DNA from: Amycolatopsis alkalitolerans
GTDB taxonomy: Bacteria; Actinomycetota; Actinomycetes; Mycobacteriales; Pseudonocardiaceae
DNA length: 64,000 nt
Direction: 5' to 3'
Assembly (NCBI RefSeq): GCF_006152065.1
Contig: NZ_VDFW01000035.1
Span: 1-64,000, forward strand
Notes under the pieces: model-generated
What the model saw: the letters and a program-made list of their open reading frames with translations, nothing else
Databases searched by the model: none
What the model was told of the DNA's origin: nothing
Made by a program: the position numbers and the translations under genes
Shown: in pieces, positions 1 through 64,000 of the stretch
Position numbering within the stretch: position 1 is the first letter of the stretch
Layout of the letters: each line of letters opens with the position of its first letter

Positions 1-2588
<2,588 letters not shown>

Positions 2589-2620
2589 CCGGTCGACCTC
2601 ACTAGCTGTCGTGGAAAATG

Positions 2621-2641
2621 CGCCCGGGTGTGTCCCGGGCG
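2621..2641 (-). promoter_or_regulatory. Hairpin in the secA leader / hpf-secA spacer
   Basis: An 8-bp perfect inverted repeat (CGCCCGGG / CCCGGGCG) with a 5-base loop lies 33 bases upstream of the secA start. Read on the minus strand it is followed by GCATTTTCC, so it could be a second weak terminator for hpf or a leader hairpin of secA. The sequence alone does not decide. Confidence 0.4.
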
Positions 2642-2725
2642 GACCGTGCGCCTCCTCCATCGTAGGGAAGGACGTCCCCGACGTGCACGCACGCCGCTAC
2701 AAGAGTCGCGACCGGATGGCAGAAC

Positions 2726-2753
2726 GGCCCGCACGCGTCGCTGCGTGCGGGCC
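2726..2753 (-). terminator. Intrinsic-type terminator after hpf
   Basis: A perfect 11-bp stem (GGCCCGCACGC / GCGTGCGGGCC) with a 6-base loop lies 21 bases beyond the hpf stop codon. There is only a weak T-rich tail (GTTCTG), as is common in high-GC actinobacteria. Confidence 0.75.
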
Positions 2754-2773
2754 GCTACGAGGTGTGCGGGCGG

Positions 2774-3454
2774 TCAGCCCAGCCGGATCACGCCGTAGTC
2801 GAAGCCCTTCCTCCGGTACACGACGCTCGGGGTCCCGGCGTCGGCGTCGTTGAAGAGGTAGAAGTCGTGGCCGACCAGCTCCATCTGGTAGAGGGCCTGG
2901 TCGACGGTCATGGGATCGGCGGAATGGTGCTTCTCGCGCACGACCCGGCCGGGCTGGTGCTCGTCGGCCATTTCGTCCCAGCGCTGCTGCACGGGCAGGT
3001 CGAGCTCCTCGGGGTCGAGCGCGATGGCTTCGACCGGCGCGGGAGCTTCGAGTACCGCGGTGCTCGTCGCGGGCTGGCGGCCGCCGGCTGGTGCGGCGGA
3101 GGGCATCGCGGAGGTCGCCTCTGCGACGGATTCGGGGCAACGGCGCCCGTAGTGGACCCGGCGGCGGTCGGCCATCCGGCGCAACCGGTTCTCGAGCTTG
3201 CTCACCGCGGCATCGAGCGCGCCGTAGAAGTCCCCGGCACAGGCCTCGGCGCGGACCGCGGGGCCCTTGCCCTTACCGGTGATCTCTACGCGCTGGCAGC
3301 TCTTGGACTGCCGGCGGTTCGGTTCGTGGAAGAGCTCCACGTCATAGCGGAAGACCTTCTTGTCGTAGCGCTCCAGGCGGGCGAGCTTCTCGCTCACGTG
3401 CGCCCGGTAGTGGTCCGGCACCTCCACGTTGCGACCTTTAACCACGATGTCCAT
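2774..3454 (-). CDS. hpf: Long-form ribosome hibernation-promoting factor
   Basis: The product (226 aa) binds the 30S subunit and pairs ribosomes into inactive 100S dimers in starvation. The N-terminal HPF/YfiA domain starts MDIVVKGRNV and covers about residues 1-100. A Pro/Ala-rich linker leads to a C-terminal dimerisation domain (about 165-226) with the typical DFYLFNDADAG segment. The long form is the usual actinobacterial type. The start is fixed by a strong AGGGAGG site six bases upstream. It precedes secA in the same direction and is itself preceded by a short upstream ORF and a candidate promoter at 3606-3633. Confidence 0.95.
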   Translation of the reverse strand: MDIVVKGRNVEVPDHYRAHVSEKLARLERYDKKVFRYDVELFHEPNRRQSKSCQRVEITGKGKGPAVRAEACAGDFYGALDAAVSKLENRLRRMADRRRVHYGRRCPESVAEATSAMPSAAPAGGRQPATSTAVLEAPAPVEAIALDPEELDLPVQQRWDEMADEHQPGRVVREKHHSADPMTVDQALYQMELVGHDFYLFNDADAGTPSVVYRRKGFDYGVIRLG

Positions 3455-3550
3455 ACACGACCTCCCTGACTCCTGCTGGAATTCGAGCTCTTCGGACTTC
3501 GATCAAGGCGCCGACGCCGCCGATTTCCCGAGCGGGATGTGCGGGATGTG

Positions 3551-3577
3551 TTAGCCCTCCGTCGGCACCAAGGTCAT
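3551..3577 (-). CDS. Short upstream ORF (8 aa) in the hpf leader
   Basis: ATG to TAA encodes MTLVPTEG. It is far below normal gene-calling length but has an excellent ribosome binding site: AGGGAGGTG at 3586-3594, eight bases before the ATG and nearly the same as the hpf site. It lies 97 bases upstream of hpf and just downstream of the predicted transcription start, so it would be the first thing translated on the hpf mRNA. No function is known to me; a translational leader is the simplest idea. Confidence 0.5.
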   Translation of the reverse strand: MTLVPTEG

Positions 3578-3605
3578 CGGCTGTTCACCTCCCTGCCGCG
3601 GAATC

Positions 3606-3633
3606 GCTATAGCGGTGCACGTTAGCCCGGTAA
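3606..3633 (-). promoter_or_regulatory. Candidate promoter of hpf and its upstream ORF
   Basis: On the minus strand a TTACCG hexamer (3628-3633) and a TATAGC hexamer (3606-3611) are separated by 16 bases. Transcription would start near 3600, giving an hpf leader of roughly 145 bases containing the 8-codon ORF. The -10 is a fair match and the -35 is weak. Confidence 0.45.
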
Positions 3634-3648
3634 CGCGCATCACAAAAC

Positions 3649-3663
3649 CCCCCGAGCCGGGGG
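3649..3663 (-). terminator. Terminator-like hairpin upstream of the hpf promoter
   Basis: CCCCCG / CGGGGG form a 6-bp stem with a 3-base loop. On the minus strand it is followed directly by GGTTTTG. It sits upstream of the proposed hpf promoter, so it would end some other minus-strand transcript from 3664-4060, for which I see no gene. Confidence 0.4.
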
Positions 3664-4065
3664 ATGCCGGTCGGTGGGAAACAGTCACGGTGCGCGTCCG
3701 TGCACCGGCGTGAGCGGGCGCCTCGCGACCCGAACGGAGCAGTGCGAGGGCGCGCTTTTCACCTTGACACACAAGGAGTTCCGAGCGTTCGAAGCCGATC
3801 GTGACCGCGGCCTCCCGCCGGCGCCCCACCCCGGTGGGCTCTTGCGCCGGCGGAGATCCTCCGCTGGACGACCTCATATTCCGACAACGGAGAGGGCCGG
3901 ACGGGCGTTCCCGGGGATTGCACCTTTGTGGCCGAAAGTAGGCGGACACGGTCCGCGGCCGGCCTGCTCGCAGGCACCCTTTCCGCCGTCGCTGCCGTCG
4001 GCTTGGTAACGAACGGCGCAGTACACCTTTGTGGGTGAACCAAAAAGGATCTTCCGGGCCGGGAA
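3664..4065. other. Non-coding stretch between hpf leader and comF
   Basis: About 400 bases hold no ORF that I recognise. The stretch contains an exact 11-bp direct repeat CACCTTTGTGG at 3921-3931 and 4024-4034, the second lying about 35 bases before comF. Open frames here have no recognisable domain and look like high-GC shadows. Confidence 0.5.
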
Positions 4066-4752
4066 TTGTCGGTGGGGTCCGGCAGGGTGCGTGGCGTGGG
4101 AGTGCTCGAGTTGCTGTTGCCCGCGTCGTGCGCGGGCTGCGGGGCGCCCGGGGCGGCGTGCTGCCCGGACTGCGCGGCGACGTTCGGCAGGCCCGAGCGG
4201 GTGACGCGCGGACCGACGGCCGGCGGCGCCCCGGTCTACGCGCTGGCCCGGTACCGCGATGTCGCGCGCCGGCTGGTGCTGTCGTACAAGGAGCGCGGGC
4301 GGCGGGATCTCGCCGGGCCGCTGGGCGGGGTGCTCGCGGAGGCGTTGCCGTACCTGCCGGAAGCCGCGCCGGACGCCGCCGGCGTGTGGTGGCTCGTTCC
4401 GGCTCCTTCGCGCCGCGTGGCGTCCCGAGTCCGCGGCGGTCCACACCTGCGGCGGCTCGCCCGCTCGTGCGCCGGCGCGCTGTCTCGCACGGGCCGCGCG
4501 GCCGCCGTCGCCCCCGCCCTGCGGCTCGCGGCGGGCGCCCGGGACGCGGTTGGCCTGAGCCAGGCGCAGCGGGTGGCCAACCTCGCCGGCCGGCTGCACC
4601 TGGATCCGCGGGGCCTGCCCCCGCCGGGCACCCCGGTGGTCGTGCTGGACGACGTCGTCACGACCGGCGCCACGGCGGCGGCCTGCATGCGCGCCCTCAC
4701 CGACGGCGGCTTCCCTGTGCGGCTGCTACTAGCCCTGACCTCCGCCGGCTAA
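4066..4752 (+). CDS. comF: ComF family phosphoribosyltransferase-like protein
   Basis: The protein resembles ComF/GntX, a type I phosphoribosyltransferase-fold family with an N-terminal zinc finger, linked in other bacteria to DNA uptake. A Cys cluster (CAGC ... CPDC) lies near the N-terminus. The C-terminal part holds PAPSRR and the PRPP-binding loop VVVLDDVVTTGAT. The outermost start is TTG at 4066; GTG codons at 4087, 4096 or 4102 are equally plausible and no clear ribosome site decides. It is convergent with lpqB, and in related actinobacteria it lies in this same mtrAB-lpqB-hpf neighbourhood. Its role in a non-competent actinomycete is unknown. Confidence 0.85.
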   Translation: MSVGSGRVRGVGVLELLLPASCAGCGAPGAACCPDCAATFGRPERVTRGPTAGGAPVYALARYRDVARRLVLSYKERGRRDLAGPLGGVLAEALPYLPEAAPDAAGVWWLVPAPSRRVASRVRGGPHLRRLARSCAGALSRTGRAAAVAPALRLAAGARDAVGLSQAQRVANLAGRLHLDPRGLPPPGTPVVVLDDVVTTGATAAACMRALTDGGFPVRLLLALTSAG

Positions 4753-4753
4753 C

Positions 4754-4792
4754 CCCACCCCGCCCAGATCTACATCTCGCGGGTGGGGTGGG
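4754..4792. terminator. Bidirectional terminator between comF and lpqB
   Basis: CCCACCCCGCCC (4754-4765) pairs with GGGTGGGGTGGG (4781-4792), 12 bp with one G-T wobble and a 15-base loop. It lies between the two convergent stop codons and can serve both genes. Confidence 0.75.
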
Positions 4793-6535
4793 TCAGCCGG
4801 GGTAGAAGGGGGCCGCGTGTGCGCGCAGCGAGTGGGGGTGCGGGCGCCAGACCTCGCCGACATCCGAGGCCGTCCACAGCCCGCCATCGTCCGCGACGAT
4901 GATCGGGCGGCCGGGCGCGGCCGTGATGGCGTACACCGGCGGAGTCAGGTTCGAGCTGTTGAACGTGTCCATCCGCAGCCCGTCGATCGGCACCTTCACC
5001 ACCGGCTGTGACGGCAGCGTCGTGGCGGCGACCAGCGTGTCCTGGCTCAGCCAGTCCACGTCGACCACGCCGGACAGCGTCCCCTGCTGCAGGATCCTCG
5101 GGCTGCGCAGAGTCACCGAGTCCTGCGTGCGGACCACGGACGCCACCATCAGCTGCCCGTTCACCACCATCGCCGCCCTGGTGCCGTCCCGCGAAAGGCG
5201 CAGCACGCTGATCTGCCCGACGCTCAGCACCTCCTCGGCGTTGACCGCCTGCCCGGCCCATCCGCCGTCCGGGGTCCGCAGCACGCGCACCACCGACGAA
5301 CCGTCGACGACGGTCCACACCTCGCCGGCCGTCCCGTCCGCCGTCGCGGTGGGTCGCCACGTCGGTCTCGTCAGCGTGCCGCCGAACAGGTCCACCTGCT
5401 GCGCCGCCGCGCCGTACGCGCCGATCCGCAACTGCTCCCGCCCGTTCGCCTTGTCCACGACGGCCAGTTGCCGCCCGTCGATCGACTGCGCGGCGCTCGT
5501 CACGTCGTACGCGCCCTGCCCCACCGGTCCCGGGATCGCCGAGCCGTCCGCGAGCGAGCGGATCCTCCCGTTGACCACCATCAGCCCCGGCTGGTCCGCG
5601 CTCGGCGAGGCCAGTGACGTATACGACGGGACATCGCTCGGCAACCAGTCCTCGTGCCCGGGGACCAGGGCGTTCCCGTCCGACAGCAACCGCACCCGGC
5701 TCGTCGTCACCGCCTGCAGCGACAGCACGATCTGCGCCGCGATCAGCTTCTTGACCTCCGGGGTCTGATCACCGACCCCGGTCAGCGGCACCATCAGCGC
5801 CCCGTCCGGGGTCATGGTCACGTTGCCCTCGATACCCGCGTCGTCGGGCAGCAGGCTGTGCACCGCGCCGACCATCTGGTCCGAGGGCCCGGACAGCACC
5901 ATCGACACCACCCGCGCGGGCAGCCCGAGCTGCGGTTTCCCGGCCACGTACCGCAGGTCGGGCACGATCGTGTTCGAGTCCTGGGCGAAGAAGTAGATCG
6001 GCACTCGCACGTAGTTCGCGGTGAACTCGCTGTAGGGCATCACGATGTTCGCCGGCGGGTTCGTGACCCGCCACTGCCCGTCGGCCTGCTTCCGCACCAG
6101 CAACCGCAGCTCGTAGGGATTCTTGGACGGGATGAACGAGCTGTCCGCCGCGAGCCGGCCCAGCGCCGTGCCCCGCACCACGACGACCACTTCGGACGGG
6201 TTCGCCGGCAGGTCCGAACCCGCCGCGTACACCGTGTTGAACTGGTCGTCGATGACGTTCATCAGCTTGCCCGGCTGCCACGCCTTCGCCGCGGCGTCGT
6301 CGAGGTACGTGCGGGCCGCGGCGTTGTTGCTCACCGGCTGCGCGCTCGCCTCGACGAAATCGCGCACCACGGTCAGCGGATCGATGTCGCGGGGCGGCTG
6401 CTGCACGTCGGGGTTGGCGATCTGGCCGAGTTCCTGATGCTGCACCGCGACCGGCTGCGATTCGTCGGGCACGGTCGCGCAACCGGCGAGCAGCAGGCCG
6501 GCTGCCAGGGCCGCGACGATCCGCGCTCGCCTCAT
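4793..6535 (-). CDS. lpqB: Lipoprotein LpqB, partner of sensor kinase MtrB
   Basis: The gene encodes 580 aa. The N-terminus (MRRARIVAALAAG) is a lipoprotein signal ending in LLAGC, so the mature protein is anchored outside the membrane. A GerMN-type region is expected in the first half and a beta-propeller-like LpqB domain in the second. In mycobacteria LpqB interacts with the extracellular part of MtrB and modulates MtrAB. The ATG at 6535 overlaps the mtrB stop codon (ATGA), showing translational coupling. The frame stays open further upstream, but the lipobox fixes this start. Confidence 0.95.
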   Translation of the reverse strand: MRRARIVAALAAGLLLAGCATVPDESQPVAVQHQELGQIANPDVQQPPRDIDPLTVVRDFVEASAQPVSNNAAARTYLDDAAAKAWQPGKLMNVIDDQFNTVYAAGSDLPANPSEVVVVVRGTALGRLAADSSFIPSKNPYELRLLVRKQADGQWRVTNPPANIVMPYSEFTANYVRVPIYFFAQDSNTIVPDLRYVAGKPQLGLPARVVSMVLSGPSDQMVGAVHSLLPDDAGIEGNVTMTPDGALMVPLTGVGDQTPEVKKLIAAQIVLSLQAVTTSRVRLLSDGNALVPGHEDWLPSDVPSYTSLASPSADQPGLMVVNGRIRSLADGSAIPGPVGQGAYDVTSAAQSIDGRQLAVVDKANGREQLRIGAYGAAAQQVDLFGGTLTRPTWRPTATADGTAGEVWTVVDGSSVVRVLRTPDGGWAGQAVNAEEVLSVGQISVLRLSRDGTRAAMVVNGQLMVASVVRTQDSVTLRSPRILQQGTLSGVVDVDWLSQDTLVAATTLPSQPVVKVPIDGLRMDTFNSSNLTPPVYAITAAPGRPIIVADDGGLWTASDVGEVWRPHPHSLRAHAAPFYPG

Positions 6536-8229
6536 CCGACATCCTCCTTGCGCAGCCGTAGGCCGGTCACGCCGTAGTCGGCGCCGGAACCGATGTTCGC
6601 CCGCCCGTTGGGCGGCATGCTGTCCGGGGGCACGAGCGGCAGCGGCGACTCCTCGAACGGCTCGCCCTGCCGGCGCGGCAGCGTGAGCCGGAAGCAGGAC
6701 CCGTGCCCCGGCGCGCCCCAGGCCTCGAGCACCCCGCCGTGCAACCGGGTGTCCTCGTGGCTGATCGCGAGCCCGAGCCCGGTGCCGCCGGTGCGGCGGT
6801 TGCGTGACGGGTCCGCGCGCCAGAACCGGTTGAACACCAGATCCGCCTCGCCCGGCCGCAGCCCCACGCCGAAGTCCCGCACCGTGATGGCCACGGCCTG
6901 CTCGTTCGCCGCGAGCGTCAGGCACACCGGTTTGCCCTCGCTGTGGTCGACCGCGTTGGCCAGCAGGTTCCGCAGGATCCGCTCGACCCGGCGGGCGTCG
7001 ATCTCGGCGACGGTCTCCTCCTCGGGCAGGTCCAGCTCGACGGAACTCCCCGCGTTGCCGGCGAGCACGCGCACCTGCTCGACCGCCCTTCGCGCGGTCG
7101 GCCGCACGTCGATCGGCTCGGCCGCCAGCTCCTCGACCCCCGCGTCCAGCCTCGAGATCTCCAGCAGATCCCCGAGCAGCGCTTCGAACCGGTCGAGCTC
7201 GTCGACCAGCAGTTCGGTGGACCGGGCGAGCCCGGCCGGGAACTGCTCGCGGGAGGCGTGCAGGACGTCGGCCGCCATGCGCACCGTGGTCAGCGGCGTG
7301 CGCAGCTCGTGCGAGACGTCGGAGGTGAACCGCCGCTGCAGCGTGCCGAACTCCTCCAGTTGGCGGATCTGCCGCTGGATGCTGGCCGCCATCTCGTTGT
7401 ACGACACGGCGAGCCGGGACAGGTCGTCCTCACCGGTCACCGGCAGGCGCTCGTCGAGTTCGCCACCGGCGAACCGGGCGGCGGCCGCGGCGGCCGAGCG
7501 GACCGGCCGCACGACCTGCCTGGTGACGATGTTGCTGATGCCCGCGAGCAGCATCAGCAGTACGAGACCGCCCACAAGCAGGGTGTTCTGCACCGTCGAG
7601 GCAGTGTTCTGCTCGGCCGTCATCGGGAACAGCAGGTACAGCTGGATCGGGCGGCCGGTGCTGGCCACCGGGGCGCCGACGATCAGGTACGTCGTGCGGG
7701 CACCGCCGTCGTCCACGGTGTGGGTCTGGTACGCGACCTGGTTGGCCTCGGCGAACCGCTGCAGCCCGTCCGGCACCTTCCAGATCGGGCCCGCCGAGTC
7801 CGGCGAACCGGCCCCGCCCGAGGTGAGCACGGGCTCGAACGCCCCGGCCGCCGACGACGAACCCGACCGCTGGTCGTCCGACGACGTGCTGGTGATCTTC
7901 TTCAGCACGTTCTGCAGCCGGTCGGGCAGCGCGTCCTGGTCGCTCAGGCCCACCAGCTGGCTCTCCGCGGTCGCGACGACCTGCAGGGTCTGCGCGATCG
8001 CGGCCTGGCGTTTGGTGTCGGTGAGCCGGGTGACGATCTGGTTCTGCAGCACCATGCCCAGCACGAAGACCACCGCGGAAGACAGCGCGAGCGTGGAGGC
8101 GGTCACCCGGAACTGCAGGGACCGCCGCCACAGCACGCCGAAGGCCACCAGGCGCCCGCGGCCGTACGCGCCGACGCGCCGGGCGAGCCGCGGCACCCTG
8201 AGGGCGAAGGCGAGAATCTTCTGCTTCAT
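6532..8229 (-). CDS. mtrB: Sensor histidine kinase MtrB
   Basis: This 565-aa membrane kinase phosphorylates MtrA and links cell-wall state and division to gene expression. It has a cytoplasmic N-terminus, TM1 near residues 42-62, a roughly 150-residue extracellular sensor, TM2 near 213-235, then HAMP. The dimerisation box SHELRTPL carries the phospho-accepting His307. The HATPase core has NLLANAVDH (N box), DFGVGL and GTGLGLAI. It lies 7 bases behind mtrA and overlaps lpqB by 4 bases. Confidence 0.97.
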   Translation of the reverse strand: MKQKILAFALRVPRLARRVGAYGRGRLVAFGVLWRRSLQFRVTASTLALSSAVVFVLGMVLQNQIVTRLTDTKRQAAIAQTLQVVATAESQLVGLSDQDALPDRLQNVLKKITSTSSDDQRSGSSSAAGAFEPVLTSGGAGSPDSAGPIWKVPDGLQRFAEANQVAYQTHTVDDGGARTTYLIVGAPVASTGRPIQLYLLFPMTAEQNTASTVQNTLLVGGLVLLMLLAGISNIVTRQVVRPVRSAAAAAARFAGGELDERLPVTGEDDLSRLAVSYNEMAASIQRQIRQLEEFGTLQRRFTSDVSHELRTPLTTVRMAADVLHASREQFPAGLARSTELLVDELDRFEALLGDLLEISRLDAGVEELAAEPIDVRPTARRAVEQVRVLAGNAGSSVELDLPEEETVAEIDARRVERILRNLLANAVDHSEGKPVCLTLAANEQAVAITVRDFGVGLRPGEADLVFNRFWRADPSRNRRTGGTGLGLAISHEDTRLHGGVLEAWGAPGHGSCFRLTLPRRQGEPFEESPLPLVPPDSMPPNGRANIGSGADYGVTGLRLRKEDVG

Positions 8230-8236
8230 GTCCGGT

Positions 8237-8920
8237 TTACGGGGGACCTGCCTTGTAGCCGACGCCGCGGACCGTCAGCACGACCTCCGGGTGCTCCGGG
8301 TCCTTCTCGACCTTCGACCGCAGCCGCTGGACGTGCACGTTGACCAGCCGGGTGTCGGCGGCGTGCCGGTAGCCCCAGACCTGCTCGAGCAGCACCTCGC
8401 GGGTGAACACCTGGCGCGGTTTGCGGGCCAGCGCGACCAGCAGGTCGAACTCGAGCGGGGTCAGCGGGATGGCCTTGCCCTCGCGCGTGACCTCGTGGCC
8501 GGGCACGTCGATCGCCAGGTCACCGATCGTGAGCGATTCGGCGGGCTCGGCCTCGGTGCGGCGCAGGCGCGCGCGGACGCGCGCGACCAGCTCCTTGGGC
8601 TTGAACGGTTTCACGACGTAGTCGTCGGCGCCGGACTCGAGGCCGAGGACTATGTCGACGGTGTCGCTCTTGGCCGTGAGCATGACGATCGGGACGCCGG
8701 ACTCGGCGCGGATCGCCTTGCACACGTCGATCCCGTTCATCCCGGGCAGCATCAGGTCGAGCAGCACCAGATCCGGTTTGAGCTCCCTGAGCGCGGGCAG
8801 CGCACGGGAGCCGTCGGCGACGACGGCGGTGTCGAACCCCTCGCCCCGGAGCACGATGGTGAGCATCTCTGCGAGTGCAGGGTCGTCGTCGACCACCAGG
8901 ACACGTGCCTTCATGACCAC
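8237..8920 (-). CDS. mtrA: Response regulator MtrA
   Basis: This 227-aa OmpR-family regulator has a receiver domain (DDD near residues 11-13, phospho-acceptor Asp55 in LVLLDLMLPG, conserved Lys in KPFKPKELVAR) and a C-terminal winged helix (VFTREVLLEQVWGY...VHVQRLRSKVEK). It is very close to mycobacterial MtrA, which controls oriC, cell-wall hydrolase and division genes. The GTG at 8920 has GGAG nine bases upstream and is preferred; an ATG at 8914 would shorten it by two residues. It is cotranscribed with mtrB and lpqB, probably from tmk. Confidence 0.97.
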   Translation of the reverse strand: MVMKARVLVVDDDPALAEMLTIVLRGEGFDTAVVADGSRALPALRELKPDLVLLDLMLPGMNGIDVCKAIRAESGVPIVMLTAKSDTVDIVLGLESGADDYVVKPFKPKELVARVRARLRRTEAEPAESLTIGDLAIDVPGHEVTREGKAIPLTPLEFDLLVALARKPRQVFTREVLLEQVWGYRHAADTRLVNVHVQRLRSKVEKDPEHPEVVLTVRGVGYKAGPP

Positions 8921-8986
8921 ATATTCGCACTCCGGACACCGTTCACGACTCCCGACCCGGCATCCGGCCGCGAGACGGGCTCCAGC

Positions 8987-9634
8987 TTAGCCCGGATGGA
9001 CCAGTAACCGGGCCAGCTCGTCGGCGTCGGAACCGGCCGTACCGTCGACCACGTGCCACGGCGAGAGCCATCCCTCGGCGGCGAGCCGGTCGTACACACT
9101 CGCGCAGCGGACCTGGAGATCGTCGTCGGACTCGAAGGCGTCCTTCGCGCGATCCACTTCGGACCGTGCGCGCCGCTCGGCCCGTTCCGCGGCGATCTCG
9201 GGGCTGACTCGCAGCAGGATCTGCGCGTCCGGCACCGGTAGCCCGAATCGGGTGATCTCCAGCTCCCGCAGCCACCGGACGAACTCGCCGCCCGCGTCCT
9301 GGTGGAGGCGGGCGGCGCCGTACGCGGCGTTCGAGGCGATGTACCGGTCGAGGAGGACGACGTCGTGGAGCTTGAGGTCGTCGGTGATCGCCGCGATCGC
9401 GCCGCGCCGGTCGAGCGCGTACAGCACGGCCATGCCGTAGACGGAACCGGCGAGGTCACCGTGCTCATGGTGGAGGGCTTCGCGGACCAGGTCGGCGTGC
9501 ACGCTCCGCCCGTAACGCGGGAAGGCGAGCGTGGTGACACTCTTACCCAGGTTGTGCAGGGCTTTCGTGAGCGCCTCTGTGAGGGTGCGCTTGCCCGCAC
9601 CGTCGAGGCCTTCGATGACTACCAGTCGTCCCAC
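8987..9634 (-). CDS. tmk: Thymidylate kinase
   Basis: The 215-aa product would convert dTMP to dTDP for DNA synthesis. A P-loop is present at the N-terminus (EGLDGAGKRT), then LAFPRYG and the DR(Y) motif in VVLLDRYIASNAAYGAARL. The Arg in GAGKRT instead of the more usual Lys/Ser-Thr spacing is also seen in mycobacterial-type enzymes. It has no Shine-Dalgarno site; TAGTCT sits six bases before the GTG, suggesting leaderless transcription. It heads the mtrA-mtrB-lpqB operon. Confidence 0.92.
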   Translation of the reverse strand: MGRLVVIEGLDGAGKRTLTEALTKALHNLGKSVTTLAFPRYGRSVHADLVREALHHEHGDLAGSVYGMAVLYALDRRGAIAAITDDLKLHDVVLLDRYIASNAAYGAARLHQDAGGEFVRWLRELEITRFGLPVPDAQILLRVSPEIAAERAERRARSEVDRAKDAFESDDDLQVRCASVYDRLAAEGWLSPWHVVDGTAGSDADELARLLVHPG

Positions 9635-9650
9635 GCCCGAAGACTATCCG

Positions 9651-10094
9651 TCAGCGAGTTTCGATTCCGTGCGCCTTGGCCGCCTCGGCCTGCCGCTGGT
9701 CCCGGGTGACCAGTACGACCGGCGCACCGCCGACGAGGCTAACCGCGTCGTTCATCGCGACGGCGAGATGGATCGCGTCGAGCGTGCGAACCGGCTGATC
9801 GCCGAGGACTACGCGTCGGGCGCGGGGCATGATCCGATGGGGCGCCAACGGGATCAGGTTGAGCATGCCCTCCTCGGTGTCCTCGTCGAACTGGGCGAGA
9901 AATTCAGCGGCGTCGGGTATCCGGCCTTGCCGCTTCGCCGCTTTGATCGCGCTGGCGAACTCGACCCGGGTGAGTTCGCTGGTCAATACGATGTGCTCGC
10001 CCTCGAACAGGAGTGCACGCAGCTCATGATGATCGACCTCGTCCGCAAGGTAGGCACTGACAACGGCGCTCGTGTCGACGTAAAGGGCAGTCAC
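9651..10094 (-). CDS. vapC: PIN-domain toxin, VapC family
   Basis: A 147-aa PIN-domain protein, probably a metal-dependent RNase toxin. The acidic triad is visible: Asp7 in YVDTSAVV, a Glu in LTSELTRVEF, and Asp in RTLDAIHLA, with a final acidic site in VLVTRDQRQ. Its start overlaps the stop of the upstream antitoxin gene by four bases (ATGA), the usual coupled arrangement. It ends 16 bases before tmk. Confidence 0.92.
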   Translation of the reverse strand: MTALYVDTSAVVSAYLADEVDHHELRALLFEGEHIVLTSELTRVEFASAIKAAKRQGRIPDAAEFLAQFDEDTEEGMLNLIPLAPHRIMPRARRVVLGDQPVRTLDAIHLAVAMNDAVSLVGGAPVVLVTRDQRQAEAAKAHGIETR

Positions 10095-10402
10095 CAGTCG
10101 CCTCGGGTCCAGTCCAGTGCCTCACTGACCGCCGTACCCCAGCCGCGCGACATCTTCTCCAGCTCATCGCGTCCCGGTGCAGGGTTCTCCGGCTCGAAGA
10201 CGATGACCTTACCCGCGGCGAGCATGCGCTTACGCCACTCCTCGCGGGTCTCTTCCTTGTCGACGGCGGCCTTAAGCGTCTCGACGACGAACTCGTTCAT
10301 ACTGCGCCCCTCGGCTTCGGCTTTCGCCTTGACGCGCGCATGCAGGTCGTCGTCGAGCCGGGCGATCATCTGCCTCATGACGTCGATGATATCATAAGGC
10401 AT
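10091..10402 (-). CDS. Ribbon-helix-helix antitoxin of the VapBC pair
   Basis: The N-terminal segment (QMIARLDDDLHARVKAKAEAEG...NEFVVETL) is an Arc/FitA-type ribbon-helix-helix DNA-binding domain; the acidic/aromatic C-terminal half should wrap the toxin. The ATG at 10402 gives 103 aa, but the domain really begins at the ATG at 10378 (95 aa). Neither has a Shine-Dalgarno site; TATGAT (10391-10396) fits a near-leaderless start at 10378, TATCAT (10407-10412) one at 10402. Autorepression through the palindromes just upstream is expected. Confidence 0.85.
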   Translation of the reverse strand: MPYDIIDVMRQMIARLDDDLHARVKAKAEAEGRSMNEFVVETLKAAVDKEETREEWRKRMLAAGKVIVFEPENPAPGRDELEKMSRGWGTAVSEALDWTRGDW

Positions 10403-10409
10403 CTAGATG
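10386..10409 (-). promoter_or_regulatory. Operator/promoter of the toxin-antitoxin pair
   Basis: Two perfect 10-bp palindromes, ATGATATCAT (10386-10395) and CATCTAGATG (10400-10409), lie 14 bases apart centre to centre. They overlap candidate -10 hexamers TATGAT and TATCAT. AT-rich palindromes like these stand out in this GC-rich window and are the expected site for ribbon-helix-helix autoregulation. Confidence 0.65.
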
Positions 10410-10441
10410 ATAGCGCGGCTCGACGCGGCATGCCGTGACAG

Positions 10442-11914
10442 TCAGTAGCGGTAGTGCTCCGACTTGAACGGGCCCTCGACGTCGACGTCGATGTACTCGG
10501 CCTGCTCCTTGGTCAGCTTGGTGAGCTCACCGCCGAGGGCCTTCAGGTGGATCCGCGCGACCTTCTCGTCCAGTTTCTTGGGCAGCCGGTAAACCTCGTT
10601 GTCGTATTCCTCGTGTTTGGTGAACAGTTCGACCTGCGCGATGACCTGATTGGAGAAGCTGTTGGACATCACGAACGACGGGTGCCCGGTCGCGTTGCCC
10701 AGGTTGAGCAGGCGGCCCTCCGACAGCACGAGAATGCTGTGACCGTCCGGGAACACCCACTCGTCGACCTGCGGTTTGATGTTGATCCGCCGGATGCCCG
10801 GGTAGCGCGTCAGGCCCGCGATATCGATCTCGTTGTCGAAGTGGCCGATATTGCCCACGATGGTCTGATGCTTCATCCGCGCCATGTGCTCGGCCAGCAC
10901 CACATCCTTGTTCCCGGTCGTGGTGATCACGATGTCTGCCTCGGGCAGCGCGCTGTCCAGGGTCTTGACCTGGTAACCGTCCATCGTCGCCTGCAGCGCG
11001 CAGATCGGGTCGATCTCGGTGACGACCACCCGCGCGCCCTGGCCGGACAGCGACTCCGCGGCGCCCTTGCCCACGTCGCCGTACCCGCACACCACGGCGA
11101 CCTTCCCGCCGATCAGCACGTCGGTGCCGCGGTTGATGCCGTCGATGAGCGAATGCCGGATGCCGTAGCGGTTGTCGAACTTCGACTTGGTCACCGAGTC
11201 GTTCACGTTCATCGCCGGGAACAGCAACTTCCCCTGCGCCGCCAGCTGGTACAGGCGCAGCACACCGGTCGTGGTCTCCTCGGTCACCCCACGGATGCCC
11301 TGCCCGATCCGAGTCCACTTGCCCGCGTCCGCCTTCAGCGACTCGCGCAGGAGGTTCAGGAAGACCTTCCATTCGTCCGGGTCGCCCTCGTCCGCCGGCG
11401 GCACCACCGCGGCGGCCTCGTACTCGGTGCCGCGGTGCACCAGCATCGTCGCGTCGCCGCCGTCGTCGAGGATCATGTTCGGGCCCTCGCCGTCCCAGGT
11501 CAGCGCACGCTCGGTGCACCACCAGTACTCCTCGAGCGACTCGCCCTTCCACGCGAACACCGGAACCCCCTTGGGCTCCTCCATGCTCCCGTGCGGGCCC
11601 ACCACCACCGCGGCCGCCGCGTGATCCTGCGTGGAGAAGATGTTGCAGGAGGCCCACCGCACCTCCGCGCCCAGTGCCACCAGGGTCTCGATCAGCACCG
11701 CGGTCTGGACCGTCATGTGCAGCGATCCCGAGACGCGCGCGCCGCGCAGCGGGAACACCTCCGAGTACTCCTCGCGAAGCGCCATCAACCCCGGCATCTC
11801 ATGCTCCGCCAAGCGGATTTCCTTGCGGCCGAACTCGGCCAGCTCCAGATCCGCCACCGCGAACTCCACCCCATTGCGGGTGTCGTGCCACTTGGCAACG
11901 CTTTCGGGGGTCAT
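10442..11914 (-). CDS. ahcY: Adenosylhomocysteinase (S-adenosyl-L-homocysteine hydrolase)
   Basis: The 490-aa enzyme cleaves SAH to adenosine and homocysteine, recycling the methyl cycle in the cytosol. Visible signatures are the substrate-domain segment [14 protein letters not shown], the NAD-binding loop CGYGDVGKG, and the C-terminal [10 protein letters not shown]...SEHYRY ending with the conserved Lys/Tyr tail. The ATG at 11914 is preceded by GGAGG nine bases upstream; the frame remains open further upstream but without that support. I see no SAH-riboswitch-like structure in the short leader. Confidence 0.97.
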
Positions 11915-11999
11915 AGGGCATTTCCTCCAAGGATCGGCGACACCTGAACAGTACCGTTGTCGGTTCATCGGCGAACACCCTCGAAGAAGGAGGCATCTA

Positions 12000-14303
12000 G
12001 TGGCGATTCCCGGCCCCGAAACCCGGGTCGTCGAGCTGCGGGTGCCCGGCGTCACCGGTACCACCGGCGAATCGCTGCTGGACGCGGTGAGCACGGTCGA
12101 AGTCGCGGGTGACGGGGTGGGCCGGCTGATCCGGCCGTCCGACCGGCTGCGCCGCCCGGCACCGGGCCCGGTGCTGCAGGCGCTGGGCCGTTCGGTCCCG
12201 CGGACGCTCGAAGGCTACCTGTGGGGCGCGATGACCTCCGGCGGCGCCGCGAAGGCGACCTGGGCCCTGCTGTTCCCCTTCTCACTTTCGAACGTGGCGC
12301 ACTGGATGCTCCCGCCGGTTCCGGACGGCAGCCGCACGGCCGCCGCGCTGGGTGCGGTGTGCCGGAGCCTGCTGCGGGTCGCGGGGCTGCTGCTGACGAT
12401 GCTGCTTATCGGGCAGCTCGCGGTGATCGCGCTCGACCTGTTCGCCACCCAGTGTCTCGCGCCCGGATCGACCTGCCTGCCGGTGGTTCCGGACTGGCTG
12501 CGCGCGCGGAGCGTCCTGCGCACGGTCGCCGGGCTGGTCCCGCTGGCGCTGGTGATCTTCGTGCTGTACCGGGTTTCCGGCACGAAGTGGACGGTCGCCG
12601 CGGAGGACGTCTCGCCGCGCCGCGGCCGCCTGCCCGGAGACCTCCTGCGAGCCGGCACGTCGGACCTGCGTCCCCTGCACGCCGTGGGCGCACTGGGCAC
12701 CGTGGCGCTGCTGGCCCTCGGCGGCCCGTTCCGTGCCCCGCACACGATGGCTGAGCTGATCGTCTGGATCTGCGCGCTCGCGCTCGTGGTGGCGACGCTG
12801 CTCACCGCCGCGGTCGGGGTGCGCTCGCTGCACCGGTGGGCCCGGCGCAGCGTGCTCGGCTTCGCGGCGCTGGTCCTGGCGGCCGTCATCCCGTTCCGGC
12901 CCACGCTGCCCGCCGGCTCGGATGCCACCGTGCAGGCGCTCGGGGCCGCGCTCCTGGTGGTTTCGGTACTGTTCGCCGTGCTGCTCGTGCCGGCAGCGCT
13001 GATGGCCCGGCGGCTCTGGCGTGACCAGCCGAAACGGCTGCGGCCGTGGCTCGGTGGCTGGGCCGCCGCCCCGGTGCTCGCGCTCGCGGTCCTGCTGGGC
13101 GGCGGCTTCGGCGCCGGGCTCGCGATCGCGTTGCGCAGGCTGGCCGGTGCGTCCGAACTGAAGCTGCCCGCCAGCTACACACCGGTCACCGTGCTGTGGG
13201 GCGGCGGGCTGGTGCTCGCCGGGCTGCTGTCGCTGCTCGGGTTCGCGGTCGCGGTGCCGCTGCGCCGCCGTCGCCGCGGTATCCCGGAAGTCGTGCGACT
13301 GCTGCAGGACAACCCCGGCGACGAGAAGGCCGCCGCGGCCGCGTGGGCCCGATCGGCGTGGGAACGGCGGCATCTGCACCAACTCGTGTCCGGGGTCGTG
13401 TTCGGGATGTCCGCCGGTGCGGCCGCGCTGCTGGTGGCGCACTACGGCTTCCGCCTCCGGCCCGGCTGGTTCGATCCGCTGTCCGCGCTCGGGGTATTCG
13501 CGCTCGGCGCGATGGCCGTCGGGCTGCTGCGCGTGGTCTACACCGCCGCCACGAAACCGGGCCGGAACAGGCATCTCGGCGCGCTGGCCGATCTCGTGTG
13601 CTTCTGGCCGCGTGTCGCGCACCCGGCCGTGCCGCCGTGTTACGCGCTGAAGGTCGTACCCGAACTCGCCGGCCGCGCGAAGGAACACCTCGCGGAGCCC
13701 AGCACCCGCGTCGTGCTGGGCGGTCACAACGTCGGCAGCGTTCTCGCGCTCATCGCGACCGCGCGGCTGATGCACGACCTGCCCGAACGCGACCGCGAAC
13801 GCGTCGGCCTGCTCACCGCGGGCTCGCCGCTGCAATGGGGTTACCAGCGAGCGTTCCCGGCGGTACTGCCGCAGCAGTCGCTGACCGCGCTCTACGGCGA
13901 ACTGGGCGGGCGCTGGCGCGGGCTCGCGCGCGGGACGGACATCTTCGGTGACGGGGTCGCGTCCTGGCGGCAGAAGGTGGTTGACGGCAAACTGCTCGGC
14001 CTCGGCTTCCTGCCCACCGGCGAGATCGGCGCGCTCGGCCCCGCCATGGCGGGCCCCACCGGGGCGCTCGTCCTCGGCGGTGACCACTGGCTACCCGACC
14101 CGATCCGCAACACGCCGGGCACCCGCCGCTGGGCGGCCGGTGTGCTCGGGCACAGCGACTACGAGGTCGATCCGGAGTGGGACCGCGCGGTCGCGATGGC
14201 CGCCGGTCTCGAATTTCCCGACGGGCCGTCCACGCGGCCCTTCGGTGAGCAGGTGCCGTTGTTTCCCGACCTACCGCGGTTCAACCTGAACGTCGCGCGG
14301 TGA
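12000..14303 (+). CDS. Large membrane protein with C-terminal hydrolase-like domain
   Basis: The 767-aa product begins [20 protein letters not shown] and carries many hydrophobic segments between about residues 110 and 540. The soluble C-terminal part has an alpha/beta-hydrolase-like elbow, [14 protein letters not shown], followed by [17 protein letters not shown], as in lipase-like membrane proteins. The usual nucleophile Ser of GHSxGS is Asn here (codon AAC), so catalysis is doubtful. GTG 12000 is fixed by AAGGAGG six bases upstream. It is divergent from ahcY. The function is unknown; a lipid-related role is only a guess. Confidence 0.75.
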
Positions 14304-14385
14304 GCGTGAAGATACCGGCGCCGATCACGACCGCGACACCGAGCACCGTCGGGTCCTGGATAGCCCGGCGGGATGAAGCGGCGAA

Positions 14386-15303
14386 TCAGACCGTCTGCCG
14401 GTCCAGGTCGGGCTCGAGGTAGATGAGCCGCGCGACCGGCACCTTCGCCCGCACCCGTGCCTCGGCCTCGTCGATCGCGCGCGCGATCCGCGGCAGGTCG
14501 AGGTTCGGCGACAGCGCCAGCTTCGCGGCGATGAGCAGCTCGTCGGGGCCGAGGTACTGGGTGCGGATGTGGATCACACGCTCGACGTCCTCGCCGGCGG
14601 TCAGCTCGGCGACGATCTGCTCGAGCTGCACGTCCGTGGCGCCCTCGCCGATGAGCAGGCTCTTCATCTCGACGATCAGGATGATCGCGATCACCCCGAG
14701 CAGGGTGCCGATCATGATCGTGCCGATACCGTCCCATACGGGTTCGCCGGTCAGCTCCGAGAGACCGACACCGAGGAGCGCGAACACGAGACCGAGCAGC
14801 GCCCCGCTGTCTTCGAGGAGTACCACGGGCAGTTCCGGCGTGCGCGCCTGCCGGATGAAACCCCACCAGCTCGCCGTACCCTTGATCTTGCGGGACTCGC
14901 CCATCGCGGTGACGAAGCTGTAGCCCTCGAGCCCGATCGCGACGACCAGGATGAGCACGGCGACCAGCGGCGAGGTCAGCGGCTCGGGATGCTCGACCTT
15001 GTGGATGCCTTCGTACAGCGCGAACACCGAGCCCAGCGTGAACAGCATCAGCGCGACGACGAACGAGTAGAAGTACCGGTCGCGGCCGTAGCCGAACGGG
15101 TGCTCACGGGTCGCCTTGCGCCGCGACGTGCGCTGCCCGAGCAGCAGCAGGCCCTGGTTCGACGTGTCGGCGAGCGAGTGCACCGACTCCGCGAGCATCG
15201 ACGAGGACCCGGTGAACAGGAACCCGACGAACTTCGCCACGGCTATCCCGGCGTTGGCGCCGAGTGCCGCGAGAATCGCCTTCGTTCCGCCGCCTGCCGA
15301 CAC
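14386..15303 (-). CDS. Cation diffusion facilitator family transporter
   Basis: This 305-aa CDF protein should export Zn2+/Co2+/Mn2+-like ions by proton exchange. It has about six transmembrane helices. The first metal site is recognisable as AESVHSLADTSNQ (HxxAD-type) in TM2, and a second acidic site EDSGALLG in TM5. A C-terminal cytoplasmic domain ends LIYLEPDLDRQ. The EDSGALLG form resembles the SLC30A9-like branch, so zinc specificity is uncertain. It is convergent with the membrane protein gene upstream in the window. Confidence 0.88.
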   Translation of the reverse strand: MSAGGGTKAILAALGANAGIAVAKFVGFLFTGSSSMLAESVHSLADTSNQGLLLLGQRTSRRKATREHPFGYGRDRYFYSFVVALMLFTLGSVFALYEGIHKVEHPEPLTSPLVAVLILVVAIGLEGYSFVTAMGESRKIKGTASWWGFIRQARTPELPVVLLEDSGALLGLVFALLGVGLSELTGEPVWDGIGTIMIGTLLGVIAIILIVEMKSLLIGEGATDVQLEQIVAELTAGEDVERVIHIRTQYLGPDELLIAAKLALSPNLDLPRIARAIDEAEARVRAKVPVARLIYLEPDLDRQTV

Positions 15304-15360
15304 ACTGACCCCCTGCGGTACTTCCCGAATTGTCCGGGCTGAAGCCTACGGGGCAGGCGA

Positions 15361-15840
15361 TCAGCGCAGCAGCGGGAGCCCTCCGACGAGCTTGCCGATC
15401 CTGTTGCGCGGCCCGACCAGGCTCACCGCGTAGTAGCTCAGGTCGCCTTCTTCGCCGCCTTCGATCGCGGTCCGGTACTCCGGGTAGCTGTGGCTCGCCT
15501 GCGCTTGCTTGGACATGTCCGCGACGAACAGGCTGTCCTTGGTCATCGCCTTCGCGCGGATCTCGCACACCTTCTCCGCGTCCGCGGCGAGGATCGAGCA
15601 GCCGCTCCACGGCAGGCCTGGGTGCGGTGAACCGGAGGCGTCCGTGACCTCGGCGCCGACCATCCCGGGCAGTACGGCGGCCACGGCGGCGCCGAGGCAG
15701 GCCGTCGCGTTCGCGACCAAGCCGGGGCCGAGCGACTGGTCGGCGACGATGACCCACTTCAGCTTCGCCGTCCGGATGCCCGCGCCCTCTCGAACGTCCG
15801 CCTCGAGGATCGCCCGTAGTTCCTGATGTTCTGTGGTCAT
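15361..15840 (-). CDS. DUF2000 family protein
   Basis: The product is 159 aa starting MTTEHQELRA. The core KWVIVADQSLGPGLVANATACLGAA and the ASHSYPEYRTAI segment are typical of the DUF2000 family, whose function is unknown. The gene is divergent from an Lrp-type regulator with only 71 bases between the starts. There is no Shine-Dalgarno site; TAGGTT lies eight bases before the ATG, suggesting leaderless transcription. The context suggests regulation by the neighbour. Confidence 0.85.
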   Translation of the reverse strand: MTTEHQELRAILEADVREGAGIRTAKLKWVIVADQSLGPGLVANATACLGAAVAAVLPGMVGAEVTDASGSPHPGLPWSGCSILAADAEKVCEIRAKAMTKDSLFVADMSKQAQASHSYPEYRTAIEGGEEGDLSYYAVSLVGPRNRIGKLVGGLPLLR

Positions 15841-15841
15841 G

Positions 15842-15898
15842 TTTGCAGAACCTAGGCAAAGATTGTGGTCGGTTCCAGCGGTGCCGAACTTCATTCGG
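15842..15898. promoter_or_regulatory. Shared operator region between DUF2000 gene and Lrp gene
   Basis: Two inverted repeats lie in the 71-base divergent gap: TTTGC-N9-GCAAA (15842-15860), touching the DUF2000 start, and CCGAA-N5-TTCGG (15884-15898), about 14 bases before the Lrp gene start. Both fit dyads bound by a dimeric Lrp-type regulator. Confidence 0.55.
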
Positions 15899-15911
15899 AA
15901 TAATAGCGGCC

Positions 15912-16385
15912 ATGGCGGAGCTGGACGAACTAGATCAGGCACTGTTGCGGGAACTGCAGCGCGACGCACGGCGGACCAATCGCGAACTGGCCGCCGCGAC
16001 GGGCGTCTCGCCGTCCACTTCGCTGGAGCGCGTGCGGTCGCTACGCGAACGCGGCGTCATCCGCGGCTACCGGCTCGACCTGGACTTCGCGAAGATCGGC
16101 CGTCCCGTGCAGGCGCTCATCGCACTGCGGGTCCACCCGCCGAAACGGCAGGTCATCGAGGCGTTCCGGGAATGGGTCGCGCTGCTGCCCGAGACGGTCG
16201 GCGTGTTCGTCGTCACCGGCGGCGAGGACTTCCTGGTGCACGTGGCGGTGCCGGACAACGACGCGCTGTACGCGTTCGTCATCGACCGCCTGACCCAACG
16301 CCCGGAGGTGGCCGACGTGCGGACGAGCGTCGTGTTCGAGCACATCCGGCCGCGCGTGATCGCACCCGCGAAGCGGAACGCTTAA
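15912..16385 (+). CDS. Lrp/AsnC family transcriptional regulator
   Basis: The 157-aa protein has an N-terminal winged helix (ELDQALLRELQRDARRTNRELAAATGVS...RVRSLRERGVIRGY) and a C-terminal RAM/effector domain (about 70-150, with VTGGEDFLVHVAVPDNDALYAFV). Such regulators sense amino acids or related small molecules. TAATAG lies five bases before the ATG with no ribosome site, so it is probably leaderless. The obvious target is the divergent DUF2000 gene and itself. It ends in a 4-base overlap with the convergent manA. Confidence 0.92.
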   Translation: MAELDELDQALLRELQRDARRTNRELAAATGVSPSTSLERVRSLRERGVIRGYRLDLDFAKIGRPVQALIALRVHPPKRQVIEAFREWVALLPETVGVFVVTGGEDFLVHVAVPDNDALYAFVIDRLTQRPEVADVRTSVVFEHIRPRVIAPAKRNA

Positions 16386-17602
16386 CGGCCCGACGTCGCC
16401 TTGAACAGCTGGGTGCGACCCTCGCCGGAAGGGCGGACGTGCACCGGCGGGTCCGATGCGGGCAGCCACATCGACTGGCCCCGCCGCAGTTCCAGCTCCG
16501 CGCCGCTCTCGGCGCGCACCAGGACGCGGCCCGCCGTGCACAGCAGGATCTGCGGCTTCCCGGTCTCCACTCGCAAGTCCGCCTGCTCGCCCGCCGCCCA
16601 GTCGCAGCGCGACAGCTCGAACTCGGGCGCGCCGGTGTGGTAGATCGCGCCGCACGCGCTCGGCTCACCGGACAGCACCGGCATGTCACAGCAGGTGAAG
16701 TCGACCACCCGCAGCAGCTCCGGCACGTCCACGTGCTTCGGCGTGAGCCCGCAGCGCAGGATGTTGTCGGAGTTCGCGAGGATCTCCACCGCCGTGCCGT
16801 GCAGGTACAGGTGCAGGTTCCCGGCCGGCAGGTAGATCGCCTCGCCCGCGCGCAGCGTCAGCCGGTTCAGCAACAGCGCCGCCAGCACGCCCGCGTCCCG
16901 CGGATGCGCCTCCCCCAGCTCAAGGATCGTGCGGCATTCCGTGTCGAACTCGCCGTGGTCCTTCACATGCAGCACACACGCGTCGAGCACCTCGGGCAGC
17001 AACTCGTCGAGCGTCGCCTGCGGCAGCGTGATCCACGTGGTGAACAGCGCCCGCATCCCGTCGGAATCCGGCTGCGCCGCGAGCAGTTCCGTGTACTTCG
17101 CCAGCCCCGGTGTCTCAACCGCCCGCAGCAGCTTGATCGTCCGTGCCGGCTCGCGGAACCCGGCGAGCGCGTGGAACTCCGTCAGCGCGCACACCAGCTC
17201 CGGTTTCGCCGTCGGGTCCGGGTAGTTGCGGTTCGGCGCGTCCCGCGCGATGCCCAGCGCCTCCTCACGCGCGTGCCCCTCCGCCGACTGCTCCGCAGAC
17301 GGGTGCGCCTGCATCGACAACGGCTCCTCCACCGCGAGGATCTTCAGCAGGAACGGCAACCGGTTGTTCCACCGCCGCGCGCACTCCGGGCCGAGATGCC
17401 CCTGCGGATCCGACTCGATCAGCTCCAGCAGGCTGCGCTCCTCGCCATCGCCACCGACGATGCGCGAAGGGTCACCGGGGTGGGCACCCATCCACAGCTC
17501 TGCCTCGGGATGAGGCGCCGGCACCTCGCGTCCCAGCAGCTCCGGGATCGTCGTCCTGGAACCCCACGCGTAGGGCCGCACGGCATTGCGGAGCAGCTCC
17601 AC
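16382..17602 (-). CDS. manA: Mannose-6-phosphate isomerase, class I
   Basis: The 406-aa enzyme interconverts fructose-6-P and mannose-6-P and feeds GDP-mannose for mannolipids and glycans. The N-terminus (AVRPYAWGSRTTIPELLG), the zinc-site segments (ELWMGAHP; LSMQAHP with metal His; ALTEFHALAGFR) and the C-terminal cupin (RAGEAIYLPAGNLHLYL) are clear. It is the last gene of the manB-Trm112-SIS-manA group, matching the manA/manB neighbourhood of mycobacteria. Confidence 0.96.
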   Translation of the reverse strand: MELLRNAVRPYAWGSRTTIPELLGREVPAPHPEAELWMGAHPGDPSRIVGGDGEERSLLELIESDPQGHLGPECARRWNNRLPFLLKILAVEEPLSMQAHPSAEQSAEGHAREEALGIARDAPNRNYPDPTAKPELVCALTEFHALAGFREPARTIKLLRAVETPGLAKYTELLAAQPDSDGMRALFTTWITLPQATLDELLPEVLDACVLHVKDHGEFDTECRTILELGEAHPRDAGVLAALLLNRLTLRAGEAIYLPAGNLHLYLHGTAVEILANSDNILRCGLTPKHVDVPELLRVVDFTCCDMPVLSGEPSACGAIYHTGAPEFELSRCDWAAGEQADLRVETGKPQILLCTAGRVLVRAESGAELELRRGQSMWLPASDPPVHVRPSGEGRTQLFKATSGR

Positions 17603-17653
17603 TGTTGTCTCAACTCCTCGGCACCCGCCCGGTGGCAGGTGGTGTTCGGCCGG

Positions 17654-18757
17654 TTACGCCGTGGCCGGCGCGTACTGACCGGCTCCCCCCATGCTTCCCG
17701 CCGCGAGCCCGAGATAGACCGCGGCAAGCTCGAACCGTAGCGCGAGTACCCCCGCGCGAACAGGCTCATCGCCGCCGATCTCGTCACCGGGGGCGATGAT
17801 TCCGGCCCCGGGCAGGGTATGCGAGGCCTCGTACCTGGCCGCGTCCGCGGTGGGCCCACCGTGCACGGCCAGCAGCAGGACCCGCGGTTTCGGGCCCATC
17901 TCGTCGAAATCGGGGTCAGCGAAGATGTCCCGCTCTCCGGAGCCCGCGACCGCCGCGCGATGCAGCGCGGGGCGGGCGAGCGCCTGGCGGTAGTCCGCCG
18001 CGTCGCACACCACTCCCGCGTAGGCACCGAGCGCGTACGCCCCGTGTTCGGCGACCGCGACCGCCAGCGGGTCGAGGCCCCACAGCATCGGCACCCGGTC
18101 GGCCAGGCTCAGCGCCAGCCCCTTCGCCGGGTTCGAGAACGTGTCACGGCCGAGATGCCCTCGTTCGGCCTCCGCGTCGAGCTGGTCGGCGAGCGCCTCG
18201 ACGTCGGCGACCAGCAGGCCGAGCGCGTTCGCGGTGAGCAGCCCGGCGGCCAAGCCGCGCGCGAAGGTCAGCTCGGGCGGCACCGGGACCCGCGGCGCGA
18301 GCAGCACGCCCTTGCCCGCGCCCGAGGCCGCGACCGGCCCCTCTTCCGGCGCCGACAGCACCACGGTCGCGCCGTACCGGCTCGCCCGCTCGATGCCCGC
18401 AGCGAGCTCACGGTCCGCGGGGTCGTCCGTATGCGCGAACACCACGTCCAGCGTGCCGACCCAGCTCGGCACGGCATCGGTCACCACCACCGGCGACGGG
18501 CACGACGGCGCGAGCAGGGCGGCCAGCAGCTTCGTCACCGCGCGCCCGACCCCTGGCCGCACGACGAAGACCAGGGCGCGCGGGCGGCCGAGGTCCAGCC
18601 GGTCGGCCAGCTCGGCCTCGACGGCACGTTCGATGGTCGACCGGACCTGGGCGCCCGCCATCGCCGCGGCCCGCAGAAGCCCCGCCGAATCGGCCTCCGC
18701 CAGCCGGGCGGGGTCGTCCAGGAGCGTGTCGTCAAGCACCGCTGGCACTGGACTCAC
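17654..18757 (-). CDS. SIS-domain protein, phosphoglucose/phosphomannose isomerase-like
   Basis: The 367-aa protein resembles the SIS-fold, PGI/PMI-like proteins encoded between manB and manA in actinobacteria (Rv3256c-type). The sequence is Ala-rich with a FSNPAKGLALSLADRVPMLWG segment in the second SIS half. Whether it is a real isomerase is unclear because I do not see a full catalytic set. The GTG at 18757 overlaps the Trm112 gene by 26 bases; internal GTG codons are possible alternatives. The context suggests a role in hexose-phosphate supply. Confidence 0.8.
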   Translation of the reverse strand: MSPVPAVLDDTLLDDPARLAEADSAGLLRAAAMAGAQVRSTIERAVEAELADRLDLGRPRALVFVVRPGVGRAVTKLLAALLAPSCPSPVVVTDAVPSWVGTLDVVFAHTDDPADRELAAGIERASRYGATVVLSAPEEGPVAASGAGKGVLLAPRVPVPPELTFARGLAAGLLTANALGLLVADVEALADQLDAEAERGHLGRDTFSNPAKGLALSLADRVPMLWGLDPLAVAVAEHGAYALGAYAGVVCDAADYRQALARPALHRAAVAGSGERDIFADPDFDEMGPKPRVLLLAVHGGPTADAARYEASHTLPGAGIIAPGDEIGGDEPVRAGVLALRFELAAVYLGLAAGSMGGAGQYAPATA

Positions 18758-18944
18758 TGGGTTCGGTGGCCTCCTCGAGCAGCAGCACCGGGATCCCGTC
18801 CCGCACCGGGAACACCCGCCCGCACGAGGTGCAGGTCAGCGCGTCGGCTTCGGGGTCATCCGGGGTGCCAGGCCGCAACGGGGCGTGATCCGGCGACGGG
18901 CACGCGAGAATCTCCAGCAGCTGGGCATCAAGCGCGATAGCCAT
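18732..18944 (-). CDS. Trm112 family zinc-binding small protein
   Basis: A 70-aa protein beginning MAIALDAQLLEILACPSPDHAPL. One Cys lies in LACPSPDH and two in LTCTSCGRVFPVRDGIPVLL, a zinc-ribbon-like Trm112/YcaR layout. In eukaryotes Trm112 activates methyltransferases; bacterial members are poorly understood. It sits between manB (28 bases upstream) and the SIS gene (overlapping), a conserved actinobacterial position. Confidence 0.88.
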   Translation of the reverse strand: MAIALDAQLLEILACPSPDHAPLRPGTPDDPEADALTCTSCGRVFPVRDGIPVLLLEEATEPSESSASGA

Positions 18945-18972
18945 ATCTTCTCCTTACCACGCGCTCCGGCTG

Positions 18973-20328
18973 TCAACCACGGACGATCGCCAGCACTTCG
19001 TCGGTCAGCGCGCGCACCGCGTCGTCGTCCGGGGCTTCGACGTTGAGTCGCAGCAGGGGTTCGGTGTTGGACGGGCGCAGGTTGAACCACGAGCCGCCGG
19101 GCAGCTGCACGGTCAGCCCGTCCAGCTCGTCGGTGGTCACGCCCGTCCGCGCGGCGAACGCGTCCTTCACCGCCGACTGGCGGGCCACCTGGTCCTCGAC
19201 CGTCGAGTTGACCTCACCGGAGGCCGCGTACCGCTTGTACTTGGCGGTCAGTTCCGAGAGCGGCCGGTCCTGCTCGCCGAGCGCGGCCAGCACGTGCAGC
19301 GCCGCGAGCATCCCGGTGTCCGCACGCCAGAAGTCACGGAAGTAGTAATGCGCCGAGTGCTCGCCGCCGAAGATGGCGCCGGTGCGGGCCATCTCCTCCT
19401 TGATGAACGAGTGCCCGACGCGGGTGCGCACGGGTTTCCCGCCGTGCTCGGTCACGATCTCCGGCACGGCGTGCGACGTGATCAGGTTGTGGATGATCGT
19501 CGCGCCCGGCTCCTTGGCCAGCTCGCGGGTCGCGACCAGCGCGGTGATCGCGCTCGGCGAAACCGGGTCGCCGTGCTCGTCGACGACGAAGCAGCGGTCC
19601 GCGTCGCCGTCGAAGGCCAGGCCCGCGTCGGCGCCGACCTCGCGCACCTTCGCCTGCAGGTCCACGAGGTTCTTCGGGTCCAGCGGGTTGGCCTCGTGGT
19701 TGGGGAAGCTGCCGTCGAGTTCGAAGTACATCGGCACGAGGTCGATCGGCAGCCCCTCGAACACCGTCGGCACCGTGTGCCCGCCCATGCCGTTACCGGC
19801 GTCGACGACGATCTTCAGCGGGCGGCTGCCCGACAGGTCGACCAGACCGCGCAGGTACGCCGCGTAGTCGGCGAGCACGTCCCGCTCGGTGGTGGTGCCC
19901 GGCTGGCCCTCGAACGCGGGCACGCCCTGCTCGACGGTGTCGCGGATCTCCGCGAGGCCCGAATCCTGCCCGACCGGCGCGGCGCCGGGACGGCACATCT
20001 TGATCCCGTTGTACCTGGCCGGGTTGTGGCTCGCGGTGAACTGCGCGCCGGCGAGGTTGAGGGAACCGGAGGCGAAGTAGAGCTGGTCGGTGCTCGCGAG
20101 GCCGATCGAGACGACGTCGAGGCCCTGCGAGGTCACGCCCTCGGCGAACGCGCGGGCCAGTTCGGGCGAGGACTCGCGCATGTCGTGACCGATGACGACG
20201 GCCGGCGACTCGGGCTTGATCAGCAGCGCGAACGCGGCGCCGAAATCGCGCACGAGCCCGGCGTTCAGCTGCTCGCCGACCACTCCACGGATGTCGTAGG
20301 CCTTGACGATGGCCGACAGGTCTGACAC
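18973..20328 (-). CDS. manB: Phosphomannomutase/phosphoglucomutase
   Basis: The 451-aa enzyme converts mannose-6-P to mannose-1-P (and probably glucose phosphates). The four domains are recognisable: VKAYDIRGVVG at the start, the phosphoserine loop TASHNPARYNG, the metal loop AFDGDADRCF, the sugar loop GGEHSAHYYF, and the phosphate-binding RPSNTEPLLRLNVE at the C-terminus. Together with manA downstream it links fructose-6-P to GDP-mannose synthesis. Confidence 0.96.
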   Translation of the reverse strand: MSDLSAIVKAYDIRGVVGEQLNAGLVRDFGAAFALLIKPESPAVVIGHDMRESSPELARAFAEGVTSQGLDVVSIGLASTDQLYFASGSLNLAGAQFTASHNPARYNGIKMCRPGAAPVGQDSGLAEIRDTVEQGVPAFEGQPGTTTERDVLADYAAYLRGLVDLSGSRPLKIVVDAGNGMGGHTVPTVFEGLPIDLVPMYFELDGSFPNHEANPLDPKNLVDLQAKVREVGADAGLAFDGDADRCFVVDEHGDPVSPSAITALVATRELAKEPGATIIHNLITSHAVPEIVTEHGGKPVRTRVGHSFIKEEMARTGAIFGGEHSAHYYFRDFWRADTGMLAALHVLAALGEQDRPLSELTAKYKRYAASGEVNSTVEDQVARQSAVKDAFAARTGVTTDELDGLTVQLPGGSWFNLRPSNTEPLLRLNVEAPDDDAVRALTDEVLAIVRG

Positions 20329-20384
20329 GCGCTTCTCCCCGGCAGTTCGACGGATTCAGATGCCGGAAAGCGTACCGGGGATGG

Positions 20385-20741
20385 TTACGAGATCGGATCC
20401 GGCAGCACCCGCAGGTGGCCGCGGCGCCCGGAGGTGCCTTCGGGCTCCGGCGGCGGCGCGGGGCGATCGGATCGGCCGGCTTCGCGGACCGCTTCGGCGA
20501 GCGCGGTGAGCTCGTCGTCCGAGCGGTCCGGTTCGGCGAAGGAGCCCTCGTGGCGGACGACCTCCCAGCCCTTGGGGACGGTCAGCCGGAGCGCGTGCTG
20601 CTCGCACAGGTCGTAGGAATGCGGCTCCGACGCCGTCGCGAGGGGACCGACCACCGCGGTCGAATCGCTGTAGGCGTAGGTCAGCGTGGCGACAGCGGGC
20701 TGGAGGCACCCCGTCCGCGAACACTTTCGTACGCTCGACAC
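20385..20741 (-). CDS. DUF3499 family protein
   Basis: This is a conserved actinobacterial protein of unknown function, equivalent in position to Rv3258c. The core RKCSRTGCLQPAVATLTYAYSD and SYDLCEQHALRLTVPKGWEVV contains Cys/His residues that could form a small zinc site. The GTG at 20741 (118 aa) starts close to the conserved core; GTG 20747 is also possible, and the frame is open to 20822 but that would overlap the divergent gene. It is divergent from the zincin-like gene. Confidence 0.85.
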   Translation of the reverse strand: MSSVRKCSRTGCLQPAVATLTYAYSDSTAVVGPLATASEPHSYDLCEQHALRLTVPKGWEVVRHEGSFAEPDRSDDELTALAEAVREAGRSDRPAPPPEPEGTSGRRGHLRVLPDPIS

Positions 20742-20814
20742 GAACACGGACGATACTGCGTCCCGGCGGGAAGCGCGCGAAGGCACACCGGGGCGAGCGC
20801 TGTAACCTTCCGGT

Positions 20815-21282
20815 GTGTCCACCGCGCGCAGTTTCCGGCACCAGCGGCACGTCCGCCGCGACCGCCACGGTCGTGGTCTGCGCGGACCGCTGTACCCGGC
20901 TTCGCTACCGGCCGCGGCGAGCCGGGCGGAGAAGTTCGACCAGCTCGTGCTGGATCAGCTCGAGCCGATCGAGGCGCGCTGGCGTGACCAGCTGACGAAG
21001 CTCGACGTCGCGGTGGACGACGTGCCGGAGGTGCGCGGGCGCGACCAGCTGGCGCAGGCCGAGGGCGTGCTCCACGACGGTTCGGTCCCGCTGTCGCGAC
21101 TGGTCCCCGCCGGGATGGACCGTACGGGCCTGCCCACGCGGGCCCGCGTCGTGCTGTACCGGCGCCCGCTGGAGGCGCGCGCGAAGGATCCCGGCGAGCT
21201 GGCCGAACTGGTGCACGACGTGCTGGTCGAGCAGATCGCGGGCTACCTCGGCGTCGAACCGGACGTCATCGAAGGCGAGTAG
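20815..21282 (+). CDS. Zincin-like metallopeptidase family protein (Rv3259 type)
   Basis: The 155-aa protein matches the actinobacterial family annotated as metallopeptidase/zincin. The equivalent of the catalytic helix reads LVHDVLVEQIAGYLGVEPDVI, where the canonical HExxH is not present, so enzymatic activity is doubtful. TAACCT lies six bases before the GTG with no Shine-Dalgarno site, suggesting leaderless transcription. Its place between DUF3499 and the whiB2 region is conserved. Confidence 0.82.
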   Translation: MSTARSFRHQRHVRRDRHGRGLRGPLYPASLPAAASRAEKFDQLVLDQLEPIEARWRDQLTKLDVAVDDVPEVRGRDQLAQAEGVLHDGSVPLSRLVPAGMDRTGLPTRARVVLYRRPLEARAKDPGELAELVHDVLVEQIAGYLGVEPDVIEGE

Positions 21283-21412
21283 CGAAGGCCGCGATCTCGT
21301 CGAGCCCCCGACCGTGCAATGCGGGGCGACGTCCGGCAGGGGCGTCAGGCCGTGCCGCCACAGCCGGTCCTGGAAGCGGCCTCGGCCGCCATCCTGGCCG
21401 CGAGCGCGGGCG

Positions 21413-23365
21413 TCACCGCGGGCGGGCCGGGATCGGGATCGCGGTCATCGCGGCGAACAGCGCCGCCGCGACCTGCACCAGCAGCAGCACGTCCCGCAGC
21501 GTCGACGGATGTTCGATGCTTACCTCGGAGGAAGCCGCCGGCAGCGAAACGGCCACCTGGTGGCCCCAGGCCGGCACGATGGGCTGCGGCTTGCCGTCGA
21601 CCGTCGCCTGCCAGCCCGCTTCCAGTTCGGCCGACAGCACCAGCAGCCGCCCGGCGATCCCGTCCGACACCCGCACCCGGACGTCCGGAAGCGCGGCGTC
21701 GACGGGCGTGACCCCTTCGGAACTGGATGGCGACGAAGACGTTACGGCCTGTTTCGCGATGCCCGGCGGTACGAGCACCACCTGCCCCGACGGCGCGAGC
21801 AACCGCAGTACCGTGCGGCCTTCCTTCGTCGGCTGGACGGCGACCGCGAGGTCGGGGGCCAGCGTGACGATCGGGCCCGGCCCCTCGCCGGGCGGCAGCA
21901 CGACGAACAGCGCACCGGATGCCGTCGCGCCCTCCAGCGCCGCCCGCGTCGCTCCCGAGGACGGCTGTCGCAACGCGCTCTCCCAGGTGGCGAGGCGGCT
22001 GGGCGTGCTCGCGGTCACCGCGATCTGCTCGTCGCCGAACCGCGGGAGCCGCCCGCCGGTCTGCCGGGTGAGCACGTCGCCGAAGCCGATGGCCAGCACC
22101 GACCGGCCTGTGCGGGCAAGCTCGTCTGCCTGAACCGAGGCCAGCCGGTCACCACCGCCTGAGCGGACCGGCCCGCCTCGGCCGGCAAGCACCGCCCCTG
22201 TCGCGAGGGCGAGGATCACCAGCACCGCGCCCGCCGCGGCGAGCTTCCGCAGCACCGCGACCGGCGGGCCCTTGGCCAACGCGGTGAGCACGATCCACAG
22301 CAGCCCGGCGCTGATCACGAGCAGCGGCACCCCGGTGAACCCGGCCGAGTCCGCTCCGCCCTGCAGCGGGCTCACCGGCACCAGCAGCACCACCGCCAGC
22401 CCGCACGCGCCGAGCACGAGCACCCCGAGCCCGGGGCTCATGAGTGCCCTCGGCCGGATCGCGACCGCGAAGATGGCCGCCACGACCACCGCGACCCCGA
22501 TCGGCCACGCACCGGCTCCGGCCGGGTCGAGGCCAACCAGGTCCGCGGCCGGCGGCGCGGGCGCGGGACCGCTCAGCCCGTGCAGGACCAGCGAAGGCTG
22601 GTTCACCAGCACGGTCGGCCAGGGCAGCAGCAGCACGAGAGGCAGCACGACCACGACCACGACGGACGCGATCCGCCTCAGCAGGCTCTTGCCCGGTGGG
22701 AGAACCACGAACCCGACGACGAGCCCGAGCAACGCGAGTCCTTGTGCCAGTGGGGAAAACGCGCCGAGCACTGCTACGCCAACGGCGCACGCCGACGAGG
22801 CGGGCAGCCAGCCCGCACCGGTCCGCGCGAGCAACCCCGCGATCCCGGAGATCACCAGCGGCAGCACGATGTGCACGACGACCACGTCGAGCCGGCCTTG
22901 CGCCACCGAAGCGGTGGCCGCGGGGAGCAAGGCGTACCCGGCCGCGGCAGCGACTCGCGACCAGCGGGACGCGGGCAGTTTTCGCGTTGCGGCGTAAGCG
23001 GAAAGTCCGGCGAGTGGTGCGTCGCCGATCAGGAGCACGGCCACGAGCGCGTGCGGTCCCCCGATCGGGGTGAAGATCGCGCCGAGGGCGCCGAGAACGG
23101 CGAGCGAGGCCGGCGCCGCGCTCGCCGTGCCGCCGCCGATCTGGTGCCAGCCCGACAGGTACGTCGTCCAGAGCTCACCGAGCGAGCCGACGGGCAACAG
23201 CCGCCCGCCCGCGAGGTCGAGACCAAGCCGGGACCCGTTGACCACCAGCCCCAATACCGCGAGCACAAGGAAAAGGCTCACCGGAGGCCCTACCCGGCGG
23301 ACGAGAGACTCGTTGTCCGGCGCCGAATCCCTGACCGAGCCATCAGCCTCTGCCACGTGATGCAC
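21413..23365 (-). CDS. Large polytopic membrane protein next to whiB2
   Basis: The 650-aa product has an acidic N-terminus (about 25 aa), some 12 hydrophobic segments up to about residue 395, then a long extracytoplasmic domain (about 400-625) and a final transmembrane helix. It looks like the membrane portion of the large family-2 glycosyltransferases that, as I recall, lie beside whiB2 in other actinomycetes, but no glycosyltransferase domain (DxD) is present here. TAGTTT lies six bases before the GTG, so the gene seems to have its own leaderless promoter and not to be a simple remnant. The function is unknown. Confidence 0.7.
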   Translation of the reverse strand: MHHVAEADGSVRDSAPDNESLVRRVGPPVSLFLVLAVLGLVVNGSRLGLDLAGGRLLPVGSLGELWTTYLSGWHQIGGGTASAAPASLAVLGALGAIFTPIGGPHALVAVLLIGDAPLAGLSAYAATRKLPASRWSRVAAAAGYALLPAATASVAQGRLDVVVVHIVLPLVISGIAGLLARTGAGWLPASSACAVGVAVLGAFSPLAQGLALLGLVVGFVVLPPGKSLLRRIASVVVVVVLPLVLLLPWPTVLVNQPSLVLHGLSGPAPAPPAADLVGLDPAGAGAWPIGVAVVVAAIFAVAIRPRALMSPGLGVLVLGACGLAVVLLVPVSPLQGGADSAGFTGVPLLVISAGLLWIVLTALAKGPPVAVLRKLAAAGAVLVILALATGAVLAGRGGPVRSGGGDRLASVQADELARTGRSVLAIGFGDVLTRQTGGRLPRFGDEQIAVTASTPSRLATWESALRQPSSGATRAALEGATASGALFVVLPPGEGPGPIVTLAPDLAVAVQPTKEGRTVLRLLAPSGQVVLVPPGIAKQAVTSSSPSSSEGVTPVDAALPDVRVRVSDGIAGRLLVLSAELEAGWQATVDGKPQPIVPAWGHQVAVSLPAASSEVSIEHPSTLRDVLLLVQVAAALFAAMTAIPIPARPR

Positions 23366-23425
23366 CGCACCAAACTACGCACCGCGACCACCACGGGGGT
23401 CCGGGGGGCTTGCCCCTGGCGGGAG

Positions 23426-23446
23426 TTTGGGGGTTCGACCCCCAAA
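23426..23446 (-). terminator. Terminator after whiB2
   Basis: TTTGGGGG and CCCCCAAA form a perfect 8-bp stem around TTCGA, about 95 bases beyond the whiB2 stop. A neighbouring GC-rich stretch (23393-23424) can also fold. The core GGGGGTTCG recurs in the hairpin at 30749-30790. Confidence 0.6.
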
Positions 23447-23539
23447 GGACACGAAGAAACGAGCCCCGGCGAGCTGGCTCGGGTGCGGGTGTCCCGCAAG
23501 AACACCGTGCGAGCAGATCTCAGCCAGCTCGTTTCGACC

Positions 23540-23863
23540 TCACACAGCGCGTTTCTTGAGCTTGCGACGCTCCCGTTCGGACAGTCCGCCCCAGATGCCG
23601 AAGCGTTCGTCGTGGGCCAGGGCGTACTCGAGGCACTCACCCTTCACTTCGCAGCCCTGACAGATTCGCTTGGCCTCGCGGGTCGAGCCGCCCTTCTCCG
23701 GGAAAAAGGCCTCCGGATCGGTCTGCGCGCACAGCGCGCGGTCCTGCCACTCCGGCGGCTCCGCGGGGTCGAAGATGTCGGCGAGCTCGCCCAGCTCCGC
23801 GTCCGGGCCCGCTCCCCAATCCACGACCTGCCCCCATTCCCGTCCATCTGCTTCCAACCGCAC
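23540..23863 (-). CDS. whiB2: WhiB family iron-sulfur regulator, WhiB2/WhmD type
   Basis: This regulator of septation and sporulation/cell division binds a [4Fe-4S] cluster through four Cys: one in ALCAQTDPEAFFPEKGGST and three in ICQGCEVKGECLEYAL. The turn motif GIWGGLSERERRKLKK is diagnostic and the sequence is almost that of mycobacterial WhiB2. I choose GTG 23863 (107 aa) because AGGAGG lies five bases upstream; GTG 23884 (114 aa) is the alternative. Its leader is unusually long and structured (see 23922-24006). Confidence 0.95.
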   Translation of the reverse strand: MRLEADGREWGQVVDWGAGPDAELGELADIFDPAEPPEWQDRALCAQTDPEAFFPEKGGSTREAKRICQGCEVKGECLEYALAHDERFGIWGGLSERERRKLKKRAV

Positions 23864-23921
23864 TTCCGCCTCCTCTGCTTCCACGCACTCCCCAGGCTGG
23901 CGGTGTTACTGTCGATCTTCA

Positions 23922-24006
23922 CCAATCCGACCGGCACTCACGGCGATCCGCTTGGCGTAGGCCGGCTTCCGGTTGATCGGTGCCGGCCTACTTTCGGTCG
24001 GATTGG
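23922..24006 (-). promoter_or_regulatory. Nested inverted repeats in the whiB2 leader
   Basis: An outer 12-bp perfect inverted repeat (CCAATCCGACCG at 23922-23933, CGGTCGGATTGG at 23995-24006) encloses an inner 10-bp one (GTAGGCCGGC at 23957-23966, GCCGGCCTAC at 23982-23991). If whiB2 is transcribed from the promoter at 24054-24082, this forms a two-tier hairpin in its roughly 185-base 5' UTR. No known riboswitch class is recognised. Confidence 0.6.
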
Positions 24007-24053
24007 CGAAGCCGCCCCCGACGCCCCTTCCCGCGTCGAATGACAGCAATGTG

Positions 24054-24082
24054 ATTACACCCGTGTAATGCGGCCAGGTCAA
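24054..24082 (-). promoter_or_regulatory. whiB2 promoter with overlapping palindromic operator
   Basis: On the minus strand TTGACC (24077-24082) and TGTAAT (24054-24059) are exactly 17 bases apart, a strong SigA/HrdB-type promoter. A perfect 7+7-bp palindrome ATTACAC-CC-GTGTAAT (24054-24069) covers the -10 and part of the spacer, so a dimeric regulator bound there would block or modulate transcription. Confidence 0.65.
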
Positions 24083-24165
24083 GCCGAGTACCGAGTTTGG
24101 GGGACCCTCATGCCCCGACGCGCAAGGGGACACGCCGACAGCGACCCGCACGGATAAGACAGACT

Positions 24166-24939
24166 GTGGTCGTGCAGCGATCAGCGGTCCGCCCCAGTCC
24201 TCTCTTCTTCGCCATCCTCGCCCTCGCCATCGCGGGCGGCCTGCTGGCGGCGTTCAGCGACGCGACGAGCACCCGCGATCCGATGCTGATCGCCGGTGTC
24301 TTCATCCTGATCGTCGGCGGGTGGGCGGTGTCGCTGACGCTGCACGAGTTCGGGCACGCGTTCGTCGCCTACAAAGGTGGCGACCATTCGGTGCTCGGCA
24401 AGGGGTACCTGAACCTCGACGTGCGGCATTACACCGATCCGGTGCTCTCGCTCGTGCTGCCGCTGATCCTGCTGGCCATCGGCGGCATCCCGCTGCCCGG
24501 CGGCGCTGTCTGGATCAACCGGTGGGCGCTGCGGTCACGGGGCATCTCGACCTGGGTCTCGCTGGCCGGGCCGCTGAGCAACCTGCTGTTCGGGGTGCTG
24601 CTCACGGTCGCGGTCGCCTACATCCCGATGCCCGTCGGGCTCGCGATCGGGCTGTCGTACCTGGCGCTGCTGCAGGTGTTCGCGTTCGTGCTGAACATCC
24701 TGCCGATCCCGGGCCTGGACGGCTTCGGCGCGATCGAGCCGTACCTGTCGCCGCAGACGCGCGAGTTCGCCGCGAAGGTGCGCCCGTGGGCGCCGCTGGC
24801 CCTGTTCGCGCTGCTGTTCGCGGTGCCGAACGTGGCCGCCGTGTTCCAGGACCTGTCCGGGTTCGTCTACGAGGCCATCGGCGGCGACCGCCAGGACGCC
24901 TATGCCGGCCAGATCACCTTCATGTTCTGGCGGTACTGA
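24166..24939 (+). CDS. Site-2 protease family (M50) membrane protein
   Basis: The product (257 aa) is an intramembrane zinc protease-like protein. It has about six hydrophobic segments, the catalytic SLTLHEFGHAFVAYKGGD (HExxH) in an early helix and the second zinc-site motif NILPIPGLDGFG (NxxPxPxLDG) further on. There is no PDZ domain, which places it in the short 'site-2 protease family' group. GTG 24166 or 24172 are both possible; TAAGAC lies five bases before 24166 and there is no ribosome site. The substrate is unknown. Confidence 0.88.
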   Translation: MVVQRSAVRPSPLFFAILALAIAGGLLAAFSDATSTRDPMLIAGVFILIVGGWAVSLTLHEFGHAFVAYKGGDHSVLGKGYLNLDVRHYTDPVLSLVLPLILLAIGGIPLPGGAVWINRWALRSRGISTWVSLAGPLSNLLFGVLLTVAVAYIPMPVGLAIGLSYLALLQVFAFVLNILPIPGLDGFGAIEPYLSPQTREFAAKVRPWAPLALFALLFAVPNVAAVFQDLSGFVYEAIGGDRQDAYAGQITFMFWRY

Positions 24940-25612
24940 ACCACAGGTCCGCGCGCTGCGCCACGCGTCCGAGGCCGGTGCGCTCGGCCCAGTAGTCGCC
25001 CACCATGCCCACGACCGGGAGCATGCCGACCGCCCGCTGGTAGAAGCGGCCGCGCGGACGTTTCTCCAGCTCGCCGGACACGGCCAGCAGTGAGCGGCCC
25101 ATTCGCCACAGCGTGCCGGCAGCACTCTTGAGGGTGATCTTCCGGCCGTGCCGCTCGCCGAACTCACCGGCGAGTTCCGCGGCCTCGGCGTCCTCCGTCG
25201 GCTCCTTCCCCGCCGCGAGTTCCGGATCGACGTCCCGTTCGAACAGGACCCAGGCGACCATCCGCACCTGCTCACCGACGTCGTCGATCCCGTGCTCGCC
25301 GGCGATCGCGCACAGGAGCAGGCCCTGAGCGCTCGCCCCGAGCGCGTCCTGCACGGGCAGCCTGTCCGCGAGCACCCCGCCGATCCCGGGGATCGCGGTC
25401 ACCAGCGAGGTCAGCCGCCCGACCCGGTTGACCCACCAGTCGGTGCGCCGCCCCGTGTCCATCGCCGACCAGGCGGGCGTGCCGGGCAGGCGCACCGCGG
25501 CCAGGCCTGCCAACCGGCCAGGGCCGCGCATCGCGCCGAGCACGGGCGCGGCCGCGCGCACGAACGGGCGCAGCACCTTGACGATCTGCCGGTCGGAGAT
25601 GGCTTCGGCCAC
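24920..25612 (-). CDS. Uncharacterised protein at the end of the mshB operon
   Basis: I do not recognise this 230-aa protein. It is Gly/Ala/Arg-rich, with two moderately hydrophobic Gly-rich stretches (AIPGIGGVLADRL...QGLLLCAIAGE near 70-110 and GMLPVVGMVGDYW near 195-210), faintly like EcsC-type proteins. The start lies one base after the stop of the upstream membrane protein gene, so it belongs to the mshB operon. Its last 20 bases overlap the convergent M50 gene. Confidence 0.6.
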   Translation of the reverse strand: MAEAISDRQIVKVLRPFVRAAAPVLGAMRGPGRLAGLAAVRLPGTPAWSAMDTGRRTDWWVNRVGRLTSLVTAIPGIGGVLADRLPVQDALGASAQGLLLCAIAGEHGIDDVGEQVRMVAWVLFERDVDPELAAGKEPTEDAEAAELAGEFGERHGRKITLKSAAGTLWRMGRSLLAVSGELEKRPRGRFYQRAVGMLPVVGMVGDYWAERTGLGRVAQRADLWFSTART

Positions 25613-25613
25613 G

Positions 25614-25970
25614 TCACGTCCTCCCCGGAAGCGCCAGTGACCCGCCCAGTGCGAGCGCCGCGGGCAGCGCCCCGCCCGCGATCAGCAGCAGCCCCCGCCA
25701 GTCCTGGACCAGCACCAGATCACCGCCAGGCCCCGTCAGCCCGAGCACCACGATGGTGAGTACCCACAGCGCGAGCGGGGCCGCCGCCGCCTTCCGATGC
25801 ACGAGTTTCCCGGCCTGTATGACCAGCAGCGGCGTGGTGACGATCGCGACGAGGACGGTGAACGGGATCGGCACCGTGCCGCCGGCGCGTAGCGGCAGGA
25901 AGAACAGTTCGAGCGTGGCCAGCAGGACGGTGTCCACGAGCAGCAGCACGAGCAGACCGTTGCGGCTCAT
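25614..25970 (-). CDS. Small membrane protein downstream of mshB
   Basis: A 118-aa protein with about four hydrophobic helices (near 6-26, 36-54, 66-82, 93-113). It overlaps the mshB stop by four bases (ATGA), as the Rv1171-type gene follows mshB in mycobacteria. Function unknown; conserved coupling to mshB suggests an envelope or thiol-related role. Confidence 0.75.
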   Translation of the reverse strand: MSRNGLLVLLLVDTVLLATLELFFLPLRAGGTVPIPFTVLVAIVTTPLLVIQAGKLVHRKAAAAPLALWVLTIVVLGLTGPGGDLVLVQDWRGLLLIAGGALPAALALGGSLALPGRT

Positions 25971-26716
25971 CCCAGCCCTCCGAACAGATCGGTCCCGGCA
26001 CCTTCGCGGGGGCCACGGACCAGTGTGAAGTACTCGGCTTCGCCGATCGGCTGAGCCACCCCGTTGGACAGTGCGAACTCCGGCGGGTCGACCGTGACCT
26101 GCGTCGCGTGGGCACGCAGTGCCGCGATCTTCGCGCCGAGGTACGGCCGGATGTCGATGGTCGTGGTGATCGCGGCCGCGGGCGCCTCCGGCGGCAGCAC
26201 GGCGCCTCCCCCGGCGGCGATGTGGAACACCCGCGTCGCGGAGTCCGCGACGGCCATCGTGATCTCGTGCGCGCGGATGTGATCGGGATGGCCGTAGCCG
26301 CCGAACGAGTTGTACGTCACCAGCACGTCGGGCCGCATCTCGTCGACGATCGTCTTCAGTTGCAGCACCTGCTCGTCCAGCGGGCCTGCGGCGAAGGCAC
26401 GCGGATGATCGGCGGCGGCGGTGCCCGCCATCCCGGAGTCACGCCAGCCGCCGATTCCCCCGAGAAACCGGTGTTCGGTGACGCCCAGCTCCCGTAGGGC
26501 CGCGGACAGTTCGCCGGAGCGGTATCCGCCGAGCTGGTCGCCCGCCCACGAGCCGAGACCGGCCAGTTCGGGCGGGATGATCTCGCCCTCCTCGCCGAGC
26601 GTGCAGGTCACCAGCAGCACCTCGGCCCCTTCGGCGGCGTAGCGGGCCATGGTGCCGCCCGTCGTTATCGTTTCGTCGTCCGGATGGGCATGGACCAGCA
26701 CTAATCGACGGCTCAC
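25967..26716 (-). CDS. mshB: GlcNAc-Ins deacetylase of mycothiol synthesis
   Basis: The 249-aa zinc amidohydrolase deacetylates 1D-myo-inositol 2-acetamido-2-deoxy-glucopyranoside, the second committed mycothiol step. The metal site is visible as VHAHPDDETITTGGT (His, Asp, Asp) and the third ligand in GYGHPDHIRAHE. The GTG at 26716 gives MSRRLVLVHAHPDD; TATTCT lies six bases upstream with no ribosome site, so it is probably leaderless. Presence of mshB marks the organism as a mycothiol-making actinobacterium. Confidence 0.94.
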   Translation of the reverse strand: MSRRLVLVHAHPDDETITTGGTMARYAAEGAEVLLVTCTLGEEGEIIPPELAGLGSWAGDQLGGYRSGELSAALRELGVTEHRFLGGIGGWRDSGMAGTAAADHPRAFAAGPLDEQVLQLKTIVDEMRPDVLVTYNSFGGYGHPDHIRAHEITMAVADSATRVFHIAAGGGAVLPPEAPAAAITTTIDIRPYLGAKIAALRAHATQVTVDPPEFALSNGVAQPIGEAEYFTLVRGPREGAGTDLFGGLG

Positions 26717-26826
26717 CGATTCAGAATATTTACCCTGCCCGAACCCTCGTCGATGCATCCTCGGATATCCTCGCGCCAAGTTGCGCTGAACAGCGAGGAA
26801 CGTTCAACCCCCACGAAGGGCCACTG

Positions 26827-28605
26827 GTGAGCACAGAAGCGACGACGGCGAGGCTGGCCGCCTCGGGCTCCGTCCTGTCCATCGCCGACCTCAAGATCAC
26901 CTTCTCCACCGAGGACGGCGTGGTCGAGGCGGTCAAGGGTATCGGTTTCGACGTCAAACCGGGCGAGATCGTCGCGATCGTCGGCGAGTCCGGTTCGGGC
27001 AAGTCGGTGACGTCGATGTCGGTGCTCGGGCTGCTGCCCAAGACCAGCAAGATCGAGGGCGACCTTGTCCTTGAGGACCGTGAACTGGCCGGCCTCAAGG
27101 ACAAGGACATGCGGAGGATCCGCGGTAACGACATCGCGATGATCTTCCAGGAGCCGATGAGCGCGCTGAACCCGGTGTACACGGTCGGCTGGCAGATCCG
27201 GGAGGCGTTGCGCGCGCACCAGGACATCTCGCGCGAGGCGGCCGACAGGCGTGCCATCGAACTGCTGGACATGGTGGGCATCCCGAACCCGGCGGAGCGG
27301 TTCAGGCAGTACCCGCACCAGCTCTCCGGTGGTCTGCGCCAGCGCGTCGTCATCGCGATGGCGATCGCGTGCGATCCGAAGATCATCATCGCGGACGAGC
27401 CCACCACCGCGCTCGACGTGACCGTGCAGGCGGAGATCCTCAGCCTGCTGCGCAAGCTGCGGGACACGCTGAACACCGCGATCGTGCTGATCACCCACGA
27501 CATGGGTGTCGTCGCCGACCTCGCGGACCGGGTCGTGGTGATGTACCAGGGCGAGATCGTCGAGCAGGCGCCGGTGCACGACCTGTTCGCCTCGCCGAAG
27601 GAGGACTACACCCGTCGCCTGCTGGCCGCCGTGCCGGTGCTGGGGCAGCGTCCGGAAGGCCGCCGCCTGCTGGACGACGCGCCGCTGGAAACGGACTCGG
27701 AGGAACTGGCGAAGGTCGCGGAGGAGATCCGCATCGCGGACGCCGAACTCGAGTCCCAGATCAAGACCGACGCGCCCGCGCTGGAGATCAAGGATCTCGT
27801 ACTGGAGTTCCCGGGCAGGCGCGGTCAGGCCAAGAACCGCGCGGTCGACGGGGTTTCGCTGCACATCGACAAGGGCGAGATCCTGGGCCTGGTCGGCGAA
27901 TCGGGTTCCGGCAAGTCCACTGTGGGCCGGTGCGCGATCCGGTTGCTGAAGCCCACCGAGGGCACGGTTTCGGTCGCGGGCCGGGACATCACCGGTATGT
28001 CCACGAAGGACCTTCGGCCGCTGCGCCGGTACTTCTCGATCGTGTTCCAGGATCCGGCGTCCACACTGGACCCGAAGATGACCATCGGCGAGTCGATCGC
28101 GGAACCGATGGCGCTGCACAAGGCTTTCGCGGGCAGGGAACTCAACGACCGCGTCACGTCCCTGCTGGACAAGGTGGAGCTCTCGGGCCACTACCGCAAC
28201 CGGTACCCGCACGAGCTGTCCGGCGGCCAGCGCCAGCGCGTCTCGATCGCCCGCGCGCTGTCCCTGGATCCGCAGTTGCTGATCGCGGACGAGCCGACCT
28301 CGGCCTTGGACGTCTCGGTGCAGGCGCGGGTGCTGGACCTGTTCCTCGGGCTGCAGCAGAGCCTCGGGTTCGCCTGCCTGTTCATCAGCCACGACCTCGC
28401 GGTGGTGGACCTGCTGGCCGACCGGGTCGCGGTGATGCAGCACGGCAAGCTCGTCGAGGTCGGTGCGCGGGACCAGGTGCTGCACAACCCGCAGCAGGAC
28501 TACACCAAACGCCTCCTGTCCGCCGCCCCGGTGGCCGACCCGGTCGTGCAGGCGCAGCGCCGGGCCGCCTGGGAGGCCGGCAAACTCGCCCCCATACCCG
28601 ACTGA
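26827..28605 (+). CDS. Fused peptide ABC transporter ATPase (DppD-DppF type)
   Basis: The 592-aa protein contains two complete ABC ATPase domains joined end to end. Domain 1 (about 18-270) has GESGSGKSV, QYPHQLSGGLRQRV and ADEPTTALD. Domain 2 (about 315-575) has GESGSGKST, HELSGGQRQRV and ADEPTSALD. Each domain ends with the oligopeptide-type tail (DYTRRLLAAVP; DYTKRLLSAAP). It powers uptake of di/oligopeptides with the permeases encoded at 28701-30648, which lie on the opposite strand and converge on this gene. Confidence 0.95.
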   Translation: MSTEATTARLAASGSVLSIADLKITFSTEDGVVEAVKGIGFDVKPGEIVAIVGESGSGKSVTSMSVLGLLPKTSKIEGDLVLEDRELAGLKDKDMRRIRGNDIAMIFQEPMSALNPVYTVGWQIREALRAHQDISREAADRRAIELLDMVGIPNPAERFRQYPHQLSGGLRQRVVIAMAIACDPKIIIADEPTTALDVTVQAEILSLLRKLRDTLNTAIVLITHDMGVVADLADRVVVMYQGEIVEQAPVHDLFASPKEDYTRRLLAAVPVLGQRPEGRRLLDDAPLETDSEELAKVAEEIRIADAELESQIKTDAPALEIKDLVLEFPGRRGQAKNRAVDGVSLHIDKGEILGLVGESGSGKSTVGRCAIRLLKPTEGTVSVAGRDITGMSTKDLRPLRRYFSIVFQDPASTLDPKMTIGESIAEPMALHKAFAGRELNDRVTSLLDKVELSGHYRNRYPHELSGGQRQRVSIARALSLDPQLLIADEPTSALDVSVQARVLDLFLGLQQSLGFACLFISHDLAVVDLLADRVAVMQHGKLVEVGARDQVLHNPQQDYTKRLLSAAPVADPVVQAQRRAAWEAGKLAPIPD

Positions 28606-28654
28606 CCCCCTCCCTCCCCCCCGGGGGCGCCTGGGGGTGGAGGGGAAAACGAGA

Positions 28655-28683
28655 GCGCCCTTCCCGCGGGGCGGGAAGGGCGC
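28655..28683. terminator. Bidirectional terminator between ABC ATPase and permease genes
   Basis: A perfect 13-bp stem (GCGCCCTTCCCGC / GCGGGAAGGGCGC) with a 3-base loop lies between convergent genes. A second GC-rich inverted repeat (CCCCTCC 28607-28613 / GGAGGGG 28639-28645) precedes it. Confidence 0.85.
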
Positions 28684-28700
28684 GGTTCGCCGGGCTGGGG

Positions 28701-29639
28701 TCAGGCTTTCATCCGGCGCTGGCGCGGGTCGAAGGCGTCCCGGAGGCCGTCGCCGATGAAGTTGATCGACAGCGAGATCAGCACCAGCACGACGAACGGG
28801 CCGAAGAACAGCCACGGGCGCGTCTGCACCTGTGCGTAGTTCTCCAGGATGACCCGGCCGAGCGACGTGTCCGGCGGCTGGACACCGAGGCCGATGAAGC
28901 TCAGCGCGGCCTCGACGAGCACGGCCTGCGCGACCGCCAGCGTCGCGTTCACCGTGATGCTGCCGACCATGTTGGGCACGAGATGCCGGAAGATGATCCG
29001 TCCCGTGCCCGCGCCCGCGGCCTTGGCCGCCTCGACGAACTCGCGCTGGGACAGCGCCATCGCCTCGGCCCGGGTGATCCGGGCGATCGGCATCCAGGCG
29101 AACAATGCCAGCACGATCGCGACCACGAACCAGCTGCCGTGCCCGAACACCTTCGCCATGATCGCGGCGGCCGCGATCTGCGGGATGATCAGGAACAGGT
29201 CCGTCAGCCGGGACAGCGCGGAGTCGGCGAACCCGCGCAGGTACCCGGCGAGCGAGCCGAACACCACCCCGATCGTCGTGGCCACGACCGACACGACGAC
29301 CGCGATCAGCAGCGAGAACTGGGTGCCGCGCAGGATCTGCGCCACCATGTCCTTGCCGATCTGCGTCGTGCCCAGCGGGAAGTCCGCCGTCGGCGGTGAG
29401 AACGACGGGAAGCTGGCGTCCTCGTAGTTGTGCGGCCAGAAGATCGGCATGACCACCGCGATCAGCGTGATCAGCAACAGCACCGCGGCGCTGATCATGG
29501 CCAGCTTGTGATGGAGGAACTTCCGCAGCACCAGCCTGCCCTGGCTGACCGGTTCCGGAAGTGCTTCAGGCGGAAGGGTGCCTTCGCGCTGAGCGGCCGA
29601 GGCCGCCTCGCCGGCAACCAGTGAGTTCATGTCAGCCAA
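28701..29639 (-). CDS. Peptide ABC transporter permease, DppC type
   Basis: The 312-aa inner-membrane permease has the N-terminal OppC_N segment (LVLRKFLHHKLAMISAAVLLL), about six helices and the EAA loop (EFVEAAKAAGAGTGRIIFRHLVPN). The C-terminus SINFIGDGLRDAFDPRQRR is characteristic of DppC/OppC. Its start lies within the last 8 bases of the dppB-type gene, so the two are translationally coupled. Confidence 0.94.
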   Translation of the reverse strand: MADMNSLVAGEAASAAQREGTLPPEALPEPVSQGRLVLRKFLHHKLAMISAAVLLLITLIAVVMPIFWPHNYEDASFPSFSPPTADFPLGTTQIGKDMVAQILRGTQFSLLIAVVVSVVATTIGVVFGSLAGYLRGFADSALSRLTDLFLIIPQIAAAAIMAKVFGHGSWFVVAIVLALFAWMPIARITRAEAMALSQREFVEAAKAAGAGTGRIIFRHLVPNMVGSITVNATLAVAQAVLVEAALSFIGLGVQPPDTSLGRVILENYAQVQTRPWLFFGPFVVLVLISLSINFIGDGLRDAFDPRQRRMKA

Positions 29640-30648
29640 CGCGAATCCTCGGGTCCATGATGCCGTACATGAGGTCAGCGATGAGGTTGGCCACCACCAC
29701 CATGACGGCGACGACGACCAGCCAGCCCATCAGCATGGCAGGATCCAGATGGTTGACCGAATCCACCAGCAACGTGCCCATCCCGTGCCAGTTGAACACC
29801 GTCTCGGTGATGATCGCGCCGGTGAGCACCTGCGCGAAGTTCACCGAGAACAGCGTGGCGACCGGAATCAGCGCGTTGCGGAACGCGTGCCGGAAGACGA
29901 CGCGCGAGCCGGAGATGCCCTTCGCCCGCGCCGTCCGCACGTAGTCCTGGTTCAGCGTCTCCAGCATCGACGCCCGCTGGAACCGGCTGTACGCGGCGAA
30001 GCTGATCGCCATGATGGACAGGGTGGGTAGCAGATAGGCACCCGAGTATTTGGCCAGGAAATCCCCGAACCCGCTCGAGGTGAGGTTTTCCGGGCTCGTA
30101 GTTCGCAGCCAGGGATTGCCCAGCCAGTCCGTGAGACCCAGATCGCGCACCCAGCCGTTGACCTGGATCGCGTAGGTCTTCAGGACCACCGCGACACAGA
30201 AGATCGGCATCGAGAACAGGAAGAACGCCAGCGTGGTCGCGATGTAGTCGAGGATCGAGTACTGCTTGACCGCGGCGAGCACACCCACCGCGATACCGAT
30301 GATCAGGGCGAGGACCTCGGCCCCGACCACCAGCTTGACGGTGACGCTGAAGGCACCGATCACCTTCGGGAACACCGGCTGCATGGCGTTGCCCTGCGCG
30401 ACCGAGACACCCCAGTCGCCCTGCAGGAAGTGCCAGAGCCAGTAGAAGTAGCGTTCGAAGACCGGCTTATCCAGACCAAGCTGCTGCGCGGTCTGCGCGA
30501 TGGCCGCGGGGTTGATGTTGGGGCGCCCGCGAAGCTCCGCCAGCGGATCCCCGACCGAGGCGATCGCCATGAACACCAGGAAGGTCCCGACCAGCAGGAC
30601 CGGGATCGAGATCGCCAGCCGGCGAAGGACGTAGATAACGAGATTCAA
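29632..30648 (-). CDS. Peptide ABC transporter permease, DppB type
   Basis: The 338-aa permease begins MNLVIYVLRRLAISIPVLLVGTFLVF, typical of DppB/OppB. The EAA loop is YVRTARAKGISGSRVVFRHAFRNALIPV and the end NLIADLMYGIMDPRIRVG is also typical. It follows the substrate-binding protein gene after a 173-base gap that holds a strong hairpin, and precedes the dppC-type gene. Confidence 0.94.
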   Translation of the reverse strand: MNLVIYVLRRLAISIPVLLVGTFLVFMAIASVGDPLAELRGRPNINPAAIAQTAQQLGLDKPVFERYFYWLWHFLQGDWGVSVAQGNAMQPVFPKVIGAFSVTVKLVVGAEVLALIIGIAVGVLAAVKQYSILDYIATTLAFFLFSMPIFCVAVVLKTYAIQVNGWVRDLGLTDWLGNPWLRTTSPENLTSSGFGDFLAKYSGAYLLPTLSIMAISFAAYSRFQRASMLETLNQDYVRTARAKGISGSRVVFRHAFRNALIPVATLFSVNFAQVLTGAIITETVFNWHGMGTLLVDSVNHLDPAMLMGWLVVVAVMVVVANLIADLMYGIMDPRIRVG

Positions 30649-30748
30649 CGAGATAGCTCCTCATCCGGGCCTGGCCGGAAGTATGCAGCCGCGCCCGGTG
30701 TCCACCGTACTGGGGGTCGCCCAACGGTCGACAGCTACTTCCGCTGGA

Positions 30749-30790
30749 AATCCGGGGGCCGGGGGTTCGTGGCCCCCGAGCCCCCGGATT
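30749..30790 (-). terminator. Compound hairpin between binding-protein and permease genes
   Basis: A 10-bp outer stem (AATCCGGGGG / CCCCCGGATT) encloses an inner 5-bp stem (GGGGG 30761-30765 / CCCCC 30773-30777). It lies 32 bases beyond the stop of the binding-protein gene and before the permease genes. It may end most transcripts there or protect the mRNA 3' end, so that the binding protein is made in excess. Confidence 0.65.
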
Positions 30791-30821
30791 CCGCCAGGGT
30801 CATTCGGTCAGTGGGAGAGGG

Positions 30822-32615
30822 TTACTTCTTCTGCTCCCACTCACCGGCGTTCCACAGCGCACCGTTGTACGACTGCATGTAGACCTTGTCGATGCCCTGG
30901 AACGCCCACATCGACGGGGTCGCGAACAGGGGCAGCGAAGCGTAGTCGTTCGCCAGGTCCTGGTCCGCCTGCTGGTACGCCTTGGTCGCCGCGGCGTCGT
31001 CGGTCGCGCCGAGCGCTGCCTGGAACGCCTGGTCGACCTTCGGGTCACTCAGCGCCTGGTAGTTCTGGCTACCGCCGCTCTGGAAGATCGGCACGGTCTG
31101 CGACTTGAACGGAGCCGAGGACCAGCCGAACAGGGCGATGTCCCAGTTACCCGTGCTCAGGTGACCACCGCTGAAGAACGCCGGGTCGTTGTCGTTCTTG
31201 ACCTCGATGCCCGCGGCCTTGGCCTGGGACTGGATGATCTCGACCGTCTGGTCACGCCGCGCGTTGTTGTTGTGCGAGATCTTGACCGAGAACCGCTGGC
31301 CGTTCTTCTGGTAGATGCCGTCGGCCCCGAGCGTCCAGCCGTCGGCTTCCAGTGTCTTCTTGGCCGCCGCGGCGCCCTGCCCCGCCTTGGAGCTGTAGAG
31401 GTCCTGGAAGCCGGCCTCACCGGGCTGGTACAGCAGGCTGTTCAGCGGCGTGACGTCCGACTGGACCTCCTTGAGGAGCTTGTCGGTGATCTCCTTGCGG
31501 TCGATCGCCTCGAACAGCGCCTTGCGCGCCGCCTCGTCCTTGAGCACCGGGTTCTTGTAGTTCAGGTCGATGTGCTCGTAGGTCAGCTGAGGCGCGGAAC
31601 CGTAGACCACACCCTGCGCGGACAGGCCCTTCAAGGTGTCTGCCGCGGTCGCGTCCGGCTGGGTCGACGCCACGACCTGGATCTCGCCGTTCTGCAGCGC
31701 CGTCGCCATCGCCTTGGTGTCGGAGAACGCCCGGACGATGATCTTGTTCGGGCCGCCCTTCGCCCCCACCCAGTTCGGGTTCTTCTCCAGGGTGACGGAC
31801 TTCTGGTTCTCGTCGTAGGCGGTGATCATGTACGGACCGGAGGCCGGGTCGAGCTTCGCGTCGAAGCCCTTCCAGCTGTTGGTCCAGAAGTCGCCGGCCT
31901 TCTTCAGAATCGCCGGGTCACTGGTCGGCGTGACCTTGGTGATGTCCGGAATGCCGGTCTGCTGCTCCAGGATGTGCGCCGGCAGCATCACGCCGTTGTC
32001 GAACAGGCCCTTGTAGTCGGTGTAGGGCTGCTTGTAGGTCGTGACGAAGGTGAGGTCGTCCTTGCACTCCGCCTTGTCGATCAGGTCGTAACCCGTCGTC
32101 GACACGGCGTTGAAGTCCTTGACCTTACCGCTGTCGGCCAGCCACGCGAGGTAGTAGTCCTTGCAGTTCCAAGGCGCGCCGTCGGACCACTTGACCCCGG
32201 GGTGGATCTTGTAGGTCACGGTGTAGGGGTTCGTGGAGGTCACGTCCCAGGAGTCCAGCACGTCGGCGTTGCGCAGGACCTTGTTGTTGCCGTCCAGCAC
32301 GTCCGAACCGGACAGCACCTGGTTGATGATGTAGATGTTGTAGGACGTGTTCGTATCCGGCGTCACGTTGTTGTAGGCCGAGAACGTGTCGTCGATACCC
32401 ACCGTGACCGGACCGTTCCACGACGGTACATCGGCTAGTTTGAATGTGCCGGCTTGGGCGTTTTCCGCCTTGCCGACCGCCATGCTCTTGATGTCGGTGC
32501 TCGAACCGTTCTGGTCCGTGCCCCCGCTGCCGCCACTGCCGCCACTGCAGGCGCTCAGCACGAGCGCGGCAGCCGCGGCCACGGTAACGGCCGAAGCTGC
32601 TTTCCATTTTCTCAT
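30822..32615 (-). CDS. Peptide-binding lipoprotein of an ABC transporter (family 5)
   Basis: The 597-aa lipoprotein has a signal peptide with lipobox LSACSG near residue 23, then a Gly/Ser linker and a family-5 extracellular solute-binding domain (IHPGVKWSDGAPWNCKDYYLAWLAD and DPASGPYMITAYDENQ are typical). It should deliver oligopeptides to the DppB/DppC-type permeases downstream. GGAGGG nine bases before the ATG supports the start. Confidence 0.93.
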   Translation of the reverse strand: MRKWKAASAVTVAAAAALVLSACSGGSGGSGGTDQNGSSTDIKSMAVGKAENAQAGTFKLADVPSWNGPVTVGIDDTFSAYNNVTPDTNTSYNIYIINQVLSGSDVLDGNNKVLRNADVLDSWDVTSTNPYTVTYKIHPGVKWSDGAPWNCKDYYLAWLADSGKVKDFNAVSTTGYDLIDKAECKDDLTFVTTYKQPYTDYKGLFDNGVMLPAHILEQQTGIPDITKVTPTSDPAILKKAGDFWTNSWKGFDAKLDPASGPYMITAYDENQKSVTLEKNPNWVGAKGGPNKIIVRAFSDTKAMATALQNGEIQVVASTQPDATAADTLKGLSAQGVVYGSAPQLTYEHIDLNYKNPVLKDEAARKALFEAIDRKEITDKLLKEVQSDVTPLNSLLYQPGEAGFQDLYSSKAGQGAAAAKKTLEADGWTLGADGIYQKNGQRFSVKISHNNNARRDQTVEIIQSQAKAAGIEVKNDNDPAFFSGGHLSTGNWDIALFGWSSAPFKSQTVPIFQSGGSQNYQALSDPKVDQAFQAALGATDDAAATKAYQQADQDLANDYASLPLFATPSMWAFQGIDKVYMQSYNGALWNAGEWEQKK

Positions 32616-32807
32616 TTACGTGTGCCCTCCTAGCACTGGGCTAACGCCCACACCGCTCCTGCGCGTTAGGCGGGAGCTTATGTCACGCCGAATGCACGCG
32701 TCGGCGCACTGCGGGAGAACGGTAGAAAGATGAGCACAAAGAGTCACCACCCCGGGAACGATTGTGACCAAAGGGTGACTTCCACCTAACATCGCGACAT
32801 ACGTTGG

Positions 32808-34556
32808 TTACTTGCCGCCACGTGTCCAATTCACCGCGGACCCGAACGGCCCAACCATCGCAGGGCCCGGCGTTACGCCGGAAATGCCCGTTCCGATGGC
32901 CAGGGTATTCGCCAGCTGGAACAGCGGGATCACCGTGTGCTGTGCCCACAGTTTCGGTTCGAGATCGGCGAGGGCGTCCTTGAGCGGCTCCTGCCCGGTG
33001 AGCGCCTCGTCGATCGTGGGCTGCAGCCCGGCGTCGCAGATCCCGGCGGGGTTGGCTGGCACCACGGGCGCCGTCGACGTGCTCGTGGTCTGCCCGGGGG
33101 TGCAGCCGAACGTCGAGGCGAGCACCGTCGCGGGATCCCCGCTGACCGGCATCGGCACCACGGCGACGTCCACCCCGACATCGCCGGAACCGTTCGAGCT
33201 GGGCTGTGCTCCCTGGTTGACCGGCATCGCCAGCAGGTTCGAGAACAGGTCGTGCGGCTCGGGGTTGACGGTCGTGACCTGCACCCCCGCCGCGGTGAGC
33301 TCACGCGCGAGCTCCTTCGCGATGCTCGCGTACGGCTCCAGCTCGCCGGGCGAGGCGACGACGAGCGACAGCGGCTTGGCGTCCTTACGCCAGGTGCCTG
33401 CCTCCTGCGTATAACCGGCCTTCTGCAGCAGCGACGCCGCTTTGGCCTGGTCCGGCGCCGATCCGTCCCCGGGAATCGTCCCGGCATAGCCCGGCACCGC
33501 GGGGGCGAGCACCTGCGCGTCCGCGCGCAGCCCCGCCGACGGACCGCCGCCCGTGCCCTCGTCGATGAGCTTGTTGCGGTCGATCAGCGCGGCGACCCCC
33601 GCCCGGACGTCGTCGTCGGTCAGCACGCCGTTTACCGGGCGCAGCAGCACGTCGGCCACCCGCGGGCTGGGCACGGTGTGGACCTGGACGCCGGCGCCGA
33701 TGTCCTGCAGCAGCTTGAGGCCGGTGGCATCGGTACGGGACACCACGAACTGCTCGTTGCCACTGTGCAGCGCGGTGGCGAGCCCGGCCTCGTCGGAGCG
33801 GCGAAGGACGATCTGGTCCACGGCCGCCGGCTTGTCCCAATAGCGCTCGTTGCGCTCGAGAATGATCTCGCCGCGGGCGGTGTCGAGCTGCTTGATGGAG
33901 AACGGGCCGCCATAGGCCGGAAAACTGCTCCGCAATGCCCCCTGCCAGCCACCTGGAGCGTCTTTCAGCAAATGCTGGGGTAACAGGTCGGAGAACAGCG
34001 TGCGCCAGCCAGGATAGGGCTGGGAGAACGTCACCTGAACGCCCTTGCCACCCTCGCTCGGCTGGATGTTCGCGATGAGCCGGTAGCCGGCCGGTTCGAC
34101 CACGCCGGGCTGGGTGCGCATGGCGTCGGCGAGGTAGACGAAGTCCTCGACCGCGATCGGGGCGCCGTCGGACCAGGACGCGTCCTGGCGGATCTCGTAG
34201 GTCACCGTGAACGGCGCCTGGGAGGTCACCGACGCCGAGCGCATGAGCGTGGTGTCGAGTTCGTACTGGCCGTCGTCGCGCTGGCGGAAGACCGACGGCA
34301 GCAGCAGCTGCGAGAGCGCGGTGGTCATCGTCGACTGGTCGGCGAGGTTGTGCGGGTTGTAGCCGCCCGAGATGTGGTCGACCCCGACCACGATCTGTGA
34401 CGGGCCCGGCTTGACCGCGGTGGTGGACTGCGCTGCCGGCGAGGTGACCACGGGCGGCGGCGGGTTCGCCGTGCACGCGCCGAGGACGAGACTGAGCGCC
34501 AGCGCTGATGCCACCGCTCCTCTTGTCCGCACACTGCCTCCCCAGGCGCTGAGCAC
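32808..34556 (-). CDS. lpqW: LpqW-type family-5 lipoprotein
   Basis: The 582-aa lipoprotein (lipobox VLGACTAN near residue 28) has a family-5 binding-protein fold (IRQDASWSDGAPIAVEDFVYLAD). In mycobacteria the LpqW gene lies next to typA exactly as here, and LpqW controls flux between PIMs and LM/LAM at the mannosyltransferase PimE step instead of peptide uptake. Assignment rests on synteny and fold; whether this organism makes LAM-like glycans is not shown by the window. It lies upstream of a true peptide transporter, so a transport role is the alternative. Confidence 0.8.
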   Translation of the reverse strand: MLSAWGGSVRTRGAVASALALSLVLGACTANPPPPVVTSPAAQSTTAVKPGPSQIVVGVDHISGGYNPHNLADQSTMTTALSQLLLPSVFRQRDDGQYELDTTLMRSASVTSQAPFTVTYEIRQDASWSDGAPIAVEDFVYLADAMRTQPGVVEPAGYRLIANIQPSEGGKGVQVTFSQPYPGWRTLFSDLLPQHLLKDAPGGWQGALRSSFPAYGGPFSIKQLDTARGEIILERNERYWDKPAAVDQIVLRRSDEAGLATALHSGNEQFVVSRTDATGLKLLQDIGAGVQVHTVPSPRVADVLLRPVNGVLTDDDVRAGVAALIDRNKLIDEGTGGGPSAGLRADAQVLAPAVPGYAGTIPGDGSAPDQAKAASLLQKAGYTQEAGTWRKDAKPLSLVVASPGELEPYASIAKELARELTAAGVQVTTVNPEPHDLFSNLLAMPVNQGAQPSSNGSGDVGVDVAVVPMPVSGDPATVLASTFGCTPGQTTSTSTAPVVPANPAGICDAGLQPTIDEALTGQEPLKDALADLEPKLWAQHTVIPLFQLANTLAIGTGISGVTPGPAMVGPFGSAVNWTRGGK

Positions 34557-34656
34557 ATGATGGTGTCACAAGGCCGGTTACCCCGGCATGAAGCCCGCCC
34601 GGCACCGTATCGGGTGGACGCTCGCCACTCGGACCGGGTTCCGGTTTCCGCACACG

Positions 34657-34690
34657 AAAAAGCCGGCCTCCCGGGCGGGAAGCCGGCTTC
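34657..34690 (-). terminator. Intrinsic terminator after typA
   Basis: On the minus strand GAAGCCGGC and GCCGGCTTTTTC form an 8-bp stem (34660-34667 with 34682-34689) closed by a GC-rich loop and followed by a run of five T. It lies just beyond the typA stop codon. Confidence 0.85.
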
Positions 34691-34699
34691 GCGGGGCGT

Positions 34700-36598
34700 T
34701 TACCGGGCCAGGCTCTTGGCCCGCGAACGCTCCTTCGCGCGCTGGCTGATGTCCAGCGTCACCTTGCGCACCCGGACCACCTCGGGCGCGACCTCGACAC
34801 ACTCGTCGACGGCGCAGAACTCCAGCGCCTCCTCCAGGCCCAGCTTGCGCGGGCGCGCCAGGCGCTCGAGCTCGTCACCGGTGGAGGAGCGCATGTTGGT
34901 GAGCTTCTTCTCCTTGGTGATGTTGATGTCGAGATCCTCTGCGCGCGGGTTCTCCCCGACGACCATCCCCTCGTACACCTCCGCGCCCGGCTCGACGAAG
35001 AAGGTGCCGCGGTCGGCCAGCTGGATCATCGCGTACGCGGTGATCGGGCCCGACCGGTCGGCCACCAGCGAACCGCTGTGCCGCGTGCGGATCTCGCCCG
35101 CCCACGGGAAGTAGCCCTCGAACACGTGATTCGCGATGCCCGTGCCACGGGTCTCGGTGAGGAAGTCGGTGCGGAACCCGATCAGGCCCCGCGCGGGCAG
35201 CACGTACTCGAGCCGGATACGGCCGGTGCCGTTGCCGGCCATGTGCTCCATCCGTCCCTTGCGGGCGGCCATGAGCTGGGTGATCGAACCGAGGTGCTCC
35301 TCGGGCGAGTCGATCGTGAGCCGCTCGAACGGCTCGTGCAGCTTGCCGTCGATGGTGCGGGTGACCACCTGCGGCTTGCCGACGGTCAGCTCGAAGCCCT
35401 CGCGGCGCATCTGCTCGACGAGGATCGCCAGCGCCAGCTCGCCTCGCCCCTGCACCTCCCAGGTGTCCGGGCGTTCGGTGGGCAGCACCTTGATGCTCAC
35501 GTTGCCGACCAGTTCCTGGTCGAGCCGGGCCTTCACGAGGCGAGCCGTGAGCTTGTCGCCGCCGCCCCGGCCGGCCAGCGGCGAGGTGTTCACGCCGATG
35601 GTCATGGAGATCGCGGGCTCGTCGACGGTGATCCGTGGCAGCGCCGCCGGGTTGTCCATGTCGGCGAGCGTGTCACCGATCGTGATGTCCGGGATGCCCG
35701 CGATGGCGACGAGATCACCGGCCGCGGCCTCCTGCGCCGGCACGCGTTCGAGCGCCTCGGTAACCAGCAGTTCGGAAACGCGCACGTTCTGCGTCGATCC
35801 GTCCGCGCGTAGCCACGCCACCGTCTGGCCCTTGCGCAGCTTGCCCGAATGGATGCGGATGAGCGCGATCCGGCCGAGGAAGTTGGACGCGTCGAGGTTG
35901 GTCACCAGCGCGCGCAGCGGGCCAGTGACGTCCGCGGCCGGCGGCGGCACGTGGCGCAGCAGGGTCTCGAACAGCGGGTCGAGGTTCTCGCTGGCGGGCA
36001 GCGCGCCGTCGGCCGGCCGCTCGAGGCCCGCCCGCCCGGCGCGCGCCGACGCGTAGACGACCGGCAGATCGAGCACCGCGTCCAGATCGGCGTCCTCGAT
36101 GTCACCGGCGAGGTCGAGCAGCAGATCGTGGGTCTCCTCGACGACCTCGGCGATCCGGGCGTCGGGCCGGTCGACCTTGTTCACCACGAGCACCACCGGC
36201 AGGCCGGCCTCGAGCGTCTTGCGCAGCACGAAGCGCGTCTGCGGCAGCGGGCCCTCACTGGCGTCCACCAGCAGGAGCACACCGTCCACCATGGACAGGC
36301 CGCGCTCCACCTCACCGCCGAAATCCGCGTGGCCGGGGGTGTCGATGACGTTGATGGTCACCGCGCCGTCCGGGGTCTGGCGGTGGATGGCGGTGTTCTT
36401 GGCCAGGATGGTGATGCCCTTTTCACGTTCGAGCTCACCGGAGTCCAGCACGCGGTCGACGACCTCGGCCCGTTCGGCGAACGCGCCGGACTGGCGGAGC
36501 ATGGCATCGACCAGCGTGGTCTTGCCATGGTCGACGTGTGCCACGATGGCGACGTTGCGGAGGTCCGTGCGGACCTTCTCGGCGGTGGCTGCGGGCAC
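34700..36598 (-). CDS. typA: Ribosome-associated GTPase TypA/BipA
   Basis: The 632-aa translational GTPase binds ribosomes in stress and helps 50S assembly. G motifs are clear: AHVDHGKTT (G1), the switch region with RGITIL-like [22 protein letters not shown] (G3), NKVDRPDAR (G4) and an EF-G-like C-terminal half ([14 protein letters not shown]-type [19 protein letters not shown]). GTG 36598 is fixed by AGGAG seven bases upstream; the frame is open to 36682 but without support. It is divergent from the trpS leader. Confidence 0.96.
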
Positions 36599-36707
36599 GC
36601 GAAGGCTCCTGGGTACGAGAGGTCTGAGGGAGACGCCGGAGCCTGCTCTGGCCACGGACAGTCCATACCAGGATACCGCCACCCCCTATGTGATCAGCGC
36701 CACGCTG

Positions 36708-36713
36708 TAAAGT
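36708..36713 (+). promoter_or_regulatory. -10 element of the trpS transcript
   Basis: TAAAGT lies six bases before the leader-peptide ATG, so transcription probably starts at or next to that ATG and the leader peptide is translated from a leaderless message. No good -35 is seen. Confidence 0.5.
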
Positions 36714-36719
36714 AGCGGT

Positions 36720-36764
36720 ATGCGCAGCTTTGCAGGACTGTGGTGGCCGCCCTCGGGCGGCTGA
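36720..36764 (+). CDS. Tryptophan attenuator leader peptide (14 aa)
   Basis: ATG to TGA encodes MRSFAGLWWPPSGG with two adjacent TGG codons (36741-36746). The Trp codons lie immediately before the 5' arm of the first attenuator hairpin and the stop lies just after its 3' arm. This is the classic design of a ribosome-sensed leader peptide. Its only purpose should be to report tryptophanyl-tRNA supply for the TrpRS gene downstream. Confidence 0.9.
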   Translation: MRSFAGLWWPPSGG

Positions 36765-36815
36765 CCGCTGTGCGCTGACACAGATACCAGGGCCGCCCTC
36801 GTGGGCGGCCTTTTT
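36746..36815 (+). promoter_or_regulatory. Ribosome-mediated transcription attenuator of trpS
   Basis: Four segments can be read directly: 1 GCCGCC (36746-36751), 2 GGGCGGC (36755-36761), 3 GGCCGCCC (36791-36798), 4 GGGCGGCC (36803-36810) followed by TTTTT (36811-36815). 3:4 is a perfect 8-bp intrinsic terminator. Segment 2 is also perfectly complementary to 3 (7 bp), giving an antiterminator, and 1:2 pair over 6 bp. A ribosome stalled on the Trp codons would cover 1 and free 2 to pair with 3, switching trpS on when charged tRNA-Trp is scarce. Confidence 0.92.
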
Positions 36816-36864
36816 CGTGCTCGAAGGTCTCCCCGCGGTCGGCACGAACGACGGGGAACACGAC

Positions 36865-37827
36865 ATGAGACTGTCCGGCATCACGCCCTCGGGCCACGCC
36901 CAGCTCGGCAACCACCTCGGCGCGATCGCGCGCTGGGCCGCCGACGGTGCACCCGAGGATCTCTACTTCGTCTCGGATCTGCACGCGATGACCACGACGC
37001 ACAATCCCGCCGGGCTGCGCGGGCGGGCCGGTGAACTGCTCGCCGTACTGATCGCCAGCGGAATCCCGGCGGAACGCGTTTTCGTCCAATCCGATCTCGC
37101 GCGCGAACTGGGCGCGCTGACCTGGGTGCTCGAATGCACCTGCAGCTACGGCGAGGCCGCGCGGATGATCCAGTTCAAGGAGAAGGCGGGCGGCCAGCAC
37201 GGGGTGCGGCTGAGCCTGCTGACCTATCCCGTGCTGATGGCCGCGGACATCCTGCTGCAGGGCGCGGACGAGGTGCCGGTCGGGCAGGACCAGAGCCAGC
37301 ACGTCGAACTGGCGCGGGCGCTCGCGAGGCGGTTCAACTCGACCTACGGCGAGGTGTTCACGATCCCGGAGCCGGTGCTGCCGGTGACCGGCGCCCGCGT
37401 GCGCGACCTGGCGGACCCGACGCGGAAGATGTCCAAATCCACCCGCGACTCCGCGGGGGTGGTGTTCGTGCTCGACGAACCCACGCTGATCCGCCGGAAG
37501 ATCCGCCGCGCGGTGACGGACGCGCAGCCGGCCCCGGCCTACGACCCGGAGACACGGCCAGGGGTGTCGAACCTGCTGGAGATCCTCGGCGCCTGCACGG
37601 GAACGACGCCACAGGAGGTGGCCGCGGAGTACACGTCGTACGGCGCGCTGAAGGAAGCGGTCGCGGCCGCGGTGATCGAGACGCTCCGGCCGGTCCGCGA
37701 GCACACGCTCGCGCTGCTTTCGGACCCGGCGGAGCTGGACCGGGTGCGCAAGGCCGGCGCGGTCCGGGCGGCCGAACGCGGTGAGCACCGGGTCAACGCC
37801 GCGCTGCGGTTGATCGGAGCCGGCTAG
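36865..37827 (+). CDS. trpS: Tryptophanyl-tRNA synthetase, probably the inducible auxiliary type
   Basis: The 320-aa class I enzyme charges tRNA-Trp. The HIGH-region equivalent is TPSGHAQLGNHLGA, the tryptophan pocket region includes LLTYPVLMAADILLQGADEVPVGQDQ and the KMSKS loop is RKMSKSTRDS. ATG 36865 has GGGGA seven bases upstream; upstream codons in this frame run through the attenuator and are not real. In Streptomyces an antibiotic (indolmycin)-resistant second TrpRS is controlled by just such an attenuator, so I infer the same kind here; resistance cannot be read from sequence with certainty. Confidence 0.93.
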   Translation: MRLSGITPSGHAQLGNHLGAIARWAADGAPEDLYFVSDLHAMTTTHNPAGLRGRAGELLAVLIASGIPAERVFVQSDLARELGALTWVLECTCSYGEAARMIQFKEKAGGQHGVRLSLLTYPVLMAADILLQGADEVPVGQDQSQHVELARALARRFNSTYGEVFTIPEPVLPVTGARVRDLADPTRKMSKSTRDSAGVVFVLDEPTLIRRKIRRAVTDAQPAPAYDPETRPGVSNLLEILGACTGTTPQEVAAEYTSYGALKEAVAAAVIETLRPVREHTLALLSDPAELDRVRKAGAVRAAERGEHRVNAALRLIGAG

Positions 37828-38219
37828 GGTACGCCGACCAGCAGACCGTGCAGCGCGGGGAGCAGCTCCAGATCCGCGGGCAACCACGCCAGCTCGTCGA
37901 GCGCCGACGCGTTGATCCACCGGATCCCGGTGTGTTCCAAGGCTTTCGGCTGTGCCGACGGGTCGTCGAGCGACGCCGCGTACACGCGGAGAACGAGGTT
38001 CGCCCGCAACGGGACGTCATCGCCTACGCGGTCGCCGACGGTGACTTCGACGCCCAGTTCCTCGACGCATTCGCGCCGCAGCGCCTCGGCTTCGGTCTCA
38101 CCCGGTTCGACGCGTCCGCCGGGAAGCTCCCACCGCCCGGCCACTTCCGGCGGGTAGGCGCGCTGCTGGGCGAGCAGCGCATCGCCGCGCACGATCGCCG
38201 CTCCCACGATGACTCTCAC
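37824..38219 (-). CDS. NUDIX hydrolase, MutT-like
   Basis: The 131-aa protein has a full Nudix box, GRVEPGETEAEALRRECVEELGVEV (GX5EX7REUXEEXGU), and would hydrolyse a nucleoside diphosphate-linked substrate such as oxidised (d)NTPs. It overlaps the sensor kinase stop by four bases (GTGA), so it is the third gene of a regulator-kinase-NUDIX operon, and overlaps the convergent trpS end by four bases. The substrate is not predictable from sequence. Confidence 0.92.
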   Translation of the reverse strand: MRVIVGAAIVRGDALLAQQRAYPPEVAGRWELPGGRVEPGETEAEALRRECVEELGVEVTVGDRVGDDVPLRANLVLRVYAASLDDPSAQPKALEHTGIRWINASALDELAWLPADLELLPALHGLLVGVP

Positions 38220-39532
38220 GGAGCGGAGACGTTACCGGCCCGGCGCCAGCTCACCTGGAAGCGGGCACCGCCCTCGGGCGACTCGCCCACGGTGACCCGG
38301 CCACCGCGCCGGCGCACCGCCTCCGCGACCATGGCGAGCCCCAGCCCGCTGCCGCCCGAGGACCGCGACCGGTCGTCGGACACCCGGTAGAACCGGTCGA
38401 AGACCCGTTCGCGATGCTCGGGCGGCACTCCCGGCCCGTCGTCGTCGACGACCACCCGCACCGTCGAATGCCCCGCCAGCACGGACACCACGATCTGCGA
38501 CCGCGCGTACCGGCAGGCGTTGCGCAGCAGGTTGTTCAGCACGAGTTCGACCTCGGCGTGGGCCGCGTACGCCCACGCCGAACCGACCACGCCGTTGACC
38601 CGCGTCACCGGCGAACCCGGCGGCATACGTTTCGCGGCGGCACGCGCTTCGGTGACGAGCTCGACCGGTTCGGCCGGCTGCATCTCCCCCGCGTCCGACC
38701 TGGCGAGCGCGAGCAACTGGTCCAGCAGCGCCGAAAGCCGTTCCGCTTCGGCCAGCACGTCCGCGAGCGTCTCCTGCGCCAGCTCGGGGTCCGGGTTCGC
38801 GACGGCGACCTCGGCCTGCACCCGGATGGACGCGACCGGCGAGCGCAGCTCGTGTGCCGCGTCGCCGGTGAACCGCCGCAGCCGCCGGCTCACCTCCTCC
38901 TGCCGCGCGAGCAGCGCGTTGAAGTCCACGGCGAGCGCGCGCAACTCGTCGTCGGCCGCGGGGACCGGCAACCGCTCGCCCGGCGGCAGCGCGCGCACGG
39001 ACCGGCGCATCCGCGCGACCGGCCGCAGCGCGATCCGCACGATCAGCCAGGTGGCCGCCGCGGCCAGCACCGCGCCGATCAGCGCCGCCCCGAGAAGCCA
39101 GCGCGAACCCGTGTGCACCGAGGACTCCAGGCCCACCAGACCGGTCCCCGCCACCACGAGCCGCAGCGAACCATCCGTGGTGGTGACCGCGGCACCGCGC
39201 CAGTACATCATTCCACTGTGGACGGACTCGCCCGCCTCGAGCGCGCGGATCTGGTCCGTCCCCAGACCGGCCACCGGGGGCCGGCCGTCCAGCGGAGCGC
39301 CGGCCGTGTCGAGCACCCGCAGGATCACCCCGTCGGCAGGCGCGGGCAGGCGGCCGTCCGACACGGCGGCGCCCGCCGGGCCGAGAGCCTCACCGAGGTC
39401 CTGACTCGCCGAGGACATCCGCAACGGGCCGAGGCCGCGCCCGGCGAGCACCGCGAGCCCCAGGAGCACCGCCAGCGTGACGATCGCCGCGGGCACGGTG
39501 ATGCGGAGCCACATCGGCCAACGTGAGATCAC
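38216..39532 (-). CDS. Two-component sensor histidine kinase
   Basis: The 438-aa kinase has TM1 near residues 8-30, an extracellular sensor of about 110 residues, TM2 near 145-165, HAMP, and the H box GDAAHELRSPV with His227. The ATPase lobe has NLLRNACRYA, DDGPGVP and GSGLGLAMV. It is coupled by GTGA overlaps to the response regulator upstream and the NUDIX gene downstream. The signal is unknown. Confidence 0.94.
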   Translation of the reverse strand: MISRWPMWLRITVPAAIVTLAVLLGLAVLAGRGLGPLRMSSASQDLGEALGPAGAAVSDGRLPAPADGVILRVLDTAGAPLDGRPPVAGLGTDQIRALEAGESVHSGMMYWRGAAVTTTDGSLRLVVAGTGLVGLESSVHTGSRWLLGAALIGAVLAAAATWLIVRIALRPVARMRRSVRALPPGERLPVPAADDELRALAVDFNALLARQEEVSRRLRRFTGDAAHELRSPVASIRVQAEVAVANPDPELAQETLADVLAEAERLSALLDQLLALARSDAGEMQPAEPVELVTEARAAAKRMPPGSPVTRVNGVVGSAWAYAAHAEVELVLNNLLRNACRYARSQIVVSVLAGHSTVRVVVDDDGPGVPPEHRERVFDRFYRVSDDRSRSSGGSGLGLAMVAEAVRRRGGRVTVGESPEGGARFQVSWRRAGNVSAP

Positions 39533-40233
39533 CCCGGAAGAACCTCGTCCAGCTGCGCGTCCGAGGCGAGATACCCGTGCCCCCGCACGGTCCGCACGAG
39601 GGCACCGGCGCCCACCGCGTCGAGCTTCCGCCGCACGTACCCGACGTACACCTCGACCACGTTGCGCGTCGCCGCCTGCTCGTCACCCCAGACCGCCCGC
39701 AGCAGCTCGTCCTTCGTCACGACCGTGCCCGCGCGCCCGACGAGCACCTCGAGCAGGCCGAACTCGCGCGGGCTGAGCGCGACCGGTTCGCCGCGCCAGC
39801 GCACCTCGCGCGCGGCCCTGTCCACCATCAGCCCGCCGATGCGCAGCGGCCCGCGCGCGGCCTCGCTCTGCGCCCGCCGCAGCACCGCACGGACCTGCGC
39901 GACCAGCACGACGAACGAGAACGGTTTGACGAGATAGCCGTCGGCGCCCAGATCGAGCCCGTCGGCCTGGTCGACCTCGCCGTCCTTCGCCGAGATCATC
40001 AGCACCGGGGTCTGGATGCCCTCGGCACGCAACTGCTGGAGCACCCGGTAGCCGGACAGGCCGGGCAGCATGATGTCGAGCAGCAACACGTCGAAGGATC
40101 CGGTCTGCGCCAGCCGCAGGCCACCCGGCCCGTCGGGGGCGGTCACCACGTCCATGCCCTCCGCGCGCAGGCCGCGGTGCAGCGCCTTGCGCACACCCGG
40201 CTCGTCGTCCACCACCAGCACCCGAGGCTTCAC
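39529..40233 (-). CDS. OmpR-family response regulator
   Basis: The 234-aa regulator begins MKPRVLVVDDEPGV with phospho-acceptor Asp53 (LLLDIMLPG) and Lys in LVKPFSF; the C-terminal winged helix (VTKDELLRAVWGDE...YVGYVRRKLDAVG...RTVRGHGYL) follows. GTG 40233 is preferred by alignment to its family; GTG 40248 would add five residues. It pairs with the kinase encoded next and probably binds the TCTCAG repeats just upstream. Confidence 0.93.
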   Translation of the reverse strand: MKPRVLVVDDEPGVRKALHRGLRAEGMDVVTAPDGPGGLRLAQTGSFDVLLLDIMLPGLSGYRVLQQLRAEGIQTPVLMISAKDGEVDQADGLDLGADGYLVKPFSFVVLVAQVRAVLRRAQSEAARGPLRIGGLMVDRAAREVRWRGEPVALSPREFGLLEVLVGRAGTVVTKDELLRAVWGDEQAATRNVVEVYVGYVRRKLDAVGAGALVRTVRGHGYLASDAQLDEVLPG

Positions 40234-40272
40234 GTGCCCAGGATGCACCGTCTTCGCTGGCCGCGCGCCTGT

Positions 40273-40308
40273 TCTCAGCTGTCTCTCAGCCTCTCAGGGC
40301 CATCTCAG
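40273..40308. promoter_or_regulatory. Four TCTCAG repeats, likely response-regulator sites
   Basis: TCTCAG occurs at 40273, 40284, 40292 and 40303, that is two pairs each with an 11-bp period, 8 bp between the pairs. Eleven-bp direct repeats on one face of the helix are the usual binding pattern for OmpR-family dimers. The cluster lies between the regulator gene and the divergent LolA-like gene and could control both. Confidence 0.7.
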
Positions 40309-40377
40309 GGGGCAGGAGGGAGCGTTCTCGGCGGGGAACGAGCACACTGGGGCTCGCACGACACAGGGAGATGTTCG

Positions 40378-41418
40378 ATGCAACCGAAGACGAAGGCCAT
40401 CACGGCGGCGGTCACCGGTTCGGCGCTCGGGGTCGCGGGGCTGGCCTGGCTGGCGATGCCCGCGAGCGCGGGTGAGGCGCCGACCCTGCCCGCGATCAGC
40501 GCCGACCAGCTGGTGCAGTCGGTGCTGAGCACCAAGACACCGGCACTCGACGGCACGGTGCAGGTCGACAACAACCTCGGCCTGCCGACCACGACGCTGC
40601 CCGGCGGCATGAGCCTGAACGTGGACGCGGCGCACGTCTACAACGACGGCAACGGCAACAGCAAGCTGTCGGTCGAGCAGGGGGCCGCCGACACCACCGT
40701 GGTGCGCAACGGGAACACGGTGTGGACCTACAACTCCAAGAACAACAGCGCGACCAAGTCGACACATCAGGACGCGCAGGCGCCCTCGGAGGTCCCGAGC
40801 GATCCGGCGTCCGCCGCGACGCAACTGCTCGCGAAGGTCCGCCAGAGCAGCACGGTCAGCGTCGACGGGACGGCCCGGGTCGCCGGCCGCCCGGCGTACG
40901 AACTGGTGCTGACGCCGAAGCCCACCGAGCACACCGTCCTGCGTGAAGTCCGGGTCGCGATCGACGCCGAGAAGCGAGTACCGTTGCGGCTCGCCGTGAT
41001 GACGTACGGAACCAACGACCCGGCGCTGCAGATCGCGTTCAGCGACATCGAGTTCACGCCGCAGCCGGCGAGCGAGTTCCAGTTCACCCCGCCGCAGGGC
41101 GCGAAGGTCACCGAGGAGCAGCCGCGGGTGCCCGGCAGCCACGCGGCCGGTGACGTCACCGTGGTCGGCGACGGCTGGGACAGCGTGGTCACCGGCACGA
41201 TCCCGCCGGGCACGCTCGCCCCGCAGCAGGGCAGGCAGGGCCAGACCATGAACCCGCAGGCGCTGCTGCGGCAGTTCGGCAAGCCGGTCAGCGGGCCGTT
41301 CGGCACCGGTTACCTGATCACGACGAAGGCGGGCGGCGCGCTGATCACCGACGACGGCCGGTTCGCCGCCGGTGCGGTCACCGAGCAGACGCTCGTCGAC
41401 GCGCTGGGCACGAAGTGA
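40378..41418 (+). CDS. Secreted LolA-like/DUF2092-type protein
   Basis: The 346-aa protein has a Sec signal (hydrophobic 8-25, cleavage near PASAGEAP) and then a half-barrel like LolA/LppX proteins that carry lipids (SADQLVQSVLSTKTPALDGTVQVDNNLGLP; VWTYNSKNNSATK; IEFTPQPASEFQFTPPQGAKV). AGGGAG seven bases upstream fixes the ATG. Its stop overlaps the start of an ABC ATPase gene (GTGA), so protein and exporter are coupled. A role in lipid or membrane-stress handling is inferred. Confidence 0.82.
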   Translation: MQPKTKAITAAVTGSALGVAGLAWLAMPASAGEAPTLPAISADQLVQSVLSTKTPALDGTVQVDNNLGLPTTTLPGGMSLNVDAAHVYNDGNGNSKLSVEQGAADTTVVRNGNTVWTYNSKNNSATKSTHQDAQAPSEVPSDPASAATQLLAKVRQSSTVSVDGTARVAGRPAYELVLTPKPTEHTVLREVRVAIDAEKRVPLRLAVMTYGTNDPALQIAFSDIEFTPQPASEFQFTPPQGAKVTEEQPRVPGSHAAGDVTVVGDGWDSVVTGTIPPGTLAPQQGRQGQTMNPQALLRQFGKPVSGPFGTGYLITTKAGGALITDDGRFAAGAVTEQTLVDALGTK

Positions 41419-42425
41419 CCACATCGTTCGACACCGACCAGGGGGCGGGCGTCACGGCGCCCGCCCCGGCTCCGGCACTCGCGGCGCGAACCAGGGGGTT
41501 GCGCAAGCTGTACCGGAGCACGGTCGCGGTGGACCAGGTCGATCTGGACGTGCCCGAGGGCGCGGTGCTGGGCATGCTCGGGCCCAACGGGTCCGGCAAG
41601 ACCACCACGATCCGGATGCTGCTCGGCCTGGTCCGCCCGACCGAAGGCGAGGTCGAACTCCTGGGCAGGCCGATGCCCGAAGGCGCGCAGCGCGCGCTGC
41701 CGGACGTCGGCGCGCTCGTCGAAGGTCCGGGGTTCCACCCGTTCCTGTCCGGCCGGGAGAACCTGCGCCGCCTCGCCTCCGCGGAACCCCACCTGTCCTC
41801 TTCGGACATTCCGACGGCCGTGGAGGCGGCGCTGGAGCGGGTCGGCCTCACCGGTGCGGCGAACCGGCGGTACCGGGCCTACTCGCTCGGGATGAAGCAG
41901 CGCCTCGGCCTGGCCGGGGCGCTGCTCGTGCCACGGCGGATGGTCGTACTGGACGAGCCGACGAACGGGCTGGACCCGGCCGGCACGCGCGAGATCCGCA
42001 AGATCATCGCGGAGCTGCACGCGGACGGGGTGACCGTGCTCGTGTCCTCGCACCTGCTCGCCGAGGTCGAGGCGACGTGCACGCACGTGGCCGTGCTGCA
42101 TGACGGGACCGTGGTGGCCCAGGGCGAGCTGGACGAGCTGCTCGAGTCGGGCAGCCCCGGGCTGCTGGTGTCCACTCCGGACGGTGACAAGGCGCTGGAA
42201 GCCTTGCAGGCAGGCCGGATCCCGGCGAAGCTCATCCCGGACGGCGTCCGCGCGGACCTCACGACGGCGACCGCTCCGCAAGTCGTCGAGACACTGGTGC
42301 GCGGCGGCGTCGCGGTGCACGAGGTGAGGCGTGAGCGTACCGGGCTCGAGGATCTGTTCGCCCGGCTGACCCAGCACGAGGACGGCGGCGAAGGGCTGTC
42401 CGAAGTGGACGAGGTGACGGCATGA
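41415..42425 (+). CDS. ABC transporter ATP-binding protein
   Basis: The 336-aa ATPase belongs to the CcmA/DrrA-like exporter group. Walker A is GPNGSGKTT, the signature is YSLGMKQRLGLA and Walker B is VVLDEPTNGLDP, followed by SSHLLAEVEATC. A C-terminal extension of about 100 residues is typical of this group. It is coupled at both ends: GTGA with the LolA-like gene and ATGA with the permease gene. The cargo is unknown. Confidence 0.93.
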   Translation: MTTSFDTDQGAGVTAPAPAPALAARTRGLRKLYRSTVAVDQVDLDVPEGAVLGMLGPNGSGKTTTIRMLLGLVRPTEGEVELLGRPMPEGAQRALPDVGALVEGPGFHPFLSGRENLRRLASAEPHLSSSDIPTAVEAALERVGLTGAANRRYRAYSLGMKQRLGLAGALLVPRRMVVLDEPTNGLDPAGTREIRKIIAELHADGVTVLVSSHLLAEVEATCTHVAVLHDGTVVAQGELDELLESGSPGLLVSTPDGDKALEALQAGRIPAKLIPDGVRADLTTATAPQVVETLVRGGVAVHEVRRERTGLEDLFARLTQHEDGGEGLSEVDEVTA

Positions 42426-43282
42426 CGGCGGCGACACTGACCGCGGGACCGGCGCGCACGACCGTCCCGCTGGTTCGCCTTTACCTGGCGGAACTGCGCT
42501 GGATCTTCCGCCGCCCGCGCACGCTGGTGGTGCTCGGGCTGCTCGCGCTGATCCCGGTGATCGTCGCGATCGCCCTGTCGATCGGGCGGTCCACCGGCGA
42601 GGGCCCGGGGAACGGCGGGGTCAGCCTGCTCACCAGCGCCACCGCCAACGCACTGGTCCTGCCGGTCGCCGTCCTCGCGTTCACGCTGAACCTGTTGCTG
42701 CCGCTGGTGACCGCGATGTCCGCGGGCGACGCCCTTGCCGGTGAGCTGTCACACGGCACGCTGCGGGGCTGGCTGCTCGCGCCGGTCAGCCGCGGGCGCC
42801 TGCTGCTGGTGAAAGCGCTCGGGGTCGGGACGTTCACGCTCGCGTCGGTCGTGCTGATGGCCGTGGTCGCGCTGATCGCCGGGCTCGTCATGAACGGCAC
42901 CGGCTCGCTGTTCACGCTGTCCGGCACGACGCTTTCGTTCGGCGCCGCGCTGGAGCATATCGCGATCGCCTGCGGGTGGGTCACCCTCCAGCTGTGGGCC
43001 ATCGGCGCGGTGGCGCTGGCGATCTCGGCGTGCACGGAGCATCCGATGCTGGTCGTGGTCTCGATCCTCGCGGGCACGATCGTCTCGGGCGTGCTCCTGC
43101 TGCTGTCCTCCGTGTCCTGGCTGCACCCGTTCCTGCTGCCGAAGTCCTGGGATTCGCTCGTCGACGTGCTGCGCGATCCGAGGCCGGGCGGCGGCCTCAC
43201 CGAAGGCGCCGTGCGGGCGGTGTGCTACCTCGTCATCGGGCTTTCCCTTGCCTACGCCCGGATCACCACGAAGGACGGTTGA
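42422..43282 (+). CDS. ABC transporter permease
   Basis: The 286-aa ABC-2-type permease has about six transmembrane segments (near 36-56, 78-100, 130-160, 175-195, 205-230, 262-280). It starts in a 4-base overlap with the ATPase gene. It completes the exporter controlled, by position, by the neighbouring two-component system. Its last 31 bases overlap the tail of an antisense gene fragment. Confidence 0.9.
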   Translation: MTAATLTAGPARTTVPLVRLYLAELRWIFRRPRTLVVLGLLALIPVIVAIALSIGRSTGEGPGNGGVSLLTSATANALVLPVAVLAFTLNLLLPLVTAMSAGDALAGELSHGTLRGWLLAPVSRGRLLLVKALGVGTFTLASVVLMAVVALIAGLVMNGTGSLFTLSGTTLSFGAALEHIAIACGWVTLQLWAIGAVALAISACTEHPMLVVVSILAGTIVSGVLLLLSSVSWLHPFLLPKSWDSLVDVLRDPRPGGGLTEGAVRAVCYLVIGLSLAYARITTKDG

Positions 43283-43697
43283 TCCCCGGCGTCGAGTCCG
43301 AGCCGGATCTCGTCCCCCGGGTTGAGGTCCGCGTCCACCGGCGCGACCGCGTCGACCGTCCACTCGCCGGTGCGCACGCGCAGGCGGACGTGGTCGCGAC
43401 GGTGCACTTTGGACAGGATCGCGCCCGGCGCGCCCGCGGTGGCGGGATGCAGCGCGTGCGGGCGCAGGCCGAGCCGGACGGGCCCGTCCGGCTCGTCGCG
43501 GGTCAGCTCACCGAGCGGGAAGCGGATCACGCCTTCGCTTGCCTCGCCGTCGAAGAACGTGGTCACCCCGAGGAAGGCCGCGGTCTCCACGTCGGCCGGA
43601 CGTCGCCAGACCTCGCGCACGGCGCCGAGCTGACGGACTTCTCCGGCGCGCAGCACGGCGACCCGGTCGGCGAGGGTGAACGCTTCCTCCTGGTCTC
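43252..43697 (-). pseudogene. C-terminal fragment of an FbpC/PotA-type ABC ATPase
   Basis: On the minus strand the sequence reads DQEEAFTLADRVAVLRAGEV..., the segment just after the switch His of binding-protein-dependent importers, and then a TOBE-like C-terminal domain (VRLGLRPHALHP...VDADLNPGDEIRLGL) to a TAG stop. The homology stops abruptly upstream of DQEEAF; Walker A, signature and Walker B are all missing. No start is available. The remnant is about 148 codons of a gene normally about 340-360 codons long. Confidence 0.82.
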
Positions 43698-44472
43698 GGT
43701 CCCGGACGTGTACCGGACCCAGATCTGGAAGCAGGACTTCGAGAAGAACGGTCCGGCCAACCTGAACATGTTCTGGCTCTCCAGTGACCACACCGGTGGG
43801 CCGGCCAGTCCGGCCGCCCAGGTCGCCGACAACGACCTCGCGACCGGCCAGATCGTCGACACCATCACGCACAGCAAGTACTGGAAGGACTCGGCGATCT
43901 TCGTCGTCGAGGACGACTCCCAGGCCGGTCTGGACCACATCGACGGGCACCGCGCCCCGATCCAGATCATCAGTCCCTGGGCCCAGCACGGTGTGGTGGA
44001 CAGCCGCTACTACACGCAGATCACCATGATCCGCACCATCGAGCAGATCCTTGGGATCCACCCGATGAACCAGAAGGACAGCGCGGCCACCCCGATGCAG
44101 ACGGCGTTCACGCAGAAGCCGGACTTCACGCCGTTCAACGCGGTGCCGAACCGGACCTCGCTGACCGCCGGGCTGGCGACCCCGCCGCCCTGCGGTGAGG
44201 ACACCGTCGCGCCGCAGTACGCCGCGGCTCAACCGTCGACCACCGTGCCGGCGAACGAGCAGCAGGTGGCGGCGCAGTGGCAGGACTGGCAGTCGCACCA
44301 GCGGCTGACGGGCCCGAACGCGGTGCCGGACTACGCCAACCCCGAGCAGATGAACCACCTCACGTGGTACCAGACGCACGGGTGGACGCAGCCATACCCG
44401 GGTGAGGACAAGATCTACGCCCCGGACCAGGTGCCGGGTGCCTACATCCCGTCCTCGGAGTCCGACGGCTGA
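43698..44472 (+). pseudogene. C-terminal fragment of a PF04185-type phosphoesterase
   Basis: The plus-strand sequence starts abruptly at PDVYRTQIWKQDFEKNG and continues through VADNDLATGQIVD, IFVVEDDSQAGLDHIDGHRAP, MIRTIEQILGIHPMNQKDSAATPM, typical of the last third of secreted phosphoesterases (alkaline phosphatase/phospholipase C-like). The N-terminal two thirds, including signal peptide and catalytic Thr/Ser region, are absent and no plausible start exists. It abuts the ABC ATPase fragment at about 43698. Confidence 0.85.
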
Positions 44473-44484
44473 TTTTTCTACCGT

Positions 44485-44522
44485 GAAGACGCTCGGCCGG
44501 GCTGCCCCGGCCGAGCGTCTTC
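44485..44522. terminator. Strong bidirectional terminator
   Basis: A perfect 16-bp stem (GAAGACGCTCGGCCGG / CCGGCCGAGCGTCTTC) with a 6-base loop lies between the phosphoesterase fragment and the convergent RibD-type gene, which ends 13 bases beyond it. Confidence 0.92.
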
Positions 44523-44534
44523 TTGTATCGGGGT

Positions 44535-45125
44535 TCAGCGCACCGGCCGGTAACGGCAGACCTGCACGCCGGTCGCGGCCGTCTTCGCTGACAGCAGTTC
44601 GAACCCGCGCGCACGACCGTCGGCGGGGAACAAGGTCTTGCCGCCGCCGAGCGTGATCGGCTCGATCATGAGGACAAGCTCGTCGATCAGTTCCGCGGCC
44701 AGCAACGACCGGACGACCGACAGGCTGCCGTAGACGTAGATGTCGCCGCCCGGTTTCGCGCGCAGCGCCGCCACCTTGTCGGCAAGCTCGGCGCCGCGGA
44801 TGATCGTCGTCGGTTTCCAGGTCAGGTCTTCGTCGGTCAGTGTGTCGGACACGACGTACTTCTGAGCTTGGTTGATCCAATCCGCGAACGGGTCACCGCC
44901 CCGCTCGGGCCACGCCGCTGACGACACCTGGTAGGTCCGGCGCCCCTGGAGCAGGGCTTCGCATCGCTCGGCGAATTCGCCAATGACGGGGCCCATGACC
45001 TCGGGGTCGAAGTACCGCATCGACCAGCCACCGTGGCGGAACCCGCCGCTGGTGTCCTCGTCCGCGCCACCCGGCGCCTGGACCACACCGTCGAGACTCA
45101 TGAACTCACTGACCACGACTCGCAT
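44535..45125 (-). CDS. Dihydrofolate reductase family (RibD C-terminal) protein
   Basis: The 196-aa protein has the RibD_C/DHFR-like fold: MRVVVSEFMSLDGVVQAPGG at the start, LLQGRRTYQVSSAAWP, DIYVYGSLSVVRSLL and IEPITLGGGKTLFP. These stand-alone actinobacterial proteins are probably NAD(P)H-dependent reductases of unknown substrate. ATG 45125 begins the conserved core; upstream codons in frame are not supported. Confidence 0.9.
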   Translation of the reverse strand: MRVVVSEFMSLDGVVQAPGGADEDTSGGFRHGGWSMRYFDPEVMGPVIGEFAERCEALLQGRRTYQVSSAAWPERGGDPFADWINQAQKYVVSDTLTDEDLTWKPTTIIRGAELADKVAALRAKPGGDIYVYGSLSVVRSLLAAELIDELVLMIEPITLGGGKTLFPADGRARGFELLSAKTAATGVQVCRYRPVR

Positions 45126-45593
45126 CGGTACCGCTCCATCCCATCGAGGCTGCCATCGGTGAGTAGACCCCGGACCCCGGCGAAACTCATCGGCCGCCCG
45201 GCGACTCCCCACCGCCGAGATCTACGTTCGAGACGCCGAGTTCGACGTTCGCATTTCCGGTGGACACCCCGCGCGCCACCCACGCGCTGTCTGCGAATTC
45301 ATCCGGTGCAGTAAGGAAGCACTCGTACCGGCTTCCACTGATTCAGCAAACAGCGCAATTCACCGGCACGCGAGCGAATCCGCCGTTCCAACGGCATGGT
45401 TTCTATCGGCAACGCAGAGCACTCCCTCCACGATTCCGATCTTGCCGGTGCGGCCAACCAGGCCGAAAGTGCGCGGGCCCGAGGGTGCGACGAAAGTCCC
45501 CGGGTGGCTGGGCGAAGGACTCCTGCCTGGGCACCGGCCGGGCTCTTAACGTTCGGTGTGCAGGCAAGATCGCGAGATCGAGGAGCCGACACG
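45126..45593. other. Intergenic stretch without recognised gene
   Basis: Nearly 470 bases between two divergent genes contain no ORF with a recognisable domain. It is locally less GC-rich than its surroundings (around 45295-45440) and should hold both promoters. Confidence 0.5.
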
Positions 45594-45833
45594 ATGTTTG
45601 ATACGAAGGTCGAACCGTCCCCGTCCGTTCCTGTTTCGCCGATGGAGTCGCGCTGGCCCGATCGCTCCTGCTGCTGCTCCGCGCCACCTGTGGTCAAGGT
45701 GTTCGTGCCGGTCTCCCCGCAACGCCGGGTGGATCTGTACCTGTGCGGCCACCACTACCGCGAATCCTTCGCGGAGCTGGCGCTGTTGGGGGCGCGGTGC
45801 TCGTTCCGGGACGAGTCGCTGGCCCTGTGGTGA
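45594..45833 (+). CDS. DUF7455-like small Cys-rich protein
   Basis: The 79-aa protein resembles a small actinobacterial family with a Cys/His cluster: [18 protein letters not shown]...[16 protein letters not shown]. The CGHH motif plus upstream Cys could bind zinc. GAGGAG eight bases upstream fixes ATG 45594. Function unknown. The last 79 bases overlap, antisense, the 3' end of nadE. Confidence 0.75.
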
Positions 45834-47836
45834 TCTCCCGGCACGGCACGATCGAGTTCGCCGAGCCAGGCGGTGGCGGTCGCGTCGCTGGGGGCGCGCC
45901 AGTCCCCGCGCGGGGAAAGTGAGCCGCCGGAACCGACCTTCGGCGCGTTGGGCGTGGCGGACCGTTTGAACTGGCTGGTCTGCACGAACCGGCGGAGGAA
46001 CACGCCGAGCCAGTGCTTGATCGTGGCCAGGTCGTACTTCTCGCCCCACGCGTGATGAGCGAGGTAGGCGATGCGGCTGGGCGGGTAACCGAACCGCAGC
46101 AGGTAGTAGAGATGGAAATCCTGCAACTCGAACGGCCCGACGACCGACTCGGAGCTTTGCGCCGGCTGCGCGCCCGTCGCGGCCGCCGGTACCAGTTCCG
46201 GTGAGATCGTGGTGTCCAGAATGGACCGGAGCACGTCCGCGGCGCCGGGGCCGAACTGGCCGCTGTCGGCGGCCCACGCGATGAGGTGCCGGATCAGCGT
46301 CTTGGGCACCGACGCGTTGACGTTGTAGTGCGCCATCTGATCCCCGACCCCATAGGTGGACCAGCCCAGCGCCATCTCGCTGAGGTCGCCGGTACCGACC
46401 ACGAGGCCGCCGTGGTGGTTGGCGAGCCGGAACAGGTGCGAGGTGCGTTCGCCCGCCTGCACGTTCTCGTAGGTGATGTCGTAGACCGGCGCGCCATCGG
46501 CGGCGGGATGGCCGAGATCCCGCAGCATCTGCATCGCCGAAGGGCGGAGGTCGATCTCGTGCGCGCTCACCCCGAGAACCCGCATGAGCCTGCGGGCATC
46601 GGCCAGAGTGCGGGTGCTCGTGGCGAATCCGGGCATCGTGTAGCCGAGGACGTTGCTCCGGGCCAGGCCCAGCCGGTCCATGCTCTTCACCGCGACGATG
46701 AGCGCCTGGGCGGAGTCGAGACCGCCGGAAACGCCGATCACGACCTTGCCGATGCCGGTGGCCGCGAGCCGGGTGGCCAGTCCCTGCACCTGGATGTTGT
46801 GCACCTCGGCGCACCGCTCGTCCCGGCGCGCCGGATCGGCCGGCACGTACGGGAATCGTTCGATGTTCCGGCGCAGTTTCACGGAACGGTCCGGCAAGGC
46901 GAGGTCGAACGCGATCCGCCGGACACGCTTCAGCCGATCGCGGTGGTCGTGCGCGCTGTCGGCGAAGCTGGTCGTCCGGAGGCGGTCGGCGGCCACGCGG
47001 GCGAGATCGACGTCGGCCGTCACCACCTGCCCGGTACGGGCGAACCGGCTGCCCTCGGCCAGCAGCCGCCCGTTCTCGCAGATCAAGGCCTGCCCGTCCC
47101 ACGCGAGGTCCGTTGTGGACTCACCCGATCCGGCCGCCGCGTAGAGGTAGCTCGCGAGGTACTGGGCGGAATGCCCGAGGCAGAGCCGGCGCCGGTAGCC
47201 GGCCTTGCCGATGACGATGTCGCTCGCGGACGAGTTCACCAGCACCGTGGCGCCCGCCAGCGCCGCGTAGGCGCTCGGCGGGATCGGCACCCACCCGTCC
47301 TCGCAGATCTCCACATGGCAGACAAATCCGTCCACAGTGGAGGGTACGAACAGCAGATCGCTGCCGAACGGCACGGTACTGCCCGCGATCTCGACGGTAT
47401 CGGTGGTCGCGTCACGAGCGGCGGCGAAATACCGCTTCTCGTAGAATTCGCGATAATTGGGCAGATAACTCTTCGGCACGACGCCGAGCACCTCGCCCCC
47501 GTGCACGACGACGGCGCAATTGAACAGCCGGCCCTCGACCCGCAGCGGCGCACCGACCACGAGCAGGCCGCGAATTTCGGCGCTTTCGCTGATGACACGG
47601 GTCAACGCGGTGTTCACGCCATCCAGGAGGGCCTGCTGGTGGAACAGATCATCGGCGGTATACGAGGAGAGACCGAGTTCGGGAAAGACCGTGAGCACCG
47701 CACCGTCCGCACACGCCCGGTGCGCCAACTCGAGCGTTCGTTCCGCGTTGAGCGCCGGATCGGCCACCCCGACCTCGGGCACGGCGACAGCGACCCGGAC
47801 GAACCCGTGCCGGTACAGCGAATCGAAGGGAATCAC
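45755..47836 (-). CDS. nadE: Glutamine-dependent NAD+ synthetase
   Basis: The 693-aa enzyme makes NAD+ from nicotinate adenine dinucleotide. The N-terminal nitrilase-type glutaminase has its triad in FPELGLSSY (Glu), VPKSYLPNY (Lys) and VEICEDGW (Cys). The C-terminal synthetase has the P-loop [12 protein letters not shown] and [14 protein letters not shown]. About 30 extra low-complexity residues follow the normal end, and this tail is antisense to the DUF7455-like gene. The start overlaps the phoU stop by four bases. Confidence 0.96.
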
Positions 47837-48486
47837 ACCGTCAGGTCCTGTGCCGGGTGCTCCGCGAGGTAGGCGACCCGCTTGGCGAGTGAGACCGCGT
47901 GATCGCCGAAGCGTTCGTAGAAACGGGCGAGCAGCGCGAGGTCCATCGCGGTGCGGAGGTTGGCAGGCGGAACCTCGGCGAGCACGTCCTGGCGCACCAC
48001 CGCTTCGAGCCGGTCCATCTCGTCGTCGTCACGGTCGAGCCGCCGGAGCGCGGTCGCGTCGCGCGCGGCCATCGCCTTGCGGGCGTCGGCCGCCATCCGG
48101 CCGGCCACCTCGCCCATCGCGGCGAGGGTGGGCCGCACACCGTCCGGCACCACGGGGCCGGTCTCATGCTGCTGGACGATCTCGGCCACATGCCGCGCCA
48201 GCGCGCCCATCCGTTCCAGATCCGCGCTCATCCGCAGCCCGGCCACCACGGTGCGCAGTTCGGAGGCCACCGGCTGCTGCAGCGCGAGCAGGTTCACCGC
48301 GTCGGTGTCCAGGAGCCGGTGCAGTCGCATGATGGCGGATTCGCCCCCGGTCACGGTGCGTGCCAGTTCGCGATCGCCGTTCAGCAGCGCCTGCGTCGCC
48401 TGCCCGATCGCGGTCTCCGCCAGTCGCGCGAGCTCGCCCAGCCTCTGTTGGAACTGCGCCAGCTTCTCGTGATACTCCGTGCGCAT
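47833..48486 (-). CDS. phoU: PhoU-type phosphate regulator
   Basis: The 217-aa protein is built of two PhoU three-helix repeats; metal-binding acidic patterns are visible in [14 protein letters not shown] and [18 protein letters not shown]. PhoU proteins damp phosphate uptake by signalling between the Pst transporter and the PhoR kinase. No pst genes are nearby; instead it is coupled to nadE by a 4-base overlap and is divergent from a polyphosphate-binding CHAD protein. Confidence 0.93.
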
Positions 48487-48630
48487 GTCCTGCTCCCTCT
48501 GCCTGTGATGCGCAGACTTTCCCTTGGGCCGGGAGCTGCCACGTAGGGTCGAAGGTCACCGGAGTGGGGCCTGGATGCCCCTCACGCGGGCCGGTGTTTC
48601 GCGGGGATCCTGGTCCGGAGAGAGGTGCGT

Positions 48631-50091
48631 ATGCCGATCGACCTGGTCGCTGAGGTGGAGCGCAAGTACGAGCTGCCGCCGGGCCGGGAGCTGCCCGCAC
48701 TTTCCGGGCTTCCCGGTGTGACAACGGAAACGTCGCCGGAGACGTTCACGCTGGACGCGACGTACTACGACACGGCCGATCTTCGCCTGCTGCGGGGCGG
48801 CCTCACCCTGCGCCGCCGAACCGGGGGTGACGACGCGGGCTGGCATCTGAAGATCCCGGCGGGCACGGATGCCCGTACCGAAGTCCGGCTGCCCCTTGCC
48901 GAAACCCTTGCCGTACCGCATGACCTGGCTTCGCTGGTGCGCTCGTACGCGCGGGCGATGCCGTTGGAGCCGCAGGCCACGATCCACACGGAACGCACCC
49001 GCCGCCGACTGCTCGACGAGCACGGTGTCATGCGTGCGGAGGTCGTGCTGGACCGCGTACGCGCCACCGGGCCGGGCGGGCGGACGCATGAATGGGCCGA
49101 GGTCGAGGTCGAGCAGGCCGCCGACGGTCGGCCCCTGGCCGACGCCATCGAATCCCGGCTCCGGGCAGCGGGGATCACACGGTCGAGCAGCCCGGCGAAA
49201 CTCGTACGAGTCCTGGGAACCGTGACGGATCGGCGGCCTGCGCCGAACCGCCGGTCGACCGCGGGCGAGGTCGTCGGCGCGTATCTGCGTGCGCAAAGTG
49301 CGGCGCTCGCGGCGGGCGATCTCGCGGTCCGCCGCGGTGAAGCGGACTCCGTGCACCAGATGCGCGTCGCCGCCCGCCGCGCTCGCAGCACGCTGCAGGT
49401 CTACGCGAAGCTTTTCGACCCCACGACGCGCCCCCTCGCGGACGAACTCGGTTGGCTCGGCGTGCAACTCAGTGCCGCGCGGGACGCCGAAGTACAACGG
49501 GACCGCCTGTTGTCCGGGCTGGCCGAACTCGCAGACGAGCGCCTCATCGCGCACGTGCGGCGACATTTCGACGAACGTGCCGAACGGGCACGCGGGCTGG
49601 CGATCGCGGCACTGGACTCCGAGCGCTATCTCGAGTTGCTGGGCGCGCTCGAGGCGGTGGAACCGAACGCGAAGGCCGAACGCCGCGCGGCAAAGGCCAT
49701 CCCGAAAACACTCGCCGCCGCCGTGGCGGAAGTGGACGAGCGCCTGCGGGCCAGTCACGCGGCGCACGGCCGCGAACGGGACGAGCGGGTGCACCGGGTG
49801 CGCAAGGCCGCCAAGCGGCTGCGGTACGCGATCGAGGTCGCGCGCCCGATCTCGCCGTTGGCCGCGCGCGACGCACTGGCGGAGTTCACCGGATTGCAGG
49901 ATCTGCTGGGCGAGCACCAGGATGCCGTCGTCGCGCAAGCCGAGTTGCGGACGCTGGCCGAGGACGCGCCGGACAGCTTCGCCCTGGGTGTGCTCTACCA
50001 GCGCGAACGTGACATCGCGGACGCCCGGATCGCTCGCCTGGACGGCCGGTGGCGGAAGGCGCGGCGTGCTGTTCGCACTGCGTTTTGGTGA
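48631..50091 (+). CDS. CYTH and CHAD domain protein
   Basis: The 486-aa protein has an N-terminal CYTH/triphosphatase tunnel domain (VAEVERKYELPPG, i.e. the ExExK signature, through WAEVEVEQ at about 165) and a C-terminal CHAD domain (about 210-480, with His-rich helices such as SVHQMRVAARRARSTLQVY and VHRVRKAAKRLRYAIEVAR). CHAD domains bind polyphosphate. ATG 48631 with GAGAGG five bases upstream is preferred to GTG 48625. Its position beside phoU fits a phosphate-storage role. Confidence 0.94.
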   Translation: MPIDLVAEVERKYELPPGRELPALSGLPGVTTETSPETFTLDATYYDTADLRLLRGGLTLRRRTGGDDAGWHLKIPAGTDARTEVRLPLAETLAVPHDLASLVRSYARAMPLEPQATIHTERTRRRLLDEHGVMRAEVVLDRVRATGPGGRTHEWAEVEVEQAADGRPLADAIESRLRAAGITRSSSPAKLVRVLGTVTDRRPAPNRRSTAGEVVGAYLRAQSAALAAGDLAVRRGEADSVHQMRVAARRARSTLQVYAKLFDPTTRPLADELGWLGVQLSAARDAEVQRDRLLSGLAELADERLIAHVRRHFDERAERARGLAIAALDSERYLELLGALEAVEPNAKAERRAAKAIPKTLAAAVAEVDERLRASHAAHGRERDERVHRVRKAAKRLRYAIEVARPISPLAARDALAEFTGLQDLLGEHQDAVVAQAELRTLAEDAPDSFALGVLYQRERDIADARIARLDGRWRKARRAVRTAFW

Positions 50092-50199
50092 CCTTCCGTC
50101 GTTCTTGGTCGCTATTCCCGGCACCCGGTCACTACGGTAAGAGGAGAAAGATCACCTACCGGACCGGAGAGCTGCGCGACAACGAGACAGGAGACCGGA

Positions 50200-51045
50200 G
50201 TGCCCTTCGACTCGACCGGCAAGATCTCCTTCGACGATATCTACACCGAACCCGATCCGCGCGCGTATTTCGGCACGCTGGGCCGGGTCGACTACCAGAT
50301 TCCGCAACTGGCGAAGCCCTACTTCACGAAGCTGATCAAGGAATACCGCGCCGAACGTGGCGTAGCGGAACCGACCGTGCTCGATATCGGCTGCTCCTAC
50401 GGCGTAAACGCGGCCCTGCAACGATGCGACGCGACGATGGATGAGCTCTACGACTACTACACGAGCCCGGACGCGCGCACGCTCGACCACGAAGCGCTGG
50501 TCTCGGCCGACCGGCACTGGGTTCGCGCGCACGAGGGCAGCGACGACATCCGCTTCATCGGCCTCGACAACTCGGAACCCGCGCTGACGTACGCGCGTTC
50601 GGCCGGCTTCATCGACGATGCGATCCACGCGGACCTCGAACGCGAGGACCCCGCCCCGGAGCAGCAGAACATGCTGGCCGGGGTCGATCTCGTCATCTCG
50701 ACCGGCTGCGTCGGCTACGTCACGGAACGGACCATCGCCCGCATCGCACGCGGGGCGCGGCCGTGGATGGCGCATTTCGTGCTGCGCATGTTCTCCTACG
50801 ACCCGGTCGCGACGAGACTGGCCGAACTGGGCTACGAGACGGCCGGGATCGAGGGCGTGTTCCGGCAGCGCCGGTTCACCTCCGCCCAGGAGCAGAGCCA
50901 AATCCTGGACACGCTCTCCAGTGCCGGTGTGGACTCGGACGGTCTGGAGACCGAAGGCTGGCTCTACGCCCAGCTGTACATCTCAAGGCCCGCCGGTGCG
51001 GCCAGGCAGCTCGCGTGCGCGATGAACACCGTCTCACCACAGTGA
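50200..51045 (+). CDS. Class I SAM-dependent methyltransferase-like protein
   Basis: The 281-aa protein shows a motif I-like TVLDIGCSYGVNAALQ and a motif II-like region FIGLDNSEPALTYARSAGFIDDAIHADLE, then DLVISTGCVGYVTE. It lacks a clear target-recognition domain, so the substrate is unknown. GTG 50200 has AGGAG six bases upstream. It stands alone, followed by the convergent PerM-type gene. Confidence 0.82.
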   Translation: MPFDSTGKISFDDIYTEPDPRAYFGTLGRVDYQIPQLAKPYFTKLIKEYRAERGVAEPTVLDIGCSYGVNAALQRCDATMDELYDYYTSPDARTLDHEALVSADRHWVRAHEGSDDIRFIGLDNSEPALTYARSAGFIDDAIHADLEREDPAPEQQNMLAGVDLVISTGCVGYVTERTIARIARGARPWMAHFVLRMFSYDPVATRLAELGYETAGIEGVFRQRRFTSAQEQSQILDTLSSAGVDSDGLETEGWLYAQLYISRPAGAARQLACAMNTVSPQ

Positions 51046-51068
51046 GCCGGAACGCCGGGCCAGGCCGG

Positions 51069-52112
51069 TCACGCACGTAGTGTGCTGGTGACGGCCCGGA
51101 CGGTGGTGAGCGCCGGTACGGCGAGCAGCGCGCCGATGATGCCGGCCTGCTGCACGCCAATGGCGATCGCGATGATCACCGCGAGCGGATGCAGTTTCAC
51201 GGCATTGCTGGTGATCAGCGGTTCGAGCACGTTGCCTTCGAGCTGCTGCACGCCGATCACGATCAGGGTCACGATGAGGGCGGTGAACGGCCCGTTGGCG
51301 ACGAGCGCGACGAGCGCGGCGAGCAGCCCGGAGACGAACGCACCGATCATCGGTACGAAGCCGCCAAGGAACACCAGGGTCGCAAGCGGAATCACGAGCG
51401 GCACCCGGGTGCCCCACAGGCCGAGACCGATCCCGACGGCATCGACCGCTGACACCGTGATGAGCGCGTACATGAACGCCGTGAGATCGTGGAAAGCGCG
51501 CTTCCCCGCCGCGTCCACCCGCATGCGCGCCCGCGCGGGGAACGGGCTGACGAGGAAACGCCAGATGCGCGCGCCGTCGTAGCAGACGAACACCAGGACG
51601 AAGATCGCCAGCGCGACGCCGGTCAGCACCGAGCCGGCGGTGGAGAAGGCGCCCCACGCACCGGAGATCAGATCCTGCTGGTTTCGCGTCACCCACTGCC
51701 GTGCCTCGGCGATGAGCTGGTCGAGGTGCTCGGGACGCAGTCCCAGCGGGCCGGTCGCGAGCCAGCCGCGCAGCTGGCCGTAGCTCTCGGCCAGTTGCGT
51801 GCGCAGGCTCGGGACGGCGGCGGCGACGGTCGTGATCACGAACCAGACCAGGCTTCCCACCGCGGCCAGACCGCCGAGCAGGACGATCGCCGTCGCCAGC
51901 GAGCGGGGCAGCCGGTGCCGCGTGAGCCAGGTGACCATCGGCTCGAGCAGAGCCGCCAGCAGCAGGGCGACCGCGACCGGGATGACCACGGCGGTGAGCT
52001 GGGCGAGAATGCGGGTGAGGACCCACAGGGCGGCCGCGACGACCAGGAGCTGACCGCATACGACCGCCGTCCGATACAGCAGCGTCTGGCCGCCGGCCGG
52101 GGTCTCACTCAT
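51069..52112 (-). CDS. AI-2E/PerM family membrane protein
   Basis: The 347-aa protein has about eight hydrophobic segments and the family hallmarks IPVAVALLLAALLEPMVTWLTR near the start, FVPMIGAFVSGLLAALVAL and a C-terminal GNVLEPLITSNAVKLHPLAVIIAI. Family members include the TqsA-type AI-2 exporter and Na+/H+ antiporters, so the substrate is open. ATG 52112 is the start of the conserved part; the frame extends upstream without support. Confidence 0.9.
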   Translation of the reverse strand: MSETPAGGQTLLYRTAVVCGQLLVVAAALWVLTRILAQLTAVVIPVAVALLLAALLEPMVTWLTRHRLPRSLATAIVLLGGLAAVGSLVWFVITTVAAAVPSLRTQLAESYGQLRGWLATGPLGLRPEHLDQLIAEARQWVTRNQQDLISGAWGAFSTAGSVLTGVALAIFVLVFVCYDGARIWRFLVSPFPARARMRVDAAGKRAFHDLTAFMYALITVSAVDAVGIGLGLWGTRVPLVIPLATLVFLGGFVPMIGAFVSGLLAALVALVANGPFTALIVTLIVIGVQQLEGNVLEPLITSNAVKLHPLAVIIAIAIGVQQAGIIGALLAVPALTTVRAVTSTLRA

Positions 52113-52295
52113 CGCATCGACATCCTGTTCGCAGCAGACTCCGGCACAGTCTCGACGGGCGCCCCGGCCGGAAGAAAGAGCCCTCGGTCCCGCCCGGTTG
52201 GTTGCCAAGGTCCATCCTGTACGGCCGCCACGTCCCTGGATGTTCGCCCGGAGCCCTGCGACTGTCGGAATCGCGCTACCGGGAAGGAGACCCCG

Positions 52296-52874
52296 ATGTA
52301 TGACGGGCCGAAAAGGCGCGGGCCGCTGCCCGTCCGTACGGCATGCTTCGCGGTTGCGCGCTCCGTCGTCGCGACTCTGGTGATGCTGCTGCGCGGGGAG
52401 GTGCACCTGCCGCGCGGCGAGGTCGGCACGGTGCTCTCGTTCGCCGACGGCACCGAAGGGCGAGTGTACCGGGACACGGTGTCGGACCGGATCCCCTGCG
52501 AACCGTGCTTCCTGGCCGTTTCGTTCCGGCTCCGCGGGGTGCGCGGAGTGCGCGGGCACGCGCTGTTCAGGTGGGAGAGCCTGCTCAACACACCGCTCTT
52601 CGTGGGTTTTCCGGGATTCGTGTCGAAGCTGTGGCTCCGTCATGACACCAACGGGGTCTATCGCGGCCTGTACGAGTGGGACGGCGCGGAGGCCGCCGAG
52701 AGGTATGCGCGGTCGCTGTGGCGCGTGCTGGACCTGGTCAGCGTGCGCGGCTCGATCGACTACCGGGTAGTCCCGGGGCTGCGACGCATCGATGTCCTCG
52801 CCGATCCGGACGTACTGGCGGAGCGGGCGCGACCGGAGGAACCGGCGTGGTGGCAGGTGGTCGGGGCACCGTGA
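52296..52874 (+). CDS. Conserved protein coupled to an FAD monooxygenase
   Basis: I do not recognise a named family with certainty for this 192-aa protein. It has one hydrophobic stretch near 17-32, a Cys pair in RIPCEPCFLAVSF and a C-terminal part (WLRHDTNGVYRGLYEWDGAEAAERYARSLW) reminiscent of YdhR-like ferredoxin-fold proteins. AAGGAG six bases upstream fixes the ATG. The stop overlaps the start of the FAD monooxygenase gene, so the two probably act together. Confidence 0.7.
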   Translation: MYDGPKRRGPLPVRTACFAVARSVVATLVMLLRGEVHLPRGEVGTVLSFADGTEGRVYRDTVSDRIPCEPCFLAVSFRLRGVRGVRGHALFRWESLLNTPLFVGFPGFVSKLWLRHDTNGVYRGLYEWDGAEAAERYARSLWRVLDLVSVRGSIDYRVVPGLRRIDVLADPDVLAERARPEEPAWWQVVGAP

Positions 52875-54400
52875 GCGCGCGAGCGGATGTGCTGGTCGTC
52901 GGCGCGGGCCCCACCGGGCTGACAACGGCGCTACAGGCCCACGACAACGGGGCGACGGTGCGGATCGTCGAGCGGCGGCCGGACCCGTTCCGCCCGTCGC
53001 GGGCGATGGTCATGCACTCCCGCACGCTGGAGAGCCTCCGCCCACTGGGCGTGACGGCCGGCCTGCTCGACCGGGCGGACCGGGCGCCGCGAGCTGAGCT
53101 GCATCTGGGCACGAGGCGGGTCTCCGCCCAACTCGCCGGCGCCGCGTTGCGGGACACCGCGTTTCCGCACCTCACCATGCTGCGGCAGATGGACGTCGAG
53201 GAAGTGCTGACCGGGGCGCTGAAGACCCGCGGCGTCGAGGTGGAGCGTGGCGTCGAGTTCGCCGGCCTGCGCCAGGACGCCACGGCCGCACACGTCGTGC
53301 TGCGCCGCGACGGCCGGTTCGAGGAGGCGGCATGCCGGTTCGTCGCCGCGTGCGACGGTCCCGACAGCACCGGCCGCCGCATCGCCGGCATCGGCTGGCA
53401 GGGCGCGCCCTATCGCGAGCAGGTCGTCCTCGCCGACGCCGAACTCGACGGCGATCTGACACCTGACGTGATGCATGTCGTCGCGGCGCGGCCGGGGCTC
53501 GTCTTCCTGTTCGCCCTCGGTGAGGGCGCGACGTGGCGGATCCTCGCCACCCGCCCGTGGCAGCGTGGCGGCGCACCGTTCGGGCAGCCCGGACAGGCGG
53601 TTCCGGCCGCCGAGGTACAGCGAATCCTCGATGCCGCGGGGCTGGCCGTCGGCGTCCGCAGGCTGGCATGGTCCGCCCAGGTACGCCTCCAGCACCGGCT
53701 GGCGCACGCGTTCCGGCGCGGGCGGCTGTTCCTGGCCGGCGACGCCGCGCACACGCATTCCCCGGCGGCGGCCCAAGGTATGAACACCGGCATCCTGGAC
53801 GCGGTGAACCTGGGCTGGAAACTGGCCTTCGCCCGCGGTCTTCGTCCACATGCGACTCTGCTCGACTCGTACGAGCTGGAGCGGCGTCCCGTCGCCCGCC
53901 ACGTACTCGCGCTCACCCACCTGGTGTTCTTCGCCGAGGCGTCGACCAGCCCGCTGCCCACCCTCCTGCGCGGGACGCTGGTCCCGTTGCTGGCACCGAC
54001 GTTCCCGCTGCTGCTCAAGGATCCGCACCTGATGGCGCAGGTCGTCCGGCTCCTCTCGCAGCGGTGGGTGCGGTACCGGCACAGCCGCCTGTCGGTGCAG
54101 GGCAGCCCGGGCGGCCCCGGGCCCCGGCCCGGTGACCGCCTGCCCGACGAGGATCTGGTGTGCGACGGCAGAACGGTGCGGCTGCACGCACTCACCGCCC
54201 GCCCCGGGATACACCTGCTGCTGGAACGCGACGGTCCGGAACTCGACGACACGCTGCTCGGCGGGCACGTCACGGTGCACCGGGTCAGCAGCTGGACCGG
54301 CCGTGGGCTGCTCGCCGCGCGGCCGGACGGGCACGTCGGATTCCGCTGCGGCGCGGGTGACATCCGCGGGCTCAGGGCGTGGCTGGACCTCGTCCACTGA
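52871..54400 (+). CDS. FAD-dependent aromatic-ring monooxygenase
   Basis: The 509-aa flavoprotein belongs to the PheA/TfdB/MhpA-like group. It has the Rossmann GAGPTGLTTALQ at the N-terminus, the ACDGPDSTGRRIAGI segment and the second FAD motif LAGDAAHTHSPAAAQGMNTGILDAVNLGWKLA, then a thioredoxin-like C-terminal domain with GDRLPDEDL. GTG 52871 overlaps the preceding gene by four bases (GTGA); GTG 52847 is a less likely alternative. Substrate is likely a phenolic or polyketide, not determined. Confidence 0.9.
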   Translation: MSARADVLVVGAGPTGLTTALQAHDNGATVRIVERRPDPFRPSRAMVMHSRTLESLRPLGVTAGLLDRADRAPRAELHLGTRRVSAQLAGAALRDTAFPHLTMLRQMDVEEVLTGALKTRGVEVERGVEFAGLRQDATAAHVVLRRDGRFEEAACRFVAACDGPDSTGRRIAGIGWQGAPYREQVVLADAELDGDLTPDVMHVVAARPGLVFLFALGEGATWRILATRPWQRGGAPFGQPGQAVPAAEVQRILDAAGLAVGVRRLAWSAQVRLQHRLAHAFRRGRLFLAGDAAHTHSPAAAQGMNTGILDAVNLGWKLAFARGLRPHATLLDSYELERRPVARHVLALTHLVFFAEASTSPLPTLLRGTLVPLLAPTFPLLLKDPHLMAQVVRLLSQRWVRYRHSRLSVQGSPGGPGPRPGDRLPDEDLVCDGRTVRLHALTARPGIHLLLERDGPELDDTLLGGHVTVHRVSSWTGRGLLAARPDGHVGFRCGAGDIRGLRAWLDLVH

Positions 54401-55070
54401 CCGAGCCGAGGGCGCTACCGCAGCTGATCTCGGCGGCGATCTGGGCGTGGGTGGCGAACCAGACACCCTCGTGCGACGCGATATGCTCGAGCAGTTCGGC
54501 GAGGATCTCGTAGCAGTCGTCGTCGGCCATCAGCGACGAGTCGTACCTCAGGCCCAATTCGCGGATGATCCGCAGCGTGGCGGCGGAGAAATCCCAGGAC
54601 GGGGTACGGATGCCGACCGGGCGTGCTCCGGCGAGACGCTCCAGCGTGTCCGCGCCCCGGAACGCCAGATCGCGTTCGGCCTCCGGTGGCAGCTGGGTGT
54701 TGCGTTCGTGGATCCAGCCGTGCAGCGCGACCTCGTGTCCGGCATCCACATAGGACTTCACTTCGCCGTCGTGCAGCAGCGCCGACACGGCAGGCACGAA
54801 GAACGTCGACGGCGCCTGGAAACGTTCGAGCAGTTTCAGGATCCGTGGCACACCGACACGCGCGCCCTACTCACCCTGCGACAGCTTGCCCGGCAGCACC
54901 TCGCCGTCGCGCAGGGCCGGCGTTTCATGGTCGGAGTCGAACGACAACGCCACGGCGACCTTCGCGCCACCGGGCCAGGACTCCGGTCGCAGCGGACGCC
55001 CGGCGCGCACTCGCTCGACGTGGCCACGCCACGTCGGCTCGTCCCACTGCCACGGCTGCTGCTCGGTCAC
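54372..55070 (-). pseudogene. Polysaccharide deacetylase interrupted by an in-frame amber codon
   Basis: Minus-strand codons from GTG 55070 read VTEQQPWQWDEPTWRGHV... VALSFDSDHETPAL...GKLSQGE, then TAG (54867-54869), then in the same frame GARVGVPRILKLLERFQAPSTFFVPAVSALL...ALHGWIHERN...RTPSWDFSAATLRIIRELG to TGA at 54372. The pieces together make one complete PuuE-like polysaccharide deacetylase of about 232 codons with metal site (SDHE) and HGWIHERN intact. Only one base (TAG for TAC, Tyr) separates it from an intact gene. A restart at GTG 54851 would lack the metal site. Confidence 0.85.
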
Positions 55071-55206
55071 GCTTCCTCCAGGACATTGCTTCGTCCCACC
55101 GTACCGATCTTCGCCTCTGGCGCAGTCCAGATCACGGTCGGCGGGCGCCCGCCTGTCACATCCCCGATTTGCGATCTTGCCCCGGGCAGCGGCTACCGTA
55201 TTGGCC

Positions 55207-55602
55207 ATGAGCCTCGCCAACCGCCGTCAGCCGGCGCGTTGGCTGCTGCTCGCGATACTGGCCCTGGGCCTGGTCACGATGCACCACGCGCCGGCGGAGC
55301 ACGGCCTCCCCGGCCATGGTTCGGCGACCGTCGTCGCGATGGTGCCCGGAACGTCTCCGGCACTGTCGGCGGCCCCGATGCCGGACGACCACGGTATGGG
55401 CGCGATGCTGCATGAATGCCTCGCCGTGCTCGGGCAGCTTGCCTTTGGCGCACTGCTGGTGCTGCTGGTGATGGCGGGGTTCGGCCCGCTCTCGACTCGG
55501 TGCCGCCGCCGCTGCCCTCGGGCACTCGCCCGCTCCCCCGACCGCCCGGCCAGCCCCGGTGGCCGATCCCTGCTCGCTTCGGTGTGCGTGTTGCGGCTGT
55601 GA
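55207..55602 (+). CDS. DUF6153-like membrane protein
   Basis: The 131-aa protein has a first hydrophobic helix (about 11-25), a His/Met-rich extracytoplasmic loop (HHAPAEHGLPGHG...MPDDHGMGAMLHECLAVL) and a second helix (about 76-95), with an Arg/Pro-rich tail. This matches small proteins found beside DUF305 genes. The His/Met content suggests metal (copper) contact. TACCGT seven bases before the ATG and no ribosome site suggest leaderless transcription. Confidence 0.78.
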   Translation: MSLANRRQPARWLLLAILALGLVTMHHAPAEHGLPGHGSATVVAMVPGTSPALSAAPMPDDHGMGAMLHECLAVLGQLAFGALLVLLVMAGFGPLSTRCRRRCPRALARSPDRPASPGGRSLLASVCVLRL

Positions 55603-55672
55603 CGTGACGCGCGGCGTCCTCGTACGCCGTTCGCGTTCGTCACGACCAAATACGACATCGAAGGAAATCATT

Positions 55673-56287
55673 GTGAACAAGACAATTCTGGGTATCGCCA
55701 TGTCTGTCGCGGCTGCCGGCCTGGTGCTGGCCGGATGTAGCAGCGGTGACGACTCCTCGCACAGTGGGATGGCCATGAGCAGCGCGGCCGCCACGCCCGC
55801 GCCGGCGCAGGCTGGCACGCACAACGCCGCTGACGTCACCTTCGCGCAGGACATGATCCCGCACCACCAGCAGGCCGTCGAGATGGCCGGGCTGGCCGCG
55901 TCGCGAACCACGAACACCCAGGTCAAGGACCTGGCGACGCGGATCCGGAACGCGCAGGATCCGGAGATCCAGCAGATGACGGGCTGGCTCGGCCAGTGGG
56001 GCGCGACCTCGTCGAGCGCCATGCCGTCGATGCCGGACGCCAACCACGGTTCGATGCCGGGCATGATGGCCGACGCCGATATGCAGCGGCTTCAGGAGGC
56101 CGGCGGTGCCGAGTTCGACAAGATGTTCCTGCAGATGATGGTGGAGCACCATCAGGGCGCGGTCGAGATGGCCAGGACCGAGCTGGCCCAGGGCGCCAGC
56201 GCCGACGCCAAGGCTCTGGCGCAGCGGATCATCGACAGCCAGACGGCCGAGATCACCGAGATGCAGCAGCTGCTGACCAAGCTGTGA
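55673..56287 (+). CDS. DUF305 family lipoprotein
   Basis: The 204-aa protein has a lipoprotein signal with LAGCSSG, then two ferritin-like helical halves with the family motifs DVTFAQDMIPHHQQAVEMAGL and DKMFLQMMVEHHQGAVEMART; the HH pairs and a Met-rich linker (SMPDANHGSMPGMM) suggest metal binding. GTG 55673 has AAGGA seven bases upstream. It follows the DUF6153 gene, a known pairing, and is often linked to copper handling. Confidence 0.92.
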   Translation: MNKTILGIAMSVAAAGLVLAGCSSGDDSSHSGMAMSSAAATPAPAQAGTHNAADVTFAQDMIPHHQQAVEMAGLAASRTTNTQVKDLATRIRNAQDPEIQQMTGWLGQWGATSSSAMPSMPDANHGSMPGMMADADMQRLQEAGGAEFDKMFLQMMVEHHQGAVEMARTELAQGASADAKALAQRIIDSQTAEITEMQQLLTKL

Positions 56288-56295
56288 CGCCGGCG

Positions 56296-56323
56296 GGGTG
56301 GGGAGCGGCGCCGCTCCCCACCC
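56296..56323. terminator. Bidirectional terminator after DUF305 gene
   Basis: A perfect 28-base palindrome (arm GGGTGGGGAGCGGC) lies between the convergent DUF305 gene and the GT4 operon end, forming at least a 12-bp stem with a tetraloop. Confidence 0.88.
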
Positions 56324-56342
56324 GGATGCACGGCTCGTCGCC

Positions 56343-57407
56343 TCAGGCGAGACTCCGCATCAGGTCCAGCAGACGTTCGGCCGAGGTGAGCCAGCTGAAG
56401 GTCGTGACCTGATCGCGGGCGGCCGCGACCAGGTCGGCCCGCAGCCCTGGATCCTCCACTTTGGACACGGCACGGGCGAACTCGTCCGGTGCGCCGGGTT
56501 CGAAGAACAGTGCGTGCCCGCCGGTGACCTCGCGGAAGACGGCCAGGTCGCTGCAGACCACCGGCGTGCCCGCGTTCATCGCCTCGATGAGCGGCAACCC
56601 GAACCCCTCGTCCCGGGAGGCGGTGACCAGGGCGGCCGCTCCGGCGAGCAGGTTCTGGTAGCCGTCTTCGCTGATTCCCCGCCAGAACACGACATCCGCA
56701 CCGGACGGGATCAGCGCCTTCAGCTCGGCCTCGCGTTCCGGCGCGATGCGGCTCACCAGGTGCAGCCGGTACCCGGGGAGAAACGCCATACCGGCGATCA
56801 GCGCTTCCACGTTCTTGTACGGCATGAACGAGCCCATGTAGACCAGATCGCGGGAGCCGCCTTCCGGATCCTGAACGCCGGCGGGGGGCACCGATGGCGC
56901 ATTGTGGACAACCGTCACCGGGCGCCGGGTGAGGCGATGCTCGGCGATGAGGTTCTTCGTCGTCTCGCTCACGGTCACGACGGCGTCGGCCCGGTTGAGC
57001 AGAACTCGCTGCGGCCAGTACGCCTTGTGGTACAGGCGCCATACGGTCCGCACCGGCAGCGGCAGGAAGGTCGGCGGCTGCGGATGGCGGTAGTAGATCA
57101 GATCGTGCAGGGTGAGGATGAGCCGGTAGTTCCGCCGGAATCCGCCGATCACCTGCAACGGGCTGAACACCACGTCCGGCCGCAGCGGGCGCAACGTGCG
57201 TGACAGCAGGAGCTCACGAGGCGAGAACGGGCTGTTGACCTTCACATACGGCACACCAGCCGGGAGCAGCCGGAGCTGTCGCTCGTCGTGGATCAGCATG
57301 ATCACCGGATGGAGCCGGTGCAGTGCGCCGATGAGGTTGGCCCCGTAGCGGCTGATGCCGTCGTGGGCGTCCATCCGCGTCCACCGCGCGTCCACGACGA
57401 CTTTCAT
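56343..57407 (-). CDS. Glycosyltransferase family 4
   Basis: The 354-aa GT-B enzyme has the acceptor-side start MKVVVDARWTRMDAHDGISRYGANLI and the donor-site motif SRDEGFGLPLIEAMNAGTPVVCSD (EX7E type). The C-terminal half YMGSFMPYKNVEALI is typical of mannosyl/rhamnosyl transferases of this family. It is the last gene of a four-gene operon and overlaps the hydrolase gene by four bases. Acceptor and sugar are unknown. Confidence 0.92.
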   Translation of the reverse strand: MKVVVDARWTRMDAHDGISRYGANLIGALHRLHPVIMLIHDERQLRLLPAGVPYVKVNSPFSPRELLLSRTLRPLRPDVVFSPLQVIGGFRRNYRLILTLHDLIYYRHPQPPTFLPLPVRTVWRLYHKAYWPQRVLLNRADAVVTVSETTKNLIAEHRLTRRPVTVVHNAPSVPPAGVQDPEGGSRDLVYMGSFMPYKNVEALIAGMAFLPGYRLHLVSRIAPEREAELKALIPSGADVVFWRGISEDGYQNLLAGAAALVTASRDEGFGLPLIEAMNAGTPVVCSDLAVFREVTGGHALFFEPGAPDEFARAVSKVEDPGLRADLVAAARDQVTTFSWLTSAERLLDLMRSLA

Positions 57408-58282
57408 GACACTCCAAGGAACCGTTGGATCTCGCCGGCGGCCCGGGATGGTGCTTCGTAGTGCACGAGATGCCCCACCTTCGGGATCACCACGAGTTCG
57501 GCGGCGGCGAGACGGGCGGCCAGCTCGTACTGCCCGGCCGTCGGTGCGATCTCGTCGGTCTCACCCGCGATCAGGAGCGTCGGCGTGCTCAGCGCATCGG
57601 CGTAATCGGCCACCGTGGACTTCACCGACGCCTGGAAGGTCTCGGCGAGTATCGCGGGGCTGTGGAACCGGCTGAAGTACCGCAGGTGGCTTTCGTCGAT
57701 GAACCGCCGCAGCCCTTCGTCCCTGGTGCGGGTCATCGCCCGGCTCGCGGCGAGCACCAGCCATTTGCTGGACAGCCACGAGCGCCCCAGCCGGGCCGGC
57801 AACGCCGCGCCGAGCGCGTAGTAGGCCGAAGTGAGGCCGGACATGACCACGCGCGGCCCGCGCAGCGCCGGGGTCGCGATCGGATTGACCAGCACGAGCC
57901 GGTGTACCAGTTCCGGGGCGGACGACGCGACCCGCGCCGCGACGACCGAACCGAAGGAGTGGCCGAGCAGCACGACCGGCCGGGTCCGGCCGCCGAGCCG
58001 CTCGATCAGCGCGACCACGGCGTGCGCGTAGCCGTCGACGTCGTGCCGCCGCCCCGCCAGCGGCCCGGAATCACCGAAGCCGGGCAGGTCCGGGATCACG
58101 ACCCGGCGGCCGGGCAGGGCCTCCGCGATCAGCTCCAGCCCGTGGTGGGTCCCCCGCAGGCCGTGCACCATCAGCACCGTCCGCGCCCCGGCCGCGAGCT
58201 CGTCGCGGTAGACCCAATAGTGCAGGTCCGCACCACAGATCTCGTCGACCCGCTCGCTCGGACCGAGTCCTGGGGAAAGCAT
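57404..58282 (-). CDS. Alpha/beta-fold hydrolase
   Basis: The 292-aa hydrolase has the oxyanion region VLMVHGLRGTHHGL, the nucleophile elbow LLGHSFGSVVAAR (Ser), the acid in ETDEIAP and the His in KVGHLVHYEAP, so the triad is complete. It is sandwiched between two GT4 genes in a coupled operon (four-base overlap downstream, three-base gap upstream), which suggests an esterase or acyl-transfer role on the same glycan or glycolipid. Confidence 0.9.
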   Translation of the reverse strand: MLSPGLGPSERVDEICGADLHYWVYRDELAAGARTVLMVHGLRGTHHGLELIAEALPGRRVVIPDLPGFGDSGPLAGRRHDVDGYAHAVVALIERLGGRTRPVVLLGHSFGSVVAARVASSAPELVHRLVLVNPIATPALRGPRVVMSGLTSAYYALGAALPARLGRSWLSSKWLVLAASRAMTRTRDEGLRRFIDESHLRYFSRFHSPAILAETFQASVKSTVADYADALSTPTLLIAGETDEIAPTAGQYELAARLAAAELVVIPKVGHLVHYEAPSRAAGEIQRFLGVS

Positions 58283-58285
58283 GGT

Positions 58286-59515
58286 TCAGCTCGCCAGTTC
58301 GGTGCGGACCACGTTGCGTTCACGCGACTGCCGGGAGTCGATCGCGTGGCGGTAAATCGACTCGAACCGGCTCAGGGTCGCCTCGATATCGTGCTGGGAC
58401 ACCAGCTGCTCGCTGGCCTTGCCCATCCGGTCGATGGTCGCGCGCTCAGCGAGCACGTCGTCGAGCGCGGCCGCCAGCGCGGGCACCTGGCGCGGCGGGT
58501 ACAACCAGCCGTTCTGGCCGGGAACGACGAGGTGCGGCAGCGCCATCGCGTTCGCGAGCACGACCGGAGTACCGGCCGACATCGCCTCCATCGTGGCCAG
58601 GCTCTGCAGTTCGGCGGTGCTGGGCATGCAGAACAGGTCGGCGCGGGCGTAGGCGTCGAGCAACTCGTCGTCGTCGACCAGCCCGGCGAAATGCACCCGG
58701 TCCGCGATCTCGAGATCGACGGCGAGCTGCGCCAGGGCCGCGCGCCGGCACCCGTCGCCGACGATCTCCAGCCGGGCCTCGGTCCGCAGCATCGACATCG
58801 CCCTCAGCAGATCGTCGATGTGCTTCTCCTGGTCCAGGCGACCCACGAACAGCACCGTGCGGGTGTCCGGATCGGGGTTGTGCCGGCGGAATTGAACCGC
58901 CCGGCGGCGGTACCGCTCGACGTCGATACCGCAGGACACCGGCATCGCCCTGGCCACGAACCCGTTCTCCCGCAACAACTGCACGGCCCGTGGCGTCGGC
59001 GCGGTGACCGTTTTCGCCTTGCTGTAGTGCTTGATCAGCCTGTGCCACAGGACGCGCGTGGCGGCACGCCGCAGCGGCCGGGGGACCTTGAGGTAACCGA
59101 GGATGTTCTCCGGCATGAAGTGGTTCGTCGCCACCAGCCCGACACCCCGGCGCCGGGCCGAGTTGATCAGGCCGCGGCCGATGAAGAAATGCGACTGTAC
59201 GTGCACCACGTCCGGCTGGATCTCCGCCAGCAGCCGATCCGCTTTGGACGACGCCTGCCACGGCGCGCAGGCCCGGATCGTCGGGTGCAGGGGTGTGCCG
59301 TACGAACCGACCCGGTGCACCGTCACCCCGTCCTCGACCAGCCGGTGGGACCCACGGTCCGCGGAGTGGCAGATGACGTGCACCTCGTGCCCGCGACCGG
59401 CCAGGCCGGTCGCGAGCCGGTAGCCGAAGTTCGCCGCCCCGTTCACGTCGGGCGGGTAGGTCACCGCGCCCACCACGATGCGGAGCGGGCGCCTGCTGAG
59501 CGGCTGCGAAGTCAA
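58286..59515 (-). CDS. Glycosyltransferase family 4 (PimB/MgtA-like)
   Basis: The 409-aa GT-B enzyme begins RIVVGAVTYPPDVNGAANFGYRLATGLAGRGHEVHV, with VVHVQSHFFIGRGLI and FVGRLDQEKHIDDLLRAM, and the donor motif STAELQSLATMEAMSAGTPVVLAN. It resembles the mannosyl/glucosyl transferases acting on lipid carriers (PimB, MgtA). It overlaps the upstream membrane protein gene by four bases. The exact sugar is not predictable. Confidence 0.93.
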   Translation of the reverse strand: MTSQPLSRRPLRIVVGAVTYPPDVNGAANFGYRLATGLAGRGHEVHVICHSADRGSHRLVEDGVTVHRVGSYGTPLHPTIRACAPWQASSKADRLLAEIQPDVVHVQSHFFIGRGLINSARRRGVGLVATNHFMPENILGYLKVPRPLRRAATRVLWHRLIKHYSKAKTVTAPTPRAVQLLRENGFVARAMPVSCGIDVERYRRRAVQFRRHNPDPDTRTVLFVGRLDQEKHIDDLLRAMSMLRTEARLEIVGDGCRRAALAQLAVDLEIADRVHFAGLVDDDELLDAYARADLFCMPSTAELQSLATMEAMSAGTPVVLANAMALPHLVVPGQNGWLYPPRQVPALAAALDDVLAERATIDRMGKASEQLVSQHDIEATLSRFESIYRHAIDSRQSRERNVVRTELAS

Positions 59516-60438
59516 GGGGTACTCCCGTCGGGACGATCGTTCGAACTGAGTCCGGCAAGAGCGGCCGGCACGGGTTGCGTGTCACGGGTGTCCGGGCGAT
59601 ACCGGGCGAGGGCGAACACGCCCGCGCACGCCACGAGGGCGCAGACGATTTCACCCACCGCCGTCCCGGTGCCGATCCGGTCGGCCTCCCCCAGCAGGCC
59701 GATGCCAAGGCCGACGGCCACGATCGGATCGATCACGGTCAGGCAGGCCACCACCAGGTCGGGCGGGCCACTGGCGTACCCGTGCTGCAGCAGCCAGCCC
59801 CCCACCACCATCGCCGCCGCGATACCGAGCACCGGCATCAGGTCGAGGTGCAGCAGATCGGTCGTACCCAGTTGCTGCACCAGCCCGCGTGTCATCAGCG
59901 AGACATATCCATAGGCGACGGCACCCCCGGTGGCGGCCAGCACGCACCGCACCTTCGACCTGGTCAGCCCGGCCAGCACGGCGAGGATCAGGACACCGCT
60001 GCCGACCAGTTTGGTGGCCACCAGCTGGTCGGCGGGCGCGACCGGCGTCGAGGTCGCGCTTCCGGCGGCGAGCAGCACGAACGTGCCGACGCCGCCGGTG
60101 ACGGCAGCCACCGCGAGCACCAGGCCGCGACCGAGGTCGCGGACGTGCCTGCCCTGCTGCCGGAAGTTGAGCAGGACGGTCATGGGCAACGCGATCACCC
60201 CGACCGGCTGCACCACGCTCAGCGGAGCGAGGCCGAGCGCGCACGCGTGCAACACCGCGCCGCTGCCGAGCGCGAGCAAGCCGGCCAGCCAGCGGGTGTT
60301 GCGGACGAGTTCCAGCTGGTGACGTACCCGGAGGCCATGGTCACCGATCGTGTGATGGACGGCCGCATGCTGCAACCATGCCCCGGCGGCATAGCCGCAG
60401 GCACCGAGCGCGGCGAGGACCACGGCCAGCACGGTCAC
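59512..60438 (-). CDS. DMT/NIPA-like membrane protein
   Basis: The 308-aa protein has about nine or ten hydrophobic helices (start MTVLAVVLAALGACGYAAGAWLQ, then ALGLAPLSVVQPVGVIALPMTVLLN). It belongs to the drug/metabolite transporter superfamily, in the actinobacterial DMT group near NIPA. It is first in the operon with two GT4s and a hydrolase, and may export or flip their product, though it could equally be a small-molecule transporter. Confidence 0.85.
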   Translation of the reverse strand: MTVLAVVLAALGACGYAAGAWLQHAAVHHTIGDHGLRVRHQLELVRNTRWLAGLLALGSGAVLHACALGLAPLSVVQPVGVIALPMTVLLNFRQQGRHVRDLGRGLVLAVAAVTGGVGTFVLLAAGSATSTPVAPADQLVATKLVGSGVLILAVLAGLTRSKVRCVLAATGGAVAYGYVSLMTRGLVQQLGTTDLLHLDLMPVLGIAAAMVVGGWLLQHGYASGPPDLVVACLTVIDPIVAVGLGIGLLGEADRIGTGTAVGEIVCALVACAGVFALARYRPDTRDTQPVPAALAGLSSNDRPDGSTP

Positions 60439-60935
60439 GGCGAAACACGTCTCAAGGCGCAGGTGAGGGGCCGGCGCACCGCCAAGTCACCAATCCGGCC
60501 GAAAGCCTCCGCTGCCCGCGACCCGGGCCATCGCTGTCCGTCCACAACGCTCAATCTCGCGCGTGCAGGCCCCGGCCGCATCCGGGGACGTCCCCTGATT
60601 TTCCCTGAGATCAACCTCGCCCGGCAGCCGCCGCCTCGCACCGGCACGAGCGTAACCGCCGCGGGTGAAACACCGAGCCGAGCAGCCGGAGTCGATCCGG
60701 TGAACGAAAGTTGACGACACGCCGAATATGACGTGCATCGCATGCACGTGTCCGCGCTCCCCACCGGGTCCACGTGCAGACCGTAGAAGAACGATGCTGA
60801 GGGTATTGCCAGAAACGCCTTCATCGCCACCCGGCCGGGCGACAAGGTGATCACGTGGAGTTGGCCAATCCGGCCAATTAGCCCAAAATCGCGCGCCGCT
60901 GCTCTGGTGGTGACGCCTATGGCACAGTTGTCGCC
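60439..60935. other. Intergenic stretch without recognised gene
   Basis: About 500 bases between two divergent genes hold no ORF that I recognise. It contains short dyads (for example TGCAT-CGC-ATGCA near 60733) but nothing that identifies an RNA or mobile element. Both neighbouring promoters should lie here. Confidence 0.5.
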
Positions 60936-61856
60936 GTGCCGTTGGATGATCTGCCGGACTGGCTGCCGGCGTGGTGCCTCGGCCATCTTGGGGCCCGGCC
61001 CGCCGCCGTGCTGTTCCGGCGGCAGTCGGTATCGACGGTGTTCGGCCTCCGGCTGGCCGACGGCAAGGATGTCGTGGTCAAGGCCCGCGCCGACGACGGC
61101 CGGGCCGCGTCATGTGTCACCGCGCAGGCCCGGCTGGCCGAGCACGGGTTCCCATGCGCCCGTCCCCTCACCCGGGTGGTCCGTGTCGGCCCACTGGCCG
61201 TGCACGCCGAGGAATTCCGCCCCCGAGGCGAAGTGCTGCCCGGCGACTCGCCGGACGTGGCTGTCCGCTACGCGGAGGTCTTCGCCCGGCTGATGACCGG
61301 CCTGGAGGACGTCGCCGTCGCGCCACCGTTGCCGAACCCGCGCTGGGTGCGCTGGGATCACGGGCATTCCGGGCTGTGGCCATCGATCGGCGAACTCGAT
61401 CAGCGAGACCAGAGCCCCGTGCCGGTCTACGTCGTGGAGGCGGCCGACCGCGCCCGTCGAAGAATGCTGGCCACCAACCTGCCCCGCGTACTGGGCCACG
61501 CCGATTTCGAAGCACACAACCTGCGGTGGCACGACCGGCAGGTGTGCACGGTGCACGACTGGGACAGTCTGGCATGGCAACCGGAGGCTGCCCTGGTCGG
61601 CGCGGCGAGTGCGGTGTTTCCCAAGATGGGGCCGGCCACGTTGCCGCCGATCGAAGGCACCGACGCGTTCCTCGCGTCCTATCAGGACGCTCGGGGCCGC
61701 GTGTTCACCGCGGAGGAGCAGCAGATCGCCTGGGCCGCCGGCGTGTGGCCGGCAGCCCACGACATCCGATGGGAAGCGCTCCACGGGTACACCGCGGTAT
61801 CCGGCAAGGCGCTCTGGGCACAAGCCGCCGAACGGCTCCGCCGGGCCCGCGCCTGA
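60936..61856 (+). CDS. Aminoglycoside phosphotransferase-like kinase (APH fold)
   Basis: The 306-aa protein has the nucleotide-binding Lys in KDVVVKARAD, the catalytic loop LGHADFEAHNLRWH (HxDxxxxN) and the metal motif VHDWDSLAWQPEA (DxD). This APH/choline kinase-like fold phosphorylates small molecules; whether an antibiotic is the substrate is unknown. No ribosome site is seen ahead of GTG 60936. It is convergent with the phosphofructokinase gene. Confidence 0.85.
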   Translation: MPLDDLPDWLPAWCLGHLGARPAAVLFRRQSVSTVFGLRLADGKDVVVKARADDGRAASCVTAQARLAEHGFPCARPLTRVVRVGPLAVHAEEFRPRGEVLPGDSPDVAVRYAEVFARLMTGLEDVAVAPPLPNPRWVRWDHGHSGLWPSIGELDQRDQSPVPVYVVEAADRARRRMLATNLPRVLGHADFEAHNLRWHDRQVCTVHDWDSLAWQPEAALVGAASAVFPKMGPATLPPIEGTDAFLASYQDARGRVFTAEEQQIAWAAGVWPAAHDIRWEALHGYTAVSGKALWAQAAERLRRARA

Positions 61857-61886
61857 CCAGACAATCCTTTTCGGACAGTGGAGCCG

Positions 61887-63269
61887 TCAGCAAAACCCCG
61901 TGCGGACGTGCACCCGCTCGCGCACCAAACCGAATTCGGCCGGCTGGCAGGTGGTTTCGAGTACCGACAGCCACAGGTCACCGTCGGGATCGACCTGGTT
62001 TCGACGGCTCGTCATCAGCGACAACGGCACATGCACGAAGCGCCGCCGCCAGCGCGCGACCGCGGCTTCGGTGCGACCCGCCATGGCCGCGTGCACCGCC
62101 GCATGGGCCAGGCGCAGGCAGTAGACACTGTCGTAAGCGTTGGCCGCGATGCTGCGGACCGAATAACTCGGGTCTATGTAACGCATCGTGGGAGTCAGGC
62201 CGGCCGCGGTCAGGTGTGCGGTAATGCGGTCTTTGAGCAACTCCCCGATATTGCCGAGCTTGACGTTGCCGGAGGCATCGGTGCCACGACCGTTTTGCTG
62301 AGGCAGGCCGCATTGCTCGACAAGATCCTGCCCGGCCCCCTCGGCGAGGACGATGACCACGTAGCCCTTGGTTCGCACGTGTTGCTCGACGTGGGCCAGC
62401 AGCCCGTCCTCCCCCTCGAGGGCGAACGGGATTTCGGGGATCAGGACGATGTCCGCGGCGTTGGCGGCCAGCGCCGCGTAGGCGGCGATGAATCCGGAGT
62501 GCCGTCCCATCAGCTTCACGATCCCGACGCCGTTCGGGCTGGCCGCGGCTTCGACGGTGACCGACTCGATGAAGTCGGTGGCCCGTGCGAACGCGCTTTG
62601 GAACCCGAATGACTGGTCCGTGAAGGGCAGGTCGTTGTCGATCGTCTTCGGTACCCCGATGACCGCGATGTCCAGGCCGCGTGCCCGGATCGTGTCGCTC
62701 AGGAACGTCGCGGCGCGCATCCCCCCGTCACCGCCGATGACGAACATGAGGTCGACCCCGTGCAGGACGAGGCTGTCGACCATTTCGTCGGCGTCCTGGC
62801 CGCCGCGGGAACTGCCCAGGATGGTGCCGCCCGCGGTGTGGATGTCGCGAACGCGCTCCGGCGTCAGTTCCACCGTGTCATGGCGGTGTTCGGCCGTCAG
62901 CCCCTGCAGGCCGTTCCGGAACCCCAGGATCCGCTTGACCTTGTAGTGCACGGCGAGTTCCTGGACGAGACCGCGGATGACGTTGTTGAGACCGGGGCAC
63001 AACCCCCCGCAGGTGACGATACCGGCGGTCACCCGCGCGGGATCGAAGTAGATCTTGCGGCGGGGCCCGGCGGCTTCGAAACTCGGCACCAGGCCGGGCG
63101 GGAGGCTGTGCTCGGCCAGCATGGAAACGGTGTCCTCGAGCAGAACCCGGTCGCCTTCGGCGACGTAATGCGGAGAGGTCTGCTTGGTGGAGAGCATTTC
63201 GGAGAACGGCGAATCGTAACGGCACTCGCCGAGGCGGCGAACGCTGAGGTCGTCCAGGTGCAACGTCAC
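61887..63269 (-). CDS. pfkA: ATP-dependent 6-phosphofructokinase
   Basis: The 460-aa enzyme belongs to the long PFK group similar to plant ATP-PFKs. It has GIVTCGGLCPGLNNVIRGLV, the phosphate loop IGGDGGMRAATFL and the catalytic PKTIDNDLPFTD, and MGRHSGFIAAY. The Gly after GGDG (position 104 equivalent) favours ATP; the Lys in PKTIDND (124 equivalent) is shared with PPi enzymes and plant ATP-PFKs. It lies 40 bases downstream of glpX, which runs the opposite reaction. Confidence 0.92.
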   Translation of the reverse strand: MTLHLDDLSVRRLGECRYDSPFSEMLSTKQTSPHYVAEGDRVLLEDTVSMLAEHSLPPGLVPSFEAAGPRRKIYFDPARVTAGIVTCGGLCPGLNNVIRGLVQELAVHYKVKRILGFRNGLQGLTAEHRHDTVELTPERVRDIHTAGGTILGSSRGGQDADEMVDSLVLHGVDLMFVIGGDGGMRAATFLSDTIRARGLDIAVIGVPKTIDNDLPFTDQSFGFQSAFARATDFIESVTVEAAASPNGVGIVKLMGRHSGFIAAYAALAANAADIVLIPEIPFALEGEDGLLAHVEQHVRTKGYVVIVLAEGAGQDLVEQCGLPQQNGRGTDASGNVKLGNIGELLKDRITAHLTAAGLTPTMRYIDPSYSVRSIAANAYDSVYCLRLAHAAVHAAMAGRTEAAVARWRRRFVHVPLSLMTSRRNQVDPDGDLWLSVLETTCQPAEFGLVRERVHVRTGFC

Positions 63270-63309
63270 CGAATCTCCTTGATCGTCATGGCCGGCGGCC
63301 GGCCGGAAG

Positions 63310-64000
63310 CTACGCGAAGGTGGTATGCGTCAGGTGGCGAATCTGCCCCTGGGAGATCAGGAGCGACTCGGACACCGTCGCACCGGCGGATACCCGGGGA
63401 CGGCCGAGAAGGGCACTGCCGCTGACGCCGGTGGCGACGAAGAACGCATCGCCGGCCACGAGTTCGCGGCATTCGTAGATGCGGTCAACGGACATGCCCG
63501 CGGCGCGGATGGCATCCGCCTCCTCGTTGCGTTGCGGGGCCAGGCGACCCAGCATGCCGCCCCCGAGCGCACGGACGGCCGCGGCGGTCATCACACCCTC
63601 AGGCGTGCCACCGACGCCGAGGAGCAGGTCGACATCGAGCGCCGGCAGGAGCACCGCCAGGCCCCCTCCGACATCGCCACCGGCCGGCGTCTGCACAGCC
63701 GCGCCCGCCCGAAGCACCCGTGCGATCAGATCCTTGTGCCGCGGCTTGTCCATGATCATCACGCGGAGTTCGCCGACCTGCTTGCCGAGGGCTCTGGCGA
63801 CCTTGGCCAAGGTGTGCTCGGGCGGGTCGTCGAGATCGATGACGTCCTTCGCCGCGGGCGGCACCACGATCTTGTCCATGTAGTACCCGGGTCCCGGCGA
63901 CCACATCGTGCCCGCTTCACCGAACGCGATCGTGGCCAGGGCGCCCGGCAGGTCCCTCGCGCAGAACGAGGTTCCCTCCAGGGGATCGACGGCGATGTCG
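63310..64000 (-). CDS. glpX: Fructose-1,6-bisphosphatase class II (5' end cut by window edge)
   Basis: About 230 codons of a GlpX-type bisphosphatase are visible, to the TGA at 63310. The metal site VDPLEGTSFCA lies near the right edge, followed by TMWSPGPGYYMDKIVVPP, TPAGGDVGGGLAVLLPALDVDLLLGVGGTPEGV and the C-terminal ESLLISQGQIRHLTHTTF. The enzyme removes a phosphate from fructose-1,6-bisphosphate in gluconeogenesis. The N-terminus lies beyond the window. It is cotranscribed with the PFK gene by position. Confidence 0.94.
   Translation of the reverse strand, partial: DIAVDPLEGTSFCARDLPGALATIAFGEAGTMWSPGPGYYMDKIVVPPAAKDVIDLDDPPEHTLAKVARALGKQVGELRVMIMDKPRHKDLIARVLRAGAAVQTPAGGDVGGGLAVLLPALDVDLLLGVGGTPEGVMTAAAVRALGGGMLGRLAPQRNEEADAIRAAGMSVDRIYECRELVAGDAFFVATGVSGSALLGRPRVSAGATVSESLLISQGQIRHLTHTTFA

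Follow-up and report, generated by a model that had tools for sequence, protein, structure and literature searches.

A predicted leaderless tryptophan attenuator with an additional 5′-end helix upstream of the auxiliary trpS gene of Amycolatopsis alkalitolerans

The auxiliary tryptophanyl-tRNA synthetase (TrpRS) gene of Amycolatopsis alkalitolerans appears to be controlled by a ribosome-mediated transcription attenuator, in which a helix between the first bases of the leader and a downstream spacer, here called P0, would act with a leader hairpin, 1:2, to lock the switch in a default OFF state. We put the probability of this reading at about 0.87, on the combined evidence of the sequence, its conservation, covariation in P0 and thermodynamic feasibility. 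A Trp attenuator preceding an auxiliary trpS gene is known from Streptomyces; P0 is apparently new. Of 81 auxiliary TrpRS loci sampled in the Pseudonocardiaceae, 78 have the circuit, which also occurs in other actinomycete families. Throughout, the window is the whole stretch of 64,000 nucleotides that was analysed.

Organisation of the leader region

The auxiliary trpS gene (36865–37827; this and all features below lie on the plus strand) encodes a TrpRS of 320 residues with SGITPSG and KMSKS signatures, matching TIGR00233 over residues 2–320 with 234.5 bits against a cut-off of 176.75. Upstream, a −10 box of sequence TAAAGT (36708–36713), read from the sequence, lies 6 bases before the ATG of a predicted leaderless leader peptide gene (36720–36764), MRSFAGLWWPPSGG, whose 14 codons are followed by a TGA stop at 36762–36764 (ATG CGC AGC TTT GCA GGA CTG TGG TGG CCG CCC TCG GGC GGC TGA); transcription is expected to start at or next to this ATG. 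The tandem Trp codons 8 and 9 (36741–36746) are, from the sequence and the stall scan described below, the predicted sensor codons. Segment 1 (GCCGCC, 36746–36751) pairs with GGCGGC at 36756–36761 to form hairpin 1:2. Segment 2 (GGGCGGC, 36755–36761) has segments 1 and 3 as alternative partners, the 2:3 helix being formed with GCCGCCC at 36792–36798. Segment 3 (GGCCGCCC, 36791–36798) is itself shared between 2:3 and 3:4, and segment 4 (GGGCGGCC, 36803–36810) with the TTTTT tail that follows it (36811–36815) completes, at 36803–36815, the predicted intrinsic terminator 3:4. The trpS start codon is preceded, at a distance of 7 bases, by an RBS-like GGGGA (36853–36857) identified by eye; the start codon lies 49 nt beyond the T tail and outside the helices considered. 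The original prediction was right in its coordinates for the attenuator and in the exact complementarity of 2:3 and 3:4, both read from the sequence, and the 14-codon leader with two adjacent Trp codons, the T5 run and the ensuing trpS gene with its own RBS-like site are all present.

Since GC-rich DNA folds readily, a chance association of an open reading frame with hairpins has to be weighed. The promoter–start–Trp-Trp pattern arose in 7 of 20,000 order-1 Markov sequences modelled on the same region and occurs once in the 64-kb window when both strands are searched, and the fold of the leader RNA beats 199 of 200 shuffles (z −2.97). A search of 36000–38500 against Rfam, which might be taken to favour chance, gave nothing above the gathering score and three weak sub-threshold matches up to an E value of 1. 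Among the Rfam scores, that for Trp_leader, RF00513, was 21.7 bits against a gathering score of 41, too low for membership, and we treat the sub-threshold matches as chance or as a distant likeness to Trp_leader. A T-box was rejected, there being none among these three matches. The conservation described below refutes a chance origin, to which we accord a vanishingly small probability.

A generic scan of 36400–37000 called neither a sigma-70 promoter nor a terminator, and the −35 region in the window is poor, with a best match of one letter in six; these results speak against the promoter being strong and the terminator being of textbook form. Perhaps, at a guess, the scanner missed the terminator because the extended stem consumes two of the five T residues. 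Across the family, a −35 element matching in at least four of six letters is found at 30 of 78 loci, compared with 9.8% in shuffled sequences.

Conservation of the leader

A sample of 150 Pseudonocardiaceae genomes, all with a TrpRS match, yielded an auxiliary group of 81 places with a TrpRS E value of at most 2.6e-91. Nine weaker-scoring places and the genome's own second trpS served as ten housekeeping controls. A start codon with TAnnnT 6–8 nt upstream and in-frame Trp codons is present at 78 of the 81 auxiliary loci and at none of the ten housekeeping trpS loci. The three exceptions (L047, L056 and L059) have no start codon with a −10 box and are excluded from all counts based on 78; one locus, L031, was entered by hand, the automatic terminator search having missed it. 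A 35-codon Trp-Trp reading frame upstream of one housekeeping gene (L088) was rejected as it lacks the promoter and position shared by the auxiliary loci. The first Trp, which belonged to the search pattern, is codon 8 in 53 of the 78 leaders (range 6–12), and the codon after it specifies Trp in 69, Arg in 7 and Gln in 2. Helix 2:3 is 99.3% paired, and in the 78-row alignment helices 1:2 and 3:4 are paired to 91.5% and 96.4%, so that both the Trp codons and the pairing are kept across the family, as the original prediction anticipated.

The terminator tails are more variable, and in many relatives they are poor in T, with sequences such as TTCGT or TGACG replacing T5; termination may therefore be weak or Rho-assisted there. 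These tails, and the lack of a U-rich stretch after trpL2 of S. lividans in the available text of its description (PMC8079986), would suit a leader working mainly on translation or through Rho instead of an intrinsic terminator. The window has T5, however, helix 3:4 pairs in 96.4% of alignment cells, and the position of the trpS start, 49 nt past the T tail, leaves it clear of the helices considered. We regard such a mode of action as quite improbable and intrinsic termination as the better reading.

A search of named genomes, from which the best 80 of 573 relatives were kept in a set overlapping the 150-genome family sample, used a laxer leader criterion in which one Trp was accepted. Within these 80, a leader is present at all 39 loci of named relatives (L093–L131) and at 28 of 41 more distant loci (L132–L172), among them representatives of Streptosporangium, Actinomadura, Nonomuraea, Dactylosporangium, Paractinoplanes and Nocardia; 12 of the distant loci are without a leader and one, an apparent leader in Caldicoprobacter (L165), was dropped as spurious. 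A covariance model matched 92 of the 150 family genomes and 123 of 394 genomes of the class. Thirty loci from the class search were inspected (three from the family, one of these being the window): TrpRS is encoded downstream in 21, and in the other nine the downstream reading frames are trpE-like by eye, L222, the only one run against Pfam, giving a chorismate-binding match.

In the A. alkalitolerans genome itself the model has one significant match (E 1.3e-12), the next being at 0.08. No Trp-Trp leader was found before the housekeeping trpS, and upstream of trpE (G000:C9:67288, L210) neither a Trp-Trp leader reading frame within about 470 nt nor a significant model match was found. The sole Trp attenuator found in this genome therefore serves the spare trpS.

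Predicted folding of the leader

Folding was computed for the transcript at the point where segment 3 has emerged, assuming a fixed ribosome footprint and equilibrium energies. The mean probability of the antiterminator helix, P(2:3), is 0.07 for ribosome-free RNA, 0.89 when a ribosome occupies the first Trp codon and 0.05 when one occupies the stop codon, and it exceeds 0.5 at 4, 78 and 3 of the 78 loci, respectively. When the stalling position is scanned codon by codon, mean P(2:3) reaches 0.80–0.88 for A-site offsets of −2 to +1 from the first Trp and does not exceed 0.31 at the remaining offsets shown; the Trp codons therefore fall within the short region in which a stalled ribosome flips the fold. 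In the window, codon 8 gives 0.99 and codon 9 the lower value of 0.73, and a stall at Gly6 or Leu7 would switch the structure as well as one at Trp8 (0.99 each), which counts against the attenuator reading. The antiterminator and terminator are mutually exclusive, the former being favoured in silico only by a stall around the Trp codons, and the predicted transcribed leader contains a reading frame with Trp codons (Trp-Trp in the window, and at 78 of 81 auxiliary loci overall). A conserved Trp leader for which antitermination is predicted only when a ribosome stalls around its Trp codons points to ribosome-mediated transcription attenuation.

RNAalifold, applied to the automatic alignment, returned just the terminator and a weak helix involving the Trp codons, and predicted neither P0 nor 1:2 as drawn; the named helices and a permutation test were used in place of its consensus.

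The leaders at L003–L083 stop at six distances from the first Trp, namely 12, 21, 24, 27, 36 or 39 nt (13, 3, 30, 7, 17 and 8 loci, respectively). The stop codon thus lies before, at or after segment 2, and the predicted outcome with a ribosome at the stop is the same in 75 of the 78.

Helix P0

The original prediction did not describe P0, a helix joining the opening bases of the leader to the spacer that separates segment 2 from the terminator. Its 5′ strand in the window, UGCGCAGC (36721–36728), overlaps the leader start codon and its 3′ strand, GCUGUGCG (36767–36774), lies in the spacer. A small hairpin, CUGUG/CACAG (36768–36783), in the antiterminator loop is the alternative to P0 in the stalled-ribosome fold.

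P0 was examined in a permutation test, in which the first 14 nt of each leader were paired with their own spacer and with spacers permuted among 27 genera. The mean energy is −13.56 kcal/mol for own pairs versus −10.60 (sd 0.37) for permuted ones (z −7.9). Four control pairings gave no such signal. Against the spacer, z was −0.1 for the remainder of the leader and 0.1 for the 14 nt immediately upstream of the start codon; for the leader start, z was 0.6 against a stretch past the terminator and 0.5 against one before the promoter. In all 78 leaders the best duplex of the first 14 nt includes the start codon. The signal of pairing sets in at the start codon, with none upstream of it, which lends independent support to a leaderless transcript, as originally proposed from the promoter spacing that is now seen at 78 of 81 loci. 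An ungrouped cross-pairing of 77 loci gave a weaker contrast (−15.0 versus −12.5) and is superseded by the genus-level test. On the automatic alignment, only 77.2% of P0 pairs are standard, with changes on both sides in four of the five aligned pairs. The contrast extends beyond the family to 26 class-level loci (p 9e-4), many of them near-identical and some before trpE-like genes, and to 20 named loci within the best 80 of 573 relatives (p 2e-4); the latter had numbered 23 before three from Pseudonocardiaceae, including L148, which is identical to L081, were removed.

P0 crosses 2:3, so that a nested structure can hold only one of them. When the first 14 nt are blocked, mean P(2:3) goes up from 0.07 to 0.16, a small average effect; in the window P(2:3) goes from 0.03 to 0.23 and the predicted optimum flips to the antiterminator. 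On account of the crossing and of this response, we read P0 as what would be a second anti-antiterminator, displaced by a ribosome on the 5′ end. It is apparently a part of Trp attenuators without earlier description.

A different view is that attenuation is real and P0 has no regulatory part, the match reflecting Met-Arg codon use and a conserved spacer motif with another job, such as a pause or factor site. Codon 2 is indeed Arg in 55 of 78 leaders, and in several the coding sequence of the leader finishes with the spacer motif, GTGCGCTGA. The motif is nevertheless kept beside leaders that end short of it, the window's included, and the two strands of P0 change together between genera, whereas neighbouring regions do not. 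We therefore think this account unlikely and prefer a regulatory P0.

More broadly, leaderless actinomycete attenuators may share a general extra element, in which the spacer captures the 5′ end and start codon shortly ahead of synthesis of the terminator and so limits the time for ribosome loading; we hold the odds to be slightly in favour of this. Were it so, a ribosome boarding late would find the start codon gone, and only one that arrived in time and was also starved could bring about antitermination. The position of Trp at codon 8, from which a single ribosome covers both the 5′ end and segment 1, would be explained, and the hairpin that shields the start codon of ilvBNC would be given a role. 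P0 offers a concrete and testable explanation of how an attenuator can be linked to a leaderless peptide lacking an RBS, and of why the start codon of that peptide is masked.

Proposed mechanism

In the scheme that we propose, every step from the start of transcription through stalling and termination to induction is a prediction, as is the physiological inducer. RNA polymerase would start at the leader ATG and a ribosome would load straight onto the 5′ end. With charged tRNA-Trp plentiful, it would pass both Trp codons and reach the stop, where segment 2 would be covered or kept in 1:2 and the 3:4 terminator would form. With charged tRNA-Trp scarce, through Trp starvation or inhibition of the housekeeping TrpRS, it would stall at codons 8–9, covering segment 1 and the first bases of the transcript, so that 2:3 would pair and transcription would enter trpS. 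If no ribosome is loaded, the 5′ end would pair with the spacer and P0, because it crosses the 2:3 antiterminator, would join 1:2 as the default OFF lock. We infer that induction follows from starvation or from an inhibitor, and a leader-based reporter would reveal which spare synthetases answer to TrpRS inhibitors.

The auxiliary synthetase

As the original prediction had supposed, the genome has a second trpS; TIGR00233 identifies two such genes, the other and better-scoring one being on contig 26 (G000:C26). In a TrpRS tree of 104 rows, midpoint-rooted for drawing only, the ten housekeeping rows group together (100/99); on the opposite side (99/94) the window's enzyme is found in company with the enzymes of family f21. 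We infer this family to be Streptomyces from the resemblance of its leader, MTTRTCTQLWWAA, to the S. lividans TrpL2 peptide, MMTRTCTQLWRAA, as given in the available text (PMC8079986). The auxiliary rows of the Pseudonocardiaceae on the window's side fall into two groups, of 26 and 2 rows, the smaller of which also contains Streptosporangium, Actinomadura and Nocardia rows. There is thus a second TrpRS beside the housekeeping one and separate from it in the tree, as for the TrpRS1 of Streptomyces, and its place on the side of attenuated Streptomyces-like enzymes supports the original suggestion that this is the same circuit.

Matches to typA and nudix genes flank trpS at 30 and 28, respectively, of 30 family loci, and each is beside trpS at 37 of the 39 named relatives within the best 80 of 573. 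The typA–trpS–nudix neighbourhood occurs at none of the 41 more distant named loci within the same 80. Because these neighbours are kept in the family and its near relatives and are absent farther off, descent of the locus within the family appears to have been vertical.

As Kitabatake is said to have found in 2002, a Lys at the residue-9 equivalent decides indolmycin resistance. Among the 80 auxiliary family enzymes readable here (of 81; L073 is unreadable), this residue is Thr in 70, Gln in 7, Arg in 2 and Lys in 1. It is Gln in all ten housekeeping enzymes, and in 19 class-level enzymes it is Lys in 15, Gln in 3 and Arg in 1. The window's enzyme has Thr and in this respect departs from the Streptomyces TrpRS1 type. 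In the B. stearothermophilus TrpRS, the available text reports that the substitution of His by Asn in H43N gives indolmycin resistance (PMC4899734); by alignment, the window's enzyme keeps the equivalent His. The inhibitor tolerance that the original prediction held possible is thus no more than plausible for the window's TrpRS, which has Thr in place of Lys and keeps the sensitivity His.

Beside the mechanism stands the question of whether the circuit serves mainly for resistance to inhibitors of the indolmycin or chuangxinmycin type and not for Trp limitation. The auxiliary TrpRS of Streptomyces is described as indolmycin-resistant in the available text of two papers (PMC9437257, PMC6804068), Streptomyces-like enzymes share the window enzyme's side of the tree, and 73 of the 80 readable family members have a residue other than the housekeeping Gln at position 9. 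Against a resistance role, the window's enzyme has Thr there and not Lys, seven family members retain Gln, the sensitivity His is kept and the conserved typA–trpS–nudix neighbourhood is no antibiotic cluster. We consider the two roles evenly balanced.

Comparison with known attenuators

Vecchione and Sello reportedly described, in 2010, an attenuator of trpRS1 in S. coelicolor. That paper and most subscription papers lie outside the open-access literature, within which we found none on a Trp–trpS attenuator in Amycolatopsis or other Pseudonocardiaceae and none describing P0. According to the available text of the papers concerned, a prediction of 2005 placed a candidate attenuator upstream of S. 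avermitilis trpS2 (PMC1262725), and the trpL2–trpS leader of S. lividans was detected by RNA-seq and called leaderless (PMC8079986). Like these Streptomyces trpS attenuators, of which that of S. lividans is leaderless (PMC8079986), the window has a Trp-codon leader, hairpins and a TrpRS gene downstream, and the enzymes, if family f21 is Streptomyces, lie on one side of the tree. Unlike them, the window's leader is of the WWPPSGG type with a T5 terminator, and its enzyme has Thr in place of the Lys found at position 9 of most Streptomyces-like enzymes. P0 is not mentioned for the S. avermitilis and S. lividans attenuators in the available portions of these sources (PMC1262725, PMC8079986), yet Streptomyces-like loci have it.

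The trp-operon attenuators of Streptomyces and Corynebacterium, as presented in the available text (PMC1262725), share the same logic and a GGCC-type complementary triple. The window's attenuator differs from them in preceding trpS, and no Trp-Trp leader reading frame was found within 470 nt upstream of the genome's own trpE. A parallel to P0 is offered by the three-hairpin model for C. glutamicum ilvBNC, in which, in the available text, the leader begins at the 5′ end and its landing site is masked by an anti-antiterminator whose role the authors call unclear (PMC11857589). Other amino acids are concerned there, and comparative data could not separate the ilvBNC hairpins (PMC11857589). In contrast to those hairpins, so far as they are described in that text, P0 in the window covaries and shares no strands with the antiterminator helix.

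Other loci with the switch

One further locus, L219 (G058:C7), has a leader-like stretch with Trp-Trp and hairpin 1:2, a weak model match (E 5.6e-4) and no TrpRS match downstream, and is perhaps a remnant. In Micromonospora okii (L136), a TrpRS nests in the Pseudonocardiaceae auxiliary group with no leader found upstream, and the gene may possibly have been transferred without its switch. At L173, L215–L218, L230 and L231, from two other genera of the family, the same attenuator precedes a different TrpRS, 31–36% identical and with a TGDRPTG motif; switch and enzyme have therefore been paired more than once. Finally, loci in three Pseudonocardiaceae genomes (L224, L226 and L227; model E values 2.9e-5 to 9.5e-5) have a three-Trp leader with the same kind of hairpins, starting 159–270 nt before an amino-acid permease reading frame (PF00324 in both of those tested), which suggests, from sequence, a Trp-attenuated permease.
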